From positions 1-64,000 of the forward strand of contig JAJZAI010000007.1 in NCBI GenBank assembly GCA_021799495.1: a stretch of 64,000 bases of DNA. Direction: 5' to 3'. The DNA comes from Deltaproteobacteria bacterium. GTDB taxonomy: Bacteria; Desulfobacterota; Binatia; Binatales; Binataceae. How positions within the stretch are numbered: position 1 is the first letter of the stretch; each line of letters begins with the position of its first letter. Shown here in pieces: positions 1 through 64,000 of the stretch. A program made the translations under genes and the position numbers. The notes beneath the pieces were generated by a model that was not told where the DNA came from, searched no databases, and worked only from the letters and a program-made list of their open reading frames with translations.

Positions 1-1130
1 TATCCCAGGCCGAGCGGCGCCTGCGCGGCCGGCCGCGCCGCCTGATCGACCACCAGGCGCAACGGCCGCGGCTTTTCATCCGCTTCGGTCCGCGCGCCGT
101 CGTCCGTTTGCCGCTGGTCCGCCGCCGCGGGCTCGGTCTGATCGGCGAGCCGCGCGCGCAGCGCGTGATAGATCAGCTCGAACACCGCGCCGCCGTTGCG
201 GAAACGGACTTCGGTTTTCATCGGATGGACGTTCACGTCCACCTCTTCCGGACGCATCTCGACGAACAGCGCCAAGGCGGGAAACCGCCCGCGCGGCAGC
301 AGCGTCTGATAGCCCTGCGCAATCGCTCGCGCGATCAGGCGGTCGCGGACGGCGCGGCCGTTCACATACGCCAGCGCCATCCGCGGCGTCGCGAACGATT
401 CCTGGCTGGTGGCCGCAAGCCCCCACGCGCGCATCCCCGCCTCCCGCCAGTCGAACGCCAGCATCCGCTCCGCCAGCCGCGTCCCGAACAACTGGCGGAC
501 CCGTTCGGCCAAAGTCGCCGCGCGCGGCAGGTCGTAGATCGTCCGGCCGTCGGCGCTGAGCGTGAAGGCGATCCGGAAATTCGCCAGCGCAAGGCGCCCA
601 ACCGCCTCGACCGCCGCGGCCTGTTCGGCGGCCGGCCGCTTGAGAAATTTGAGCCGCGCCGGCGTGTTGAAGAAAAGATCGCGCACCTCGATTCGCGTGC
701 CGGGCGCGATCGCGCATTCGCGCGCCGTCTCGACCTCGCCGCCCGGCGCGAAAATCTCGATTCCGGCCGGATCGGCCGCCCGCCGCGTGCGCATCCCGAG
801 CCGCGCCACGCTCGCGATCGAGGCCAGCGCCTCGCCGCGAAACCCGAGCGTGCGAATCGCGGCCAGGTCGCTTTCGTCGCGAATTTTCGAGGTGGCGTGG
901 CGCCGGAGCGCCACGATCGCGTCTTCACGCACCATCCCGCAGCCGTCGTCGCCGACCGCGATCAGTCCGGCGCCGCCGCCCTCGAGCTCGACGTCGATAC
1001 GCCGCGCGCCCGCGTCGATCGAATTCTCGATCAGTTCCTTGAGCGCGGACGCCGGCCGCTCCACCACTTCGCCGGCGGCGATCCGGCTCGCCACCTGTTC
1101 CGGCAGAATATGGATTACCCGCTCGCCCAT
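1..1130 (-). CDS. mutL: DNA mismatch repair protein MutL (C-terminus beyond window edge)
   Basis: This is the GHKL-ATPase endonuclease or coordinator of methyl-independent or methyl-directed mismatch repair, which links MutS to downstream nicking. About 376 codons are visible and the frame is still open at base 1, so the C-terminal dimerisation domain is missing. The MutL signatures are all present: ENSIDAGA at residues 35-42, DDGCGM at 61-66, RHATSKI at 77-83 and GFRGEAL at 96-102. The ATG at 1130 starts a typical MutL N-terminus (MGERVIHILP). The last visible residues are a charged, Pro/Ala-rich stretch, as expected for the inter-domain linker. It is divergent from rpmB with about 230 bp between the two starts. 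Confidence 0.96.
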   Translation of the reverse strand, partial: MGERVIHILPEQVASRIAAGEVVERPASALKELIENSIDAGARRIDVELEGGGAGLIAVGDDGCGMVREDAIVALRRHATSKIRDESDLAAIRTLGFRGEALASIASVARLGMRTRRAADPAGIEIFAPGGEVETARECAIAPGTRIEVRDLFFNTPARLKFLKRPAAEQAAAVEAVGRLALANFRIAFTLSADGRTIYDLPRAATLAERVRQLFGTRLAERMLAFDWREAGMRAWGLAATSQESFATPRMALAYVNGRAVRDRLIARAIAQGYQTLLPRGRFPALALFVEMRPEEVDVNVHPMKTEVRFRNGGAVFELIYHALRARLADQTEPAAADQRQTDDGARTEADEKPRPLRLVVDQAARPAAQAPLGLG

Positions 1131-1358
1131 CGTGCGCCGTCCAGCCTCAACAATGGAGTCGCGCGGGCGCGGACTCAAGCGCCGACCGGCCGCTTGGGCC
1201 CGCGCGCGGCGGATTTGCCCACAACCGCGCGCGGCGCTGTGGATTGAAATGCGAGCCTCCAGGACGCTTTGCTTATGCCGCCGCGCCCGCTAGGATTATC
1301 GGTTCCGGTCGGGCGCGCGCGGCCCGCCGGCAATTTCCCAAGGCGCAGGATTCGTCCG

Positions 1359-1547
1359 ATGAGACATTGTGCGATATGCGGCAAAGGCCCGTCGGTGGGC
1401 AACAACGTGAGCCACGCCAACAACAAGACCAAGCGGCGCTGGAACCCGAACCTTCAGGAAGTCCGCGCCGCGATCGGCGGCGGCGTGCGCCGGGTGCTCG
1501 TCTGCACGCGCTGCATCCGCAGCGGCCACGTGCGCAAAACCGCCTGA
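1359..1547 (+). CDS. rpmB: 50S ribosomal protein L28
   Basis: This is a 62-residue protein of the large ribosomal subunit. It shows the L28 hallmarks in order: CAICGK at residues 4-9, [15 protein letters not shown] in the middle, and VCTRCIRSG near the C-terminus. The two CxxC-type pairs make it the zinc-binding (C+) form. I chose the ATG at 1359 because it begins the conserved MRHCAICGK, with GCAGGA a few bases upstream; in-frame extension further upstream has no similarity. It ends in TGA, which matters for the neighbour: TGA is a normal stop in this genome. It converges on the ArsC-like selenoprotein gene with only about 22 bp between the stops. Confidence 0.96.
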
Positions 1548-1569
1548 CCGGCCCGCCGCCCCAACCGCG

Positions 1570-1923
1570 CTAATCGAACAGCGCCAGCAGCTTTTCCGAC
1601 GGCCGCGCGATCACCGCGCGCCGTCCGCGCACCACGATCGGACGCTGCATCAACTCCGGATGCTTCACCAGCAAATCGAGCGCCGCGCCGCGCTCGGCGT
1701 AATCGCCGGCATTAAGGCCAAGCTCGCCGAAACGCTTGTCCTTGCGCACCAGGTCCGCGATCGGCCCTTCGAGCATCGCGGCGATCTTTTCCAGCTCCGC
1801 GCGCGACGGGGGATTTTTGAGATATTCGATGGTGTCGAACTCGACACCGCGGCGCGTCAGCAATTCGCGCGCGCCGCGCGATTGGCCTCAGCCAGGGTTG
1901 TGATAAAGCGTCACGCGTTCCAT
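1570..1923 (-). CDS. arsC: ArsC-family selenoprotein (arsenate reductase-like), in-frame TGA read as Sec12
   Basis: Reading from the ATG at 1923, the frame gives MERVTLYHNPG, then TGA (1890-1888), then GQSRGARELL, and continues without another stop to TAG at 1570 (117 residues). This matches the ArsC/YffB thioredoxin fold along its length. The E. coli plasmid ArsC active site NPACGTSRNTLE aligns with NPG-TGA-GQSRGARE, putting the TGA exactly on catalytic Cys12. Later family features are kept: YLKNPPS, an Arg in LVRKD, HPELMQRPIVV and ARPSEKLL, matching the three anion-binding arginines. The simplest reading is selenocysteine at the nucleophile. The substrate (arsenate, or another thiol/redox target) cannot be told. 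Without recoding, a downstream TTG start would give a useless 97-residue protein lacking the active site. A Cys-containing relative sits at 56727. Confidence 0.85.
1848..1884 (-). promoter_or_regulatory. Candidate SECIS hairpin of the ArsC-like selenoprotein
   Basis: Bacterial SECIS elements are stem-loops just 3' of the UGA, inside the coding sequence. Two alternative hairpins are visible after the TGA at 1890-1888. The first pairs 1878-1870 with 1856-1848 (9 perfect GC pairs, 13-nt loop, loop starting 18 nt after the TGA with G as its second base). The second pairs 1884-1875 with 1871-1861 (10 pairs, one bulged A, loop GCG, 13 nt after the TGA). The first fits the usual spacing better. The region is so GC-rich that some pairing is expected by chance, so function is inferred. 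Confidence 0.5.
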
Positions 1924-2080
1924 CGCGCCACGACCTCCCACGCAAAGCTTTCCGGCGCCGCCGCCGGGATATCTGGAAATTAACCGAACCCTGTCGCCAT
2001 TGCGAGCGCGTTGCGGCTATGCTTTATCGCTTTCGCAAGACTCGCGCGCGCCCGCCCGCGCCGCTAAAGATGGAGCTCCG

Positions 2081-2770
2081 ATGAGACCTGAGCGGACCGC
2101 AAAACCTGATTCCATGATGCGCGGCGCGATGCGCCGTCTGGCGCTGGCGGCGGCGCTCGTGCTGCCGGCGGCCTTCGCGCCCGTGGCCAACGCCGAAGCC
2201 GGCCGCGTGAGCGGCGTCCTGACAACTTACCAGGGCCAGCCCGACGCGAGCCGCGATCTGCATTTCGAGAATTGCATCACCCACGACAACTTCCTCGCGC
2301 CCACCCACACTGACGGCTCGTTCGCGCAGAGCCTGCCGCCCGGATGCTACAACCTGCGGGCGGAACGCGGCGCGATTCTGAGAAGTTCGATTCAGGTTGG
2401 CGAGGCGCCAGTCAGTCTCGGGCAGGTGAGCGATCTCGCGCCGCTGGCGCCAGCGCGCTTGTGGAATCTCCAATCGCTCTTTCCGACGCTGCTCTACAGT
2501 CCGGCGCCTTCGACCGCGTTCGTCTTCACGCGCGACACCACCGTGGTGCCGAACAGCGCGCCGAAAATCGCCGCGCCCAGCTCGGAAAGCGCGTGGCTCA
2601 GGGCGCAGCGCGAAAACGGGATGGGCGTGGGCGCGAAAGCGGCCGGATCGGTCTCGAACCGCGGCCTCTTTCCAATCAAGCCGGGCGCGGCGGCGGCGCC
2701 GGCGGAAAGCTACAATCCCCCCGGCGGTTTCGGTCCGCAGAGTCCCGCCGGCAGCCCGTCCGCGCCCTGA
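2081..2770 (+). CDS. Secreted protein with carboxypeptidase-regulatory-like beta domain
   Basis: This 229-residue protein starts at ATG 2081, preceded by GGAG at a good distance. The N-terminus has a basic patch, then a hydrophobic run (RRLALAAALVLPAAFAPVANA) typical of a Sec signal peptide, so it is exported. The next 100 residues resemble the small beta-sandwich of carboxypeptidase-regulatory-like domains: GRVSGVL, then TDGSFAQSLPPGCYNLRAE, the usual 'dG.f...lppG.Y.l' pattern. The C-terminal third is low in order and rich in Ala, Pro and Gly. I do not recognise a specific family and no enzyme motif is visible. It lies alone between divergent and convergent neighbours. Confidence 0.7.
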   Translation: MRPERTAKPDSMMRGAMRRLALAAALVLPAAFAPVANAEAGRVSGVLTTYQGQPDASRDLHFENCITHDNFLAPTHTDGSFAQSLPPGCYNLRAERGAILRSSIQVGEAPVSLGQVSDLAPLAPARLWNLQSLFPTLLYSPAPSTAFVFTRDTTVVPNSAPKIAAPSSESAWLRAQRENGMGVGAKAAGSVSNRGLFPIKPGAAAAPAESYNPPGGFGPQSPAGSPSAP

Positions 2771-2804
2771 CCGTCCACTCCCGCCGCGCTGGCCGGCGGC
2801 GCGT

Positions 2805-3467
2805 TCAGGCCAGATGGTCGGCGACGAAATTGCGCACGTCGCGGAGCATCGCCGCGACCGCCGCGCGCCGCGCTTCGGCGCTCAGCGGCGCGATTTCCAA
2901 CGCCCGCCATGCGTCGATTTTGCGCCGGATCGCGACCGGATAGACGCCCGCCTGCCACAGCCGCCGATTCAGCTCGCCCAAATCGTCAAGGCTTTCGCGA
3001 AACGCTATCTTGCGCACGCGCGCGTTGCGCCGCAGCGCGTCTTCGAGCACCGCGACGGCGATCGTCAGCGCTTCGCCAGCGCCGCCGGCGGCCAGGCGCC
3101 GCTCCGCGATCGCGATCAGGTCGTTGAGCACCTCGGCCGCCGCCAATTCCTCGACTCGCGCGATCCGGCCGAACGAAAGATACTCGCGGGCCGCGCGCAG
3201 CACCGCCTGGCCGCGCGCGACCGCATTCAGATACGGACTGTCGCAGGAAAATTCGTATTCGCGGAGATACGGACTGTCGGCGCCGAACGCCTCGGCCAGA
3301 AACGCAAGGCATCCCACGCGCCATTGCCGAAACCGCTCGGCGTCGACCATGTCCTGATGCGACAGCTCGGAACGATAATGGCTGGCAAGAACCGTCTCGC
3401 CGCTCGTCAGCAGATCGGCGAGGCGATCGCGTACGCCGTCGAGATTGACCGGCTGCGAAGCGCCCAT
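2805..3467 (-). CDS. Hypothetical helical protein
   Basis: A 220-residue protein from ATG 3467. It has no signal peptide or membrane segment and reads as a mostly alpha-helical soluble protein, with many Ala, Arg, Glu and Leu. Two short SPYL-containing stretches lie in the middle (DSPYLREYEF and CDSPYLNAV). I do not recognise the family; a HEPN-like or DUF helical bundle is possible but not supported by a motif I can name. It is convergent with the secreted protein at 2081, and the 65-residue gene at 3520 lies just upstream on the same strand (52 bp gap), so the two may be cotranscribed. Confidence 0.65.
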   Translation of the reverse strand: MGASQPVNLDGVRDRLADLLTSGETVLASHYRSELSHQDMVDAERFRQWRVGCLAFLAEAFGADSPYLREYEFSCDSPYLNAVARGQAVLRAAREYLSFGRIARVEELAAAEVLNDLIAIAERRLAAGGAGEALTIAVAVLEDALRRNARVRKIAFRESLDDLGELNRRLWQAGVYPVAIRRKIDAWRALEIAPLSAEARRAAVAAMLRDVRNFVADHLA

Positions 3468-3519
3468 GGCCGCTCAGATTACGGATCTTGCAGGCGCGTT
3501 CGCAACCGGGCCCGAACGG

Positions 3520-3717
3520 CTAATGCCGGCGCAAACCCAGCGCGTTCAGGATGGAAGCCTTTTCACGTTGGCAGATTTGGCTGGTTTCCGCGCAATGCCA
3601 GCCGTCCTGTTCGCGAGTCCATCGACGATACAGCCGATCGACCCCCATGCCCCAGTTTTCCAACGTGACCGGAATACGTTTGCCGTCCGGAGTCCGCAAT
3701 ACCACTACTTTTCGCAT
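3520..3717 (-). CDS. Small hypothetical protein, 65 aa
   Basis: The frame is open further upstream, but the ATG at 3717 gives the compact product MRKVVVLRTPDGKRIPV and onward, with codon use like its neighbours. It looks like a small beta-rich protein with two tryptophans and two cysteines (WHCAETSQIC), spaced C-x6-C. No family recognised. The 65-residue size, the beta-strand start and the absence of conserved features upstream favour this start over the longer 136-residue reading. Confidence 0.5.
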   Translation of the reverse strand: MRKVVVLRTPDGKRIPVTLENWGMGVDRLYRRWTREQDGWHCAETSQICQREKASILNALGLRRH

Positions 3718-3891
3718 AGCGCCGCCCCCTTGCCGACACGCCGGTGCGAATACCGGCTGGATCGGCGTTTTCACGCCCGCATCAGTCGGCAATGCATGGA
3801 CAAATACCAAAAAAGGATGCGCCAATAAAGCCGTCAGGAGCAAATTGCCGCCCGGCGCATCCGCCGGCGCCGCCGGCCGCAGGCGAAAGAA

Positions 3892-3923
3892 AAGCGGCCG
3901 ATCCGAAGCCGGACCGGCCGCTT
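3892..3923 (-). terminator. Rho-independent terminator after the thiolase operon
   Basis: On the minus strand AAGCGGCCG pairs perfectly with CGGCCGCTT (9 bp, 14-nt loop that can itself fold) and is followed by TTCTTTC. It lies about 47 bp past the stop of the thiolase gene at 3970, in the right orientation to end that operon. Confidence 0.7.
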
Positions 3924-3969
3924 GCGACATCGACGCGGCGCGCCCGGACGCGCCGCCGGTAAATCGGGG

Positions 3970-5154
3970 TTATCCGATCTGGTTGCCCACCACCGAAACG
4001 AAGCTGACGCAGCGTCCCGGCTGGCCGCCAAGATTATGCGTGAGGCCCATCCGCGGATTCTTGAGCTGGCGCGGGCCGGCTTCGCCGCGCATTTGCAGCC
4101 ACATCTCGTACATCATGCGCAGGCCAGAGGCGCCAATCGGATGGCCGAACGACTTGAGGCCACCGTCGGGATTGACCGGCAGCTTGCCCTCGAGGTCGAA
4201 GAATCCCTCCATCACGTCCTGCCATGCGCCGCCGCGTTTGCTGAAGCCGAGATCCTCGTACAGCACCAGTTCGGTCGGAGTGAAGCAGTCGTGCACTTCG
4301 GCGAGGCTGATTTGCTCGCGCGGATTGGTCACGCCGGCCTGGGCGTAGGCGTCGCGCGCCGAAGCGACGACTTCGGGGAAGGTGGTGAAATCGTACTCGG
4401 GCGAAAGCGGCCCTTCCGCCGGTCCGGCGACGAACGACAGCGCCTTGATATAAATCGGATTCTTGCAGTACTTGTGCGCGTCCTCAGCCCGCACCACGAT
4501 CGCCGCCGCGGCGCCGTCGGACACGCCCGAGCAATCCATGATGCCGAGCGGGTCGGCGATTTTCGGCGAGTTGCGGATCGCCTCCATCGGCACTTCTTTC
4601 TGGAATTGCGCCTTCGGGTTGCGCGCGCCGTTGCGATGGTTCTTCCAGGCGATCCGGGTCAGGACGTCCTTGCCCTTTTCCGGATCGAGTCCGTACTTCT
4701 TGAAATAGGCCGGAGCCAGCAGCGAAAAGAGCGCCGGCGGCGTCATGCAGGCGGGCGTGCCGTCGTTCGGCGGATTCGCCACGACAAGGCCGGAAAAGCC
4801 GGAATCCTTGAGCTTTTCGACGCCAATCGCCATCGCAACGTCGAACGCGCCCGACGCGACCGCGTAGCACGCCTGCCGCAGCGACTCCGAACCGGTGGCG
4901 CACATGTTTTCGACCCGGGTGACCGGCTTGTACTGAATCTTCAGCGGTTCCGAAAGCGTCAGGCCCGAAACGCCCGAGCCCATCGTGCCCAGCCAGTAGG
5001 CGTCGACGTCGTTGGGATCGATTCCGGCCGAACCGTAGGCCTCGTAGGCGGCTTCGACCAACAGGTCCTCGGCGCCCTTGTCCCAATGTTCGCCGAACTT
5101 GGTGCAGCCCATGCCGACGATCGCCACGCGATCCTTGATTCCCTTGCTCGCCAT
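3970..5154 (-). CDS. Thiolase (acetyl-CoA C-acetyltransferase, SCP-x type)
   Basis: A 394-residue thiolase that should catalyse thiolytic cleavage of, or Claisen condensation to, 3-ketoacyl-CoA in the cytosol. The nucleophile motif ENMCATGSES places Cys85 at the acyl-binding position. Near the C-terminus SFGHPIGASG supplies the catalytic His (about 338), and NLGGQPGRCVSF holds the second Cys (about 382). Unlike the thiolase-like proteins at 17336 and 18920, this one keeps the full triad and is likely an active enzyme. It follows the HMG-CoA-synthase-like/DUF35 fusion gene by 28 bp on the same strand, an operon resembling archaeal thiolase/HMGCS/DUF35 clusters. A hairpin terminator follows at 3892. 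Confidence 0.92.
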   Translation of the reverse strand: MASKGIKDRVAIVGMGCTKFGEHWDKGAEDLLVEAAYEAYGSAGIDPNDVDAYWLGTMGSGVSGLTLSEPLKIQYKPVTRVENMCATGSESLRQACYAVASGAFDVAMAIGVEKLKDSGFSGLVVANPPNDGTPACMTPPALFSLLAPAYFKKYGLDPEKGKDVLTRIAWKNHRNGARNPKAQFQKEVPMEAIRNSPKIADPLGIMDCSGVSDGAAAAIVVRAEDAHKYCKNPIYIKALSFVAGPAEGPLSPEYDFTTFPEVVASARDAYAQAGVTNPREQISLAEVHDCFTPTELVLYEDLGFSKRGGAWQDVMEGFFDLEGKLPVNPDGGLKSFGHPIGASGLRMMYEMWLQMRGEAGPRQLKNPRMGLTHNLGGQPGRCVSFVSVVGNQIG

Positions 5155-5182
5155 GAATTCTCTCCTTCCGTTCCGGGCCGGT

Positions 5183-6592
5183 TCAGCGCCGGGGACGCGC
5201 CTTCCAAAAATAGTTATGGACCCCGTCGGCGGTAAAGAGGCGCCGAAAGGTCATTTCGACCTCATCGCCGATCGCGACCTTGTCCGGTTCGCAGTCGGTC
5301 ATTTCGCATAAAAAGCGTCCGCCGCCTTCATAGTCCACGACCGCGTTGATCGTGGGCGGATTCAGCGAATAGGCCAGCCGGTCGATCGCATAGGTGGCGA
5401 TCCGGCCGTGGCGATCCGCGAACGGATACGGATCCATCTTATCAAATGCGCGGCATTTGACGCAGACCCGCTGCGGCGGCAGTTGCGGCGTGCCGCAGGC
5501 GCGGCATTTCGAGCCGATCAGCCCGAATTTCCACTTCTCCGCGCGCATCATCGGCGGTGCCGCGGGCCGATCCGGATCGGGGCGCCGGGGCGGCTCGGTC
5601 GGCAGGATTTCGCGCCATTTGAGATAATTGGCGTAGCTCACGTCGCCCTTCGACTCGACCATCCGGCCCACCGAACGCACCGGGCGGAAGTTGGCGTTGG
5701 CCGGCGCCACCTTGAGCACCATCGCGTCCGCGCCGTCGCCGACCGTTGCCACCAGAATCCGGTCGCCCGGTTTGGCCGAGGGCAGCACCGCCGTGAGCAT
5801 CAGGGCGGCGTGCGCCGCGCCGGTCTGTCCAACCGTCAACGCCAGCGAGTCGGCGACGCGCGCCGGATCGAACTTGAGTTCGCGCAGCGCCTCATCGGCG
5901 GCGCGCTGATTCGGCGCGTCGAGAACGATTTTGGCCAGATCGCCGGGCGCGACTTTGGCTTTCTCGAGCACTTCCCTGATTATTTTGCGAAAGAACGGGC
6001 CGTAGGCCTGCGTGAGGGCGAAACGCTCTTCCCAGGAATGCGAGAAGCGTTCGCCGGGCGTGCGCCATGAATCCAGATATTCGCGCGTCAGCGAGGCGCT
6101 GGCTTCGATTTCCGCGATCACGTTGTCGCGGCCGAAGATAAACGCCGCCGCGCCGTCGCCGCCGGATTGTTCGAGTTTGCCTTCCGGCGCGCCGAGCCGG
6201 CAATCGGCGAGCGCGACCGCCGCATGGCCGCCGCCGGCGGCCGCCGATTCGGCCGCCTGCAACATCGCGCTCAAGCCGGCGCGAATCGATCCGGTCGAGT
6301 CGATCGCGCGAATTTCCGCCGGCAACCGCGCCGCCGCGCCGACCAGCGCGGCGTTCAATTTCTCCAGATAGGGCGCGGTGGTGGTGCCGAAGATGAGCGA
6401 ACGGACCTCGGCGCCGGGCGCCGTCTTGAGCGCGTCGCGTAACGCCTCGACCGCCATCGATACGCTGTCTTCGTCGAAACTGGCGACGGCGCGTTCGCCA
6501 CGCGTGGCCGGCACGCCGAGCACCGCCGCGATTGCCGCGCGCTTGAGCCGCCGGTAGGGGACATATGATCCGTAGGAAACGATTCCTGCCAT
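5183..6592 (-). CDS. HMG-CoA-synthase-like/KAS III-like protein fused to a DUF35 zinc ribbon and OB domain
   Basis: This 469-residue protein starts at ATG 6592 (MAGIVSYGSYVPYRRL). Residues 1 to about 345 have the thiolase fold of the HMG-CoA synthase/ketoacyl synthase III group. Residues from about 353 form a DUF35 unit: a zinc ribbon with Cys at about 363, 366, 377 and 380 (CRACG, CVKC), then an OB-fold ending in a typical 'HNYFWKARP' tail. In archaea DUF35 is a separate protein that bridges thiolase and HMG-CoA synthase; here it is fused. The nucleophile region reads IDSTGSIRAG (about residues 97-106) with no cysteine, so classical HMG-CoA synthase activity is doubtful. It is in an operon with the intact thiolase downstream. 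Confidence 0.85.
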   Translation of the reverse strand: MAGIVSYGSYVPYRRLKRAAIAAVLGVPATRGERAVASFDEDSVSMAVEALRDALKTAPGAEVRSLIFGTTTAPYLEKLNAALVGAAARLPAEIRAIDSTGSIRAGLSAMLQAAESAAAGGGHAAVALADCRLGAPEGKLEQSGGDGAAAFIFGRDNVIAEIEASASLTREYLDSWRTPGERFSHSWEERFALTQAYGPFFRKIIREVLEKAKVAPGDLAKIVLDAPNQRAADEALRELKFDPARVADSLALTVGQTGAAHAALMLTAVLPSAKPGDRILVATVGDGADAMVLKVAPANANFRPVRSVGRMVESKGDVSYANYLKWREILPTEPPRRPDPDRPAAPPMMRAEKWKFGLIGSKCRACGTPQLPPQRVCVKCRAFDKMDPYPFADRHGRIATYAIDRLAYSLNPPTINAVVDYEGGGRFLCEMTDCEPDKVAIGDEVEMTFRRLFTADGVHNYFWKARPRR

Positions 6593-6710
6593 AGGCGCAT
6601 TAAAAGCCCGCCGCCCACGCCGCGTCAACTCATCGCTATAACCGCGCGCGCAGCGCCGCGCGATCATGCTGAATTATGCGGAGACGAAAGCGACGCGGAA
6701 GGCTTGCGGG

Positions 6711-8483
6711 TCAGGCGGAGAGGCCGGCGGCGCCGCCCGGACCGGGAGACGACGCCTCCGGCGCGGCGCGCGGCGGCAGCGGACGGCCGAGCGCTTTTTC
6801 GAGCGCTTCGATCAGGGCGGCGCGCGAAATCGGCTTCGCGATATGGAAATCTCCGCCGGCCTGACGGGCGCGTTCGGCGTCTTCGCGCAGCGCGGCCGCG
6901 CTCAGCGCCACGATCGGCGTGCGCGCGCCGCCGCGGCGCTCCTCATCCGCGCGCATCGCGCGGATCGCGCCGTAGCCGTCCAGCACCGGCATCTGCAGGT
7001 CCATCAGCACGATGTCATAGCGGCCCGCGGCGAATTTGCGGCACGCGACCTCGCCGTTTTCGGCCTCCTCGACGAAACAGGCGAAGCGCTTCAGAAATGC
7101 GCGCAGCAAAAACCGGTTGTCGAGCGAATCGTCAACCACCAGGACACGCACTTCGGGCGCGGCCGGCGCCGGATCCGCGGCCGGCGCGCCGCGCGCCTCG
7201 CCCGCGCGCTCGGCCGCGACGGCGGGCGCGGACGCCTCCGGCGCCTGATCGAACACCGCCGTGAAATGAAACGTGCTGCCTGCGCCAACGCGGCTTTCCA
7301 CCCACACCCGGCCTTCCATCAGTTCGACCAGGCGCCGGACGATCGTCAGGCCGAGCCCGCTGCCGCCGTAGCGGCGCGCGGTCGAGGAATCGGCCTGGGT
7401 GAAGCTGGCGAAGATGTCGTCGAGCTGGTCTTCGGGAATGCCGATACCGGTGTCGGTCACCGCGAAATGAAGCGCCACGCGCGCCGGCGCGTCCGCGGCG
7501 GCCGGCGGCGCTTCGGGTTGCGCGTCTGAGGATGGCTCGATCGTGAGCGTGACGCGGCCGGTTTCAGTGAATTTGATCGCGTTGCCGAGCAGATTCAGGA
7601 GCACCTGGCGAATCCGCAGCTGATCGCCGATCACCGCCGCCGGCGTCTCGGGCGCGATTCCCAGTTCGAGCGCGAGACCGTGCTCGTCGGCGCGCAGGCG
7701 CAGCGTATCGACCACGCCGGCCGCCAGCGCGCGGAGATCGAACCGCGAGCGCTCCAGGCGCATGCGGCCGGTTTCGACGCGGGCGAGATCGAGGATGTCG
7801 TTGATCAGGTTGAGCAGGACGTTGCCGTTGCTGCGCATCAGGGCGAGATATTTGCGCTGTTCCGGACCGACGCCGGATTCAAACAGCAATTCGGCCATCC
7901 CGAGAATCGCGTTGAGCGGCGTGCGGATTTCGTGGGACATGCTCGAAAGAAATTCGGACTTCGCGCGCGAGGCCGCCTCGGCCGCTTCGCGCGCCGCGAC
8001 CAGCTCGCCCTGAATGCGCCGGAGCTCGGTGATATCGCGGCCGATCGCAAGGCGGCAGGGACGGCCGTCGAAGTCGATTTCCGCCGCCGACAGCAGAAAC
8101 GTGCGCTGTTCGCCCTGCTTGCCGCGAAAGGTCATCCCGAGATTGCGGATCGTGCCGTTGCTCTGGAGCAGCGCGGCGCAATATTCGTGCATCCGCGGGT
8201 CCGGCCATAAGCCAAGTTCCAGACCGGTTTTGCCCACCGCTTCGTCCGCGCCGTGGCCGCTCAGGCGCACGAACTCGTCGTTGACGAGGACGATCCGGCC
8301 ATCGCTCGCCTGAGTGATCACTATCGGATCGGGACTGGCGTCGAAGATGCGCCGGAATTGTTCATTGGCGCCGGGATCAAGCAAGGGGGCGAATTCCGAT
8401 CGAGCGTTAAATCTTAGCCAGTCAGCAACCGTCATGCCATCGCCGACCGCATAATTCACGTTCACACAAGTCGCTAAAGACAA
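6711..8483 (-). CDS. Hybrid sensor histidine kinase (PAS, HisKA, HATPase, receiver)
   Basis: A 590-residue soluble hybrid kinase. A PAS domain spans about residues 40-155 (FDASPDPIVITQ, then VNDEFVRLSG). The HisKA box SMSHEIRTPLN puts the phospho-acceptor His at residue 184. The ATPase has the N box (NLLGNAIKFTE), G1 (DTGIGIP) and G2 (GGSGLGLTI). A C-terminal receiver begins near 444 and has Asp495 in LMDLQMPVLDG and the Lys in AKPIS. All catalytic residues are present, in contrast to the larger kinase-like protein at 35454. No membrane segment is visible, so the signal is probably cytosolic. There is no adjacent response regulator gene. Confidence 0.93.
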   Translation of the reverse strand: MSLATCVNVNYAVGDGMTVADWLRFNARSEFAPLLDPGANEQFRRIFDASPDPIVITQASDGRIVLVNDEFVRLSGHGADEAVGKTGLELGLWPDPRMHEYCAALLQSNGTIRNLGMTFRGKQGEQRTFLLSAAEIDFDGRPCRLAIGRDITELRRIQGELVAAREAAEAASRAKSEFLSSMSHEIRTPLNAILGMAELLFESGVGPEQRKYLALMRSNGNVLLNLINDILDLARVETGRMRLERSRFDLRALAAGVVDTLRLRADEHGLALELGIAPETPAAVIGDQLRIRQVLLNLLGNAIKFTETGRVTLTIEPSSDAQPEAPPAAADAPARVALHFAVTDTGIGIPEDQLDDIFASFTQADSSTARRYGGSGLGLTIVRRLVELMEGRVWVESRVGAGSTFHFTAVFDQAPEASAPAVAAERAGEARGAPAADPAPAAPEVRVLVVDDSLDNRFLLRAFLKRFACFVEEAENGEVACRKFAAGRYDIVLMDLQMPVLDGYGAIRAMRADEERRGGARTPIVALSAAALREDAERARQAGGDFHIAKPISRAALIEALEKALGRPLPPRAAPEASSPGPGGAAGLSA

Positions 8484-8604
8484 GGCTGAGACTCAAGCGG
8501 GGTCAGCGTGCTGTCGCAAAACCGGCAATTTTTTGACAGACGGATGTTTCGCCGGCGAACTGCTCCTTGCAACGCGAGCAGGCGCGCGCCGCGACGCGGC
8601 CGGC

Positions 8605-9048
8605 TTAGCGGCGGCGGAATATCGTGTCTGAGGATCGCGTCGTGAACGCGTACGCGCGTGGGCCGAAGTGTTTCAGATATTCGCGCAGCGTCTCCACGCC
8701 CACACCTGCGGCGAGGGGCGCGTCGGCGCCTCGCTCGAGCTGCCGCACGCGCCAATGGCCGGTATCGAGCCGAATCAATATCATCCGGTCGCGCCCGATC
8801 TGGGCGTTGCCGCGCTTGCCGAAGTGGCGCAACTCCAGACCGTACTCGCCCAGCAGATGGTCCCAGTAAACCCAACTCATCTGGAACACCTGCGGGCGTT
8901 CGGGCGCCATGTCGGTCGGCACCGAGAAACGTTCCATCAAAGCGCGCATCAGATTGCGCGCGTTCTCGACCTCGGTCGGCGACGATCCATGCTCGACGCT
9001 TACCGCCTTGAGCAAGCGGATTTTTCGCAGTGCATCGGAGAGGTTCAT
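8605..9048 (-). CDS. Hypothetical protein, DUF2786-like N-terminus
   Basis: A 147-residue protein from ATG 9048. The first 45 residues (DALRKIRLLKAVSVEHG, then EVENARNLMRALMERF) follow the DUF2786 pattern of two helices ending in a 'LM..f.v' motif. The rest carries a compact alpha/beta region with Trp and His residues and ends in an Arg tail. DUF2786 proteins have no established biochemical role that I can state. The gene stands alone on the edge of the AT-richer stretch that follows. The family assignment is tentative. Confidence 0.6.
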   Translation of the reverse strand: MNLSDALRKIRLLKAVSVEHGSSPTEVENARNLMRALMERFSVPTDMAPERPQVFQMSWVYWDHLLGEYGLELRHFGKRGNAQIGRDRMILIRLDTGHWRVRQLERGADAPLAAGVGVETLREYLKHFGPRAYAFTTRSSDTIFRRR

Positions 9049-9451
9049 GCTGTGCCGTCGCGTCTGTGTGAGAAAGCTTCCGCCTCGCGATTCGCCTAAT
9101 ACCGCCGTATACAGCCAGCGTTTCTACAACGCTGACGCATTTATAACAATAAAGATAAAACAGTCCAAACAAGAACCAAAAACTTTTCCAGGAATCGTTA
9201 AAAGATGCGCAGCGGTTATCCACATGCGCTTGATTGTCAGATTCGTCACGAATCCATCAGGATGAAATCTTTCACCCTAACAGAGCCATTTAATCCTAAA
9301 CAGTTTGGTTTTGTTTTAAGATGGCGTGCCTAAGCATGGACGCCGCCGGAATTGCATTAAAGCGACGCCTTCGCGCCGCTCAGGCGCCAGTGGAAGTGAA
9401 GATGACCACGGCGGACGCCCACAAGCGCCAGCCGCGTGATCGGATGCCGAA
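9049..9451. other. AT-richer intergenic stretch
   Basis: About 400 bp of clearly lower GC than the surroundings (for example the ATAACAATAAAGATAAAAC run near 9142) with no convincing gene. A 60-codon plus-strand frame at 9321-9503 exists but overlaps the secreted-protein gene and has no features. The stretch contains GCGCTTGATTGT at 9226-9237, which recurs at 12156-12167 on the far side of the three-gene island. It probably holds the promoter for the minus-strand gene at 9048. Confidence 0.4.
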
Positions 9452-9790
9452 CTACTTCACCTGTTCCCAATCGGCGTGCGCGCCTTCGGAATCCTGGTTT
9501 TGATCGTCGCTTGTGGATTCGCGGTCGCGCGGATTGGGATCGGTATAATCATGGATAATTTCGGTATGCGTGCCGCTGGAGCCGCCCGCTTGCGCGCCGG
9601 CCGGCGCAAGAGGATTCGGCGGACTGACGCGCAGGGCGCCAGCGCCCATCCCCGAGCCGGCCGCCGCGTTCAGCGTCGCGCCATATTCACCCATCGTTTG
9701 CGCGCGCGCGGCGGCTATCGGCCCGAGAACCAATGCCGCGCATCCGGCAACCACAGCGGCGGAATATCGCCATCCGTTCAGGCGTTTCAT
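9452..9790 (-). CDS. Small secreted protein
   Basis: A 112-residue protein starting at ATG 9790, with GGGAGG about 6 bases upstream. It begins MKRLNGWRYS followed by a hydrophobic stretch and an Ala-x-Ala site (AAARAQ), a clear signal peptide of about 32 residues. The mature part is short, rich in Gly, Ala, Asp and Glu and without predicted fold; it contains SGTHTEIIHDY and ends in an acidic, Gln-containing tail. No family recognised. A longer in-frame reading starts at 9883, but the signal peptide and ribosome site favour 9790. Confidence 0.6.
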   Translation of the reverse strand: MKRLNGWRYSAAVVAGCAALVLGPIAAARAQTMGEYGATLNAAAGSGMGAGALRVSPPNPLAPAGAQAGGSSGTHTEIIHDYTDPNPRDRESTSDDQNQDSEGAHADWEQVK

Positions 9791-10127
9791 TCGCGCTCCC
9801 TCCCCGCGAGCGTCACGCCGAAGCAAGCCGCGCGCATACGCTCGCCATTTCCCATCAAATAGCACCAAAACGTCCGACGTCATATATCATTCCGCGGCGG
9901 CGAAGCCGGCGGAAAACGCGCCACGCCGCCCAAGCACTATCATGCAAGCATTTCGCTGCGAATGGCTTTGTGATTATGCTCGCTGAAGGTGCTCAAGGAG
10001 GCGATCATTGATCATCTTCGATCAAGTCCTTCTCTCCATTGGGTGTCAATCGAAATGATCATGAAAAACTTTACTATATAAGTTCAATCGCATTCGTGGC
10101 AGGCGAATATTAAGATTCGACTGTCAT

Positions 10128-10580
10128 TTAATCTTGCTGTGGTGCTAGTCCCATCTTGGATGCTTCGTCGGGATCTAACTTGCCTACCTGCACAATATGC
10201 GTGTGTTGAGGGCTCGAACTACCGTCCCAAAAGGTGAGAAATTCGAGGCTGCCTTCTGCGGCAATATTAATACCCTCGAAACCGACCAGCAAATTTGCTT
10301 TGACAAAATTTACTGTCTCAGCGTGAATGCTCGGTGCTAAAGGATCTCGAGTCTCCTTGGGACCCGTGCGCACGGGAGTGACAATTGCGCTACCACGAAG
10401 TTCGATTTCCACTTTTGTCCCTGTACGAACTTGGCTCCATCGTTGGAAAAGGCATAACTTTGAAATTTTCGCTGGAAGTTGGACGAGAAGGAGCTTCTCG
10501 TCATAAAGTCCCATGAGGCTAATTTTGCGCCCGGTCTCCGACCTTATATCGTCACAGACGAAGCTGGCTTCGAGTTTCAT
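10128..10580 (-). CDS. DUF6941-like protein, third gene of island operon
   Basis: A 150-residue protein (MKLEASFVCDDIRSE). The start, the 'C-DD-R-E..GK.SL.G.Y' pattern in the first 25 residues and the beta-rich remainder resemble DUF6941, a family without known function. Base use is AT-richer than the genome average. Its start overlaps the end of the wHTH-like gene by 29 bp, so the two are probably translationally coupled. It is the last gene of a three-gene operon that looks horizontally acquired. What it binds or does cannot be seen from the sequence. Confidence 0.65.
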   Translation of the reverse strand: MKLEASFVCDDIRSETGRKISLMGLYDEKLLLVQLPAKISKLCLFQRWSQVRTGTKVEIELRGSAIVTPVRTGPKETRDPLAPSIHAETVNFVKANLLVGFEGINIAAEGSLEFLTFWDGSSSPQHTHIVQVGKLDPDEASKMGLAPQQD

Positions 10581-11124
10581 AAACTTGGCTCTGCGCAGCA
10601 GATGGCTGTTTTGGCAGGATATTGACCGAAGCGGAATTTTCGTCCGTCGCGCGGATCGCCTCTGGCGCGACCGTCTGGCCTCTGTCGCTCGCCTTGGCCG
10701 TCATCGTTACGGAGAATGAAGTACCGTTATTGGTGCGGCCTTCGACTAATGGAAGCAAACCGGCGTCCGTAGGAAAACGTACTGACTCGACGAGAGATGC
10801 CCCAACGGTAATTACCTGGCTAGCAGGAAGCTCGGAACGACCGAATCTATCCTCAAGCAGCCGCATCAAATCGATCGCGGCCGGCCGGGCGACAAAATTC
10901 CGCCCTTTTCGATTCACAAGTTGGAGTTCTCCTAAACGTACCAAACGATCTTTCATCTCTTGTGGCGACGCTGCATAGTCCCGGCAGAGGTCTTCGACTG
11001 ATCTCGGAGATTCTGCTTTGGTTAGGATGTATAGTACCGTGAACGTATCGTCACGGGAAAAAACTTTGAAAAACCGCTGAAGAATATCTGGCCTCGTCGA
11101 CGCTGGCGGCAGGGTAGTTTCCAT
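10552..11124 (-). CDS. Winged-helix-like protein, second gene of island operon
   Basis: A 190-residue protein. Residues 10-85 read as a winged helix-turn-helix: FSRDDTFTVLYILTKAESPRSVEDL, then EMKDRLVRLGELQLVNRKGRNF, with the wing after 'RLGELQLV'. The following 50 residues (VGASLVESVRFP to NGTSFSVTMTAK) look like a small beta domain, and the tail is Ser/Gln-rich. It may be a DNA-binding regulator of the operon or an effector subunit; I cannot decide. It starts 3 bp after the stop of the upstream gene and overlaps the downstream one by 29 bp, so the three are one transcription unit. Confidence 0.65.
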   Translation of the reverse strand: METTLPPASTRPDILQRFFKVFSRDDTFTVLYILTKAESPRSVEDLCRDYAASPQEMKDRLVRLGELQLVNRKGRNFVARPAAIDLMRLLEDRFGRSELPASQVITVGASLVESVRFPTDAGLLPLVEGRTNNGTSFSVTMTAKASDRGQTVAPEAIRATDENSASVNILPKQPSAAQSQVYETRSQLRL

Positions 11125-11127
11125 AAT

Positions 11128-11916
11128 TCAAAGTCTCCGGCTTTTTATGGGCGCCTGGCGCCTCAACAGCGCAATTTCCTCTTCGATGGCCATCTGGAGA
11201 AATCTCTTATCATTCACGAAATCGACGGAAGCGAGCGTGATGCAACAGGCATCAACGTGTTTATCGGTAAAAAACGCTGACTTCCCGCCGGCCGCATTGA
11301 TGTAGCGACGCACTCCTTCGATAAATTTGCCCTTGGCGGCAAGGGGAAGCCAGAGAAGCAGCTTCTCGCCCAATATCGGACCAAACTCATGGGCCTCTCC
11401 CATCGGTCCATAGTCGGTTGCAAGAATAACGACAGCATCCATGTCTCTCACTTGCAGCAACTCGAGGAGATTTGACGGGGCTGGATGGTTCCGCGAAACC
11501 AAATCCTCACTGAAATATGCGAAATGGCCATCGGACTTTAGCGCGGCTTTTATCTGCTTCCGCTTCTCGGCGAACCTTGCCTGTGATCCTGTAGCTTCGG
11601 GCGTGGGACCCCAAACTAGCACGTGCAATTTGCGCTCCGCAGCTTCGCTCAGCGCTATTACTTCAAGATGGCGCGCAAAGTCTACCTCGCTGCGGCGAGG
11701 GCCTCCAGCCGGATTCAGAATCAACGGCTTCCGTTGGGCTTTTCCGCAGGTGCCGCAAATTGGATACCTTGGCGACAAAAGCTCGCGAAATTCTAACGTC
11801 CCGGCTGCCCTTGTATCTTTCGCGCAATACGAGCACTTCAAATCGTATGCGCGGAAAAACCGCCCTCCCTGGTGTTTACGCCCGCAATTACCGACTCCAT
11901 TGTGCATCCGTAGCAC
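11128..11916 (-). CDS. Zinc-ribbon protein with TIR/nucleoside-deoxyribosyltransferase-like domain, first gene of island operon
   Basis: A 262-residue protein read from GTG 11916 (ATG at 11907 is the alternative). Residues up to about 75 hold two Cys pairs, CSYC and CGTC, plus an extra CGRKH near the start, i.e. a zinc ribbon. From about residue 95 an alpha/beta domain begins with the strand HVLVWGP, continues with KRKQIKAALKSDGHFAYFSEDL, then MDAVVILATDYGPMGEAHEF and GEKLLLWLP. This layout resembles TIR-like and nucleoside 2-deoxyribosyltransferase-like folds, where the Glu in 'G..E..E.G' is the catalytic residue. That suggests a nucleotide- or NAD-processing effector, but it is inference. 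The gene heads a compact operon of foreign-looking base composition. Confidence 0.65.
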   Translation of the reverse strand: MLRMHNGVGNCGRKHQGGRFFRAYDLKCSYCAKDTRAAGTLEFRELLSPRYPICGTCGKAQRKPLILNPAGGPRRSEVDFARHLEVIALSEAAERKLHVLVWGPTPEATGSQARFAEKRKQIKAALKSDGHFAYFSEDLVSRNHPAPSNLLELLQVRDMDAVVILATDYGPMGEAHEFGPILGEKLLLWLPLAAKGKFIEGVRRYINAAGGKSAFFTDKHVDACCITLASVDFVNDKRFLQMAIEEEIALLRRQAPIKSRRL

Positions 11917-12453
11917 TATTTGATTCGGGTCGCTAGCGAACGTGAGCCTGCTGTGTCACAAATCTTGAGATCGAGGAGCTTCTATTGAGCGGTTTCGCAC
12001 GCTGGCGGGTTTCATAACGCTCACGACAGGAGAATGGACTGGGGAACGTTATCTTTGCAGCCCATGCGCCGATATCGCTCCGATTTGGCCGGAAGATAAG
12101 GGTGAAATTTTTCACAAACATTGATCGCGCAAAATTTTCGACGCCACTAATTTCAGCGCTTGATTGTTATAACCGACTTAAACATCGCTTCTTCGCGACT
12201 AGCCCTAAGCAACCGAGGGTAAAAACGAGAACGGGAACGTCATAGCGACGTATCCGAACTGCCCTTGGTTCGTAGTCGCAGCTTTCGGGTCTCTATCGAA
12301 GGTTCATGATTGCCCCGCATCGACCTTAGTCGCTTCAACGCCAAAAATGAGCCAGCCCGAACCCATATTCGACAGCTTTCGATCTCCGTGCCGCAGGTGG
12401 TCAAATCAATCCAATCTGCTTCTAAACATTTGAATTTATTGATATTTCCCAGG
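11917..12453. other. AT-richer intergenic stretch upstream of the island operon
   Basis: About 540 bp between the first island gene and moaA. A 62-codon minus-strand frame (11933-12121) has no recognisable features and I do not call it. GCGCTTGATTGT at 12156-12167 repeats the 12-mer at 9226. The stretch must contain the promoter of the minus-strand island operon, but no clear -35/-10 pair stands out. The moaA stop is at 12454. Confidence 0.4.
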
Positions 12454-13452
12454 TCAGCCGCCGATTTGGTACATCGAGCGGTCGCGCGTCGAGCGCCCCT
12501 CCAGCAGATGATGGCCGGTGGGCTTGATCGCGACCGCCCTGGCGAGAATCCCTGCGACCGCCGCGATACCGCCGTCGCCGTTGCCCGAACGCAACGCGGC
12601 GCGTACGTCGAGTTCGTCGTCGTTGAGCAGGCACAGATGGAATTTGCCGTCCGCCGTCAGCCGCATCCGGTTGCACGATCCGCAATACGGCTCGCTGACC
12701 GGGCTGATAAAGCCGATCACGCCCGGCGCGTCCGCGAGCCGATAGTTGCGCGCCTCGTCCGCCGGATTGGCCGAGGGCAATTCGGCCAGCGCGCCCAACT
12801 CCGCTTCGATACGCCGGCGAGTCTCGATATTCGACACGTAGCGCTTGATTGAGAGCGACGCGCACTCGCCGCCGCCGAGCGGCATCAGTTCGATGAATCT
12901 GACGTGCCACTGCCGCTCCAGAGTCAGCCGCGCGAGGTCGATAACGTCGCCCTCGTTGTAGCCTGCGGCGACCACCGCATTGAGCTTGATCGGCGTAAGC
13001 CCGGCCGCTTCCGCCGCCATCACGCCGCGCCAGATCCGATCGAACGCGCCCCAGCGCATCTGGCGCTCGACCGTCGCGGGATTGAGCGAATCGAGATGCA
13101 CATTGATGCGGGCGAGGCCGGCGGCCTTGAGCGGCGCGGCCAGCTTGTCGAGCATCAGCGCGTTGGTCGTCAGCGCCAGCTCGCCAACGCCGGGCACGGC
13201 GGCCAGCCGCGCGACGATTTCGAGCAGGTCGAGGCGCAGGGTGGGTTCGCCTCCGGTCAGGCGGAACTTGCGAAAGCCGATCGATACGGCGGCGCGGACC
13301 ACCCGTTCGATCTCCTTGGGCGTGAGCAATTCAGGATTGGGCAGGAAGCGCAGGCCTTCGAGCGGCATGCAATAGACGCATCTCAGGTTGCATCGATCGG
13401 TGATCGAAATGCGCAAATAGTCGATTTCGCGATTGAAAGAATCCCGTGGCAT
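12454..13452 (-). CDS. moaA: GTP 3',8-cyclase MoaA
   Basis: This radical-SAM enzyme makes the first committed step of molybdenum cofactor biosynthesis, turning GTP into 3',8-cyclo-GTP for MoaC. It has 332 residues, as usual. The N-terminal SAM cluster is CNLRCVYC (Cys21, 25, 28), and the C-terminal substrate-side cluster is YCGSCNR followed by HLCLL (Cys257, 260, 274). FRLTGGEP near 63-70 is the SAM-binding motif. The protein ends in Gly-Gly, as required for the active-site tail of MoaA. No other moa gene is adjacent, but two MOSC proteins and a CinA/MoCF-fold protein lie elsewhere in the window. A palindrome at 13530 may control it. Confidence 0.96.
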   Translation of the reverse strand: MPRDSFNREIDYLRISITDRCNLRCVYCMPLEGLRFLPNPELLTPKEIERVVRAAVSIGFRKFRLTGGEPTLRLDLLEIVARLAAVPGVGELALTTNALMLDKLAAPLKAAGLARINVHLDSLNPATVERQMRWGAFDRIWRGVMAAEAAGLTPIKLNAVVAAGYNEGDVIDLARLTLERQWHVRFIELMPLGGGECASLSIKRYVSNIETRRRIEAELGALAELPSANPADEARNYRLADAPGVIGFISPVSEPYCGSCNRMRLTADGKFHLCLLNDDELDVRAALRSGNGDGGIAAVAGILARAVAIKPTGHHLLEGRSTRDRSMYQIGG

Positions 13453-13529
13453 CGTTGCCGCCGCGGCGCCGGCGGAAAGCCCGCCCGGATTGGCGCGGCG
13501 ACGGATGAACGCGCCGGCGCGCGGTCACT

Positions 13530-13547
13530 TGACGATTCTAATCGTCA
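13530..13547. promoter_or_regulatory. Perfect 8-bp inverted repeat upstream of moaA
   Basis: TGACGATT and AATCGTCA flank a CT centre, making an 18-bp palindrome about 80 bp upstream of the moaA start. Size and symmetry fit a dimeric repressor site. The rest of the 300-bp gap between moaA and the small gene at 13755 (13453-13754) shows no gene; it includes GTTACAA repeats at about 13559 and 13633. Confidence 0.4.
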
Positions 13548-13754
13548 CAAACACGGCGTTACAACCTGCTGACCAACTGGTCGGGCGCACTGCTGACGAT
13601 CCTCGCCCGCGCTTCGCAGACGCGCATCAAGCTGTTACAATTTCGTGAAACTATTCACGGCGCGCGGGCTTTCAGGCTCGCGGCCATGCGCGAACGGAGC
13701 CGGATGCGGCGCGTGCGCGGATGGCGGCCGAAAGTATCGAAGGGGTCATCCGGG

Positions 13755-13961
13755 ATGCTTGCAAAGATGGCATTGGCGTTGAGCCTCGGCGCGCTCGCGG
13801 CATACGCGATCGGGCGGATGCTGGAGGATGAGGATGAAGCGATGATTACCCGCGCCACCGAAGAGCGGCTCGCGGCTTTGCGCCGCCATCTGTTTCGCGA
13901 CGAACCGGAGCAGGGACTGGCCCTGGCGCGGATCGATTCGGCGAACGTTGCGGCGCGCTGA
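13755..13961 (+). CDS. Small membrane-anchored hypothetical protein, 68 aa
   Basis: From ATG 13755 the product starts MLAKMALALSLGALAAYAIGRML, a single hydrophobic segment, followed by an acidic EDEDEA stretch and a charged helix. A longer frame from 13686 adds an Arg-rich segment and is less likely. The stop lies 3 bp before the GTG of the large RND protein, so the two are probably cotranscribed and coupled. No family recognised; the layout suits a small membrane partner of the transporter, but that is inference. Confidence 0.5.
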   Translation: MLAKMALALSLGALAAYAIGRMLEDEDEAMITRATEERLAALRRHLFRDEPEQGLALARIDSANVAAR

Positions 13962-13964
13962 TTC

Positions 13965-16835
13965 GTGAGGCCGAGCAAACCCATCCAGAACCGGCAGAAC
14001 CTGCGCCAGATGAATCGAAATTCGAGCGAGCCCCGAGGCGCGAGGGCGGCGAATACCCTTCGCTACCGCGCGTTCGGCGCGCTGGCGCGGCTGGCTTTGC
14101 GCCGGCCATGGACCATAATCGCGCTCGCCGGGGCGCTCGCGGCGGCTTGCGTGCTCTACACCCGGGCGCGGCTCGAATTTCGCACGGGCCAGGATGATCT
14201 GGTCACGGCCACCAATCGCGCGAGCCGCGACTATTTGCGCTACACCGGCGAATTCCCCGACCTCGACGGCCTGATCGTCGTAATTCGCACCGCGCCCGAT
14301 CCGGCGCGCGCCGAACGTTTCGCGGATCGCCTGGCCGCGCGGCTCAAGGCGGACAAAGTCAACGTCCACAGCGTTCTTTATCGTCTCGATCCGGCCACGC
14401 TCGGCGGCGACGGGCTGCTCTACATGAGCCGCGGCGATCTGGGCCGGATGGCGGACCGGCTGGGCGCGGCCGCGCCGATGCTGGCCGCGTACGCGGCGCA
14501 TCCGGAGCTTGCGACCGTTATCGCGATGGCGAACCAGGAGCTCGACACGGCCGCGCGGCATGCGGTCGCCGGAAGTTCGAGCGCGTCCCCGGCTCATCAG
14601 CCTCAATCAAATGAGCCGGCCGGCAGCCTGATTTTCCTGCAAAGCGTGTTGCGCGGGATGCTGGCGGACCAGAGCGCCGCAGCGACGTCGCTTTTTTCGG
14701 CCCTCAATCCGGGCGAAGATCGTGACGGAATCGACGACGGGTATCTCGCTTCCGACAACGGCAAATACCTGCTGATGAACGTCGCGCCGGCCGATGGCGC
14801 CGCGAACGGCCCGGATCCGGTCGATGCGATTCAGGCCGACCTCGACGCGGTGCGCGCGGAATTTCCCGGCGTGGACGCCGGGATGACCGGAGGTCCGGCG
14901 CTGGCGCGCGCGGAAGCGGCGACGACGCAGCATGACATGACCATCGGCTCGATCGTCGCCGTCACCAGCAACGTCGCTTTGATCGTAATTCCGTTCCGCG
15001 GGATTATCGCGCCATTTTTCGCGATCGTCGCGCTGCTGACCGGCGTGGCGTGGTCGTTCGGCTTCACCACCCTCGCCGTCGGCCATCTGAATTTACTCTC
15101 GGCGGTTTTCACCAGCGTGCTTGCGGGAATCGGCATCAATTTTCCGATCCATCTGATGGCCCGCTATGACGAGGCGCGCGCGCGCGGTGCCGCGATGCCC
15201 GAAGCGATCGAACTGGCGGTGGTCAACACTGGCGCCGGCGTCTTTTCGTCGGCTTGCATCATGGCGCTGGCCTTCCTGATGCCGATGTTCACCGACTTTC
15301 GCGGCATCGCGGAACTGGGACTGGTCTCGGCGGCGGGACTGTTCATGTGCCTGATCTCGGCGTTGCTGGTCTTTCCAGCCTTTCTGGCGATCCGCGATCG
15401 GCGCCGGGCGCCGATCGCGAAGCCCGCGCTCAAGTCGGCGCGCGCCCCGCGCCGGACGACGCTCGAGCGGATTTTCGCGAAGCCTGCGTGGATCGTCGCG
15501 GTGAGCGCGGCGCTGACGATCGCCGCATTCGCCGCGGCGCCACGGGTCCATTTCGATCAGAACGTGCTCAAATTGCAGGCGAGCGACGCCGAAGCGGTGC
15601 GCTTCGAAAATATCCTCATGCGCGATTCGGGCCGCTCGTCGTGGTTCGCCGTATCTTTGGCGAAAACGACGGCCGAGGCCGATCGCAAAGCCGCGGCCTT
15701 CCGCCGCCTGCCCGAGGTTTCCGACGTTCAGACCATCACGAGCTATATCCCCGCGCATCAGGCGGAAAAGCAGGCGCTAATCGCGCGGCTCGCCGCGGCG
15801 CTCGGCTCGATTACGGTGGCTCCCGCGCGGCCTGCCGATCCGGGCGCGCTGATGGCGCAACTGGAAGAACTTGCGGCGCGGCTTGGCGCCATGAGTCGTT
15901 TCGATTCCACCGGCGCCGTGACCGAAACCGAAAAGCTCGCGCGTGACGCGATCGCGCGGCTGCGGACCGATCCGCACGCCTTCGACGTTTACGCCGCGGC
16001 ACTGCGCGCGAATCTGGCCGGCGAGCTCGCGCGCCTGAATACGCAGTTGCATCCCCACGCGATCGACGAGCACAACCTGCCGAAACTGCTGCGCGAACGC
16101 TTTATCGGCAAAACCGGCCTTTATCTGGTGCAGATTTACCCGAAGGGCGACATCTGGGACGACGCGCCGCTGAGCCGGTTCGTCGCGGCGGTGCGCACGA
16201 TCGATCCCGACGTTACCGGCCCGCCCGTGCAGACTTACAATCTCGCGACGATCATGCGCCGCGGCTACGAACGCGCCGCGGTGCTCGCGCTGATCGCGGT
16301 GTTCGTCTTCGTCTTCGCCGATTTCCGCAGCCTGCGCGACACGCTGCTCGCGACCGTGCCGCTGATTTTCGGCGGCGCATGGCTGATCGAAGCTATGGGC
16401 CTGCTCGGATGGGAGTTCAATCTCGCCAACCTGTTCGCCGTGCCGATCATAATCGGAATGGGCGTGGACAACGGCGTCAATATGCTTTACCGCTGGCGCG
16501 AGGAGCGCGACAAATCATCGCTGATTCTGACCCGCGCGGTCGGCAAATCGGTGACGATCTGCTCGCTCACGACGATCGCCGCGTTCGCCGCGCTGATTCC
16601 GGCGCGCCATCGCGGAATCTCCAGCCTCGGCTGGGTGTTGAGCCTGGGCGTATCGCTGATCCTGCTCGCGACGCTGATCGTGCTGCCGGCGCTGTTCGAA
16701 CTGATCGGAGCGCGGACCAAACCGGCGCCGCGCGCCGCCGAAAGTCCCGCGCCGCTCATTCCGGAAATCGTCGAGAGCGAGCCGGAACCCGCACGGCCGG
16801 AACCGCCGCGCGCCACCGGCACCGGCGGCCTCTGA
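13965..16835 (+). CDS. RND-superfamily (MMPL/HpnN-like) lipid exporter
   Basis: A 956-residue inner-membrane protein with the doubled RND layout: one N-terminal membrane helix (about residues 50-66), a large periplasmic loop, five membrane helices (about 320-470), then a second half repeating the pattern and ending with helices around ADFRSLRDT, FGGAWLIEAM, IIIGMGVDNGVNM and LGVSLILLATLIVLP. The fit is best to the hopanoid-transporter (HpnN) branch of MMPL proteins, which move lipids to the outer membrane; hopanoid genes are not in the window, so the substrate is open. The start is GTG 13965; ATG 14010 is an alternative. The C-terminus is a Pro/Glu-rich cytosolic tail. It is coupled to the small gene just upstream. 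Confidence 0.85.
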   Translation: MRPSKPIQNRQNLRQMNRNSSEPRGARAANTLRYRAFGALARLALRRPWTIIALAGALAAACVLYTRARLEFRTGQDDLVTATNRASRDYLRYTGEFPDLDGLIVVIRTAPDPARAERFADRLAARLKADKVNVHSVLYRLDPATLGGDGLLYMSRGDLGRMADRLGAAAPMLAAYAAHPELATVIAMANQELDTAARHAVAGSSSASPAHQPQSNEPAGSLIFLQSVLRGMLADQSAAATSLFSALNPGEDRDGIDDGYLASDNGKYLLMNVAPADGAANGPDPVDAIQADLDAVRAEFPGVDAGMTGGPALARAEAATTQHDMTIGSIVAVTSNVALIVIPFRGIIAPFFAIVALLTGVAWSFGFTTLAVGHLNLLSAVFTSVLAGIGINFPIHLMARYDEARARGAAMPEAIELAVVNTGAGVFSSACIMALAFLMPMFTDFRGIAELGLVSAAGLFMCLISALLVFPAFLAIRDRRRAPIAKPALKSARAPRRTTLERIFAKPAWIVAVSAALTIAAFAAAPRVHFDQNVLKLQASDAEAVRFENILMRDSGRSSWFAVSLAKTTAEADRKAAAFRRLPEVSDVQTITSYIPAHQAEKQALIARLAAALGSITVAPARPADPGALMAQLEELAARLGAMSRFDSTGAVTETEKLARDAIARLRTDPHAFDVYAAALRANLAGELARLNTQLHPHAIDEHNLPKLLRERFIGKTGLYLVQIYPKGDIWDDAPLSRFVAAVRTIDPDVTGPPVQTYNLATIMRRGYERAAVLALIAVFVFVFADFRSLRDTLLATVPLIFGGAWLIEAMGLLGWEFNLANLFAVPIIIGMGVDNGVNMLYRWREERDKSSLILTRAVGKSVTICSLTTIAAFAALIPARHRGISSLGWVLSLGVSLILLATLIVLPALFELIGARTKPAPRAAESPAPLIPEIVESEPEPARPEPPRATGTGGL

Positions 16836-16880
16836 CCGCGCCGGAATTTGCGTAAGGATCGCGAGGACGCCGCCGCGGCG

Positions 16881-16908
16881 CGATAGTTGCGCTTTATTGC
16901 AACTATCG
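16881..16908. terminator. Hairpin between convergent genes
   Basis: CGATAGTTGC (16881-16890) pairs perfectly with GCAACTATCG (16899-16908) around the 8-nt loop GCTTTATT. It lies between the convergent ends of the RND gene (16835) and the DUF35 gene (16938), where a shared terminator is expected. There is no strong T-run on either side, so termination is uncertain. Confidence 0.4.
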
Positions 16909-16937
16909 TGATGCGGCGGGCCGATCGCGCGCGCGCT

Positions 16938-17339
16938 TCAGACGGGTTTGAATTTGACCAGCGTATGCTCCGGCGTGACGTCGTCGAACGCGACCGTCAC
17001 CGGCATCCCAATCTTTATCTTCTCCGGCTCCGCCATCAGGTTCGTCGTCATCCGCGGCCCTTCATCCAACTCGACGATCGCCAGCACATACGGACCGTCG
17101 GCGAAAGCGCGGCTCGAAGCGCGGCGCACGACGGTGTAGCTGTACAGCTTGCCCCGGCCGCTCACGTTGCGCCATTCGAGGTTTTCGGACAGGCAATGCG
17201 GGCATCGCGGACGCGGATAATAAATGAATGCGCCGCATCCGCCGCACTTCTGAAGTTTCAATTCATGGCGCCGCACGGCATCCCAGTACGGAGCGCTGAC
17301 CGGCGACGGTTTCGGCAGGGGTTTATGATATTCGCTCAT
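16938..17339 (-). CDS. DUF35 zinc-ribbon/OB-fold acyl-CoA-associated protein
   Basis: A 133-residue DUF35 protein. An N-terminal helix (YWDAVRRHELKLQKC) leads into a zinc ribbon with Cys32, 35, 46 and 49 (CGGC, CPHC), followed by the OB-fold (GRGKLYSYTVV to VTVAFDDVTPEHTLVKFKP). Such proteins bind thiolase-like partners and channel acyl-CoA; in steroid-degrading bacteria DUF35 domains complex with Ltp-type aldolases. Its ATG overlaps the stop of the upstream thiolase-like gene (ATGA), a tight operon that supports a physical complex of the two products. Confidence 0.9.
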   Translation of the reverse strand: MSEYHKPLPKPSPVSAPYWDAVRRHELKLQKCGGCGAFIYYPRPRCPHCLSENLEWRNVSGRGKLYSYTVVRRASSRAFADGPYVLAIVELDEGPRMTTNLMAEPEKIKIGMPVTVAFDDVTPEHTLVKFKPV

Positions 17340-18496
17340 GCCCGGCGCTCCAGAATCAGGCTGACCTGTTCGCTCATGATGCCGCCGTTGCCGTTGACGT
17401 AGGCGAGCGCGGCGTCCTTGACCTGCCGTCCCTCGCCGCGGCCCATCAGTTGGCGGATTCCTTCGACCACGTGGCTCATGCCGCCGCCCAGTCCCGGCTG
17501 TCCGAACGAGAGCTGTCCGCCATGCGTGTTGCAGGGAAAGTCGCCCGCGTAAGAAAGATCGTGCTCCGCGGCGAACGGCCCGCCCTGTCCCTTTTTGCAG
17601 AAGCCCGCGTCTTCGAGCGTGACCAGCACCGTGATCGTGTAGCAATCGTACGGGCAGACCAGGTCGATATCCTTGCGCTCGACGCCCGCCATCCTGAAGG
17701 CGTTCTCGGCGGCCGGCTTGATCGGCGAATCGGTCAATGACGGCGCGTACGTGATGCTGGCGTGGTTCGAGTACTCGCCCGCGCCGATCAGCCATACGGG
17801 AGGATTCTTCGCCCGCCGCGCGACTTCCGGCGACGCGACGATCACCGCCGATCCGCCCGAGCACGGGCTGACGATTTCAAACAGATGCAGCGGATCGACG
17901 ATCATCCGCGAACCGAGCACGTCGGCGATCGTGAGCGGCTTGTCGCCGAACGCCGCCAGCGGATTTTTGAGCGCGTTCGTGCGCTGATCGACGGCGACTT
18001 TCGCCATCTGCTCCGGCGTGGTGCCGTATTCGTACATATGGCGGTTCGCGATCATCGCGTAACCGCAGTTCGCGCCGATATTGCCGTACGGCGCCTCGAA
18101 TTCGCGCTGCACCGACACCACCGGCACCTTCTGATCGCCAAGCCGGTTCAGGTCGGCGACGATGCACAGCACCGCCGAACACATCCCCGCGTCGATTGCG
18201 GCCGCCGCCCGCCAAATCATCCCGGCCGGACTGGCGCCGCCGATATCGACGACGTTCAGCATCCGCGGATTTATCCCCAGCACCTCGGCCGCGCTGGCGG
18301 GATAGATGAAGCCGGGATCCGCTACCGGCATCCCGACCAGAAACCCGTCGATATCCTTCTTTTCAAGGCCCGCGTCGGCGATCGCTTCCGCCGTCAGACG
18401 GCCCATCAGGCCGAGCGGCGTAACGTTCGGCGGCGCTTCCTTCCATGGCTTGAGCTCGGCGATTCCGATCGCCGCCGCTTTACCCTTCAAACTCAT
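17336..18496 (-). CDS. Thiolase-like (lipid-transfer/aldolase-type) protein lacking the catalytic Cys
   Basis: A 386-residue thiolase-fold protein from ATG 18496 (MSLKGKAAAIGIAEL), with AGGAG upstream. At the nucleophile position the sequence is DIGGASPAGM, so the usual Cys is absent. The C-terminal catalytic His motif is also altered to SFGQPGLGGG. Both changes are typical of Ltp2-like aldolases rather than thiolases: with a DUF35 partner these cleave beta-hydroxy-acyl-CoA side chains by retro-aldol reaction. The partner gene overlaps its stop. A retro-aldol role in side-chain degradation is therefore likely but inferred; other non-thiolytic SCP2-type proteins cannot be excluded. Confidence 0.85.
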   Translation of the reverse strand: MSLKGKAAAIGIAELKPWKEAPPNVTPLGLMGRLTAEAIADAGLEKKDIDGFLVGMPVADPGFIYPASAAEVLGINPRMLNVVDIGGASPAGMIWRAAAAIDAGMCSAVLCIVADLNRLGDQKVPVVSVQREFEAPYGNIGANCGYAMIANRHMYEYGTTPEQMAKVAVDQRTNALKNPLAAFGDKPLTIADVLGSRMIVDPLHLFEIVSPCSGGSAVIVASPEVARRAKNPPVWLIGAGEYSNHASITYAPSLTDSPIKPAAENAFRMAGVERKDIDLVCPYDCYTITVLVTLEDAGFCKKGQGGPFAAEHDLSYAGDFPCNTHGGQLSFGQPGLGGGMSHVVEGIRQLMGRGEGRQVKDAALAYVNGNGGIMSEQVSLILERRA

Positions 18497-18636
18497 CGGC
18501 GCATCGCTCCTGAATTTCGATTGAGTTGGGATTAGCACAGAAATTCCCGCCGGCGTTAGCGCATCGGCACAGAACCCTCGGCGCTGACACGGCGCCGCGC
18601 ATCGTGTAGCGTGATGCGGTTAAAGGAGTGCTATCC

Positions 18637-18816
18637 ATGGCGTTCATTCTCTGCGACGACCACAACCTGTCCGTCGAGGCCGACGGCATCGACCCCGCCG
18701 CCGCGCGCAAGCTGATGCTCTCGGAGCCGAAGCCGAATCCGACGCCGATCGAGCAGGAAGTGATCGACTTCGGCAAAGTCCATCGCGAATGCAATCTGCG
18801 CGTGCTCGCCGATTGA
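18637..18816 (+). CDS. Small hypothetical protein, 59 aa
   Basis: It is preceded by a good ribosome site (AAAGGAG, 6 bases before ATG 18637). The product MAFILCDDHNLSVEADGI continues with a Pro-rich KPNPTP segment and a charged end (VHRECNLRVLAD). Codon use matches the genome and it sits alone between two divergently arranged acyl-CoA genes. No family recognised. The strong ribosome site is the main reason to call it. Confidence 0.55.
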   Translation: MAFILCDDHNLSVEADGIDPAAARKLMLSEPKPNPTPIEQEVIDFGKVHRECNLRVLAD

Positions 18817-18919
18817 TTCGCCGCGCGCGCCGATGCGCGGCGTGGACATGACGGGCCGCGCTTTTGTAAGTTCGGCTTGACGCGCCCCAGCGGGCCGCAT
18901 TGGAACCGGGAGCTCCACG

Positions 18920-20095
18920 ATGCCGCCATTCGAGTTGAAAGACCGCGCCGCAATCGCCGGCGCCGGCGCGTCGGCCTACGGACGGCGCCTGATGCGCAGC
19001 GCGATCGATCTCGCCGCCGACGCGATCGCCGCCGCGCTTGACGACGCCGGACTCGCCCGCGAACGGCTCGATGGCATGATCGTCACCTTTGGCTCGCCGA
19101 TCGGCGCCGACGCCGACACTCTCGCGCAGGTGCTGAACCTCAAGCTCCGCGCCTACAATCAGACCTGGGCGCACGGCCGCTTCACCGCGAGCGCGATTCA
19201 ATGGGCCGCATTGATGGTCGCGGGCGGGATGGCCGATTACGTCGCCTGCCTCGCGTCGGTCAGCTTCTCGGGCCTGCGCCGGCCGATGATGGGCGGCGCC
19301 GGAGACAGCGAAGGCGGCCGCGAAGCCGGCGGTTCGCACGGCGAGGATCCCGTCTTCGGCATGACCTCGCCCGGCGCGGGCGCGGCGCTCGTCGCACGGC
19401 GCTACTTCGAACGTTACGGCGCGACGAGCGCGCAACTTGCCGCGATACCGGTCGCGTTCCGCAAGCACGCGGCGCTGAATCCCGCCGCGATCATGCGCGA
19501 GCCGTTCTCGGTCGGCGATCATCAGGCGTCGCGCTTCGTCTGCGAGCCGCTCCATCTGCTCGACTATTGCCTGATCAACGACGGCGCCGCCTGCGTGATC
19601 GTGACCAGCGCCGAACGCGCGCGCGACCTGCGCAAGCCGCCGGTTTATATCGCCGGGATGCAGCCGCTGCCGGCCGGCCGCGAGGAATTCATCTGGGCCT
19701 ATCCAGGTTTCGGCGTGGCCCAGCAATCCGTCTTCGATTACGAACCCGGCGAGCAGCCGGTTTATCGGATGGCCGGCGTTGGCCCACGCGATATCGACGC
19801 GCTCTTCACCTACGACGCCTTCTCGATTCTCGCCTGGATCGCGCTCGAACGCTTCGGCTTCTGCCAGCCGGGCGAAGCCGCGGCCTTCACCCAGGCCGGC
19901 CGGATCGAACTGGGCGGCGCGCTGCCGATGAACGTCAACGGCGGCCTGCTGTCCGAAGCGCATATCATGGGGTGGAACCATCAGGTTGAAATCGTGCGGC
20001 AATTGCGCGGCGAATGCGGCCCGCGGCAGGTCGCCGGCGCCAAAGTCATTCAATGGGCGAACGCCTACGGCGACTCGCTGATTTATCATCGTTAG
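18920..20095 (+). CDS. Thiolase-like (lipid-transfer/aldolase-type) protein lacking the catalytic Cys
   Basis: A 391-residue thiolase-fold protein from ATG 18920, with GGGAG 8 bases upstream. At the nucleophile position it reads TWAHGRFTASAIQWAAL, with no Cys. The C-terminal part has NVNGGLLSEAHIMGWNH, the His-containing motif seen in Ltp-type proteins in place of GHP. With the DUF35 gene 31 bp downstream it forms a second, independent thiolase-like/DUF35 pair, transcribed away from the first pair. A retro-aldolase role in side-chain removal is the leading idea. Confidence 0.85.
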   Translation: MPPFELKDRAAIAGAGASAYGRRLMRSAIDLAADAIAAALDDAGLARERLDGMIVTFGSPIGADADTLAQVLNLKLRAYNQTWAHGRFTASAIQWAALMVAGGMADYVACLASVSFSGLRRPMMGGAGDSEGGREAGGSHGEDPVFGMTSPGAGAALVARRYFERYGATSAQLAAIPVAFRKHAALNPAAIMREPFSVGDHQASRFVCEPLHLLDYCLINDGAACVIVTSAERARDLRKPPVYIAGMQPLPAGREEFIWAYPGFGVAQQSVFDYEPGEQPVYRMAGVGPRDIDALFTYDAFSILAWIALERFGFCQPGEAAAFTQAGRIELGGALPMNVNGGLLSEAHIMGWNHQVEIVRQLRGECGPRQVAGAKVIQWANAYGDSLIYHR

Positions 20096-20126
20096 AAGGC
20101 GGAAGAACCGGCCGCAAAGGATAGCG

Positions 20127-20558
20127 ATGGCTGCGAACCAGGACGATTACCCGAAGCCGCGCCCCGCGCTCAGCGCGCTCAACCGGCCCTACTGGGAGGC
20201 CCTGCGCCGGCGCGAATTCGTGCTGCAACGATGCGGCGAATGCGCGATGCGATGGTATCCGCCGGCGCCGCTGTGTCCGCGATGCTGGTCGCGGCGGATC
20301 GAATGGGCGCCAGCCAGCGGCCGCGGCCGCGTCAGTTCGTGGGTGGTGTTTCACCAATCCTATTTCCGCGGCTTCGACGCCGAAATTCCCTACAACGTCG
20401 CCGAAGTCGAGCTTGAAGAGGGGCCGCGCCTGCTGACCAACCTGGTCGGAATCCGCAACGAGGAAATCCGCGCCGGGATGGAAGTCGAGGTGGTCTTCGA
20501 CGAGGCCGCGCCCGACCTGACGCTGGCGAAGTTCCGGCCGCGCCGTGCATCGGCGTAG
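20127..20558 (+). CDS. DUF35 zinc-ribbon/OB-fold protein
   Basis: A 143-residue partner protein for the thiolase-like product encoded just upstream. The helix PYWEALRRREFVLQRC leads to the zinc ribbon with Cys36, 39, 50 and 53 (CGEC, CPRC), then the OB-fold containing GRGRVSSWVVFHQ and ends DLTLAKFRPRR. Compared with the copy at 16938 it carries an extra FRGFDAEIPYNVAEVELEEG loop. It is probably the acyl-CoA-guiding subunit of a heteromeric aldolase. Confidence 0.9.
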   Translation: MAANQDDYPKPRPALSALNRPYWEALRRREFVLQRCGECAMRWYPPAPLCPRCWSRRIEWAPASGRGRVSSWVVFHQSYFRGFDAEIPYNVAEVELEEGPRLLTNLVGIRNEEIRAGMEVEVVFDEAAPDLTLAKFRPRRASA

Positions 20559-20659
20559 CACGGGCCGATTGGACAATCGCGGCCCCATTTTGTAGTTTTG
20601 CTGTCGGCAGTTTCGCAGTTTAACTAATTTTTCCCGCCGTCAATGGGGAGGTACGTTTG

Positions 20660-21922
20660 ATGTCTCAGAAGCCTCGCATGCTCGAAGGCTATCGCGTCCT
20701 GGACTTCACCCAGTTCGTCGCCGGCCCCACCTGTTCACGCCTGCTCGCCGAGATGGGCGCCGAGGTGGTCAAGCTCGAACTCGCGCCCGAGGGCGACCGC
20801 GTGCGCGGCGGCGGCCTCAAGCCGCTCAAGCCGGAGTTCAAGGATTCGAGCCACAGCACCTATTATCTCCAGCACGACCACAGCAAGCTCAGCTTCGCGA
20901 TCGACATGAAGAAGCCCGGAGCGCGCGAGCTGGTGATGTCGATGTTGCCGAAGTTCGACGTGCTGGTCGAAAATTTCGCGCCCGGCGTGATCAAGCGGCT
21001 CGGCTTTTCGTACGAGGACGTGAAGCAGGTCAATCCGAAGATCATCATGTGCTCGATCTCGATGGGCGGGCAGACCGGGCCGCTCTCGGTCAAGGCCGGG
21101 TATGACTATATCGGCCAGGCTTACGCCGGAATTTCCGACGGCATCGGCGAACCCGAACGCGCGCCGTCGGTCACCACGATGGCGATCGGCGACGTATCGA
21201 CCGGCGTGGCCGCCGCGATGGCGATCGGCTTCGCGCTGATCCATCGCGAACGCACCGGCGAAGGCCAGTATCTCGATGCCTCGCTGCTCGACACCTACTT
21301 CCACATGCACGAGGTCACGGTGCCGCAGGTTTCGCTGCGCGGCGACAAGTACAAGCCGACGCGCGGCGGCTCGCAGCATCCGGCCGGCGGCCCCACCGGC
21401 ATCTACCACTACCGCGGCGACCAGTACGTTTACCTGTGCGTACCGACGGCGCATCAGTGGGTCCAGTGTTGCCGCGCGATGGGGATGCCGGAGCTGGCGA
21501 CCGATCCGCGCTTCCGCAGCGCGCGCGGCCGGCGCGACAACTCCGCCGAGTTGCAGAAGATCATCGAGGATTGGCTCGCGTCGCATCCAACCCGCGACGA
21601 CGCGATCGCCGCGCTCGACAAGGAACGCGTGCCCTGCGCGCCGGTTTATACGGTCAACGAGGCGATCAAGCATCCGCATCTCAACGAGCGCAAGACCGTC
21701 CGCTGGATCGAGGATCCGATGCTCGGCCGCGTCGCGATTCCGGGGGTGCCGGTAAAATTCTCGGCGTGGCCCGATCGGACCGATCTGCGTTCGGCGCGGC
21801 TCGGCGAGGACAACGAACGCATCCTGCACGAATACGCGGGCCTGTCCGACGACAAGATCAAAAAGCTCTACGCCGAAGGCGTGCTGGTGCGCGACAAGAC
21901 CCTCGACGTCAAATCGGCATAA
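20660..21922 (+). CDS. CaiB/BaiF family III CoA-transferase
   Basis: A 420-residue enzyme that should move CoA between carboxylic acids through an aspartyl-CoA intermediate. ATG 20660 follows GGGGAGG at good spacing. The N-terminal DFTQFVAGPTCSRLLAEMGAEVVKLE region is the family III signature, and IGDVSTGVAAAMAIG carries the catalytic Asp (about residue 178), equivalent to Asp169 of formyl-CoA transferase. DASLLD and the C-terminal half follow the usual two-lobed interlocked fold. The acid it activates is not visible; the context suggests degradation intermediates of fatty, steroid or aromatic acids. A strong terminator follows. Confidence 0.92.
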   Translation: MSQKPRMLEGYRVLDFTQFVAGPTCSRLLAEMGAEVVKLELAPEGDRVRGGGLKPLKPEFKDSSHSTYYLQHDHSKLSFAIDMKKPGARELVMSMLPKFDVLVENFAPGVIKRLGFSYEDVKQVNPKIIMCSISMGGQTGPLSVKAGYDYIGQAYAGISDGIGEPERAPSVTTMAIGDVSTGVAAAMAIGFALIHRERTGEGQYLDASLLDTYFHMHEVTVPQVSLRGDKYKPTRGGSQHPAGGPTGIYHYRGDQYVYLCVPTAHQWVQCCRAMGMPELATDPRFRSARGRRDNSAELQKIIEDWLASHPTRDDAIAALDKERVPCAPVYTVNEAIKHPHLNERKTVRWIEDPMLGRVAIPGVPVKFSAWPDRTDLRSARLGEDNERILHEYAGLSDDKIKKLYAEGVLVRDKTLDVKSA

Positions 21923-21953
21923 TCGCCGAAGCGGCGTATCCACACTGAACGAA

Positions 21954-21983
21954 AAGGGCCGCGCGAAAAATCGCGCGGCCCTT
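21954..21983 (+). terminator. Rho-independent terminator after the CoA-transferase gene
   Basis: AAGGGCCGCGCGA (21954-21966) pairs perfectly with TCGCGCGGCCCTT (21971-21983) around an AAAA loop and is followed by CGCTTTTT. It ends the plus-strand unit that started at 18920 or 20660. An A-run on its left side could make it bidirectional for the minus-strand gene ending at 22030. Confidence 0.85.
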
Positions 21984-22029
21984 CGCTTTTTCCGATTTGG
22001 CGTGACGCCGGCGAGGCGCGGCGGAGCCG

Positions 22030-22836
22030 CTACGCGCTCGGCTTGTCGCGCTCGGCCAGCATCTTCATCAGACTCTGATAGGTCGGCGGCATCGTGACGG
22101 TTTCGCGCATCGCGACCGTTATCGGATAGCGGACTCCGCCCTTGTGCGTGCCTTCAAGCCCCTCGACGATCTCTTCGGCGTATTCCCACGGAAACGCGAA
22201 GACCATCTCGGTGTCCTGGGTGCCGCCGAACACGCGGTCGCCGGTGCAGGGCAGGATCACCTTGGGCGCGTTGGCGGTCATGGTCTGAATCACGATTTCC
22301 GCGCAATCCAGCCGCCCTCCCGTCGAACTGGTGAGATTTCCGCCACGCCGATAGAGTGCGGCGTGCGCCAGCCGCAGCACCTGCGCGCTGTTGCCGTAAA
22401 CCGCTACGACATGCGGCGCGAACTTCGCGCGATTGAGCGGCGCGACACAAACGTAATCATACGATCCGGGCGCGAATTTCCAGGTGCTGGCCTCGAGCTT
22501 CGCCGCCGCTTCCTCGTCCTTGCAGTACATCCCGTTCGACGCGTATCCGTGCAGATACTCGTCGTTGGGCGCGCGGAAGCCGAACGCGATCGCCGCGAGC
22601 GGACAGATAACGTCGTCGCGGCCGACCGCGATTCCCCATCCGTAGCGCCGCGCCACGCCGATCGACTGGCAGACGATCCAGTTTTCTTTGAAGCTCTGGC
22701 TCGGCACCTTGACGTCGTCGGGCATCGCCTCGCCCTTCTGGAGCATCCGGATCGCCAGCGGAAAAGAATCGGGCCGCACGAAGCGCGCGATCGCGTCTTC
22801 GAGCCGTTTGAGCGTCGCCGCCGTTTTTTCTTCCAT
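22030..22836 (-). CDS. DUF169 family protein
   Basis: A 268-residue protein recognised as DUF169 by its conserved blocks: LAIRMLQKGEAMPDDVKVPS near the start, CQSIGVARRYGW, 'CPLAAIAFGF', and near the end GDRVFGGTQDTEMVFAFPWEYAEEIVEGLEGTHKGG. DUF169 has no established activity; it is common in anaerobes and in bacteria with C1 or CoA metabolism. It lies downstream of the MaoC/acyl-CoA dehydrogenase/MaoC operon on the same strand (22 bp gap), so it may be part of that unit. Confidence 0.85.
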   Translation of the reverse strand: MEEKTAATLKRLEDAIARFVRPDSFPLAIRMLQKGEAMPDDVKVPSQSFKENWIVCQSIGVARRYGWGIAVGRDDVICPLAAIAFGFRAPNDEYLHGYASNGMYCKDEEAAAKLEASTWKFAPGSYDYVCVAPLNRAKFAPHVVAVYGNSAQVLRLAHAALYRRGGNLTSSTGGRLDCAEIVIQTMTANAPKVILPCTGDRVFGGTQDTEMVFAFPWEYAEEIVEGLEGTHKGGVRYPITVAMRETVTMPPTYQSLMKMLAERDKPSA

Positions 22837-22858
22837 TGTCTCCTCGTCTCGCGCGCCG

Positions 22859-23545
22859 CTAGCGCCGTTTCTTGCGCGGCGCCACCCGTTTCGGTTTCGC
22901 GCCCCGCGCCGGTTTGGTTTTTTTCGCCGCTTTCGCCGGCTTGGCCGCTTTCACCGCGACGCGCCGGACGGGGCGCACGGCGCGAGTACGCGCGGCGCGC
23001 ACCGCGCGCATCGCCGGCTTCGCTTCGCCCGCGCCAGCCTCGAGACCATCGGTGCTGAACGAGCGTTTCTTGATCAACACGCGCCGCTCGCCCTCGAACA
23101 CCGTCTCGCCGCGCTGGTTGAGGCCGAGATGGCGGAAATGGACGAGGCCGACGTTCTGATGGCCGCGCAGCAGTTCGGGACTGTCGTCTTTCCACAGGAC
23201 CTCGGTGAACGCGTGCAGCGTATCGCCATGCAGCACGGATACGCGGAAGCGAACCTTGTCGAGTCCGACCTCCTCGACCGCCTGCTCGCCCGTGTCCTGC
23301 ATCGCGAGCCCGATCACCAGCGACGCGGTGACGCCGCCGAAGACGATCCGATGCTTCTGCGCGGCGATCTGTTCGGCCAGCTCTTCGTTGAAATGGAGCT
23401 GCGCGGTGTTCATCACGAGGTTGGTGATGAGCACGTTTTCGAGCGCCTCCATGGTCTTGCCGCGCGCGTGCTCGTACACGTCGCCGGCGTTGAAGTCTTC
23501 GTAATAGTTGCCCCGGCCGGTCAGGGCCGCCGCATCGACGCTCAT
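22859..23545 (-). CDS. MaoC-like hot-dog hydratase with a basic C-terminal tail
   Basis: A 228-residue protein from ATG 23545. Residues 1-160 form a MaoC-type hot-dog domain: NYYEDFNAGDVYEHARGKTM, then NTAQLHFNEELA, where the Asp/His positions of enoyl-CoA hydratases fall near 'HFN', and GLAMQDTGEQAV. From about residue 171 the protein changes to a long Ala/Lys/Arg/Pro-rich tail, similar in composition to histone H1-like or PHA-granule-binding tails. The ATG overlaps the TGA of the acyl-CoA dehydrogenase gene (ATGA). The tail is unusual for MaoC proteins and might bind nucleic acid or a polyanion. Confidence 0.82.
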   Translation of the reverse strand: MSVDAAALTGRGNYYEDFNAGDVYEHARGKTMEALENVLITNLVMNTAQLHFNEELAEQIAAQKHRIVFGGVTASLVIGLAMQDTGEQAVEEVGLDKVRFRVSVLHGDTLHAFTEVLWKDDSPELLRGHQNVGLVHFRHLGLNQRGETVFEGERRVLIKKRSFSTDGLEAGAGEAKPAMRAVRAARTRAVRPVRRVAVKAAKPAKAAKKTKPARGAKPKRVAPRKKRR

Positions 23546-24693
23546 TCGTTTCCTCCGAGCAGGCGGTCCGAGATGATCCGCAACTGGATTTGCGAGGTGC
23601 CCTCGAAAATTTTCGTCAAGCGCGCGTCGCGCCAATAGCGTTCGAGCGGCAGGTCTTTGGTGTAGCCATAGCCGCCGTGGATTTGCAGCGCGTCGCTGGT
23701 CACCCGCTCCGCCATCTCGGAGGCAAAATACTTGACCATCGACGCCTCCTTGTCGCAGCGCCGCTTGCCGTCGACTTCGGTCGCGACGAAGTACATCAGT
23801 TGGCGCGCCGCCTCGATATTCGCCGCCATCTCGGCCAGCTTGAAGCGAATCGCCTGGAATTCCGCGATCGGCTTGCGGAACTGCACCCGCCGCTGCGAGT
23901 AGGTGAGCGCGTCCTCGAGCGCGCCGCGCGCCAGCCCGATCGCCCGCGCCGCGGTATGCACCCGCGCGATTTCAAGGAACGACATCATCGTGTAGAAGCC
24001 GCGGCCTTCCTTGCCGATCACCGTGTTCGCGGGAATGCGGAAATTGTCGAAATGCAGCTCCCAGGTCTTCCAGCCGAAATACCCGATTTTGCGGATCGGC
24101 GATCCGGTCACGCCCTCGGGCAGCTTGCCGCGCTCCTTTTCGATCAGGAACTGCGTGATGCCGACGTGGCGGCGTTTCTCTTCGGGCGGCGAGGTGCGGG
24201 CGAACAGATGGATAAAGTCGGCGCCGTCGGCGAAGGTGCACCACGTTTTGGTGCCGTTGACGACGTAGTAGTCGCCCTCGCGCGTCGCCCGGCAGGCGAC
24301 GTTGGCGAGGTCGGAACCGGCGTCCGGCTCTGACAGCGAAAACGCGCCCAGCAAGTCGCCGCGCGCCATCGCGGGAAAATATTTGCGCTTCTGCTCCTCG
24401 CTGGGATCGCCGTAGATTCCGTTGCCGCGCGCGATAATGCTCGCCACGCTCATCCACGCCCGCCCCAGTTCCTCCGTGACCAGGGCGTACTCGAACACGC
24501 CGAGGCCCAGCCCGCCGTATTCCTCCGGAATCAGAATTCCGAAATAGCCCAGCTCGCCCATCTTGCGGCGCAATTCCATCGGAATTTCGCCTTCGACCGG
24601 ATCGAGCTTGTTGGCCGCCGGCAGCACCTCGTTCATCGCGAAATCGCGCGCGGTCTGCTGAATCAGTTTTCGTTCTTCGGTTATGTAGCTCAT
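23542..24693 (-). CDS. Acyl-CoA dehydrogenase
   Basis: A 383-residue FAD enzyme that forms 2-enoyl-CoA and passes electrons to ETF. It has the family order: N-terminal helices, the beta-domain FAD motif (LSEPDAGSDLA, then GTKTWCTFAD), and a C-terminal helical domain with IHGGYGYTKDLPLERYWRDARL and the catalytic Glu in IFEGTSQIQ (about residue 364). It sits between two MaoC-type hydratases with 1-4 bp overlaps on both sides, so dehydrogenation and hydration are encoded as one unit. Substrate chain length is not evident. Confidence 0.93.
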   Translation of the reverse strand: MSYITEERKLIQQTARDFAMNEVLPAANKLDPVEGEIPMELRRKMGELGYFGILIPEEYGGLGLGVFEYALVTEELGRAWMSVASIIARGNGIYGDPSEEQKRKYFPAMARGDLLGAFSLSEPDAGSDLANVACRATREGDYYVVNGTKTWCTFADGADFIHLFARTSPPEEKRRHVGITQFLIEKERGKLPEGVTGSPIRKIGYFGWKTWELHFDNFRIPANTVIGKEGRGFYTMMSFLEIARVHTAARAIGLARGALEDALTYSQRRVQFRKPIAEFQAIRFKLAEMAANIEAARQLMYFVATEVDGKRRCDKEASMVKYFASEMAERVTSDALQIHGGYGYTKDLPLERYWRDARLTKIFEGTSQIQLRIISDRLLGGNE

Positions 24694-25193
24694 CAGGAAT
24701 CGCCTCGCTTGGGCACCAGATTCGAGCGGCGAAAATCGACCACGCGGGTTCCGGCCTTCGGCCCATCGGCGAAAAAGCCCTCGGTATGCCAGGTAACGAT
24801 TCCGGACTCCGGACGGCTCTGGGATTCGCGCTTGTCGGCCACCGTGCTGCGCGCGGTCAGCGTCGCGCCAGGATAGACCCGCTCATAAAAACTCAGGTTA
24901 TCGACGCCGAGGAACAGCCCCCCCGCCTCGCTCAAGTCCTCGACCGAGAGGCCAAAGACCGTCAGAAAGACCAGCATCGGATTGACGACGATCCCCGGAT
25001 GGCCGTGCGCGCGCGCGAACGGCGCGTTGAAGTAGAGCGGATTGTACGAAAGCGTCAGGGTCGTAAAAAGACTGTTGTCGCCCTCGTTCAGCGTACGGCC
25101 CCAATGATGGTTGAAAACGCGGCCGATCTCGAAATCCTCGTAGAGATTGCCCTTGGGCAGTTTTCGCGCCCGCGCGCGCCAGTCGTCACTCAT
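24693..25193 (-). CDS. MaoC family hydratase
   Basis: A 166-residue single hot-dog-fold protein and first gene of the operon. The pattern GNLYEDFEIGRVFNHHWGRTLNEGDNSLFT holds the hydratase region, followed by NPLYFNAPFARAHGHPGIVVNPMLVF, and the GVDNLSFYERVYPG segment. It likely hydrates 2-enoyl-CoA made by the dehydrogenase downstream, or forms a heteromer with the other MaoC protein, as ChsH1/ChsH2-type hydratases do. Its stop overlaps the dehydrogenase start by 1 bp (TGATG). Confidence 0.85.
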   Translation of the reverse strand: MSDDWRARARKLPKGNLYEDFEIGRVFNHHWGRTLNEGDNSLFTTLTLSYNPLYFNAPFARAHGHPGIVVNPMLVFLTVFGLSVEDLSEAGGLFLGVDNLSFYERVYPGATLTARSTVADKRESQSRPESGIVTWHTEGFFADGPKAGTRVVDFRRSNLVPKRGDS

Positions 25194-25445
25194 CTGCGAT
25201 GCTCCATCCGCTCAGCATGTTGTAATCGTCTCCGCAAGTTCCGGCCGCACATGGCGATAGTTCGCCGGATCGTCAACCCTGCGCCGCCGCCGGTCTGGTA
25301 ATTTGCCATCCGGAGCGCCGTCGCTGCAAACTATTGCTCGCCGTCCGCCGTCTCGTGATCCGCAAAGGCGCAAGTGTCGCCGCGACCGCGATTATGCTAT
25401 CGCTGGAAGAAACGCGGCACGACGCCTCTCGCGCAGGAGTCGCCA

Positions 25446-25925
25446 ATGAAGCGTAAAACTTTCTCCGGTCTGGTTGTCGCCGCGCTGACCGCCGCGGTCT
25501 TCATGATCAGCGGCCAGGCGCGCGCGCTTAGCCTCTCGAACCTGTTGGGCGGCGAGTCCGGGAACGTCCCCGGACTCAAGCTGATTCACGCCGGCGATCT
25601 TTCGGCCATGCTCGCGCATCACGCGGCGAATCTTTACGTGTATGACGCGAATCCGTCGGACGTGCGAGCCGAATACGGAGTCATTCCGGGCGCGCGGATG
25701 CTGCCCTCCGCCGACGGCTACAACGTCGGCGAGACCTTGCCGCCGAATAAACGCGCGACGCTGGTCTTTTACTGTCACAACCAGCATTGAATGGCCTCGC
25801 ACGAGGCCGCCCGGCGGGCGATCAAAGCTGGTTACGAAAACGTTGACGTGATGAGCGACGGAATTGCCGGATGGAAGGCGGCGGGCGATCCGACCGTCCC
25901 GGCGCCGGCGGGTGCGAGCGACTGA
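25446..25925 (+). CDS. Exported rhodanese-like selenoprotein, in-frame TGA read as Sec115
   Basis: Read from ATG 25446, the frame passes through TGA at 25788-25790 and continues to TGA at 25923, giving 159 residues. The tandem paralogue at 26027 aligns without a gap across the whole length: its LVFYCANQVCIASHEAARRA matches LVFYCHNQH-TGA-MASHEAARRA here, so TGA replaces Cys115 of the paralogue. A second Cys110 is kept, forming a C-x4-U pair. The signal peptide (MKRKTFSGLVVAALTAAVFMI to ARA) predicts a periplasmic protein. After the TGA, similarity continues through VDVMSDGIAGWKAAGDPTV, which argues against a truncated gene. The partner and substrate (persulfide, sulfur or selenium transfer) are unknown. 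Confidence 0.85.
25793..25820 (+). promoter_or_regulatory. Candidate SECIS hairpins of the rhodanese-like selenoprotein
   Basis: Two hairpins lie directly after the TGA at 25788. GGCCTC/GAGGCC (25793-25798 with 25803-25808, loop GCAC) is perfect but begins only 2 nt after the TGA. CGCCC/GGGCG (25808-25812 with 25816-25820, loop GGC) puts a G-starting loop 22 nt after the TGA, which suits bacterial SECIS better. The two compete for base 25808. High GC makes chance pairing likely, so I give moderate confidence. Confidence 0.45.
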
Positions 25926-26026
25926 CGGGTCGCGCGTTTTTTGGGACCATCCGCATCATGCGCCAGCCTGCCGGTCGCGTCGTCCGTTTGATAATATCCA
26001 CGAATCAAGCCGTCGGGAGATTCGCT

Positions 26027-26518
26027 ATGCGCGCCCGTTTGACCCCAGTTATCGTCGCGATCGCCGCGTTCTGCCTGGCGACGCCGCCAGCCTCGCACGC
26101 ATTCGACTGGACCAAAGCCTTCGGCGGATTGGGCGAACAGGAACAATTCCACACCTTCAAGCTGATTCACGTCAAAGATCTGAAAAACCTGATCGACGAT
26201 CACACCCCGAACCTGCATATCTACGACGCCAACGCGCCTGAAACCCGCGATAAATACGGTGTTATTCCGGGGGCGCAACTAATCGCGGCGCCCGGCGGTT
26301 ATCGCGTCAGCGCCACGTTGCCGGCCCAGAAGAGCGATCCATTGGTGTTTTATTGCGCCAATCAGGTCTGTATCGCGTCGCATGAAGCCGCGCGCCGCGC
26401 GCTCGCCGCCGGTTACAGCGACGTCAGCGTGATGAGCGACGGAATCATGGGATGGAAAGCGGCCGGCGAGCCGACCGTTTCCGCGGCCGCCGCGAGCGCC
26501 ACGCCGAAACCGGGCTGA
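26027..26518 (+). CDS. Exported rhodanese-like protein (Cys form)
   Basis: A 163-residue paralogue of the selenoprotein just upstream, from ATG 26027 with GGGAGA ahead. It has a signal peptide (RLTPVIVAIAAFCLATPPASHA), then a rhodanese fold: FKLIHVKDLKNLI, YDANAPETRDKYGVIPGA, then the active-site loop FYCANQVCIASHEAA with Cys110 and Cys115, and SVMSDGIMGWKAAGEPTV. The loop carries a C-x4-C pair instead of the usual rhodanese C-x-x-G-x-R. Tandem copies, one Cys and one Sec, suggest duplication followed by replacement at Cys115. Probably periplasmic sulfur relay or redox role. Confidence 0.88.
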   Translation: MRARLTPVIVAIAAFCLATPPASHAFDWTKAFGGLGEQEQFHTFKLIHVKDLKNLIDDHTPNLHIYDANAPETRDKYGVIPGAQLIAAPGGYRVSATLPAQKSDPLVFYCANQVCIASHEAARRALAAGYSDVSVMSDGIMGWKAAGEPTVSAAAASATPKPG

Positions 26519-26647
26519 CCGTTTCGCCCGCGCCGAACCGGCGGAACAGCCGGGTTTTCGCCCATCCCGACCCAGCTGCGCTTTGCTGGGCGCATGAATT
26601 GCTCATGCCGGTCTGGATCGTGAAAAGCGATCAAATATAGTGGCCGC

Positions 26648-28450
26648 GTGTCAGCGACCGACCCCGACCGCGCCGCCGCCGAATCTCCGGTACGCGAACT
26701 GACCCTCCGCGCCTTTGTACTCGGCGGCGTTCTGGCTTTGATTCTGGGCGCCGCCAACGCCTACCTCGGTCTTTATGCCGGGATGACGGTCTCGGCCAGC
26801 ATCCCCGCCGCCGTGATTTCGATGGCCGTGCTGCGGATGCTCGGCCGGGCGACCATCCTCGAAAACAACGTCGTACAGACGATCGCTTCCGCGGGCGAGG
26901 CGGTCGCGGCGGGCGCCATTTTCACCTTTCCCGCATTGATCATTCTTGGCCAACGCGGACCTTTGCCTTATTGGACGGTAAGCCTGCTATGCCTCGCCGG
27001 GTCGGTCATGGGGAGCCTGCTGATCGTCTTTCTGCGGCGCGCCTATATCGTCGATGAGCGGCTTCCATATCCCGAAGGCGTCGCTTGCGCCGCCGTCTTG
27101 CGCGTTGGCGAAGCGGGCGGCGCGAGCGCAGCTCCGCTCGGATGGGGAGCGCTGGGCGCGGCATTGCTCAAAACCGCGCAGGATATCCTCGGCGCCGTCC
27201 CATCGTCGCTCGGCGGCGCACGCTGGCTCGGCGCGGCGCCCATCGCTGGGTCTATGAATATTTCGGCAGCGCTGCTCGGCGTCGGCTATATCGTCGGCCT
27301 CAGGATCGCCGCACTGGTTTTCGCCGGCGGCGCAATCGGATGGTTCGCCGCGATTCCGATCGCCGCGCATTTTCATCCGGAGCTCCGCGCGCTTGCGCCG
27401 GGCGACGCCGCCGTCCGCCTGTGGAGCGGCGAAATACGCTATCTCGGCGTCGGCGCGATGCTCGTGGGCGGAGCGGTCACGCTGGCGCGGCTGCGCGGAC
27501 CGATCGCGCGCGGATTCGCCGGAGGCGTCCGGACCTTGCGCGCACGATCGGCGGCGGCGACGCGGCGCGAGGAGCGCGACCTTCCAATAATCGCCGTGCT
27601 GGTCGCGGTCGGCTGCTGCATTCCGGTAATTTTCGCGCTGTGCCTGGCTATTTCCGGTTCTATCGCCGTAAGCGCGCTGCTCGCGATCGCCCTCGCCGCG
27701 ATTGGCTTCTTTGCGACGGCGGTCGCGGGCTATCTGACCGGCATCGTCGGCGCATCGAACAATCCGGTTTCGGGCGTAACCATAATCGTATTGCTGGCGG
27801 TCGCGATCTTGCTCGCCGCGCTCGGCGTTGGCGCCGCCGTCGGCCCCCGCCTCGCGATCATGGCCGGCGCCGTGGTCTGCACCGCCGCCGCGATGGCCGG
27901 CGACTCGCTGCATGACCTCGCGACCGGCTTTCATGTTGGCGCGACGCCGCGCGCGCTCGAAATTGCCGTTCTCAGCGGCGCGGCGCTCTCGGCTTTTATC
28001 GTCGCGCCCATCCTGAATTTGTTGATTCGCGCCTATGGCATCGCCGGCACCGCGACCGCGCGCGCGCAACCGCTCGCCGCGCCGCAGGCATTCCTGATGG
28101 CGAAAGTGGCGGATGGCGTATTCCATGGAGGCCTGCCGATCGCCGCAATCGTAATCGGCGCCGGGCTTGCCGCGCTGCTCGCCGCGCTCGATTATCTGCT
28201 CGAACGCGCCGGGGCGTCGTGGCGCACGCCGGCGATGCCGGTGGCGATCGGGCTTTATCTTCCGTTCGGATTGGGCGCGGCGATTTTCGCGGGCGCGCTG
28301 GTTCGCGCCGCGAGCCACGCCCGCCGCCAATCATCGGAGGAAGCCGGGCCGGGCTTGCTGGTCGCGGCCGGGATGGTTGCGGGCGAAGCCCTGACCGGCG
28401 TCGCCGCCGGCCTGATGGTCACGCTCGGATTCAGGCTTCCGCTTTGGTAG
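26648..28450 (+). CDS. OPT family oligopeptide/metal-chelate transporter
   Basis: A 600-residue inner-membrane protein with about 14 hydrophobic segments, read from GTG 26648. OPT signatures include LRAFVLGGVLALILGAANAYLGLYAGMTVS at the N-terminus, RLPYPEGVACAAVL near residue 140, and later GASNNPVSGVTI and MAGDSLHDLATGFHVGATPR. OPT proteins import peptides or metal-siderophore complexes with protons. The substrate here is unknown. It follows the Cys-form rhodanese gene by about 130 bp on the same strand; any functional link is uncertain. Confidence 0.88.
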   Translation: MSATDPDRAAAESPVRELTLRAFVLGGVLALILGAANAYLGLYAGMTVSASIPAAVISMAVLRMLGRATILENNVVQTIASAGEAVAAGAIFTFPALIILGQRGPLPYWTVSLLCLAGSVMGSLLIVFLRRAYIVDERLPYPEGVACAAVLRVGEAGGASAAPLGWGALGAALLKTAQDILGAVPSSLGGARWLGAAPIAGSMNISAALLGVGYIVGLRIAALVFAGGAIGWFAAIPIAAHFHPELRALAPGDAAVRLWSGEIRYLGVGAMLVGGAVTLARLRGPIARGFAGGVRTLRARSAAATRREERDLPIIAVLVAVGCCIPVIFALCLAISGSIAVSALLAIALAAIGFFATAVAGYLTGIVGASNNPVSGVTIIVLLAVAILLAALGVGAAVGPRLAIMAGAVVCTAAAMAGDSLHDLATGFHVGATPRALEIAVLSGAALSAFIVAPILNLLIRAYGIAGTATARAQPLAAPQAFLMAKVADGVFHGGLPIAAIVIGAGLAALLAALDYLLERAGASWRTPAMPVAIGLYLPFGLGAAIFAGALVRAASHARRQSSEEAGPGLLVAAGMVAGEALTGVAAGLMVTLGFRLPLW

Positions 28451-28469
28451 TCGCGGATTTGAATCGACG

Positions 28470-29294
28470 CTAGCGCGAAGGCGCGGCGTCGCTCCGGCTG
28501 TCGCTATCGCCAATCGCGAAGTTCGAGCGCAGGTCGGCAAAACGATCGCGCAGCTCGCTCGCGTCGCGAAACGCCTGCGCAAGCTGCTCGAGACGCTGGC
28601 GAATCTGACGCACCGGCTCCAGCGCAACGACCACTTCGCCCAAATTCTCCTCGAACGCGGCCGCCAGGCGGTCAACCTGATTCTGCAGCTCGCGCATCGG
28701 CGCGAACGCCTCGGACATCCCGGCTAATTCGAGCCGCAAACCGCGCACCGGCGCGAACGATTTGGCGAGTTGCTCGATTTGTCCCTGAAACCGCCGCAAC
28801 GGTTCAAAAGCCTGCGCCGCCGATTGGCCAAGCCGCTCCAAACGTTCGAACGCCTGGGAAAATTCCGCCAGCGTCGCGCGCATCGAACGGGTCTGCTCAA
28901 ACACCCTGGCGACGGCGGCGCCCAGTTCGCCCGATTCGGTTGCGGCGCCGCGCTGAAAGCCGCTCGCAACGATCGGCGCCGTTCCGGTCCCGGCAACCTC
29001 GGCTTCGGCCGGAGCGGCGTCCTCGCTCCCAGCGACGGAATCTTTTGCGTCCCCGGCCCGCGCGGAAGCGCTCGTCGCGATCGCTGCCGGAGCGGATTCC
29101 GCCACGGGCGATTCGCCGGCGGCCGCCTCCGCCGGATTCGCGCCAGCAATAATCTTTGACGGCGCACCGGCGCGCTTCACAATAAACATGGGTTCGGATT
29201 CGTCGGCTGCGCCCGCGCCGTCGCGTGGACCGCCGTTAGATTCGCCCTGCTGTTGCAGGAATCGCTTTCGCAGTTCTTCCAGCTTGGAACTCAT
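28470..29294 (-). CDS. Amphipathic-repeat/coiled-coil hypothetical protein
   Basis: A 274-residue soluble protein from ATG 29294 (MSSKLEELRKRFL). Residues 1-125 are low-complexity, Gly/Ala/Asp/Glu-rich. The C-terminal half is a run of amphipathic helices with a loose repeat built on 'LAxxFxPxRxLxxxLxxM', seen at FEPLRRFQGQIEQLAKS, FAPVRGLRLELAGMSEA and FAPMRELQNQVDRLAAA. It resembles phasin- or apolipoprotein-like lipid- or granule-surface proteins in architecture. I cannot name the family. It is convergent with the OPT gene (20 bp gap). Confidence 0.65.
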   Translation of the reverse strand: MSSKLEELRKRFLQQQGESNGGPRDGAGAADESEPMFIVKRAGAPSKIIAGANPAEAAAGESPVAESAPAAIATSASARAGDAKDSVAGSEDAAPAEAEVAGTGTAPIVASGFQRGAATESGELGAAVARVFEQTRSMRATLAEFSQAFERLERLGQSAAQAFEPLRRFQGQIEQLAKSFAPVRGLRLELAGMSEAFAPMRELQNQVDRLAAAFEENLGEVVVALEPVRQIRQRLEQLAQAFRDASELRDRFADLRSNFAIGDSDSRSDAAPSR

Positions 29295-29724
29295 CACACA
29301 TCCTCAAGGCCTGGACCCGCCACGCTTCGGGCGGCAGCAAAAGGCATTCCATCGATGCGGCAATTTTTAATCCTGAATTGATTAAACCCTCTCTAATCAT
29401 CAATTTCAACTGAATGAATAAAATAAACGTGTCAAATCTAATCAACAGATGTTTTTGGTTAAAACAGAAAAACAGACAGGGATACTCAAACAATTGAGCA
29501 AAATCGCAATTTGTTGCATTTTCGCAACATCAGCCTGGCGCGACAGAACAACCCGGCGGATTTGCCGAGCGGCGGTTTCAACCGCTCCGGATGGCCGCGG
29601 ACCGCCTTGTTTTGGTTCCAGCAATCGGTCAATCTTTGGGTAACAGCATCCTTTTCTTTCGATCCTCCATCACAACGAAAACAGTTTCGTCGCCTTCAAA
29701 ATTCCAATCGGCGTGGAGTTCGGC
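29295..29724. other. AT-rich regulatory region upstream of phoU
   Basis: About 430 bp, much richer in A and T than the flanks, between the divergent genes at 29294 and 29725. It must contain both promoters. A TGTTGC-ATTTTC-GCAACA inverted repeat lies at 29512-29529, a possible operator. No Pho-box pair that I could be sure of, and no gene, is visible. Confidence 0.45.
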
Positions 29725-30411
29725 ATGGAGCACCAGCACAAGAAATTCGAGCAGGAACTGAGCGACCTGCGCGAGAAAGTCGGCCAGATGGGCGAGTTGG
29801 CGCTCGATCAATTGAAAAGCGCGCTGAGGGATTTGACCAGCCACGACGTTGGCAACGCACGGAGCTTGATCGAGCGCGACGCGGGCATCAACCGGATGGA
29901 CGTCGAAATCGAAGCGCGATGCCTGCAACTGCTGGCGTTGCATCAGCCGGTCGCGGCGGATCTGCGCACGGTGGCGGCGGCGATGAAGATAACGACGGAA
30001 CTCGAGCGCGCCGGCGATCGCGTGGTGAACATCTGCGAAGCGATCCACGACCGCGAAGATGACGACGCGGTCGCCGCGCACGCCGAAATCGCGGAGATGG
30101 GAGCGCTGGCGGTCACGATGATCGCGGACAGCGTCAGCGCGTTCACCCAACGCGACGCCGCGATGGCGCGCCAAGTTTTCGCGACCGACAAGAAGTTCGA
30201 CGCGCTCTACGGAGCGGCGTTTCCGCGCGTTATAGCGATCAGATCGGCCGATACCGCCAAAGCGGCGCAGGAGGCCAAACTCGCGTTTTTATTGCGCGAC
30301 CTGAACGAAATTTCCGAGCACGCGACCAATATCGCGGAAGCCGTAATCTTCATGGTGGCCGGCAAAGATCTGATGCACATGGATCTTCACGAGCGCCGTT
30401 CGAACGGATAG
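29725..30411 (+). CDS. phoU: Phosphate transport system regulator PhoU
   Basis: A 228-residue all-helical protein that restrains the PhoR/PhoB response and Pst activity. Two PhoU repeats are visible, each with the metal-binding E..ERAGD..VN pattern: TTELERAGDRVVNICEAIHD near residue 90 and a weaker LNEISEHATNIAEAVIFMVAG near residue 200. The ATG at 29725 follows GGAG; a GTG at 29713 is possible. No pst, phoB or phoR gene is nearby, so this is an isolated phoU. Confidence 0.93.
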   Translation: MEHQHKKFEQELSDLREKVGQMGELALDQLKSALRDLTSHDVGNARSLIERDAGINRMDVEIEARCLQLLALHQPVAADLRTVAAAMKITTELERAGDRVVNICEAIHDREDDDAVAAHAEIAEMGALAVTMIADSVSAFTQRDAAMARQVFATDKKFDALYGAAFPRVIAIRSADTAKAAQEAKLAFLLRDLNEISEHATNIAEAVIFMVAGKDLMHMDLHERRSNG

Positions 30412-30436
30412 GGAATCTCTGCAAAAGGTCCATCCC

Positions 30437-30523
30437 GTCATTCTGATCTGGTCCTGAGCGCAGCGAAGGACGCGGCGAAGAATCCCGGGATTCTTCACTC
30501 CGCTACGCTCCATTCAGAATGAC
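30437..30523. repeat. Intergenic palindromic repeat element, copy 1
   Basis: An 87-bp element with inverted ends GTCATTCTGA and TCAGAATGAC and an inner GAAGAATCCCGGGATTCTTC palindrome. It matches copy 2 at 33080 in the opposite orientation over nearly its whole length, including GGTCCTGAGCGCAGCGAAGGACGC. It is a MITE- or REP-like intergenic repeat between phoU and the NtrC-type gene. The rest of this 220-bp gap holds no gene. Confidence 0.8.
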
Positions 30524-30633
30524 AAGCTGGCTTGCGCGGAGCTTCCATAGAGCGCCGCAAGGCGGCGAAGCGCGGGAGCGCTGCCGCCTTGGCCCAATGG
30601 ATGGATTCGCTTTGAGCGGCGGGAGAAGCGGCG

Positions 30634-32004
30634 TCAGGATGCCGGCGCGTCCCGCGCGCCGTAACGATCGAGCCGGTTGTAGAGGGTTTTCAGGCTCACG
30701 CCGAGGATTTCGGCGGCGCGCGATTTGTTGCCGCCGGCGAACTCGATCGTGCGCTTGATCAATTCGCGCTCCACGTCGTCGAGCGAGGTTCCAAGCCGGA
30801 TTTCGAACGCGCCGCCGCCTCCGCCGCCGCGCCGCAAGTCCGCGGGCATATCGGCGGCGCCGATCAGCGGTCCGCGCGTGACGATCAACGCCCGCTCGAT
30901 CACGTTGCGCAACTGCCGCACGTTCCCGGGCCAGCGGTAGGCCTTCATCAGCTCCAGCGCCTCGGCCTCGATGCCGGTGACGGTCTTGCCCTCGGGCGGC
31001 GGAATCGTTTTGAGGAAATGTTCAGCCAGCGTGGAAACGTCGTCGGGCCGTTCGGCCAGCGGCGGCAAATCGATGGTAAAAACGTTCAGGCGGTAGTAGA
31101 GGTCCTCGCGAAAGCGGCTCTCGCGGATCGCGGCTTCGAGGTCGCGATTGGTCGCGGCAAGGACGCGGACATCGACGGAGATTTCCGCCGAACCGCCCAG
31201 CCGGCGGAGACGGCCGTCTTCGAGCACGCGCAACAGCTTGGCCTGCAATTCCGGGCGCATCTCGCCAATTTCGTCGAGCAGCAGCGTGCCGCCGTCGGCG
31301 CTCTCGAAACAGCCTTCGCGCCGGCGGTCCGCTCCGGTAAAAGCGCCCCGCTCATGGCCAAACAGCTCGCTCTCCATCAGCGTCTCGGGCAGCGCCGCGC
31401 AATTTATCGCCACGTACGGACCCGATCGCCGGGGCGAAAGCTCGTGGATCGTGCGCGCGACCAGTTCCTTGCCGGTGCCGCTCTCGCCCGCCACCACCAC
31501 CGACGCGGAACTTGGCGCGACCTGCTCGATCAGCGTCATCACGCGGCGCATCGCCGCCGAATGCCCAACCAGACCGCCAAGCTCGCCCGCGCGGGCCAGC
31601 CGCCGCCGCAGGCGCTGATTCTCTTCGGTCGCGGTGAGATGGGCGCTCAGGTTGCCGAGCAGAACGCGCAGATGCGGCGGATCGACCGGCTTGCGCAAGT
31701 AATCGTAGGCGCCGAGCTTGATCGCCTGCACCGCGTCGGCGATTTCGCCCTCGCCGGAGATCATCACCGTGGGAATCGCCAAGCCGCGCTCGCGCATCTC
31801 GGACAGGACTTCAAGCCCGTTTTTCTTCGGCAGGCGCAGGTCGAGCAGCAGGATGTGCGGATCGAACGAATCGATCAGTTCGAGCGCGCGGGCGCCATCG
31901 GGCGCAATTTCCACCGCGAAGCCCCAGGAAGCGATAAGTTCGCTCCAGGCCTGGCCGGTCGCGATATCGTCCTCGGCGACGAGAATGCGCTTTTGGGATG
32001 CCAC
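30634..32004 (-). CDS. Sigma-54-dependent NtrC-family response regulator
   Basis: A 456-residue regulator that activates sigma-54 promoters when phosphorylated. An N-terminal receiver (ILVAEDD, Asp55 in ILLLDLRLP, Lys in LRKPVDPP) is followed by the AAA+ domain with Walker A GESGTGKE, the sigma-54-contact loop GAFTGAD and Walker B GTLLLDEIGEM. A Fis-type HTH ends the protein (KSRAAEILGVSLKTLYNRL). I take GTG 32004 (MASQKRILVAEDD) as start because the receiver begins there; the frame is open upstream without conserved sequence. No partner kinase is adjacent; it could pair with a kinase elsewhere. Confidence 0.92.
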   Translation of the reverse strand: MASQKRILVAEDDIATGQAWSELIASWGFAVEIAPDGARALELIDSFDPHILLLDLRLPKKNGLEVLSEMRERGLAIPTVMISGEGEIADAVQAIKLGAYDYLRKPVDPPHLRVLLGNLSAHLTATEENQRLRRRLARAGELGGLVGHSAAMRRVMTLIEQVAPSSASVVVAGESGTGKELVARTIHELSPRRSGPYVAINCAALPETLMESELFGHERGAFTGADRRREGCFESADGGTLLLDEIGEMRPELQAKLLRVLEDGRLRRLGGSAEISVDVRVLAATNRDLEAAIRESRFREDLYYRLNVFTIDLPPLAERPDDVSTLAEHFLKTIPPPEGKTVTGIEAEALELMKAYRWPGNVRQLRNVIERALIVTRGPLIGAADMPADLRRGGGGGGAFEIRLGTSLDDVERELIKRTIEFAGGNKSRAAEILGVSLKTLYNRLDRYGARDAPAS

Positions 32005-32289
32005 GGGAATAATAAACCGATTTCGACAGAGAGTATCATCGGCGGTGATGGCCAGTAAACTTTGCGCTCTGGACCGATCCGCCGCGCAGGGTTTGGCGCC
32101 TTCGTATCGTGTAGGAATTACATCCTCGCGGCCTCTCGAATGCGGCTTGATTCTTCGGAAAAACCTCATTCTGACTGGACTTTCCGTCGCTTCCCGCGAG
32201 GTGGCATCGGCTTTGCGCTGCAACCTCCGCATGAGTCCAGACGATCGCGCGATGATGCGCCAGGACCGTTGGACCATGGGAGGCGGAAA

Positions 32290-33012
32290 ATGCGGGAAAT
32301 GAACGGCGCGGAAAAACCTTTCGACCGTCGAAATAATCGCGGTCGCGCGCGAGACGCCGCCAATGGCGGCACGGGCGCGACGCTCGAGCGCCTGATGGCT
32401 ATTTTCGGGCTGACGGCGCTGCTGTTCGCGGCGGTGGGGTTAAAAGCCCAAGGCGCCGCAATCGCGGCGGGAGATCCGCTCGCGACGGTCAGAACCTCGG
32501 TCGATCAGGCGCTGCAAGTGCTGCAGGATAAATCGATGGCGCGCGCGCAGCGCCAGCGCAAAGTGATCGATCTCGTGGCGGACCGCTTCGACTTCACCGG
32601 CATGGCGCGCTCGTCGCTCGGCTACAACTGGAGCAAGCTGACGCCTGAACAACAGCGACAGTTCGTGCCGCTCTTCACGTCCTTCATGGAAGACGCTTAC
32701 CTCGACAAACTGAGCGGCTATTCCGGCCAAAAGGTGGAGTTTACAGGACAATCGATGCAGGGCGGCGGCTATGCTGAAGTGCGCACAACCGTGGCGCCGT
32801 CCGAATCCGGCCGCGCGCCGATTAGAATCAATTACGAGATGAAGCGCACCGGCGACGACTGGAAAGTTTACGACGTGACGATCGACGACATCAGCATCAC
32901 GGCGAACTATCGCAACCAGTTCAATCGCGTGATCAACGAACGGGGCTTTCCGGCGCTGGTCAGCGCGATGCGGCGGAAGCAGCAGGAATTGCGGAGTTCG
33001 ATCGGGGCCTGA
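32290..33012 (+). CDS. mlaC: MlaC/Ttg2D-type phospholipid-binding periplasmic protein
   Basis: A 240-residue protein from ATG 32290, with GGGAGGCGG ahead. An N-terminal membrane signal (LMAIFGLTALLFAAVGLKAQGAA) follows a basic extension. The mature part has MlaC blocks: TVRTSVDQALQVLQD, then RRKVIDLVADRFDFTGMARSSLG and WSKLTPEQQRQFVPLF, and the C-terminal DVTIDDISITANYRNQFNRVI. MlaC ferries phospholipids between the outer membrane and the MlaFEDB transporter. None of the other mla genes is in the window. Confidence 0.9.
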   Translation: MREMNGAEKPFDRRNNRGRARDAANGGTGATLERLMAIFGLTALLFAAVGLKAQGAAIAAGDPLATVRTSVDQALQVLQDKSMARAQRQRKVIDLVADRFDFTGMARSSLGYNWSKLTPEQQRQFVPLFTSFMEDAYLDKLSGYSGQKVEFTGQSMQGGGYAEVRTTVAPSESGRAPIRINYEMKRTGDDWKVYDVTIDDISITANYRNQFNRVINERGFPALVSAMRRKQQELRSSIGA

Positions 33013-33079
33013 AGACGGGCAAATCCGGAGGGCGCTGTTTCGCGCGCAAGACCCAGGGAAGCTGCGCACAAGCTAGTTT

Positions 33080-33194
33080 GTCATTCTGAACGGAGCGCAG
33101 CGAAGTGAAGAATCCCGAAAAAAGCCGACAACGAAACGGATCCCGGGATTCTTCGCTGCGTCCTTCGCTGCGCTCAGGACCAGCTCAGAATGAC
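33080..33194. repeat. Intergenic palindromic repeat element, copy 2
   Basis: A 115-bp element with ends GTCATTCTGA and TCAGAATGAC, inverted relative to copy 1 at 30437, and carrying about 28 extra central bases (CGAAAAAAGCCGACAACGAAACG region). It lies in the 335-bp gap 33013-33347 between mlaC and the hypothetical gene at 33348; I see no gene in the remainder of that gap. Long hairpin potential could also stop transcription. Confidence 0.8.
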
Positions 33195-33347
33195 AAAAAT
33201 GCCGATGGTGGTTGAAGATTCTGAATTCAGGTGCGGCGGCTCCTCCAGAAAAACCGCATCGCGTTCGTATCGATCGTGCGGTTCTTGTGCGGAGGTTCCC
33301 TGGCGGCGCCCTCCGGAGCGGAAAAATCTCTGGATAACCGGAACCGC

Positions 33348-33788
33348 TTATTTCTTCGCTCCGCCAGAAGTCGCCGTATCCGTTCCAGGTTTCAGATGAG
33401 AATGATGGGCGCCGGCGGCGACTCCCGGATGACGGGCGATCCATTGGCCGCCCCTGGTCAACGGCAGAAAGTTGCCCGGATGCTCACGCAGGGCGTCGCG
33501 CACTTCGGGATGGCTGTCGAGAAATGTCTTGAGTTCCGGATTTTTCGCGAGAAAGCTGTCGCTGCGCATCAACTGAGGATTGCGGCTGAGCTGGCCGATA
33601 ATCTCCGGATGCTGCGCGCTGAAGGAGTCGAAGGCGTGATAATCGGCCATCGGAAGATCGGTCGATGGCGCGCCTTCGTTTTCCACGATTAGTTTCGAGG
33701 TCTGAGCCAACGCGAGAGCCGGCCGCATAAGCATCAGCAATCCGGCAAGAGCTCCAAACATCAGGCAGGCGGCGCTTGTTCGTTGCAT
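33348..33788 (-). CDS. Secreted hypothetical protein
   Basis: A 146-residue protein from ATG 33788 (MQRTSAACLMFGALAGLLMLMRPALALAQ), a clean signal peptide. The mature part has a helical stretch with SFSAQHPEIIGQLSRNP, then SFLAKNPELKTFLDSHPEVRDALREHPGNFL: repeats of 'aqhPei..qL..nP', about 20 residues apart, of the type found in short 'HPE' repeat proteins. It ends in a His/Gly-rich tail. No enzyme motif. The frame is open upstream but the signal peptide fixes the start. Confidence 0.65.
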   Translation of the reverse strand: MQRTSAACLMFGALAGLLMLMRPALALAQTSKLIVENEGAPSTDLPMADYHAFDSFSAQHPEIIGQLSRNPQLMRSDSFLAKNPELKTFLDSHPEVRDALREHPGNFLPLTRGGQWIARHPGVAAGAHHSHLKPGTDTATSGGAKK

Positions 33789-34034
33789 GGCGAGTGACAG
33801 ACCTCCGAGGCTCAGGTGCGGTCGTCGGGCCGAAGCGAAACCCGAATCGGCCGCTTCGACCGGGAAAAACGATTCGCGCCAGTTTACCATCCGAGCGGCA
33901 AAATCGAGAGACCCGAAAGCCGCGCGGCCGCGCCAACATTGTCGCTGCGGCGGGCGATATGCTAGGAGCCGGAATGGGGCGGTTGCCGGCGCGCGCCGGC
34001 GGCCGGGAATATTCGGATGGTATCGGGGGCTGAC

Positions 34035-34955
34035 ATGCCACGAATCCGCTTGTGGACCGCGCTGGCGGCCGCGATTTTCGCCGCCGGATGCTCGCATCGG
34101 GCGCCGTCAACCGGCACGCATCAGATGCTCTTCGTCACGTTGCCGGAAGCCCATGCGGTGGCGGTCTATCGCGCGGACGCGACGGGAGACGCCGCGCCGC
34201 TGGCGACCATTCATGAAGCGGCGGCCGATTACCCCGTCGATGCGAGCATCGACATGCGCAACGAAATCTTCGTCGCGAACCGGGACGGGATTATCAAGAT
34301 TTTCGCCGGCCGCAATTACCATTACGAGCAGGTTCGCGTCGTCGGCGGTCCGAATACCGGGATGTCCCATGTGACGGGGATGGCGGTCGATACATCCGGC
34401 GACATCTTTGTCGCCGACCAGGGCGCGCGCGCGGGCGACGCTCATATCGACTGGTTCGCCGCATCGCTCAACGGCAATATCGAGCCGGTCCGCGTAATCG
34501 AGGGGCCGCATACCGAATTGACCTCGCCCGGCGGCATCGCGATCGACAGCACCGGCGAGACTTTTGTCGTCGATCGCAAGACCAATCGCGTCCTGATCTT
34601 CGCCTCCGACGCATCGAAAGACGCCGCTCCGGTCGGGATGCTGGCGGACGGGCTGAACCAACCCCGGCGGGTTTTCGTCGATACGGACCTGGACGTGTTC
34701 GTGACCAATGGAGGCGACAGCAGCGTGGCGGTTTTTGTCGCGGACGGCCCGCAACACTGGCTGCTGAACGGAAAAGTCACCAGCGCCGCGATGAAAGATC
34801 CCGACGGCGTCGCCGCCGACGGCATCGGCCGGATCGCGGTTGCGGCGCCGAACGCGATCCTGTTCTTCCCGCTGAATGCGAAGGGGTCGATTGCGCCGAT
34901 CGCGTCATTGCAAGGACCTGGGCCGATGAATCCGTCCGCGCTGCTGATTCGATAA
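34035..34955 (+). CDS. NHL/beta-propeller-like lipoprotein
   Basis: A 306-residue protein from ATG 34035. An N-terminal signal ends in FAAGC (Cys19), a probable lipobox, so it is an envelope lipoprotein. The rest repeats a blade pattern such as VDTSGDIFVADQGA, IDSTGETFVVDRKTNRVLIFASD and VDTDLDVFVTNGGDSSVAVF, the hallmark of NHL-type beta-propellers. Such proteins often bind ligands or proteins; no catalytic residues are visible. Confidence 0.75.
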   Translation: MPRIRLWTALAAAIFAAGCSHRAPSTGTHQMLFVTLPEAHAVAVYRADATGDAAPLATIHEAAADYPVDASIDMRNEIFVANRDGIIKIFAGRNYHYEQVRVVGGPNTGMSHVTGMAVDTSGDIFVADQGARAGDAHIDWFAASLNGNIEPVRVIEGPHTELTSPGGIAIDSTGETFVVDRKTNRVLIFASDASKDAAPVGMLADGLNQPRRVFVDTDLDVFVTNGGDSSVAVFVADGPQHWLLNGKVTSAAMKDPDGVAADGIGRIAVAAPNAILFFPLNAKGSIAPIASLQGPGPMNPSALLIR

Positions 34956-35034
34956 AGAAATCGCTTGAACAGGGCATATCCGCTAATATGAGGACTGCGT
35001 CACGCCGGAAAATCAAAAGGCTGACGGAATTTCG

Positions 35035-35463
35035 ATGAACGCCGAAAAACGCAAGAAGTTTCGCCTGGCGGCGCATCTCTTGCTCGCCGGTACGATTATA
35101 GCTGGAGCGGTGATTCTGGACGGCGTCGCCGAGCGCTATTACTTCTATTCAAACTGGATCAAGCTGCAGAACGCGGCCTATTCCGCCACGATTGCCGGCT
35201 CCACGTACCTGCCGTCGCATCCGCGGCGGGCGTTGGCCGTCGCGCGCGAATACGCCGAACTCAACGGCGTGCGCGCTAACGAGATAGTCACCGCCCGAGT
35301 CGCACACGGCAACCGAACGATTATTTTGAAGGTCAAGCGGGCAATCCCGTTTTACCTCGACGGCGCCGTGGTTGGCGCCACGACACGTTCGATCAGCGCG
35401 ACTGCGGCTTCGCCTCCGCCGCCGCCGCAATCGATGCCGGCGCGGCGCGGAATTCAAGCCTGA
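35035..35463 (+). CDS. TadG-like (Flp pilus-type) protein
   Basis: A 142-residue protein. A hydrophobic segment near the N-terminus (AAHLLLAGTIIAGAVILDGVAERYYFYS) is followed by WIKLQNAAYSATIAGSTYLPSHPRRALAVAREYAELNGV, the TadG-like pattern 'W.kLQnAaDaaALaGa.yLP..p..A...A..ya..NGV'. It ends in a Pro/Ala tail. TadG-like proteins work with Flp/Tad pilus machines; no other tad gene is here, so it is an isolated member. Its last 10 bp overlap the end of the convergent kinase-like gene at 35454. Confidence 0.6.
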   Translation: MNAEKRKKFRLAAHLLLAGTIIAGAVILDGVAERYYFYSNWIKLQNAAYSATIAGSTYLPSHPRRALAVAREYAELNGVRANEIVTARVAHGNRTIILKVKRAIPFYLDGAVVGATTRSISATAASPPPPPQSMPARRGIQA

Positions 35464-38400
35464 ATCGCCGCCGCTTGGCGCGTTCGTTCGCGTTCGAGCA
35501 ACGGCAACGCGCGTTCGGTCTCGCGCCGCAGTTCAGCCAGATATTGCGCCGCCGCGCGGAACTCGCGCCGCAACGCCCGCATCTCAAGTTCGCCGGCCAG
35601 CGCGCTCAAGCGATCCAATCCGAGTCCGCCGGCCGAACCTCTCAGGCTGTGCGCCGCGCGCATCAGCGCCTCGCCGTCGCCGCCCGCCAGCGCGTCGCGC
35701 ATCGCCTTGATCCGCGCGTCGATGTCGCGCTGGAAGAGGCTCGCCAGTTCGCCGACCGGATCGCGCTCCGTGGCGCTGGCGAGATCGCGCAGTTCGGCGA
35801 TGATCTCCTCGTTCAAGCTGGCGCGCTCGTCATGCATCGGCAAAGCCGTCTCGGCTTCAGCGGCGTCCGGTGCGGGAACCAGCCAGCGTTCGAGGATCAC
35901 GCCGAGACTTTCGAGGGTGACCGGTTCAATCAGAAAATCGTCCATTCCCGCCGCAAGACATTTTTCACGGATGTCCGCCATCGGCCGCGCGGTCATCGCG
36001 ATAATCACCGTCTTTCGATCGCCGGACTCGCGGCGCCGGATTTCGCCCGCCACGGCGTAGCCGTCTAAATCGGGCATTTCGCAATTCAGCAGAACGGCGG
36101 CGTAATCGGCTACGGCAAGAGCGTCAAGTCCGGCGCGGGCGTTTTCGGCGGCATCGCCGGCGTAGCCAAGATTGCGCAACTGGAGCAGCACAATCTTACG
36201 ATTGACGGGATTATCCTCAATTACGAGGATTTTTGCAGTCGCGGCCGGGGCGTGTCCCGATGCGTCCGAAGGCGGCCGAATCGGCCGCACTTTACCCTCG
36301 GCGTTGACCGCGGACTTCGCGGCCGGCGCATGCGGCACGCGTGCGATCTCGACCAGACGCTCAAACAGCCGCGCCGGATTGATCGGTTTTCTCAGGCAGC
36401 CGTCGGCGCCGCCGAGCGCGTTTGCCGCTTCGCCCGCCGGCGTCATCAGAAGCACCCGCGCGGCGCGCAGGCGCGCGTCGGCCTTGATTGCGCGGACCAG
36501 CGCGGCGCCGTCCATGTCGGACAATCGCGAATCGGCCAGCACGATGCCGCAGGGCGCGCCGGCGGCCACTTGCTCGCGCATCAAGGCCAGCGCTTCCTCC
36601 CGTCCGACCACGGCGCGCGCATCGACTCCCCATCCGTTCAGACAGGCGAGCAGCGCACCCCGCACCGCCGCGTCGTCATCGACGATTACGGCCGCGATTC
36701 CGCGCAGCGCGTCGAAGCCGGCGGCGTCGGACGAACGGTTTTCGCCGGACTCGAAGGCGAGCGCAAAGGAGAAATGCGAACCGCCGTCCGCGGCGGCGCC
36801 GCATTCGAGCCGTCCACCCATCGCTTCGACCAGATGCGCGGCGACAGACAGGCTCAGTCCGGCGTCGCCGAGGTCGCGTCCGTCGCTCGCCCGAATCCGC
36901 GCGAACGGGCGAAACGGATCATCCGCCAGCGGCGCCGCGAGCTTGACCGACGCCGCGCGCACTTCGAAGCGGAGATGCGGACCCGGCTCGCCGTGGCTGG
37001 CGGCCGGCGCCGCCGTGATCACGAGCGCGCCGCGTGCGGCGAATTTAAGCGCATGATTCAGCAGGCGCTCGATTATCTTCCGCAATCGTTCGGAATCGCC
37101 GCGCAGCGAGCGGGGCGCGTCCGGCGCGATCGCGACCGCGATTTCGAGTCCCAGCGCGGCGGCGCGTTCCGCAACCCCGTCGGCGGCCGCGCCAAGAATT
37201 TCATAAAGATCGAAATCGGCCAGATCCAGTGCAAGTTTTCCCGAAACCAGACGCGAATATTCGAGCATATCGTCGACAATCCGCATCAGCATCCCGCCGC
37301 TTGCCGAAATCGTCCGCGCCAAGTCGCGCTGGTCGGGACTCAGCCCGGCGTTCGAGAGCAGTTCGGTCATGCCGATCACGCCGTTGAGCGGAGTGCGGAT
37401 TTCCTGGCTTAAGCCGGCCAGAAAATCCGCGCGATGACCCAGCTCCACAAGCGTCGCCGCTTGCGCCTGCGCCAGTTCCGCGCGCATCCGGTTGCGCTCG
37501 GCCAGATCCTGGAAAATCATCACCGCGCCGGAGCCCGCGATGCGCGCGACGGCCAGCGCGACCTCGATTAGCCGGCCGTCGCCGGCCTGGCGCACGGTTT
37601 CCATCTCGACAGCCAGTTCGCCGCGCGCGGCGCGCGCCAATAATTCCTTTTCTTCCTCGACGCGATCCGCGGGCGTCAGGAAGGACGGTTCGCGGCCGGT
37701 CGCGTCATGCGCCGCATAGCCGAACATCCGCTCTGCGGCCGAGTTCCATGCGTAAATCCGGCCCCGCTCATCAATCGCCGCGATCGCCGCGGCGACCGCG
37801 CCCATCAGCGCGCCGAGCAAGGCGTCAAGAGCGTCGGCGCGCCTTTCCACGGCAAGGTTTCGCGCCACGGCCACGATTCCCTGGATGGCGCCGCGATCGT
37901 TGCGCAACGGCCGGACAGCACAGGCGATCCATGCGCCCTCCTCGCGTCCGCGCGGACGCACCAGGCATTGCATCTCGACGTGTTCGCCGTGCAGCGCCCG
38001 TTTTGCGGGCCATTCGGCCAGCGGCAGCGGTTCGCCGCCGTTCGCCCGCACGACTTCGATCGTTTCGGCAAGGCGATCGATCGGCTGCAATTCGGCGATC
38101 CCGGTCCCAAACAGCCGGGTCGCGGCCGGGTTCGCGCGCAGCGGCCGCAGATGGGCGTCGCAGACGATCAAGGCCTCGTGCGAGGTTTCGAAGACCGCCG
38201 CCAGAATTCCGCTTTCGAGATGCAACCGCTTGCGCGCTTCCGCCAACGCCGCGGCATTTTCCGCGGCGGCGCGGCTGCGCTCGGCCAACTGTTCCTCCAG
38301 CCGTTGGTTGAGCCGCGCCAGCTCGCCGCGATGCTGCACGCCGGCGGCGACCATCAGACGCGTCGAACGAAGCGCGCGCACCGCAAGCAAGGCGGCGAGC

Positions 38401-39017
38401 CAAAGCGCGCACAACGCCGCTCCCGCGCCGAACGCGATCGCCGTCAGTTGAAAGCGCGCATACCGGCGCGCTTGAGCCTCCCGCGCCGCCGCGAGCGCGC
38501 GTGCGGCCACCGCCATCGCCCTGACACGAGCGCGCAAGGAACTTAAAGCGGCGGAAGACGGAGCGGCTGGCGGCTGAGCGGACGGCGACGATACGCCGCC
38601 TGCAACTGGTGGCGTGTTTGCGCCGAATACGGCATTCGAGGCCGCTTCAAGCCGCGCGATATCGTCAGCGATCGGCGGCTCGGCGGCGGCGAGCGCCCGC
38701 AATGCGGCAAAATTATGCCGAACGCGGTCGGGCGACGCCATTTCGCCGTCGGCCAGGGAGGCGCGCAGGGCGTCAAGCGCTTCGCCGATCCGATACGAAC
38801 GATTGGTCTGAAGATCGCGCGCGACTTCCCGGCTGGCCGCGAAATAAGCGGCCAAACACGCGAACAGCAACACCGTGGCGGCGCCAATGAGAGCTATCCA
38901 GAGCCCACGGACAGGCGGAACGGGCGCGTCCGCCGGCCACGCGGCTTGCTCCGCCTGGCCAAGCGCAAGAGTTTCGTCCGCAGCCGGCATTTGAATTCGC
39001 GAACCGCCGCGTTCCAT
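35454..39017 (-). CDS. Hybrid histidine-kinase-like protein with degenerate kinase core (PAS x2, HisKA, HATPase-like, REC x2, Hpt)
   Basis: A 1187-residue membrane protein. Two membrane helices (about 39-61 and 190-214) flank a periplasmic region, then two PAS domains (about 270-390 and 395-510). The H-box reads GLSQEIRTPLNG, so the phospho-acceptor His is Gln538. In the ATPase the N box is weak (LLNHALKFA) and the DxGxG G1 box is missing. REC1 (about 775-895) is intact with Asp829 and Lys877. REC2 (about 928-1047) has Asn978 in place of Asp (LLNCEMPDLDG) and Glu1031 in place of the conserved Lys. The Hpt domain keeps His1123 (AAHSLRGSAGG). It therefore looks like a pseudokinase that may take phosphate from another kinase through REC1 and Hpt. 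Confidence 0.9.
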   Translation of the reverse strand: MERGGSRIQMPAADETLALGQAEQAAWPADAPVPPVRGLWIALIGAATVLLFACLAAYFAASREVARDLQTNRSYRIGEALDALRASLADGEMASPDRVRHNFAALRALAAAEPPIADDIARLEAASNAVFGANTPPVAGGVSSPSAQPPAAPSSAALSSLRARVRAMAVAARALAAAREAQARRYARFQLTAIAFGAGAALCALWLAALLAVRALRSTRLMVAAGVQHRGELARLNQRLEEQLAERSRAAAENAAALAEARKRLHLESGILAAVFETSHEALIVCDAHLRPLRANPAATRLFGTGIAELQPIDRLAETIEVVRANGGEPLPLAEWPAKRALHGEHVEMQCLVRPRGREEGAWIACAVRPLRNDRGAIQGIVAVARNLAVERRADALDALLGALMGAVAAAIAAIDERGRIYAWNSAAERMFGYAAHDATGREPSFLTPADRVEEEKELLARAARGELAVEMETVRQAGDGRLIEVALAVARIAGSGAVMIFQDLAERNRMRAELAQAQAATLVELGHRADFLAGLSQEIRTPLNGVIGMTELLSNAGLSPDQRDLARTISASGGMLMRIVDDMLEYSRLVSGKLALDLADFDLYEILGAAADGVAERAAALGLEIAVAIAPDAPRSLRGDSERLRKIIERLLNHALKFAARGALVITAAPAASHGEPGPHLRFEVRAASVKLAAPLADDPFRPFARIRASDGRDLGDAGLSLSVAAHLVEAMGGRLECGAAADGGSHFSFALAFESGENRSSDAAGFDALRGIAAVIVDDDAAVRGALLACLNGWGVDARAVVGREEALALMREQVAAGAPCGIVLADSRLSDMDGAALVRAIKADARLRAARVLLMTPAGEAANALGGADGCLRKPINPARLFERLVEIARVPHAPAAKSAVNAEGKVRPIRPPSDASGHAPAATAKILVIEDNPVNRKIVLLQLRNLGYAGDAAENARAGLDALAVADYAAVLLNCEMPDLDGYAVAGEIRRRESGDRKTVIIAMTARPMADIREKCLAAGMDDFLIEPVTLESLGVILERWLVPAPDAAEAETALPMHDERASLNEEIIAELRDLASATERDPVGELASLFQRDIDARIKAMRDALAGGDGEALMRAAHSLRGSAGGLGLDRLSALAGELEMRALRREFRAAAQYLAELRRETERALPLLERERTRQAAAIQA

Positions 39018-39210
39018 CGCGATTTTTCAGGATGGAACGCGAGCGGCTCACCACCGCCATTGGAGCAACATCCGTACCGGCAAAATGGCGGTCGCAACGC
39101 CTCATGACGGGACACTTGTGTCGCAAGTATTGGATTCGCGCGGCGTCACGCCGCGCGCCGGCGCGCGGCCGCCATCCCGAGCTGATGCGCTGGGAGGCCA
39201 AAAAACAAAC

Positions 39211-39241
39211 GGGGCGATCTTCAGTGAATGAAGACCGCCCC
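39211..39241 (-). terminator. Rho-independent terminator after the GST gene
   Basis: On the minus strand GGGGCG-G-TCTTCA pairs with TGAAGA-T-CGCCCC around a 5-nt loop (one mismatch), followed directly by GTTTGTTTTTTGG. It begins about 30 bp past the stop of the glutathione S-transferase gene at 39273. Confidence 0.85.
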
Positions 39242-39272
39242 GCGCCGCAAAAACGGCGAATAACGCGTAGTC

Positions 39273-39878
39273 TTACTTCAGGCCGCGCACTTTGCCGTTG
39301 GCCTCGCGGCTCCAGGATTTCTGCAACCACGCCTGCAGCTTCGGCGTCGCCGAGAAATCGAACTTGACGTAGGTGCCGAACGACAGCACCGAGGCGACGT
39401 TCAGATCCGCGATCGTAAAGGCCGAGCCGAGCAGATTCTCGTGACGGCCGAGCACGCCGTCGAGCACCGCAAGCGGCGCTTTGAGCGCCTCGCTCGCGTC
39501 CTTGACGGCCTGGTCGCTGCGCTGCTCGGCGGGCAGAAAGAGCTTGTGCCGAAGAATGGCGAGCAGATGCGGCTCAAGCTCGGTCATCGCATAAAAGCTC
39601 CATTGATAGACGCGGCCATGATCTTCCACCGACGCCGGCCAGAGCGAATTCTTGCCGTACTTTTCGGCCAGATACAGATTGATCGCCATCGATTCGCAAA
39701 TGAAGAGGCCGTTGTCCTCGAGCACCGGAACATGGCCGATCGGATTGCGCTGGAGATGCGCGGCGCTCTTCGCGTCCGCGACGGCCACTGGTTCGTGTTC
39801 GTATTTTACGCCAAGTTCTTCGAGCGCCCACAGACAGCGGGCCGATCGCGATTTGGAAGTGCCGTACAATTTGACCAT
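39273..39878 (-). CDS. Glutathione S-transferase family protein
   Basis: A 201-residue protein with an N-terminal thioredoxin fold and C-terminal helical domain. The start MVKLYGTSKSRSARCLWALEELG carries Ser residues (about 8-10) at the catalytic end, and NPIGHVPVLEDNGLFICESMAI is the glutathione-binding cis-Pro/ES motif. The C-terminal domain holds FTIADLNVASVL. It should conjugate or reduce small electrophiles with glutathione. It is on its own and ends with a strong terminator. Confidence 0.88.
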   Translation of the reverse strand: MVKLYGTSKSRSARCLWALEELGVKYEHEPVAVADAKSAAHLQRNPIGHVPVLEDNGLFICESMAINLYLAEKYGKNSLWPASVEDHGRVYQWSFYAMTELEPHLLAILRHKLFLPAEQRSDQAVKDASEALKAPLAVLDGVLGRHENLLGSAFTIADLNVASVLSFGTYVKFDFSATPKLQAWLQKSWSREANGKVRGLK

Positions 39879-39954
39879 CGGTCAGTCCTCCGCGACAAAG
39901 CTGTTAATTCCGCCTTATTTAGCGCGCCGATGGGGCGGGATACAAACGCCCCGC

Positions 39955-40719
39955 TCAGCGCGTGCGCCGCGGCGGCCTGGCGGAGGCGAGATCCTCGGCG
40001 GCGGCTGCGAGCGTCCGTCCGGGACCATCGAGCGGCGGGGTGATGCATTCCTCGAGCGGGATCGCGGCTTCGGCCTGGCGCCGGAGCAGCTTGCCGGCGG
40101 TGCGGCCGTCGCCCTCGGCCAGCGCGTCAACCACCGCCTGATGGGCGTCGGCCACGGCGGCAAGATCGGAATGGCCGCGCGCCAGATGCACGCGGGTGCG
40201 CACTTCGAAATTGAGCGACTCCCACGTGCGCAGCAGGATGGAGTTGCCGGAAGCCTCGAGAATCGCGCGATGGAACGGCACGTCGTTGCGGGCATAGCGT
40301 TCGATATCCCGCGCGCGCGCGGCCGCGCGCAGCTCGGCGACGCGCCGGCGCAGGCCCTCGACCCGTCCCGCGAGCCGCGGCGCGGCCAGCCGCGCCGCAA
40401 GCTGTTCGAGCGCCGCCCGCACCTGATACGCCTCGCGCATCTCGCGCTCGCTGACCTCGCGCACCCGGGTGCCGCGCCACGGCTCGGTGCGCACGATTCC
40501 AACCGCCTCGAGCTGGCGCAGCGCCTCGCGCACCGGCGTCTGGCTGATGGCGAGCTCGCGCGCCAGCCGCAGCTCGACCAGCCGCGCGCCGGGCGGATAG
40601 ACGCCGTCCAGAATCCGGGCGAGAATCAACTGGCGGACGCGCGCCGCGGCCGGTTCGCGCGCCAGCGCGCAGCTCTCGCCTTCCCCCTGCCGCTCGACCT
40701 TTTCGACCGGTTCGGCCAT
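39955..40719 (-). CDS. GntR/FCD-family transcriptional regulator
   Basis: A 254-residue regulator from ATG 40719 (MAEPVEKVERQGE). An N-terminal winged helix (ILDGVYPPGARLVELRLARELAISQTPVREALRQLE) is the GntR signature, followed by an FCD helical ligand domain (VRAALEQLAARLAA, then RARDIERYARNDVPFHRAILEASGN). It is divergent from the RND pump gene at 40851, and the spacer holds repeated ATTATCGAT motifs, so it likely controls the pump and itself. Confidence 0.88.
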   Translation of the reverse strand: MAEPVEKVERQGEGESCALAREPAAARVRQLILARILDGVYPPGARLVELRLARELAISQTPVREALRQLEAVGIVRTEPWRGTRVREVSEREMREAYQVRAALEQLAARLAAPRLAGRVEGLRRRVAELRAAARARDIERYARNDVPFHRAILEASGNSILLRTWESLNFEVRTRVHLARGHSDLAAVADAHQAVVDALAEGDGRTAGKLLRRQAEAAIPLEECITPPLDGPGRTLAAAAEDLASARPPRRTR

Positions 40720-40729
40720 TGACTGACGA

Positions 40730-40770
40730 TTATCGATTACCGATACTTCACGCAAGCTGTTTATCGATTA
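40730..40770. promoter_or_regulatory. Direct TTATCGATTA repeats: candidate GntR operator
   Basis: The 10-mer TTATCGATTA occurs at 40730-40739 and again at 40761-40770, 31 bp apart start to start, about three helix turns. Each contains the ATCGAT palindrome, and a partial third copy overlaps the second (ATCGATT to 40776). The 131-bp spacer between a GntR gene and a divergent pump gene is the expected place for its operator. Confidence 0.55.
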
Positions 40771-40850
40771 TCGATTCTTCTCTCCGATGACTTCACGAAT
40801 GCCTGCCGGCGCGCGCCGGACGCGCTAACGCCCACTGAGGTCCCACGCAT

Positions 40851-43800
40851 ATGATGTGGCTGGTCCGCCTCGCGCTCAGGCGTCCGCTCTCCGTAGCGGT
40901 AATGGCGCTGCTGATGCTGGTGCTGGGGGCGCTCTCGTTCTACGAGATGAACATCGACATTTTCCCGGCGATCGACCTGCCCGTGGTGATGGTGGTCTGG
41001 AGTTATCCGGGGTTGAGCGCGGTCGACGTCGAGCGCCGGATGGTGTTAATCAGCGAGCGCGCTTATTCGACCACGGTCGACGGAATCGAACATATCGAGT
41101 CCGAATCGATCAACGGACTCGGCTTGCTCAAAGTCTATTTCCATCCGGGCACGGATATCGGCTCGGCAATCGCGCAGATCAACGCCGTTTCCGAGACCAT
41201 CCTCACGATTCTGCCGCGCGGCACGCAACCGCCGCAAATCATTTCCTATAACGCCTCGAACGTGGCGGTGGCGCAACTCAACATTTACAGCGACACGCTG
41301 TCGGGTGCGCAGCTTTTCGACTACGGACTCAATTTCATCCGCGTTCAGCTCTTTACCATTCCCGGCTTTTCCTCGCCCGCGCCGATGGGCGGCGTGCAGC
41401 GCGCCGTGATCGCCAACCTCGATCCGCGCGCGCTTTACGCCAACAATCTATCGCCCTACGACGTTGCGACCGCGCTCTCGCAGAGCAACGTCGTGATTCC
41501 GTCGGGCGAATCGCGGATGGGCAATTTCGACTACAACGTCGATATTAACATGAGCCCAGCGACGGCCACCGGCTTCAACAGCCTGCCAATCAAGTATGTC
41601 AACGGCGCGCCGATTTTCATGCGCGACGTCGCGCCCGTTTCCGACACCCATCAGCCGCAAACCAACGTGGTCCGCGTTAACGGCAAACCGGCCACGTTCC
41701 TGCTCGTGATCAAGCACGCCGCGGCCTCGACGCTGGCGGTCGTGAACGCGGTCAAACGCCGCCTGCCCTATATCCGGGCGACGGCGATCAAGGGCCTTAA
41801 GATCTCGCTGACGTTCGACCAGTCGGCGTTCGTGCGCGCGGCGCTGTGGGAAGTGGTGCGGGAAGCCGGGATTGCGGCGGCGCTGGTCGCCCTGATGGTG
41901 CTGGTCTTCGTCGGCTCGCCGCGCAGCATGGTGATCGTGATCATCTCGATTCCGCTGTCCATCCTGACCGCGATCGTCGGACTGAAGCTGACCGGCCAGA
42001 CGATCAACACGATGACGCTGGGCGGAATCGCGCTGGCGGTCGGCATGCTGGTCGACGACGCGACCGTCGAAATCGAGAACATCCATCGCAACCACGCGAT
42101 GGGCAAGCCGCTGCTGGTCGCGATTCTCGACGGCGCCACGCAGATCGCCACGCCCACGCTCGTCGGCACGCTGTCGATTTGCATCGTCTTTTTCCCGGTC
42201 GTGCTGCTGACCGGCGTGGCGCGGTTCCTGTTCACCCCGCTCGCGCTCGCGGTGGTGTTCGCGATGCTCACGTCCTACCTGCTTTCGCGCACGCTGGTGC
42301 CGACGATGGCCTCCTACCTGCTGCCCGACACGCACGAGGAAGACCCCGGCTCGGGACTGTGGGGCCGTTTCCTGCGCGGCTTCGAGGCGCTGTTCGAGTG
42401 GATTCGCGGCGGCTACGTCGCGGCGCTTACGGGTTTTATCGCGCGGCGCGGGCTTGCGCTCACGCTGGTCGCGCTGATGATCGCGGCATCGATTCCGCTG
42501 GCGTGGACGGTCGGCGAAGATTTCTTTCCCGCGGTGGACGCGGGATTGATGAAGCTGCACGTGCGCGCGCCGACCGGAACCCGGATCGAACGCTCGGAAT
42601 TCATCGTCGACAATATCGAACGCGCGATTCGCGGGATTATTCCCGCGCGCGAAATCGCCGGCATCACGGACACGATCGGCCTGCCGGTCTCCTACGATCT
42701 GGCGTTCTATCCAACCGACAACATTGGCGATCAGGACGCCGAGATACTGATTCAGCTTTCGCCCAACCATCATCCGACGGCGGCCTACCAGCGCGAGATT
42801 CGCGCGATGCTGCAACGGCGGTTTCCAACCGTCACCGGCTATTTCCAGGCCGCGGATATCGTCAACCAGGTGTTAAATTTTGGCCTGCCGGCCGCGATCG
42901 ACGTGCAGGTCTCGGGCAACAATCTGCAAAACGATTACGCGATCGCGCTGCGGCTGCAACGGATGATGCGCGCGATTCCCGGCATCGTCGATTTGCGGAT
43001 CGCCGAACCGCTCGATTACCCGACTTTCCGCGTCAACGTCGATCGGGCCAAAGCGCTGCAGGTCGGCGTCACGATGCAGGATGTCGCGTCGAGCCTGCTC
43101 GCGTCGCTAAGCGGCGACACGCTGATTTCGCCGAATTTCTGGCTCGATCCGAAAAACGGAGTCAATTACGACGTAATCACGCAGACGCCGTATCACATCA
43201 ACAGCTCCGTCGCCGCTCTGGCCAATACTCCGCTGACCAACGGCGAAAGCGTCGGCACGGTTTCCGCCACGCCCGGCGCCGGCGCTTATAACGAGCCGGG
43301 ATTGAACAGTTCGATTACGCCAGTGCAGTTGCTTTCCAATGTCGCCGCCATCGTCCACACTGTTGATCCGGCGGTGATCGACCACTACACGGTGCAGCGC
43401 GTGATTGACGTCGATTGTGCCGTGCAGGGACGCGACCTCGGCGGCGCCACCGGCGACGTCGAGCGGGCGATCTCGCGCCTTGGCCGATTGCCCGCCGAAA
43501 ACCGGATCGTCATCCGGGGCCAGAGCCAGGCGATGCGGGAATCGTTCACCACGATGGGCGCCGGGCTGATTCTAGCGATTATTCTCGTGTACCTGCTGAT
43601 GGTCGCGAATTTTCAATCGTGGCTCGAACCGTTCATCATCATGATGGCGGTGCCGGGCGCGCTGGCCGGCGTGCTCTGGATGCTGGTGCTGACGCATACG
43701 ACGATTAACGTGGAATCGCTGATGGGCGCGATCATGGCGGTGGGCGTCGGCGTGGCCAACGGCAATCTGCTGATCACTTTCGCCAACGAGATGCGCGAGG

Positions 43801-44090
43801 AGGGACGCGGACCGGTCGATGCGGCGATCGAAGCCGGGCATATCCGCTTCCGGCCGATTATCATGACCGCGCTCGCGATGATCCTCGGGATGCTGCCGAT
43901 GGCGCTCGCGCTGGGCGAAGGTTCCGAGCAGAACGCGCCGCTGGGACGCGCCGTGATCGGGGGGCTGTTAGCCGCGACGATGATGACGCTCTTCGTGGTG
44001 CCCGCGGTATATTCGATCTTCAGCCGCAAGCTGATCGGCAAACATGAGCGCGACCAGCGCGTGATCCAGGCTTCGATGCCGGGAGCTTAG
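40851..44090 (+). CDS. RND efflux transporter (HAE1-like, AcrB/CusA superfamily)
   Basis: A 1079-residue inner-membrane pump with the duplicated RND layout. The start is the typical MMWLVRLALRRPLSVAVM, and the first half contains GGIALAVGMLVDDATVEIENI, the proton-relay Asp pair of HAE-type pumps. Porter-loop blocks such as IPGIVDLRI follow, and the second half ends with GPVDAAIEAGHIRFRPIIMTALAMILGMLPMAL. It should export organic compounds together with the adaptor encoded 19 bp downstream; an outer-membrane channel gene is not in the window. Here the pump gene precedes the adaptor gene, the reverse of the common order. Confidence 0.92.
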   Translation: MMWLVRLALRRPLSVAVMALLMLVLGALSFYEMNIDIFPAIDLPVVMVVWSYPGLSAVDVERRMVLISERAYSTTVDGIEHIESESINGLGLLKVYFHPGTDIGSAIAQINAVSETILTILPRGTQPPQIISYNASNVAVAQLNIYSDTLSGAQLFDYGLNFIRVQLFTIPGFSSPAPMGGVQRAVIANLDPRALYANNLSPYDVATALSQSNVVIPSGESRMGNFDYNVDINMSPATATGFNSLPIKYVNGAPIFMRDVAPVSDTHQPQTNVVRVNGKPATFLLVIKHAAASTLAVVNAVKRRLPYIRATAIKGLKISLTFDQSAFVRAALWEVVREAGIAAALVALMVLVFVGSPRSMVIVIISIPLSILTAIVGLKLTGQTINTMTLGGIALAVGMLVDDATVEIENIHRNHAMGKPLLVAILDGATQIATPTLVGTLSICIVFFPVVLLTGVARFLFTPLALAVVFAMLTSYLLSRTLVPTMASYLLPDTHEEDPGSGLWGRFLRGFEALFEWIRGGYVAALTGFIARRGLALTLVALMIAASIPLAWTVGEDFFPAVDAGLMKLHVRAPTGTRIERSEFIVDNIERAIRGIIPAREIAGITDTIGLPVSYDLAFYPTDNIGDQDAEILIQLSPNHHPTAAYQREIRAMLQRRFPTVTGYFQAADIVNQVLNFGLPAAIDVQVSGNNLQNDYAIALRLQRMMRAIPGIVDLRIAEPLDYPTFRVNVDRAKALQVGVTMQDVASSLLASLSGDTLISPNFWLDPKNGVNYDVITQTPYHINSSVAALANTPLTNGESVGTVSATPGAGAYNEPGLNSSITPVQLLSNVAAIVHTVDPAVIDHYTVQRVIDVDCAVQGRDLGGATGDVERAISRLGRLPAENRIVIRGQSQAMRESFTTMGAGLILAIILVYLLMVANFQSWLEPFIIMMAVPGALAGVLWMLVLTHTTINVESLMGAIMAVGVGVANGNLLITFANEMREEGRGPVDAAIEAGHIRFRPIIMTALAMILGMLPMALALGEGSEQNAPLGRAVIGGLLAATMMTLFVVPAVYSIFSRKLIGKHERDQRVIQASMPGA

Positions 44091-44108
44091 GCGGAGGACG
44101 CATCGACC

Positions 44109-45251
44109 GTGGCCATCGAAACATCCACCACACCCGCGCATCGGCCGGGCCGCCGCCTGATGGCCGGATTGGGAATCGCGGCGATTGTCGCGTTTGTCGC
44201 TTCGACCGGGCTGGTGCTGGCGCATCAGTCGCGGCTCGAATCGCAAAGCCGCGCGCTCGAACAGGAAATCGCCGCGGGACCGCACGTGCTGGTGGTTCCG
44301 GCCGGCCAATCGGGCGGCGGGCGGACGCTCGAGATTCCGGCGAGCGTTCACGGCTATATCGAAATTCCGGTTTACGCCAAGGTCGCCGGCTACATGAAGA
44401 CCATCCGTGTCGACAAGGGCGACTTGGTGCGCAAAAACGAAGTGCTTGCCGTTATTGAATCGCCTGAAACCGACAAGGCGGTCAACGACGCGCGCGCCAA
44501 TTACTGGCTGCAGCTCGTGACCGATCGGCGCGATCAGGTGCTCGTGCGCCAGGAAGTCATTCCGCTTCAGGCGGGCGATACGCAGCACGCGCTGATGTTG
44601 CAGGCGAAAGCCGCGTACGAGCAGGAACTGGCGCTTCAGCAATATGAAATCGTGCGCGCGCCGTTCGACGCGATCGTGACCGCGCGTTACGTCGATCCCG
44701 GAGCGTTGATTCCGGAATCGACCGCAACCAACTCGGCCAATACGCCGATCGTGGCCCTGGCCACGCTGGAACCCGTCAGGATTTACGCCAACATGCCGCA
44801 GTCGCTGGCGAGCTTCGTGCGCGACGGCGACCCGGTCAAAATCACTGTCTCCGAATATCCCAGCCGCGTCTTCACCGGAACCGTCACACGCCATCCGGCC
44901 GCGCTCGACGCCGATTCGCGCACGATGCTGGTCGAAACCGATCTGCCGAACCGCGACCACGCGCTCCTGCCTGGGATGTACGCCAACCTGAAAATCGCCA
45001 CACGCGCCAGCGCCAAATCAATCACGGTCCCGGACGACGCGCTGGTTTTTCGCAACAACCAGGTGTACGTGCCGGTGGTGCGCGACAGCCGCCTGCATCT
45101 GGTTGACGTCAGGCTGGGACGCGACGACGGCTATCGCGTGGAGATCAGCGGCGATGTGCATGCGGACGATTTGATTGCGATGAACGTCGGGCAGGCGGCG
45201 CGCGACGGCGAACAAGTGCAGGTCGTGCGCGGCGAAAAAACCGGCGGCTGA
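44109..45251 (+). CDS. Periplasmic adaptor (HlyD/MFP family) of the RND pump
   Basis: A 380-residue membrane-fusion protein read from GTG 44109. A single N-terminal anchor (GLGIAAIVAFVASTGLVLAHQ) is followed by a lipoyl-like half-motif (IPVYAKVAGYMKTIRVDKGDLVRKNEVLAVIESPE), a short coiled-coil hairpin, the matching half (QYEIVRAPFDAIVTARYVDPGALI) and the beta-barrel with SEYPSRVFTGTVTRHP. It bridges the pump to an outer-membrane channel. It is transcribed with the pump gene just upstream. Confidence 0.9.
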   Translation: MAIETSTTPAHRPGRRLMAGLGIAAIVAFVASTGLVLAHQSRLESQSRALEQEIAAGPHVLVVPAGQSGGGRTLEIPASVHGYIEIPVYAKVAGYMKTIRVDKGDLVRKNEVLAVIESPETDKAVNDARANYWLQLVTDRRDQVLVRQEVIPLQAGDTQHALMLQAKAAYEQELALQQYEIVRAPFDAIVTARYVDPGALIPESTATNSANTPIVALATLEPVRIYANMPQSLASFVRDGDPVKITVSEYPSRVFTGTVTRHPAALDADSRTMLVETDLPNRDHALLPGMYANLKIATRASAKSITVPDDALVFRNNQVYVPVVRDSRLHLVDVRLGRDDGYRVEISGDVHADDLIAMNVGQAARDGEQVQVVRGEKTGG

Positions 45252-45270
45252 ACGCGGCGGCGGCGCGCGG

Positions 45271-48200
45271 TCAAATCCGCAGGATTATTCCGCGGGTCGG
45301 CGCGCCCGTCGCCATCGTGATCGCCCGGACATAAAGCGCCACCTGCGCACGGTATTCCTCCAGCCGCGCGTCAAGCTTCGCGTCGGTCTTGTAATCCACC
45401 ACTGTCCACCGTTGCGCGCCAGCCGCGTCCATCTCCATATAGGCGAGGTCGATAAGTCCCTCGACCAGAGTTCCATCATCGAGGACGGCGCTCAGCGGCG
45501 TCTCTCTGCGCACCTCCGCCGCGGACGCGGCGCGGCGCAGCGGTTCCGCCTGCAGCGCTTGCGCGACCGCCGCGATCGCGGCCGCTATTTCATCGGCGCC
45601 GGAGCCGGTCATCCGCGCGAAGTATTCCGCCTGCCGCGCGAGCGCGCCGCGCTCCGCGTCCGGGCGCGCCCGCTCCATCACGGCGTGCACGAGCGCGCCG
45701 AACCGCCGTCCATGCGGACGATCCGGAGCGTGCGGCAGCTCGATCACTTCAATCGCCGCGCTTTCGGGCGCGGCGCCCGCTCCGATCGCCGCGCTTTGGC
45801 TCGCCGGAACGATCTCGCGCGACGGCGCCGCGCCCGCGGCCAGCACCTGCTCGCGGCGCTCGCGCCACCGCTCGTGCTCGATACGCGACTGTTCCGACCG
45901 GACCTGGCGTTCGTCCGCCTGCAGCAACGATTCCTGCCGCAGCCCCATCGTCTCGCGCACATTGAGTTCGAGCAGCGTGGTGTCCCACCAGACCACGCGA
46001 TGCGTACCGGCTTCCGGCCGATGCGTGCCCGGAGTCACGCCCGGTCCGCGCGGCCGCGCGTTCGGCGGACGAAAGCCGGCGCGATCGGACTTGAACGGCG
46101 GGCAGCCGGGGCCGCTCCGTTCGATCGGCGCGCGCGCCTGCCGGGAATCCGGATAGATCACGGGATGCAGCCGCGCGAGCCAGCCCTCGCGCCGTTCGTC
46201 GCCAACCGTCGGGATCACGAGCAGGTCACGCGCCCGCGTCGTCGCGACGTAAAGCAAGCGCACCGCTTCCTCCTGTTCGCGGCGCATCTCGTCCGCTTCC
46301 CGATCCAGCAATTCGCGCGGCGCGCATCCGGCCAGTCTCAGCGCACACAGCCGCCGCTCTGAATCCAAAAAACGTCCGGCGCGGGCCGGCGTTTCGTTGC
46401 AGGTCGAATCGGCAAGAATCACGACCGGAAATTCGAGACCCTTGGCGCGATGCACCGTCATCAGGCGCACCCCCTCGGCGCCGTCTTCGACGACCGGCAC
46501 GTCGCCGGCCTGCTCGCGTTCGCCGCGGTCTTCGAGAAATTCCAGAAAGCCGCGCATCGAGCGCGCGCCGGCGCGGCCGTCGTAGCGCCGCGCGATATCC
46601 ATCAACCGTCCAATATTGACCAGCGCCTGATCGCCGTTCGGCCAGATCGCGATCGCCGCATGCGCGCGCGTGGCCGCCAGCATCCGCGCGATCGTCTCCG
46701 CGATCGGCCGCCGGTTCCGTTCATGATGGAGTCCGCGGAGAATCGCGAGCGCCGCGGGGATGTCGCGCAATCGCTCCGGGACATCGTCCCGCGGCGGCGC
46801 GAACGGATGCAGCCGGCCGATCGTCGCGCGATATTCGAGCAGCGGGCCGTCGGCGATCGCGAAGAGCGGACCGTGCAGCGTCGCGAACGCCAGCAACTCG
46901 TCGTCGGGCCGCTCGATCGCGCCGAGCGCGTTGCGCAGCGCCTCGATCTCCTCGCGCTGATGGAACGAGCCGCCGCGCACGAGCACGTGCGGCACGAGCC
47001 GCGCCTCGAGCGCGCGCACGTAACGCCGCGTCACGTCCCGCCCGTGCGAATTCATCCGTCGGAACAGCACGCATACATGCCGCGGCTTGACCGGAACGCG
47101 CAGATTCGGCGCCTCGCGTTCCGTCACTGTCCAGCCGCTCTCGCCAACCAGCCATTTGATCCATGCCGCGATCGCGTCGGCCTCCGACTCCTCGATCCGC
47201 CACTTGGTGATCGAGCCGTAATCGCCATACGGATTCGGCGCCGGCAGCGCGACGATCGCCGGTTGATCGGGATACGGCCGGCGAAAGCCCTCCAGCGCGA
47301 CGTACGCCGGCTGCATCGGAGTTTCCTCAGGCGCCGGCGGCGCGAACGCGTCCGCGAACGCCGAGTTGATCATGCCCTGCAGTTCGGGTTCCGGCGTCGC
47401 GCGGAAACTCACCGTCAGATACTCGATTTCCGCGCCCGCCGCTGCCAGCCGGCGCTTGATCGATTCGTAAAGCGCCACGTCCGCCCGCCGGAACCGGTAA
47501 ATCGATTGTTTCGGATCGCCGACCAGGAAAAGTTTGCCCGCCGCGGGCCGCGCGGCGCGCCAATCGTCAACGGCCGGATCGTCCGCCGCGAGCAGCATCA
47601 GGATTTCCGCCTGCAAAGGATCGGTGTCCTGGAATTCGTCCACCAGAATATGGGTGAAACGGCGCTGCAACTCGCCGCGCACGATGGCGTCGCGGCGGAT
47701 CAAATCGCGCGCCGTCAGCAGCAGATCGAGAAAATCGAGCCGCCCCTCGCGCCGCTTGATCTCCTGGTATTCGGCGACCACCGGCCACAGTTCGCGCCGC
47801 AGCGGCGGCGCCAAATTCGCGCCCGCGCGATCGCGAAATTCGACCAGCCGCGCACGCAGTTCGTCGCGCCGCTTGAGGATCGGCGCGCGCTCGATTTCGC
47901 CGAAAAATTCGCCGCCGCCGCGCCATCGCCAGCGCCCATCGGCGCCGCCGAGCAGGGCCGCCAAGGCGTGCTCGAGCGCGTCGTAATCGCGCGGCCGGAC
48001 CCGCTCGAGCCGCGTCGCTTCGGCGATCGGCCGCGCGATCTGATCGAGCGCGCGCGCCAGCCAATCATCCGGATCGCCGGCGCGCGCCAATTCGCCTAAT
48101 TCCGCTATTTCAGCAACCAGGCCGTCGATCGCCGCATCGCGCTCATAGGGCTCATCGGCCCAGGCGCAATCGAAGTCGCGCCACTCGATCAGTTCGCGCG

Positions 48201-48774
48201 CCGCCGCCAGCAGCGCCGGCCGCGGCCCGTCGCGCTCGCCGGGGTCGCGCCGGCGCAGGATTCGCCGCAAACCCTCGCCCGGTGCCGCGAGCGCGCGTTC
48301 GAACCAGCGCTCGAAGGCCTGCTCGATCATCTCCTCGGCCTCGTCGTCGCCGGCGACCGCGAATTCCGGATCGACGCCGGCCGCGACCGGATAGTCGCGC
48401 AGCAGGTCGGCGCAAAATGAATGGATCGTGCCGATTCGCGCCTCTTCGAGCTTGCGCAGAGCCTCGTCGAGACGGCCGCGCTCGCTCGCGTTCGCCGCCG
48501 CCGCGCGCCGCGCGCGTTCAATCTCGCCGCGCAAGCGCAGCTTGAGTTCGCCTGCCGCCTTGTCGGTGAAAGTGACGGCGACGATCCGGTCCAAGCTGGC
48601 GGCGCCCGCCGCCAGCGCCGCCGCGATCCGTCCCACCAGCGCGGTGGTTTTGCCCGCGCCCGCCGCCGCTTCGACGATCAGCGTCGCGTTAAAATCCGTG
48701 CGGATTCGCGCGCGCGCGCGGCTGTCGGCCAGCTCCGCCGGCGGCGCGCCTAGCGTTGCTTCCTGAGCCGCCAT
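45271..48774 (-). CDS. addA: AddA-type UvrD helicase/nuclease subunit
   Basis: The 1167-residue product from ATG 48774 is the large subunit of an AddAB-type DNA end-resection enzyme in double-strand break repair. Walker A is EAAAGAGKTT (about 35-44), and further superfamily 1 helicase motifs follow: GTIHSFC, VDEFQDTD, GDPKQSIYRFR and MTVHRAKGLEFPVV. The C-terminus carries a PD-(D/E)XK nuclease with VVDYKTD (Asp1127, Lys1129). The frame extends upstream into the partner gene but the motifs start at 48774; it overlaps addB by 25 bp, as in other addBA operons. Confidence 0.93.
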   Translation of the reverse strand: MAAQEATLGAPPAELADSRARARIRTDFNATLIVEAAAGAGKTTALVGRIAAALAAGAASLDRIVAVTFTDKAAGELKLRLRGEIERARRAAAANASERGRLDEALRKLEEARIGTIHSFCADLLRDYPVAAGVDPEFAVAGDDEAEEMIEQAFERWFERALAAPGEGLRRILRRRDPGERDGPRPALLAAARELIEWRDFDCAWADEPYERDAAIDGLVAEIAELGELARAGDPDDWLARALDQIARPIAEATRLERVRPRDYDALEHALAALLGGADGRWRWRGGGEFFGEIERAPILKRRDELRARLVEFRDRAGANLAPPLRRELWPVVAEYQEIKRREGRLDFLDLLLTARDLIRRDAIVRGELQRRFTHILVDEFQDTDPLQAEILMLLAADDPAVDDWRAARPAAGKLFLVGDPKQSIYRFRRADVALYESIKRRLAAAGAEIEYLTVSFRATPEPELQGMINSAFADAFAPPAPEETPMQPAYVALEGFRRPYPDQPAIVALPAPNPYGDYGSITKWRIEESEADAIAAWIKWLVGESGWTVTEREAPNLRVPVKPRHVCVLFRRMNSHGRDVTRRYVRALEARLVPHVLVRGGSFHQREEIEALRNALGAIERPDDELLAFATLHGPLFAIADGPLLEYRATIGRLHPFAPPRDDVPERLRDIPAALAILRGLHHERNRRPIAETIARMLAATRAHAAIAIWPNGDQALVNIGRLMDIARRYDGRAGARSMRGFLEFLEDRGEREQAGDVPVVEDGAEGVRLMTVHRAKGLEFPVVILADSTCNETPARAGRFLDSERRLCALRLAGCAPRELLDREADEMRREQEEAVRLLYVATTRARDLLVIPTVGDERREGWLARLHPVIYPDSRQARAPIERSGPGCPPFKSDRAGFRPPNARPRGPGVTPGTHRPEAGTHRVVWWDTTLLELNVRETMGLRQESLLQADERQVRSEQSRIEHERWRERREQVLAAGAAPSREIVPASQSAAIGAGAAPESAAIEVIELPHAPDRPHGRRFGALVHAVMERARPDAERGALARQAEYFARMTGSGADEIAAAIAAVAQALQAEPLRRAASAAEVRRETPLSAVLDDGTLVEGLIDLAYMEMDAAGAQRWTVVDYKTDAKLDARLEEYRAQVALYVRAITMATGAPTRGIILRI

Positions 48775-51700
48775 AACGCCTCGAGCCGCCGCGCCGCCGC
48801 ATTCGGTTTGCGGCCGGCGGCGGCTTCGTCCGCGGCCCCGCCGGTCTTGTGATTCACGCGCTCCTCCTCGTAAGGACCGCAGACGCGCCGATAATCGCAA
48901 TAATCGCATTCGCCGCGCGCGGGCGCGGCCGGCAAAAAACCCTCGGCGATCGCTTCGCCCACAAGGCCCGCGAAACCCGCCGCCGCCGACCGCGCCGCCT
49001 GATCGAGCGCGACCACGCGCTCCTCGAAACCTCCCGTGGCGGTGCAATAGTAGAGCCGGCCTGCGCCGACTGGCTCGCCGAGAATCCGCTCCGCCGCCAT
49101 CGCGTAAAGCGCCGGTTGAAGGATGCGTCCGCCGCCGATAATGAGATTGCGATCGGCGCGGACGCGGCCGGTCTTGTAATCGGTGATGCGCAGCTCGCGA
49201 TTGGGCCCGCGCTCCACGAGATCGATCGATCCGCGCAGATTCAATCCGATTCCGAGATCGATCGGCGCGGCGACGCTCGCCGGATCGGCCTGCGCGCGGT
49301 CCTTCAGGCCGAAAGCCAGTTCGAATCGTTCCGGCCGCCACAACGGAGCTTCTTCGGCCATGCGCCGCAGCCATTCCCGCAAATCCGCGCGGATCGAGTC
49401 GATGCCGTCGAGCCATACGCGCTCGATCGCCGGCCACAGCCGCTCCCGATAGATCGCCGCGACGCGCTCCAGATGCGCTTCCAGCGCGGATTGCGCTTCG
49501 GGCAGCGTTTGCGCCGTCACCGGCAGAGCGCCGGCGGCGCGCAGCGCCGTCAGAATTTCGTACTGGACTTCATGGAACAGCGCGCCGCGCGTCAACGGAT
49601 CGATCGTGTCGATCGCTTCCACCTCTTCGCGCGGCTCCAGCCGCTGAATCGCGTACAGAAAAAATCGATATGGACAGGCCGAGTAGTGCTGCAACGCGGT
49701 CGCCGAATAGGATCGGGCGTCCGTGCGATGCGCCGCGAGGACGGCCTGTTCGGCCGCTTCCGGATCGACCATCCCGTCGCTGCGCGTCCATAGCCGCCGC
49801 CAGCGCCGCGCCCGCGCGCGCAAGGCGCGGGCGAGATGCGGATTCGCGGAAAGCAGGTAATGGGCGGCGCCTTCCGTCGATTCAGTATCGCCGCCGCCCA
49901 GCCGATCGAGCAGGGCGAGGTCGAATTCCGCCTCGTCGATCGCATCCTCGGGACGCTCCGGCGCGGGCCATCCCGGACGCCGCGCGCGCTCGCCCGCCGC
50001 GCGCCGCGCCAGCTCGTCGAAGCCGGGCAACCGTCCTTCCGCGGCGCGCAGAATTTCCAGCGCGTAAAAGGAGGGCACCCGCGGGCGGCCGTGCTCCAAA
50101 TCCACGCGCGGATAGGTCAGCATCAATCGCCGCCGCGCCGCCCCCGCGACCAGTTTGAGCGCCAGCCGCTCGCGCGCGATTCGTTCAGCCTGGGTCGCCA
50201 GCGCGGAATCGATCCGGCGCCGTTCGGCGTCGCGGAGAAGCGGATCTTCGACGAGTTTGCGCGGAAACCCGCGCTCCGCCAGTCCCGGCGCAATCACGAT
50301 GTCGAAGGCCATCCCCCGCAGCGCCTCGGGCGTGCCGACAAAAACCGCCCCGGCGCGCCGGGTGGTTCGCGGCGGCTCGATACGCCCCAGACGCCGGCTC
50401 AACACCGATTGGACCTCGGCCAGCGTTACCGGCCCGACCGGGCCCATCGGACGCAATTCGGCAAGCGTGCGCAATGCTTCGCCCGCGTCACGAATCGAGA
50501 TCGCCGCGAGCGCTTCCAGGCGATTCAGCCACTCCTCCCACGGCGCCGCGTCGGGCAATCCGGCGAGCGCGTCGATAATCGGCAGCGCGACCTTGCGCAG
50601 ATGGTCGAGGTCGGCGATCTCGCGATCCAACGCCGCCGTAACCGCGCCGTCTTCGGCTTCAAGCGCCGCGCGTTTGAGACGCAGTTCCGCGTCGAGTCCC
50701 GCCAGCCGCCACGCCCATCGCTCGCGGCCGCCGATCACCGCCGCGTCGACCAGCAGCTTTTCCCAGCGCCACGGCGCGCGCGATCCGGCGTCCGGCGCGT
50801 CCTCTCGCCGATCGGCCGCATCAGCCTCGCCATCCGCCCACGCCAGCGCGTTGGCCGGAAAAATTCCGCCCGGCGGAATCGCGGGCGAACTCTCCGCCGG
50901 CGTTTTCGGCAATTGCGCAAGCGAAAGGTACTCGCCGAAGCGCCGCGCCGAGAATTTTTCGGCCGCGCACGCCAGCAGCGCCAGAAGCGCGCGTCCGCCC
51001 GGTTCGGGCCGCGCGCATTCGGCGGCGAACCATGCGGGAATTCCCGCGCGCGCGAACGTCTCTTCGAAATACGGCGCATAACGATAGCCGTCGCGCGCGG
51101 CCACCGCGATTCGATCGAAGGGAACGCCCGCGCCTGCCTCGGCCAATATCCTCCGGGCGATCTCGACGCACTCCTGCATCTCGCCCGCCGCCGACGCCAG
51201 CGTAACCGAGTCATCGAGGGCGCACGGTTCCGGCTCGGACGATGCGAATAAATGACGCCGGAGGCGCGCCAGCGAATTCTCTCCGGCGCCGCCGCACGCA
51301 TCGGCCGCGTCCGGATCGTCCGGCGGCTCGCGCAAATCGATTCGTAAATTCGCATTGCCAAACGCCGCGGCCAGCAAGTCGAACGTGCGATCGTCGCCCG
51401 CCGGAATCGTCGCGAGCGCGCGCGGCGAGCGCGCGGCGAGCGCCGCCGCAAGTTCCGCCTTGCGCGCCGAATCAATCCGCACGTCGAGCATCACCGCCGG
51501 TACGCCCACGAGCGGCGCCGCCGGAACGTCGTCGAGCGCGGCGCGCGCCGCCGCGAAAATCTCCGCCGGGTCTGCCAGCCGAGCCGTGCGCAGTTCCAGC
51601 CCAAAATGTTCCAGCAGCACGGCCAGCGCGGCGCCGCCCGGTTCAGCCGCACGCAGCGCGGCGGTCCCGATGCCCGCCATGCGCAATTCGCTCAGCGTTT

Positions 51701-52079
51701 GCGCGAGCGCGCGCGGAAACCCGGGACGGTCCACGACCGGCGCGAACCATGCCAGCGCCGGATCGGCGCGCAACGCAAAGGCGGTTCGCGCCGCGACCGC
51801 CTCGAGCGCCAGGCCTTCGGCAGGCGCCAAGCCGGCGTCGGCCAGCCGCGTGGCGGCGAGCGCGGCCGCAAGGTGATCGAAGCTCATCCGGTAAAGCCCG
51901 AAGCGGGCGCCGCCGCGCGCCTCGATCGATCGCGCCAGGTCGGCCGCAGCCATCCCGTTCGCAGCCGCGATCAAGGCCGGCTCGGCCGGCCCGCTTCGGA
52001 GCAAAAATCGCTCGGCCGCCGCCAGGCGCACCGACGCGCTTGCGGAACGAACGATCGTTATTTTTTCCGCTGAACTCAT
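48750..52079 (-). CDS. addB: AddB-type nuclease subunit
   Basis: The 1109-residue partner of AddA, from ATG 52079. The N-terminal ATPase region starts ITIVRSASASVRLAAAERFL, where a GxGKS/T P-loop would be expected but is absent, so ATP binding here is probably lost. The C-terminal PD-(D/E)XK nuclease is intact: RITDYKTGRVRAD (Asp967, Lys969). The [4Fe-4S] staple is suggested by YSACPYRFFLY and the final CDYCDYRRVC (Cys1058, 1061, 1067), where Cys-x2-Cys-x5-Cys matches AddB. It loads and nicks DNA with AddA; the two genes overlap. Confidence 0.88.
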   Translation of the reverse strand: MSSAEKITIVRSASASVRLAAAERFLLRSGPAEPALIAAANGMAAADLARSIEARGGARFGLYRMSFDHLAAALAATRLADAGLAPAEGLALEAVAARTAFALRADPALAWFAPVVDRPGFPRALAQTLSELRMAGIGTAALRAAEPGGAALAVLLEHFGLELRTARLADPAEIFAAARAALDDVPAAPLVGVPAVMLDVRIDSARKAELAAALAARSPRALATIPAGDDRTFDLLAAAFGNANLRIDLREPPDDPDAADACGGAGENSLARLRRHLFASSEPEPCALDDSVTLASAAGEMQECVEIARRILAEAGAGVPFDRIAVAARDGYRYAPYFEETFARAGIPAWFAAECARPEPGGRALLALLACAAEKFSARRFGEYLSLAQLPKTPAESSPAIPPGGIFPANALAWADGEADAADRREDAPDAGSRAPWRWEKLLVDAAVIGGRERWAWRLAGLDAELRLKRAALEAEDGAVTAALDREIADLDHLRKVALPIIDALAGLPDAAPWEEWLNRLEALAAISIRDAGEALRTLAELRPMGPVGPVTLAEVQSVLSRRLGRIEPPRTTRRAGAVFVGTPEALRGMAFDIVIAPGLAERGFPRKLVEDPLLRDAERRRIDSALATQAERIARERLALKLVAGAARRRLMLTYPRVDLEHGRPRVPSFYALEILRAAEGRLPGFDELARRAAGERARRPGWPAPERPEDAIDEAEFDLALLDRLGGGDTESTEGAAHYLLSANPHLARALRARARRWRRLWTRSDGMVDPEAAEQAVLAAHRTDARSYSATALQHYSACPYRFFLYAIQRLEPREEVEAIDTIDPLTRGALFHEVQYEILTALRAAGALPVTAQTLPEAQSALEAHLERVAAIYRERLWPAIERVWLDGIDSIRADLREWLRRMAEEAPLWRPERFELAFGLKDRAQADPASVAAPIDLGIGLNLRGSIDLVERGPNRELRITDYKTGRVRADRNLIIGGGRILQPALYAMAAERILGEPVGAGRLYYCTATGGFEERVVALDQAARSAAAGFAGLVGEAIAEGFLPAAPARGECDYCDYRRVCGPYEEERVNHKTGGAADEAAAGRKPNAAARRLEALWRLRKQR

Positions 52080-52315
52080 CGGCGCGCGTTCGGACGCGAT
52101 TGATCGTGGGCCGCGCGGCGGCGTTCGAGCAAGCGCCGCACGAGCGCCGAATCCACAGCCGGACGCATTACGCCGCACCGGTTCAGATTTCGCCGCATCC
52201 GGCGCCCGGAACGATTTGGCTTCATGATCGGCAATCGCGAGCGAACGCATCGCCCGCAATGCTACCCCGCGTCACCGACAACCGTTGTCGAAAAATCCGC
52301 CGCGCGCAGGCGCGT

Positions 52316-53158
52316 TCAATCAACGATCCAGACCGGATCGCCCACCTTGACCGTGCCCGGCGCGCCGATCGACGCGAACACGCCGAGCGTCGCGCGATGG
52401 GCCTCCGCGATCGTTCGCAGCACGCGCAAGTCGCGCGGCAGATCGCTTTGCCGATGCGTCGTCATCACGCAGCGCAACGCGGGATGCGCCGAAACGATTT
52501 CGACGCCGCCGATTTCGATCGCGCCGCCAAGCCATCCGTCCTCGACGAAGCCTTTCGCCGCGTCGCCCGTATCGACGACGATATTCGGGCGGAAACGGCG
52601 CGCATCAAGGCGCACGTCCGGACCGATCAGCGCGGCGAGGTGCACCAGCGTGCCGGTCGCCAACAGATGGATTTCGGCCGAATCGAAGAACCCTCCGTTC
52701 AGGAGCGAAAAACTCGGCGGCATCGTCGCGCGCGTCAGCCCCGGCATCACCTGCTCAATCCGCACGTCGCCGAAAATCGTATCGGGATCGATGCCGGCCC
52801 GCGTATGCTGCTTCGGGCGGGCGCGTTCGACCGTCACCTCGCGGCCGAGGAAACCTGAAAGTTCGCTCGCGGTTTCGGCGGCGGCGGGATCGACCTCGCG
52901 TCCGCCGGGCAGCGCGATTTTAACCGGCGTCTCGGCGTCCGCCGCCGGGTCGCCCGCGTAGCGCGCGCTCAGCTCGAACATCCGCGCAAATTTCTTGGCG
53001 GTCACGATGAACCCGGTCGCCGTCTCGCGCAGCGCCCACGCGCGATCGCCGATCGCGCCATGCGCGCCGACAACCAGCGCCCCGAGCCGCTCGCCGAGCA
53101 TCGATTTCACCGGATACCGGTACAACTCCTTGACCACCCCGGCCTGACGTCTCGCCAT
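52316..53158 (-). CDS. MOSC domain protein, copy 1
   Basis: A 280-residue protein from ATG 53158. It has the N-terminal MOSC beta-barrel (ELYRYPVKSMLGERL, GDRAWALRE) and the C-terminal MOSC domain with RFRPNIVVDTGDAAKGFVEDGWLG and ALRCVMTTHRQ, whose Cys matches the molybdenum-ligand Cys of mARC-type enzymes. Such proteins bind sulfurated molybdenum cofactor and reduce N-hydroxylated compounds or handle the sulfur. A related gene sits 52 bp upstream in tandem. Confidence 0.88.
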   Translation of the reverse strand: MARRQAGVVKELYRYPVKSMLGERLGALVVGAHGAIGDRAWALRETATGFIVTAKKFARMFELSARYAGDPAADAETPVKIALPGGREVDPAAAETASELSGFLGREVTVERARPKQHTRAGIDPDTIFGDVRIEQVMPGLTRATMPPSFSLLNGGFFDSAEIHLLATGTLVHLAALIGPDVRLDARRFRPNIVVDTGDAAKGFVEDGWLGGAIEIGGVEIVSAHPALRCVMTTHRQSDLPRDLRVLRTIAEAHRATLGVFASIGAPGTVKVGDPVWIVD

Positions 53159-53210
53159 AATTCCCGTTTTCACCTGGCGCGATTCCCGCGCCTTCGCGAT
53201 CCCAATCGAA

Positions 53211-53996
53211 TCAATCCGCCAGCGCGACCGCGTCGCCAGGCCAAATCGTTCCGCCCGCGGCCACGGCGGCGAACAGGCCGACATACGCCTGATGATGCTC
53301 CCACGCGGCGCGCAGCGTTTCCGGCCGATGCGGCAGTTCGTCCTGCGGCCAGATCGTCATCGCGCAGCGTAGCGCGGGACGCGCGCCGGCGATCCTGACT
53401 TCGGCGCCAATTTCGATCGTTCCTTCGAGCCATCCGTCTTCGACGAAACCCTCCGCGTCCGAAACCGTCTCGACCAGAATATTAGGCCGGAAACGGCGCG
53501 GATCGAAATCCGCCGCCGGCTCGAGGCGGCGCAGATGCGCGAGCGTGCCGGTCGTAAGCAGATGGAGCACGTCCTCGTCGAAGAAATCGCGCGGCGGCAG
53601 CGGCGCCTCGCCGCGCATGATCGCCGCGCGCTCGGCGGGGCTGAGCGGCGCCGTGCGGATCCGCTCGAAACGAACGTCGCGCCTGAGCATCGCGCCAATC
53701 TCCGCAGCCGCCTCGGCGTCACCGGCGTCATAGACTCGTCCGTCCGGCATTTCGATTCGCACGCGCGCGCCGGCGTCCGCGGCCGGATCGCCCTCCCAGA
53801 ACGCGCGCGCTTCGAGCATCCGCGGAAACGCCCGCGCGCTGATCGCGCCGCCATAGCCGGCGTCGATTACCGCCCACGCCCGATCGCCGGCGATCCCGCG
53901 CTCGCTCACGAGCGCCCGGCCGAGCGCCTCGCCGCGCATCGATTTCACCGGATAACGCCAGAGCGCCTTGACCGTCCCGATTCGCCGCCGTCCCAT
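53211..53996 (-). CDS. MOSC domain protein, copy 2
   Basis: A 261-residue relative of the gene just downstream. It shows LWRYPVKSMRGEALG, GDRAWAVIDAG, RFRPNILVETVSDAEGFVEDGWLEG and PALRCAMTIWPQ with the putative cofactor-ligand Cys. The middle segment (DEDVLHLLTTGTLAHLRRL) matches copy 1 in layout but the two have clearly diverged. Two adjacent copies suggest either separate substrates or a heteromer. Confidence 0.87.
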   Translation of the reverse strand: MGRRRIGTVKALWRYPVKSMRGEALGRALVSERGIAGDRAWAVIDAGYGGAISARAFPRMLEARAFWEGDPAADAGARVRIEMPDGRVYDAGDAEAAAEIGAMLRRDVRFERIRTAPLSPAERAAIMRGEAPLPPRDFFDEDVLHLLTTGTLAHLRRLEPAADFDPRRFRPNILVETVSDAEGFVEDGWLEGTIEIGAEVRIAGARPALRCAMTIWPQDELPHRPETLRAAWEHHQAYVGLFAAVAAGGTIWPGDAVALAD

Positions 53997-54251
53997 CTGA
54001 GGCGCCGGCCCGCGAGTCGCGACGCGGACCAGCGCGCCCGGAAATCTAAACTATCCCAGGATGCCGGCACAAACTCTCCCCGCGGCGGCGATGTGGCGCG
54101 CGCGTCAAAGCGGGCGAGGGCTTGCTTTCCCCGTCAATCGGGCTAAACAGCAGCATGGCGGGCGAAGAGCGACCGCTCGCCGATCGCAAATCAGCCGAAC
54201 GGGCAAGTGCCTGGATGCGCCGGATTCCTTAACACGGGGAGAGTTAACGGA

Positions 54252-55001
54252 ATGACCGTCAAACAGAACCTGAAGTATCAGTTGATGGCCGCCGCGAGCG
54301 GCTTCGCCTTCGAAATTCTCTTCACGATTTTCTGGGGCGTCTTCGGCCACAACCTGCCGCCCGTTTCGCCGAACCTGAGCGGCCCGGCGCTGGCGGCCTA
54401 CTTCGCGAACCATCACACCTCGATTCTCTTCGGCAACAGTATGACCGCGCTGGTCGCCGTGCTGTGGATTCCGTGGACGGCGCAACTGACGGTCGTGATG
54501 CGCCGCATCGAAGGCCCAAGCCCGGTCCTCACCATCATTCAACTGATCGGCGGCATCCTGACCGCGTGGGTGTTGATGTTCTGTCCGGCGATCTGGGCGG
54601 TCGCCGCATTTCGTCCCGATATCGATCCGAACACCATCCGGATGGTCAACGATCTCGGCTTCATCCTGTTCAACATCACTTACGCCGTCACGTCGGTGCA
54701 GGCGATCGCGGCGGGACTGGTCGGTCTTGCGGACCGCGGCGAGCATCCGGTGTTCCCGCGATGGGTATCAGGATGGGCGATTTTCGCCGGCTTCAGCTTT
54801 ATCCCGCTCACCGCGATGCCATTTTTCAAGACTGGGCCGCTGGCGTGGAACGGCGCGATCTGCTTCTGGGGCCTGTTCGGGACCTATTTTATCTGGACGG
54901 CTTCGATGGGCTATTGCATGGCCAAGGACGCGAGCCGCCGCCTGCGCGCCGAGAATGACACGGAGCTGCCCCGCCCCCGCTCGGCGGCCAAGGCGTCCTG
55001 A
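54252..55001 (+). CDS. Hypothetical multi-pass membrane protein
   Basis: A 249-residue protein from ATG 54252 with about six hydrophobic segments: AAASGFAFEILFTIFWGVFG, the SMTALVAVLWIPW region, LIGGILTAWVLMFCPAIWAVAAF, GFILFNITYAVTSVQAIAAGLVG, WAIFAGFSFIPLTAM and FWGLFGTYFIWTASMGYCM. The tail is charged. I do not recognise the family; it resembles small uncharacterised membrane proteins near acyl-CoA or terpenoid pathways, but no motif decides this. Confidence 0.7.
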   Translation: MTVKQNLKYQLMAAASGFAFEILFTIFWGVFGHNLPPVSPNLSGPALAAYFANHHTSILFGNSMTALVAVLWIPWTAQLTVVMRRIEGPSPVLTIIQLIGGILTAWVLMFCPAIWAVAAFRPDIDPNTIRMVNDLGFILFNITYAVTSVQAIAAGLVGLADRGEHPVFPRWVSGWAIFAGFSFIPLTAMPFFKTGPLAWNGAICFWGLFGTYFIWTASMGYCMAKDASRRLRAENDTELPRPRSAAKAS

Positions 55002-55058
55002 GAATCTGAACGCGTCTCCGCGTTCACAAGGCGCTCGTCGCTCGCCCGCCCGTTTCCA

Positions 55059-55087
55059 GTCATGGCCGGATCAAGTCCGGCCATGAC
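55059..55087. repeat. Perfect inverted repeat GTCATGGCCGGA...TCCGGCCATGAC
   Basis: Two 12-bp arms around a TCAAG loop, between the membrane-protein gene and the CinA-like gene. It is followed by AAAAAAG instead of a T-run, so as a plus-strand terminator it is weak. It may be a member of a genome-wide palindromic repeat family, distinct from the element at 30437 and 33080. Confidence 0.55.
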
Positions 55088-55108
55088 AAAAAAGAGCGAC
55101 GCCGCGGT

Positions 55109-55155
55109 ACGAGATGTGAACGACACGAAACGTGAGCGGTACGAAACGTGAGCGG
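55109..55155. repeat. Short tandem repeat, 16-bp unit
   Basis: Two near-identical units ACGAAACGTGAGCGGT (55125-55140) and ACGAAACGTGAGCGG (55141-55155), preceded by a weaker unit TACGAGATGTGAACGAC. They lie upstream of the CinA-like gene. No gene is visible in the rest of the 291-bp gap 55002-55292. Confidence 0.6.
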
Positions 55156-55292
55156 ATATCAACCACCATGGCGAACCACGCAGTCTCTTCCAACGTCGCG
55201 CGTTGAAGCTCTATTCCGGGTCGCACGCGCATGGGGTGGCTTGCCGGTGGGCGGGTTCTTGGAAATAATTAACCCGCTGGGGCGGGCGGCTG

Positions 55293-56024
55293 ATGAACGA
55301 ACGAACCTGCGCGATCGTCGTGATCGGCAATGAAATCCTGTCGGGCAAGGTGCAGGACAGCAACGCATATTTCGCCGCGCGCGAATTGCGCCGGCTCGGC
55401 GTCGCGCTCAACCGGATCGCGGTCGTGCCCGACGATCGCCAGGCGATTATCGACGAAGTGCGCCACTGCGCCCACTCATTCGAGTTCGTAATCACCTCGG
55501 GCGGCGTCGGCCCGACCCACGACGACATCACGATCGAAGCGATTGCGGCGGCGTTCGGCCGCAAAATCGTGACCGATCCCGAACTCAAACGGATCGTCGC
55601 GCAATATTTCAGGGGCGGCTTGAACGAGGCTGGCCTCAAGATGGCCGAGGCGCCCGAGGGCTGCACACTGATCGCAGGCGGCGACGTGCGCTTTCCGACG
55701 ATCCAGCTCGAAAACGTCTATATCCTGCCCGGAATTCCTCAAATCTTCGAAGCCAAGCTGAAGGCGCTGGCCGGGCGCTTCGCCACCGACCCCTACTATC
55801 TGCGAACCATCTATTCCAACGCCAGCGAGGGCGTGCTGGCCGAACATCTGAACGCCACGCTGCGGCAATTCCCGGAATTGCTGCTCGGCTCGTATCCGAC
55901 AATCGGCGCCGACGCGTACCGGGTCAAGCTGACGTTGGAATCCAAGGATCGCGCCTATCTCGACCGCGCATTCGACCATCTGATGGGCCTGATGCCGGCT
56001 GGAACGGTGGTCAAGACCGAGTAG
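55293..56024 (+). CDS. CinA N-terminal/MoCF-fold (MoeA-MogA-like) protein
   Basis: A 243-residue protein from ATG 55293. It has the MoCF biosynthesis fold of CinA and MogA: IVVIGNEILSGKVQDSNAYFAARELRRLG, then ITSGGVGPTHDDITIEAIAAAF, the ligand-binding signature, and GGDVRFPTIQLENVYILPGIPQIFEAKL. The C-terminal nicotinamide-nucleotide amidase part of CinA is absent. It may act in molybdopterin or nucleotide pyrophosphate chemistry; the exact substrate is open. Confidence 0.85.
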   Translation: MNERTCAIVVIGNEILSGKVQDSNAYFAARELRRLGVALNRIAVVPDDRQAIIDEVRHCAHSFEFVITSGGVGPTHDDITIEAIAAAFGRKIVTDPELKRIVAQYFRGGLNEAGLKMAEAPEGCTLIAGGDVRFPTIQLENVYILPGIPQIFEAKLKALAGRFATDPYYLRTIYSNASEGVLAEHLNATLRQFPELLLGSYPTIGADAYRVKLTLESKDRAYLDRAFDHLMGLMPAGTVVKTE

Positions 56025-56100
56025 CGGAAATGTTGTAAACTGTTCGCAGCAGGCGGGCCGGGAGCCGGTCCGCACATGGCGGGGGTAGGAGGATGAGGCG

Positions 56101-56718
56101 ATGAAGCTCCATCGTTTGACAGCGGCGGCATTTCTGTCCGGCATCTTAGTGATCGCATCGATTAGCCCGCTTCACGCGCAGTCCGCGGCGGGCGCGGCCA
56201 ACGCGGGTTCGCCGGTGGCGGCCGGACCGAATCCACAGGTGCCGCAGCCCGAGGATCAATCGGGCGTGAACTGGAAGGGCGTCGGCGTGGGCGCGGGCAC
56301 CGTGCTCGGCAACGCCGTCTATATGCCGGCGAAGCTGGTGTACGGAATCCTCGGCGGAATCGCGGGCGGCGCGGGATGGGCACTGACGGGCGGCAACACC
56401 CAGGTCGCCAACACGATCTGGCGCAGTTCGCTGGGCGGCGACTACGTGCTCACGCCGAGCATGGTCGCGGGCAAGCAGCCGGTCCACTTCAGCGGACCGA
56501 CGGCAACCGCTCCGCCGCCGGCGACGGATCAATCGGCGAATCCCGCCGGCAATGCGACTGTCGCGCAGAGCGGTGCACCCGCAAACACGGCGGGAACACC
56601 CCCGGCGACGCCGAGCGGACCGCATCCGATCGACAACGGCGCCGGTCCGGTCGTCGGCGGCGGCAACGCCGCGCCGAGCAATTCGCCCGCGCCGCTGCCA
56701 TCGACGAATATCGAGTAG
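56101..56718 (+). CDS. Secreted Pro/Ala-rich hypothetical protein
   Basis: A 205-residue protein from ATG 56101, with AGGAGG about 8 bp ahead. A signal peptide (MKLHRLTAAAFLSGILVIASISPLHAQ) is followed by a Gly/Ala-rich segment VGAGTVLGNAVYMPAKLVYGILGGIAGGAGWALTGG, which could be a glycine-zipper-like membrane-active stretch, and a long Pro/Ala/Ser/Thr tail. It is upstream of the ArsC-like gene by 8 bp and probably cotranscribed with it. No family recognised. Confidence 0.65.
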   Translation: MKLHRLTAAAFLSGILVIASISPLHAQSAAGAANAGSPVAAGPNPQVPQPEDQSGVNWKGVGVGAGTVLGNAVYMPAKLVYGILGGIAGGAGWALTGGNTQVANTIWRSSLGGDYVLTPSMVAGKQPVHFSGPTATAPPPATDQSANPAGNATVAQSGAPANTAGTPPATPSGPHPIDNGAGPVVGGGNAAPSNSPAPLPSTNIE

Positions 56719-56726
56719 GCGGCGCG

Positions 56727-57077
56727 ATGGCGAAAGCGTTGTTCCTCTGGAAATCGACCTGCAGCACCTGCCGGAATGCGCGCGCGTTTATCCGCGACGA
56801 ACTCGGCGCCGAGCTCGACGAGCGCAACTACGCGAAAGAGCCGTTCACGCTCGCCGAGCTCGCGCGGATCTTCAAGCACGCCGACCCGCGCGACTTCATC
56901 AATCCGAAGAGCGAATCGTTCAAAGCGATGGGCTTGCGGGGACGGACGCTCACGCGCAGGCAGGCGCTTGATTTGATCGTCGAGCAGCCGAACCTGCTGA
57001 AACGTCCGCTCACGATCGCTGGCGGCGAATTTATAGCCGGCTTCGATCGCGAGCGGATGCGCGCGCTGCTCGCCTAG
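56727..57077 (+). CDS. ArsC/Spx-family thioredoxin-fold protein (Cys form)
   Basis: A 116-residue protein from ATG 56727. Its N-terminal CSTCRNARAFIRDELGAEL carries a C-x2-C redox pair, typical of Spx/YffB-type ArsC-family proteins. NLLKRPLTIAGGEFIAGF matches the conserved RP region. It is the Cys counterpart in this window of the Sec-ArsC gene at 1570, though the two are not close paralogues: here the CxxC pair replaces the single active-site Cys/Sec. The role may be redox or arsenate related, or Spx-like. Confidence 0.85.
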   Translation: MAKALFLWKSTCSTCRNARAFIRDELGAELDERNYAKEPFTLAELARIFKHADPRDFINPKSESFKAMGLRGRTLTRRQALDLIVEQPNLLKRPLTIAGGEFIAGFDRERMRALLA

Positions 57078-57114
57078 CGGCGATCAGAATCGCCCGGCGC
57101 GGGCGAAATCGAAG

Positions 57115-58092
57115 TCAGGCGGATTTTTCGAGACGCTCGGACTTTTCGGCGCGTTCCGCCCGCTCGGATTTCTCGTGACGATCATGATTGCGGGCGTGAT
57201 TCGCGGCTGCGGCCTTGCTGGTCGTCAAAACGTCGATAAATTTGCGCACCGCGGGCGAAAGCTCGCGCCCGCGCTTGTAGATAATCGCCAGCGGACGGGT
57301 GAACGGCCCCTCGGCGAACTCGATCATCTTGAGCGTGCCGCGCGCGGTCTCCTGCTCGACGGTCGAGCGCGGCACGATCGCGAGGCCCTGGCCGATCTCG
57401 ACGGCGCGCTTGATGGTTTCGATATTGTCGAACTCCATCGTATAGACCGGCTTGACCCCGTGGTCGCGCAGGATGCGGTCGGAGGCCTTGCGGGTCGCGA
57501 TATCTCGCTCGTAACCGACGAAGCGCTGGCCGACCAGTTGCCGGACGTTGACGCGATCGAATTGCGCCAGCGGATCGTTGGGCGGCGCCACCAGCACCAA
57601 CTCGTCGTGCCGAAACGCGATCGTCACGATCTGGCTGCGCTTGTTCGGATAGGCGACGACGCCGAGATCGATCTTGCCCTCGATTAAATCGTCATAAATT
57701 TTATTCGAGCGCAGATATTCGAGATGAACGTTGACCTGCGGATAGGCGCGCAGGAAATCGGTCAGGTACGGCGGCAATTCATGCAGCCCGACGCTGTAAA
57801 CCGTGCCGACCCGGATCGCGCCCGCGACCACCGAGCCAATTTCGCGCAAGCGATTCTCAAGCTCAACAAAACGCCGCACGATTTCTTTGCTGGAATTATA
57901 AAGAATCTGGCCTGCCGGAGTCGGTTTGACACCAGCGCGGGCGCGCTCTAACAATCGACACTCGTACTTGTCTTCGAGACTCCGCACCTGCTGGCTGACC
58001 GCCGACTGGGTCACGAAGTTTTGTGAGGCGGCATAAGAAACACTGCCACTTTCGATAATGTCGCAGAAGACCTTTAGCGTTTCGATGTGCAT
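57115..58092 (-). CDS. LysR-family transcriptional regulator
   Basis: A 325-residue regulator from ATG 58092 (MHIETLKVFCDIIESGS). The HTH SYAASQNFVTQSAVSQQVRSLE is typical, and the effector domain follows (GAIRVGTVYSVGLHELPPYL, then ERDIATRKASDRILRDHGV). The C-terminal 25 residues are an odd charged repeat (KSERAERAEKSERLEKSA). It is divergent from the glutaryl-CoA dehydrogenase gene with 194 bp between the starts, the usual layout of LysR genes and their target, so it probably controls gcdH. Confidence 0.9.
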   Translation of the reverse strand: MHIETLKVFCDIIESGSVSYAASQNFVTQSAVSQQVRSLEDKYECRLLERARAGVKPTPAGQILYNSSKEIVRRFVELENRLREIGSVVAGAIRVGTVYSVGLHELPPYLTDFLRAYPQVNVHLEYLRSNKIYDDLIEGKIDLGVVAYPNKRSQIVTIAFRHDELVLVAPPNDPLAQFDRVNVRQLVGQRFVGYERDIATRKASDRILRDHGVKPVYTMEFDNIETIKRAVEIGQGLAIVPRSTVEQETARGTLKMIEFAEGPFTRPLAIIYKRGRELSPAVRKFIDVLTTSKAAAANHARNHDRHEKSERAERAEKSERLEKSA

Positions 58093-58286
58093 ATAACTAC
58101 GGTCTGATATAAGGATATTTGATGGCCAAACGTGACGCAACGGGGGTTGGACGCGAAATTCTGATCGCCCCGGCTGGCGCCGGGCGACGACAAATCGGGT
58201 CATTTGGCGTCACGATTGAGCCGTCGCTCCAAACTAATCACGCCATGTCAATAAACCATCGTTTGATTTAGCCTGAGGATTTGCAT

Positions 58287-59456
58287 ATGGCCGATTTCAT
58301 CAGCGATCTTGACTTTTATCAGCTCGACGAATTGCTCAGCCCGGAGGATCGGATGACGCGGGCGGCAGTGCGTCAGTTCGTGCAGCGCGAGGTCACGCCG
58401 CACGTCGAAAAACATTTCGCCGACTCCACTTTCCCGCTGGAACTGATTCCGCGATTGGCCGAATTTGGCGTCTTCGGTGCGAACCTGAAGGGCTACGGAT
58501 GCGCCGGGATGAACAACGTCGCCTACGGCCTGATCATGCAGGAGCTGGAAGCGGCCGATTCGGGCCTGCGCTCGTTCGCGTCGGTGCAAAGCGCGCTCGC
58601 GATGTACGCGATCTACGCCTGGGGCTCCGAGGAACAGAAAAACCGTTACCTGCCGCTGATGGCGCAGGGCAAGCTAATCGGATGCTTCGGCCTGACCGAG
58701 CCCGACCACGGCTCGGATCCCGGCGGGATGGAAACCCGGGCGCGCAAGGACGGCCATGGATGGATACTGAACGGGATGAAGCGCTGGATCACCAACGGCT
58801 CGATCGCCGACCTTGCCGTGGTCTGGGCGAAGATCGACCAGGGCATCACCGGATTCATCGTCGAAAAAGGCGCGCCGGGCTTCAGCACGCGCGATATCCA
58901 TGGAAAGTTCTCGATGCGCGCGTCGATCACGTCCGAATTGTTCTTCGACGACGTGCGGCTGGACGCTGGCGCCCAATTGCCAGCCGCGCGCGGTCTCAAG
59001 GCGCCGCTGGCCTGTCTGACGCAGGCCCGCTACGGAATCGCGTGGGGTGCGATCGGCGCGGCCCGCACCTGTTATCAATGCGCGCTCGATTACACCAGGG
59101 CGCGCAAGCAGTTCAGCCGACCGCTGGCCGGCTATCAGCTCGTGCAGAACAAGCTCGTCAACATGCTGACCGAAATCACCAAGGCGCAGCTCATATGCCT
59201 CAGGCTCGGCCAGATGAAAGACGCCGGCACGATGCGTCCGGAGCATGTTTCGCTGGCCAAGCGGAACAACGTGCAGATGGCGCTGGATATAGCGCGGACG
59301 GCCCGTGACATGCTCGGCGCCAACGGGATCGTCAACGAATATCCGGTGATCCGTCACATGCTGAATCTTGAGACCGTGAACACGTACGAGGGCGCCTACG
59401 ACGTGCATACGCTGATTCTGGGCCGCGATATTACTGGAATCGGCGCATTCGATTGA
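58287..59456 (+). CDS. gcdH: Glutaryl-CoA dehydrogenase
   Basis: A 389-residue acyl-CoA dehydrogenase from ATG 58287 (GAGGA ahead) that oxidises and decarboxylates glutaryl-CoA to crotonyl-CoA in lysine/aromatic degradation. The Arg that binds the substrate carboxylate is in ADSGLRSFASVQS, LTEPDHGSDPGGM is the FAD motif, and NTYEGAYDVHTLILGRDITGIGAF has the catalytic Glu (about 368). The last block is diagnostic for GcdH. The gene is divergent from a LysR regulator and ends in a strong hairpin. Confidence 0.93.
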   Translation: MADFISDLDFYQLDELLSPEDRMTRAAVRQFVQREVTPHVEKHFADSTFPLELIPRLAEFGVFGANLKGYGCAGMNNVAYGLIMQELEAADSGLRSFASVQSALAMYAIYAWGSEEQKNRYLPLMAQGKLIGCFGLTEPDHGSDPGGMETRARKDGHGWILNGMKRWITNGSIADLAVVWAKIDQGITGFIVEKGAPGFSTRDIHGKFSMRASITSELFFDDVRLDAGAQLPAARGLKAPLACLTQARYGIAWGAIGAARTCYQCALDYTRARKQFSRPLAGYQLVQNKLVNMLTEITKAQLICLRLGQMKDAGTMRPEHVSLAKRNNVQMALDIARTARDMLGANGIVNEYPVIRHMLNLETVNTYEGAYDVHTLILGRDITGIGAFD

Positions 59457-59492
59457 TCGGCGCGTTCGGCCAAACCGTTCCAGCGCAAAATC

Positions 59493-59527
59493 GAACGGCC
59501 GGAGCCTCGCGCAGGCTCCGGCCGTTC
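59493..59527. terminator. Terminator between convergent gcdH and MBL-hydrolase genes
   Basis: GAACGGCCGGAGCCT pairs perfectly over 15 bp with AGGCTCCGGCCGTTC around CGCGC, followed by TTGTTTCGG on the plus side and by TTTT on the minus side. It lies between convergent genes ending at 59456 and 59561 and probably works in both directions. Confidence 0.88.
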
Positions 59528-59560
59528 TTGTTTCGGTTCTATTCGGCTTAATCTGGCGGA

Positions 59561-60415
59561 TTAAGCCAGAACAAAACGGAAAGAGTCGCCCTTGCGCACG
59601 ATTTTGCCCGCCGACGGCGTGGCGAAATGCGTCCCCAGGACCAGCGTTCCGGTGTCGGCATAGCGCTCGCAGAAAGCGCGGCGCGTCAGCTTGGCCATCT
59701 TGCCGTCGACGTCGAAGTTGTCGTCCCATTCCGGGAAGCGGCATTGAATCGGATGGTGCATCAGGTCGCCGGTAATAACCGCGTCCTTGCCGGCCGAGGA
59801 AATCCGAATCGCGAAATGGCCGGGCGTATGGCCGGGCGTCGATTCGAGCCAGATTTCGTCGGTAATCTTGTGCTTGTCGTCAACGAACTTGAGCATCCCC
59901 TCGGCGATCACGGGCCGCACCGAATCTTCGACCGGATCTTTCAGGAAAGGATCTTCAGCGCGCGAGAAAAAGTCCCATTCCGTGCCGCCGACGAGATATT
60001 GCGCCTTGGTGAACGTCGGCTTCCATTTCCCGTCCACCAGCATCGTGTTCCAGCCAACGTGGTCGAGATGCAGATGGGTGCAGACGACGTGATCGATCGA
60101 ACCGCGATCGCATCCGGCCTGCTTCAAGGTGTCGAGGAACGGCAGATGCAGATTGCTGAAGTCGGGAATGCCGCGCACCTTGTCATTGCCGACGCAGGTA
60201 TCGACGATTACGCGCTTGCCCTGGCTTTCGAGCACGAGCGCGTGAACGCTGATTTTGATTTTGCCGGCTTCGTCGATAAAGGTCGGAAAGAGCCAATCCT
60301 TGTCCTTCATCAGATTTTCGGGAGTGCCGTCCGGCAGGATCATCGTGCCGTCCCATGCAACTTCCGATTCGATCACCCGAGTCACCTTAACGTTGCCGAT
60401 ATTCCATTGATTCAC
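59561..60415 (-). CDS. Metallo-beta-lactamase-fold hydrolase
   Basis: A 284-residue zinc hydrolase. The metal motif is CTHLHLDHVGW (His114, His116, Asp118, His119), with a third His in PGHTPGHFAI and a bridging Asp in ITGDLMHHP. The overall pattern follows lactonase-like and methyl-parathion-hydrolase-like MBL proteins without a signal peptide. Its substrate is not evident; lactone or ester hydrolysis is likely. No cotranscribed partner. Confidence 0.88.
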   Translation of the reverse strand: MNQWNIGNVKVTRVIESEVAWDGTMILPDGTPENLMKDKDWLFPTFIDEAGKIKISVHALVLESQGKRVIVDTCVGNDKVRGIPDFSNLHLPFLDTLKQAGCDRGSIDHVVCTHLHLDHVGWNTMLVDGKWKPTFTKAQYLVGGTEWDFFSRAEDPFLKDPVEDSVRPVIAEGMLKFVDDKHKITDEIWLESTPGHTPGHFAIRISSAGKDAVITGDLMHHPIQCRFPEWDDNFDVDGKMAKLTRRAFCERYADTGTLVLGTHFATPSAGKIVRKGDSFRFVLA

Positions 60416-60632
60416 GTGGTTGGCTCCTTGCGTATCGCGTCATGCGGCGCGGTAATGTCAGACTCTCTTTAGACGATTCGGCGCCGAACCGCCAACGCCG
60501 GCGGCGTGGGGCGGCTGAATGACGCCAGTGGATGGACAATGAAGACACAGCGGCGCCCGTTGCGCCATAACATCAAATCGCGCGTAATTTGACGGGTTAC
60601 GTTGAAATTACCCACTTGTTCGTCACGCGCAA

Positions 60633-61289
60633 TTGGCTAAGACTGATAATCTCGTCGGCCGCGCGAGCGTCGCCGGCGCAGGGTTTGAGGCGGGGGCGCG
60701 TTTGGAGAGCGAACTACACGATATCAGCCGCATCGAAAGCGCTTTGCGCAGGAAAAAGGCGCGGACGGCGATTTTCGACCGCGACGGCATTATCAATCGA
60801 ATCGTGATGCGCGACGGCGCGCCCGCAAGTCCGCGCAATATGGAAGAATTTATCATCGAGCCCGAAGCGTCCGCCGCGCTTGCCCGACTCAAGACGGCAG
60901 GATTTCGAATGTTCGTGGCGTCGAATCAACCCGATCTCGCCCGCTCGAAAGTGGCTCCCGAAACTATCGACGCGATGACCGCGGCGATTTTGGCGGCGTT
61001 GCCGATCGAAGCCGTGCGCATCTGCCCGCACGACGACGGCGACGGATGCGCTTGCCGCAAGCCGCGGCCTGGAATGCTGCTCGGCCTTGCGCGCGATTTC
61101 GGTTTCGATTTATCCGGCGCCTTCATGATCGGCGACACCTGGAAGGACGTTCACGCCGGACGCGCGGCCGGATGCGCGACAATTCTTCTCGCGCGCGATT
61201 ACAATCGCGGCGTGGCCGCAGATTTCAAGACCGCGACGCTGTCGGAAGCGGTCGATCTGATCCTTGCGGTTGGGGACGCGCGCCGATGA
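60633..61289 (+). CDS. HAD-family phosphatase, GmhB-like
   Basis: A 218-residue HAD phosphatase similar to D-glycero-D-manno-heptose 1,7-bisphosphate phosphatase. The nucleophile motif is AIFDRDGIIN (Asp49, Asp51), and the Zn-binding loop typical of GmhB is CPHDDGDGCACRKPRPG (Cys131, His133, Cys139, Cys141). GDTWKDVHAGRAAGC is the C-terminal HAD motif. The start is a TTG at 60633 and is not certain. Its stop overlaps the SIS-domain gene (ATGA), so the two steps of a heptose pathway are probably coupled. Confidence 0.85.
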   Translation: MAKTDNLVGRASVAGAGFEAGARLESELHDISRIESALRRKKARTAIFDRDGIINRIVMRDGAPASPRNMEEFIIEPEASAALARLKTAGFRMFVASNQPDLARSKVAPETIDAMTAAILAALPIEAVRICPHDDGDGCACRKPRPGMLLGLARDFGFDLSGAFMIGDTWKDVHAGRAAGCATILLARDYNRGVAADFKTATLSEAVDLILAVGDARR

Positions 61290-61897
61290 GCGAAGAATTG
61301 CGCGCCCATATCAGCGGCTATCTGGCCGAAGCCGCCGAGATTTGCGCGAAGCTCGATCAGGACGCGATCGAAAAAATCGTCGCCGGGCTGGTCGAGTTGC
61401 GCCGGCGGGGCGGAAGACTGTTTTTCCTTGGCGTCGGCGGCGGCGCGGCCAACGCGTCGCACGCGGTCAACGATTTCCGCAAGATCGCCAATATCGAAAG
61501 CTACGCGCCGACCGACAACGTCTCCGAGCTGACGGCGCGAATCAACGACGACGGCTGGGAATCCGCGTACGCGCGCTGGCTCGAAACGAGCCGGCTCAAC
61601 GCCGCCGACGCGGTGTTCGTGCTGTCGGTCGGCGGCGGCGACGCCGAGCGGAACGTAAGCGCGAACCTGGTCGCGGCGATCCGGCGCGCCCGCGCGTCCG
61701 GCGCGCGCGTATTCGGAATCGTCGGCCGCGACGGCGGCTTCACCGCGAAAACCGCCGACGCCTGCGTGATCGTGCCGAATCCGAATCCGCACAACGTCAC
61801 GCCGCATACCGAGGCGTTCCAGGCAGTGGTTTGGCACCTGATCGTCTCGCATCCGGCGCTCGCGACGAACGCGATGAAATGGGAATCGATACGTTGA
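61286..61897 (+). CDS. SIS-domain sugar isomerase, GmhA-like
   Basis: A 203-residue SIS-domain protein, GmhA-like. The phosphosugar-binding loop is LFFLGVGGGAANASHAVNDFRKIA (about 46-69), and SVGGGDAERNVSANLV is the second loop. In GmhA a similar loop with a His carries the isomerase site. The predicted role is sedoheptulose 7-phosphate to heptose 7-phosphate, which fits the GmhB-like gene overlapping it (ATGA) and the transaldolase downstream. Confidence 0.82.
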   Translation: MSEELRAHISGYLAEAAEICAKLDQDAIEKIVAGLVELRRRGGRLFFLGVGGGAANASHAVNDFRKIANIESYAPTDNVSELTARINDDGWESAYARWLETSRLNAADAVFVLSVGGGDAERNVSANLVAAIRRARASGARVFGIVGRDGGFTAKTADACVIVPNPNPHNVTPHTEAFQAVVWHLIVSHPALATNAMKWESIR

Positions 61898-61927
61898 GGC
61901 CAATTCGGCGGGGGGAGGACAAGCGGC

Positions 61928-62605
61928 ATGAAGATCTTCGTGGATTCGGCGAATCTGGTTGAAATCGAAGAGGCGTTCAAACGCGGCTTCGCCAGCGGCG
62001 TCACGACCAACCCCTCGATTCTCTCCAAAGAGGAACGGACCGACTTCCGCCAGCACATCCGGGGGATAATCCGGCTGTTGGGCCGCTATGGCGCGGACAT
62101 CCCGCTGAGCGTCGAGGTGTTCACGACCGAACCACACGAGATGCTGCGGCAGGCGCGCGAGCTGGCGGAAGAGTTCGGCGATTATCCGGGGCTGAATATC
62201 AAGGTGCCGATCGGATGGGACGAATTGCGCGTGATTCGCGAGCTCAAGCAGAGCGGCGTGCGCGTCAATTGCACCTGTTGCATGGCTTTCAACCAGGCCG
62301 CGATGGCGGCGCTGGCGGGAGCCGACTACGTGAGCCTGTTTTACGGACGGATTCGCGATATCGGCTACGACGCGCGCGGCGTGGTCGAAAGCGTGCGCCG
62401 GGCGTTCCGCGAGGGAGGAGTGGCGTCGCAAATCATCGTCGGCAGCATCCGCCATATCCACGACATCAATGAGGCGATGATGGCCGGGGCGGACATCGTC
62501 ACCGTGCCGCCGAAATTTTTCCCGCAGATGGTCAGCCATCCGAAGACCGCCGAGGCCGTGGAGCAGTTCATCAATGACTTCCGCAACTGGAACGCGCCGC
62601 GCTAG
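61928..62605 (+). CDS. Transaldolase (TalC/FSA-like, small class)
   Basis: A 225-residue small transaldolase or fructose-6-phosphate aldolase. MKIFVDSANLVEIEEAF is the TalC/FSA start, VTTNPSIL follows, and NIKVPIGWDELRVI places the Schiff-base Lys at about 92. It interconverts sugar phosphates such as sedoheptulose 7-phosphate. Located 30 bp after the GmhA-like gene, it may adjust the supply of heptose precursors. Alternative: sugar aldolase of unknown donor. Confidence 0.9.
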   Translation: MKIFVDSANLVEIEEAFKRGFASGVTTNPSILSKEERTDFRQHIRGIIRLLGRYGADIPLSVEVFTTEPHEMLRQARELAEEFGDYPGLNIKVPIGWDELRVIRELKQSGVRVNCTCCMAFNQAAMAALAGADYVSLFYGRIRDIGYDARGVVESVRRAFREGGVASQIIVGSIRHIHDINEAMMAGADIVTVPPKFFPQMVSHPKTAEAVEQFINDFRNWNAPR

Positions 62606-62671
62606 CTTCGGAAGCGCCGGCGCGCTCGCGGAATCAAGCAGCCGCGGACGAACGCGCGCGCGCAAATCTCA

Positions 62672-63976
62672 GTGAAAATCGGGATTCTCGGCGGCGGACT
62701 TGCCGGACTCGCGGTGGCCGCGGCCTGCCGCGCGCACGAATGCGAGGTGCTGGAAGCCGATGATGCGATCGGCGGCCATTGCCGCAGCCTGATCGAGGGC
62801 GGCTACACTTTCGATCTCGGCGGGCCGCATATTCTTTTTTCGCGCGACCAGGAAATTCTGGCCCAACTCCATCGGCGGCTGGGCGCGAACCTCGCGATGC
62901 GCCGGCGCAACAACCGCATCTGGTACGACAGCCGTTTCGTCAAATATCCATTTGAAAATGGATTATACGATTTGGCGCCACAAGATCGCTTCGAGTGCCT
63001 GTACTATTATCTGAATAATGACTATCCGAGGCCGGTTAATTTCAAGGAATGGATATATCATGTATTCGGCAAGGGAATCGCCGAGAAATACATGATTCCG
63101 TACAACGAGAAAATCTGGAACGTGCCGGCCGAGCAGATGGCGATCGACTGGGTGGACGGCCGCGTGCCCCGACCGCCGGTCGAGGACGTGATCAAGAGCG
63201 CGGTCGGCGTCGAGACCGAAGGCTACACGCATCAGTTGAACTTCGGTTACCCGGTCCGCGGCGGCATCGAGGCGCTGCCGCGGGCGTTCGCGGCCGAATG
63301 CCGTTCGATCGTGACGGAGTTTCCGGTGCGGCGCGTCTGGCGCGAGGATGGGCGCTGGCGCGTCAGCGACGGCCGCCGCGAGCGGGAATACGATCGCGTG
63401 GTTTCGACGATACCGCTCCAGGACCTCGCCGCCGCGCTGCCGGAGGTTCCCCAGCGCGTGCGCGCGGCGATCGACGGCCTGCGCTTCAACTCGTTGATCG
63501 TGGTGATGCTGGGCGTGGCCACGCCGCGGCCGCATCCGTTCACCGCGCTCTACATTCCCGACCCTCGCTTTATTTTCCATCGCCTGTCGTTTCCGCTCAG
63601 TTTCACCGAGCACGGCGCTCCGGCCGGACGCGAAGCGATCGCCGCGGAAATCACCACCAATCCAGGCGACGGCGTGCACGAATTGAGCGATGCGGAGGTC
63701 GAGCGAAAAACGATCGACGGCCTGGAAACGATGGGGCTGCTGAAGCACGGCGCGGTCGAGTTCGTCAGAACGCATCGCACCCGCCATGCCTACGTGGTGC
63801 GGACCTTCGACTATCGCGAAAAACTCGCGCTCGCGCTCGAATATATGGATTCGCTCGGAATAGTCAGCGTCGGACGCAACGCCGAATTCGAATACATCAA
63901 CATGGACGAAGCGGTTCGCCGGGCTTTCGCGGCCGCCGCGCGCCTCGACGGCGAGCGCGAGAGCGCATCGCCATAA
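62672..63976 (+). CDS. UDP-galactopyranose-mutase-like flavoprotein
   Basis: A 434-residue FAD protein read from GTG 62672. GILGGGLAGLAVAAAC at the N-terminus is the dinucleotide-binding motif, and GGHCRSLIEGGYTFDLGGPHIL is the adjoining flavin contact. RVVSTIPLQDLAAALP and the C-terminal SVGRNAEFEYINMDEAVRRA belong to the UDP-galactopyranose mutase/protoporphyrinogen-oxidase-like group. With the preceding heptose genes a role in surface sugar metabolism is likely; reaction not proven. It ends within 25 bp of the window edge. Confidence 0.85.
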   Translation: MKIGILGGGLAGLAVAAACRAHECEVLEADDAIGGHCRSLIEGGYTFDLGGPHILFSRDQEILAQLHRRLGANLAMRRRNNRIWYDSRFVKYPFENGLYDLAPQDRFECLYYYLNNDYPRPVNFKEWIYHVFGKGIAEKYMIPYNEKIWNVPAEQMAIDWVDGRVPRPPVEDVIKSAVGVETEGYTHQLNFGYPVRGGIEALPRAFAAECRSIVTEFPVRRVWREDGRWRVSDGRREREYDRVVSTIPLQDLAAALPEVPQRVRAAIDGLRFNSLIVVMLGVATPRPHPFTALYIPDPRFIFHRLSFPLSFTEHGAPAGREAIAAEITTNPGDGVHELSDAEVERKTIDGLETMGLLKHGAVEFVRTHRTRHAYVVRTFDYREKLALALEYMDSLGIVSVGRNAEFEYINMDEAVRRAFAAAARLDGERESASP

Positions 63977-64000
63977 CGCCGCGAATCATCTTTGTTCGAC

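Follow-up and report, generated by a model that had tools for sequence, protein, structure and literature searches.

An in-frame TGA at the active-site loop of an exported rhodanese of Binatota: sequence evidence for a predicted selenoprotein

Can a TGA codon lying in the middle of a rhodanese gene be read as selenocysteine (Sec), or does it end the protein at the very loop which should carry its activity? This question is raised by a DNA stretch of 64,000 nucleotides (called the window in what follows) from a genome which we assign to Binatota and which is 98% complete and 3.4 Mb long. Starting from the ATG at 25446, a frame runs through 114 codons ending in LVFYCHNQH, meets a TGA at 25788-25790, resumes with MASHEAARRAIKAGYENVDVMSDGIAGWKAAGDPTVPAPAGASD and reaches a second TGA at 25923-25925. 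A first-pass annotation of the letters had predicted an exported, rhodanese-like selenoprotein with the inner TGA at an active-site cysteine. We report here that the comparison of genomes very probably sustains this prediction, and we discuss what such a protein could do.

The reading frame and the rhodanese domain

The features of the locus are collected in Table 1. The translation around the inner TGA is LVFYCHNQH before it and MASHEAARRA after it, both flanks belonging to one frame up to the stop at 25923, as had been claimed at first reading. The putative signal peptide, judged by eye, is MKRKTFSGLVVAALTAAVFMISGQARA, followed by L; the homologues have similar N-termini or N-termini with lipobox-like cysteines.

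Table 1. Coordinates of the features of the locus within the window
Feature	Positions	Strand	Basis
AGGAG, likely ribosome-binding site	25435..25439	+	sequence; 6 nt 5' of the ATG
Predicted selenoprotein gene, exported rhodanese-domain protein	25446..25925	+	159 residues including Sec115
Putative signal peptide, residues 1-27	25446..25526	+	by eye: KRK, hydrophobic core, ARA before L
TGT, Cys110, rhodanese catalytic-loop cysteine	25773..25775	+	invariant in homologue alignment
TGA, predicted to be read as selenocysteine 115	25788..25790	+	codon 115, homologue alignment, hairpin
Putative bSECIS hairpin	25805..25823	+	arms 25805-25812 and 25816-25823, loop GGC 25813-25815, 22 nt after the UGA
Terminal TGA stop	25923..25925	+	frame translation
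Tandem paralogue, C-x4-C, Cys where Sec stands in the partner	26027..26518	+	alignment, Pfam
OPT-family oligopeptide transporter	26648..28450	+	a homologue lies next downstream in nine loci of relatives

The protein matches the Pfam Rhodanese family with an E-value of 1.4e-9 (its tandem paralogue with 3.6e-10), and its score of 38.7 bits lies above the gathering cut-off of PF00581, which is 22.2. Its predicted structure has the rhodanese fold, with a pLDDT above 90 across most of the domain, and this model matches solved rhodanese domains. Cys110 and position 115 are both invariant in 27 homologues, position 115 being either Cys or Sec, which fits the placement of the TGA at the active site.

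The next gene is a paralogue which reads LVFYCANQVCIASHEAARRA at the corresponding place. The two align across the TGA without any gap and the paralogue has a Cys there, so that the TGA takes the place of its second cysteine and C-x4-C becomes C-x4-U, exactly as first described. Three genomes of the genus, this one among them, have this tandem order, the Sec gene first and the Cys gene second. In one of the congeners (L022, G006:C98) the Sec gene lacks its N-terminal part at the locus, and an N-terminal piece which matches it is located 13 kb away; this reflects either a rearrangement or an assembly problem.

Conservation of the TGA

We searched for homologues in 57 genomes, namely this one and its relatives. 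A homologue is present in 26 of them: the TGA stands at the identical column in 22 (again counting this one), which span several families of the class, while the other four have only Cys. The alignment at position 115, which had been proposed as a check, thus gave the same column for all the TGA genomes, an agreement beyond chance, and a Cys in the other homologues. A wider search found Cys forms (C-x4-C) in Myxococcota, in some Pseudomonadota and in some Elusimicrobiota, and also, within the phylum of this genome, less closely related rhodaneses (most of them multi-domain) with a TGA at the equivalent place. What marks a bacterial selenoprotein, an in-frame UGA facing Cys in homologues and kept in other organisms, is therefore found here.

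One may suppose instead that the TGA is a true stop, produced by a nonsense mutation, a decaying pseudogene or a sequencing error, with the downstream frame on its way to ruin. The intact Cys paralogue next door would make the loss of the Sec copy tolerable, and the rearranged N-terminus of the G006 copy goes in the same direction. However, an error is hard to reconcile with a TGA shared at one column by independent genomes, 22 in number and of several families, and decay is hard to reconcile with the sequence beyond it. For the three pairs formed by this genome and two congeners, the values of dN/dS 3' of the TGA come to roughly 0.40, 0.08 and 0.07, the first of them from a pair with four changed codons only; dN below dS is what purifying selection leaves, and by this measure the part of the protein which follows the TGA is being kept. 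The hairpin described below, conserved and covarying, also speaks against a dead frame. We hold this explanation to be highly improbable.

A second explanation is that the UGA does terminate translation, which then restarts at the next codon and yields two half proteins. Its appeal is that TGA is directly followed by ATG, here and in 18 of the 39 Sec-type sequences. In the others the next codon is ACG, GAC, AAG, GCC, ATT or yet another one, and because of this spread we rejected stop and restart. Moreover, a rhodanese severed in the loop of its active site would hardly function, and a split gene would not call for the SECIS-like hairpin which is kept. The chance that the gene is split in this way appears very slight.

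On a tree built from 115 domains, nine changes between Sec and Cys are required, against about 33 when the labels are shuffled; as few columns support this tree, the direction of the changes is unsure. The Cys form L032, which groups as sister with the Sec form L033 (support 99/96), retains both the CGG-CGG arginine codons and the upper stem of the hairpin. These look like the remnant of a SECIS element.

The hairpin downstream of the TGA

A published model of the bacterial SECIS element asks for a loop of 3-9 nt, a stem of 4-16 bp, a G in the first two loop positions, a spacing of 16-37 nt and an MFE <= -7.5 (PMC13188914). The hairpin of Table 1 conforms to it: its 3-nt loop begins with G, its spacing is 22 nt and its isolated stem has an energy of -8.5 kcal/mol. 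In 38 of the 39 Sec-type sequences at least six of its eight pairs are present; counted from the U of the UGA, the hairpin spans 18-36 nt, and its 3-nt loop opens with G in most sequences.

Over 33 aligned sequences, 91% of the cells are paired. Cells altered on both arms number 13, where shuffles which ignore relatedness give 2.6 on average (0 of 500 attained 13). When the arms are shifted along the alignment the covariation signal vanishes, and a consensus fold computed without guidance recovers the identical stem. Sec genes keep 7.26 of the eight pairs and Cys genes 4.73 (p 5e-15); with the comparison restricted to identical AARRA coding the Cys genes are still the weaker ones (p 9e-5), both tests ignoring relatedness.

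In this genome one inner pair of the stem is a C-A mismatch. In addition, the predicted MFE structure of the window RNA contains a competing hairpin, GGCCUC/GAGGCC, which precedes the SECIS stem and leaves only the upper four SECIS pairs. With this mismatch and this competitor, the efficiency of the element could be lower here than in the relatives. A scan against Rfam gave no match within the window.

The selenocysteine machinery

The genome has SelA (567 bits), SelB (360 bits), SelD (381 bits) and a tRNA-Sec with a UCA anticodon, so that a search for the Sec machinery, from which a refutation could have come, turned out in favour of the prediction. SelD (L050, G000:C62:169962-170888) itself contains one in-frame TGA and is probably a selenoprotein; as SelD is a well-known selenoprotein family, the Sec system has here a probable second client. 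SelA and SelB are present in 22 of the 22 TGA genomes, but each is also present in 51 of the 57 genomes searched: most relatives own both, and the co-occurrence is not significant and hence uninformative. The genome has two more rhodanese genes which had been flagged as containing one TGA; this is only their final stop, and the alpha subunit of the formate dehydrogenase has no in-frame TGA. A strong match to TsoB near selA proved to be a DsbD protein and not TsoB; DsbD is thus encoded in this genome.

One could still imagine that suppression or an altered code inserts a different amino acid, for example Trp, at the UGA. The open frame would agree with this, and nothing further does. The column is Cys and not Trp in homologues, the same gene uses TGA as its terminator, and the Sec system is complete with its UCA tRNA; among the readings considered, this one has the smallest chance.

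Hence, we concluded that the gene very probably encodes a selenoprotein with TGA 25788-25790 as Sec115, in keeping with the initial prediction, now supported by the TGA of 22 genomes, by a covarying hairpin and by the machinery. SelB and Sec-tRNA(UCA) would read this UGA as Sec on account of the bSECIS hairpin at 25805-25823, and the product would be exported, with one rhodanese domain whose loop reads Cys110-x4-Sec115. Standard gene callers stop at residue 114, so that a conserved family of an uncultured phylum would be mis-annotated.

Other C-x4-U rhodaneses

We also observed C-x4-U sites in proteins of different architecture. A distinct rhodanese, VYCAKFTUNAAEQ (1501-1788 of L049, from the relative G029:C335), is joined in one protein with the pore of an ion channel (Pfam: Rhodanese 4e-19, Ion_trans_2 2e-11) and has its own strong hairpin just 3' of the UGA; it is possibly a rhodanese-channel selenoprotein, and a match resembling it, with one TGA, lies at G023:C33:160601-160939. 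Multi-rhodanese proteins with a C-x4-U site and SECIS-like stems are found at L058, L059, L064, L068, L071, L077 and L079, those among them which were read fully having an N-terminal CxxCH and a C-terminal CCYK. L057 is a tandem rhodanese, lipoprotein-like, with two C-x4-U sites within one frame.

A possible role in sulfur redox chemistry

Rhodaneses bear a persulfide on the first cysteine of a six-residue loop. Sec115 is the final residue of this loop. If the protein is indeed a selenoprotein, a sulfur-redox mechanism can tentatively be proposed, with a likelihood a little short of even. In the periplasm, Cys110 would take a sulfane sulfur as persulfide, or an oxidised thiol; Sec115 would attack this adduct and form a Cys-S-Se-Sec bond, sulfide being released or the sulfur handed on; a membrane thiol pathway of DsbD type would then reduce the S-Se bond and recharge the protein. 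The tandem Cys copy might carry out the same reaction, either more slowly or free of selenium.

Several hints point to this redox reading. The first is the invariance of the two loop positions noted above. A second, indirect one is the fusion in TsoB of a UxxxxU rhodanese with DsbD, a carrier of thiol electrons, together with the DsbD of this genome. A third, also indirect, comes from C-x4-C relatives in Shewanella, Ferrimonas and Sutterellaceae, whose genes directly follow that of an octaheme cytochrome, with an FKBP isomerase and NrfD nearby: the cytochrome has seven CXXCH and one CX15CH, the pattern of the MccA/SirA sulfite reductase. This context, which hints at sulfur redox, is seen in distant Cys relatives and not in Binatota. 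The loci L135, L136, L142 and L143 (Ferrimonas, Shewanella, Duodenibacillus) have a C-x4-C rhodanese by genes of an octaheme sulfite-reductase-like cytochrome and of an FKBP isomerase. In the Binatota loci the conserved neighbour is the OPT transporter (nine loci).

The selenoprotein might instead handle a metal, a metalloid or selenium itself (selenite or mercury, for example), and not sulfane sulfur. Distant multi-domain C-x4-U rhodaneses exist elsewhere in the phylum, and a Geobacter cluster encodes, besides the rhodanese lipoprotein ExtH, the protein ExtI, without which the reduction of selenite and tellurite is impaired (PMC6148476). Yet the protein studied here has no match to the ExtH model, nor has L059, the only multi-domain C-x4-U protein whose full length was scanned, and the scanned neighbours of the gene include no metal or selenium genes. 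We regard such a role as unlikely.

To return to sulfur redox, one may go further and see in the exported C-x4-U rhodaneses of Binatota and related lineages a class in which Sec resolves and does not accept sulfur, that is, an undescribed selenium-dependent periplasmic persulfide/thiol reductase and a signature selenoprotein of the uncultured Binatota. This broader view is speculative and, taken as a whole, rather doubtful. Whatever the chemistry, the tandem Sec and Cys copies and the Sec/Cys switches among close relatives allow a direct test of what Sec contributes to a rhodanese active site.

Comparison with known rhodanese selenoproteins

In a literature search which covered neither preprints nor most subscription papers, we found no paper treating Binatota and selenoproteins together. 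A viral scan returned no relatives, and no NCBIfam model matches the protein above its cut-off. The best NCBIfam match is TsoB (NF045694; 1.9e-10), whose rhodanese domain likewise has two reactive positions separated by four residues. Both of them are Sec in TsoB (UxxxxU), which is also fused to DsbD, whereas our protein has Cys first and Sec second (CxxxxU) and stands alone; it scores 39.5 bits where 805 are needed. Rhodanese_LYCAU (NF041203) is likewise a small rhodanese with Sec near the catalytic Cys, but its spacing is C-x-U and not C-x4-U (27.2 bits against 115). The PQQ-dependent catabolism-associated CXXCW protein (TIGR03865) is related to rhodaneses and carries two Cys close together (local match 1.7e-9), but it has no Sec and its CW motif is missing here, W included (37.8 bits against 128). 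The C-x4-C rhodaneses of the MccA/SirA-type clusters in Shewanella, Ferrimonas and Sutterellaceae have the motif LVFYCAN..C..S in common with our protein, at 34-47% identity; they differ by having only Cys and another gene neighbourhood.

Finally we must consider the catalogue of rhodanese selenoproteins, which lists five forms: UxxS, UxxG, CxU, UxxG and UxxxxU (PMC13188914). The U-M-A-S of our protein fits form 1 (UxxS; representative WP_010941598) when compared by the printed motif alone, and the Sec of that form could be at the same position as Sec115. With its C-x4-U loop, the exported rhodanese is apparently a variant, so far not listed, of a kind of selenoprotein already known among rhodaneses.
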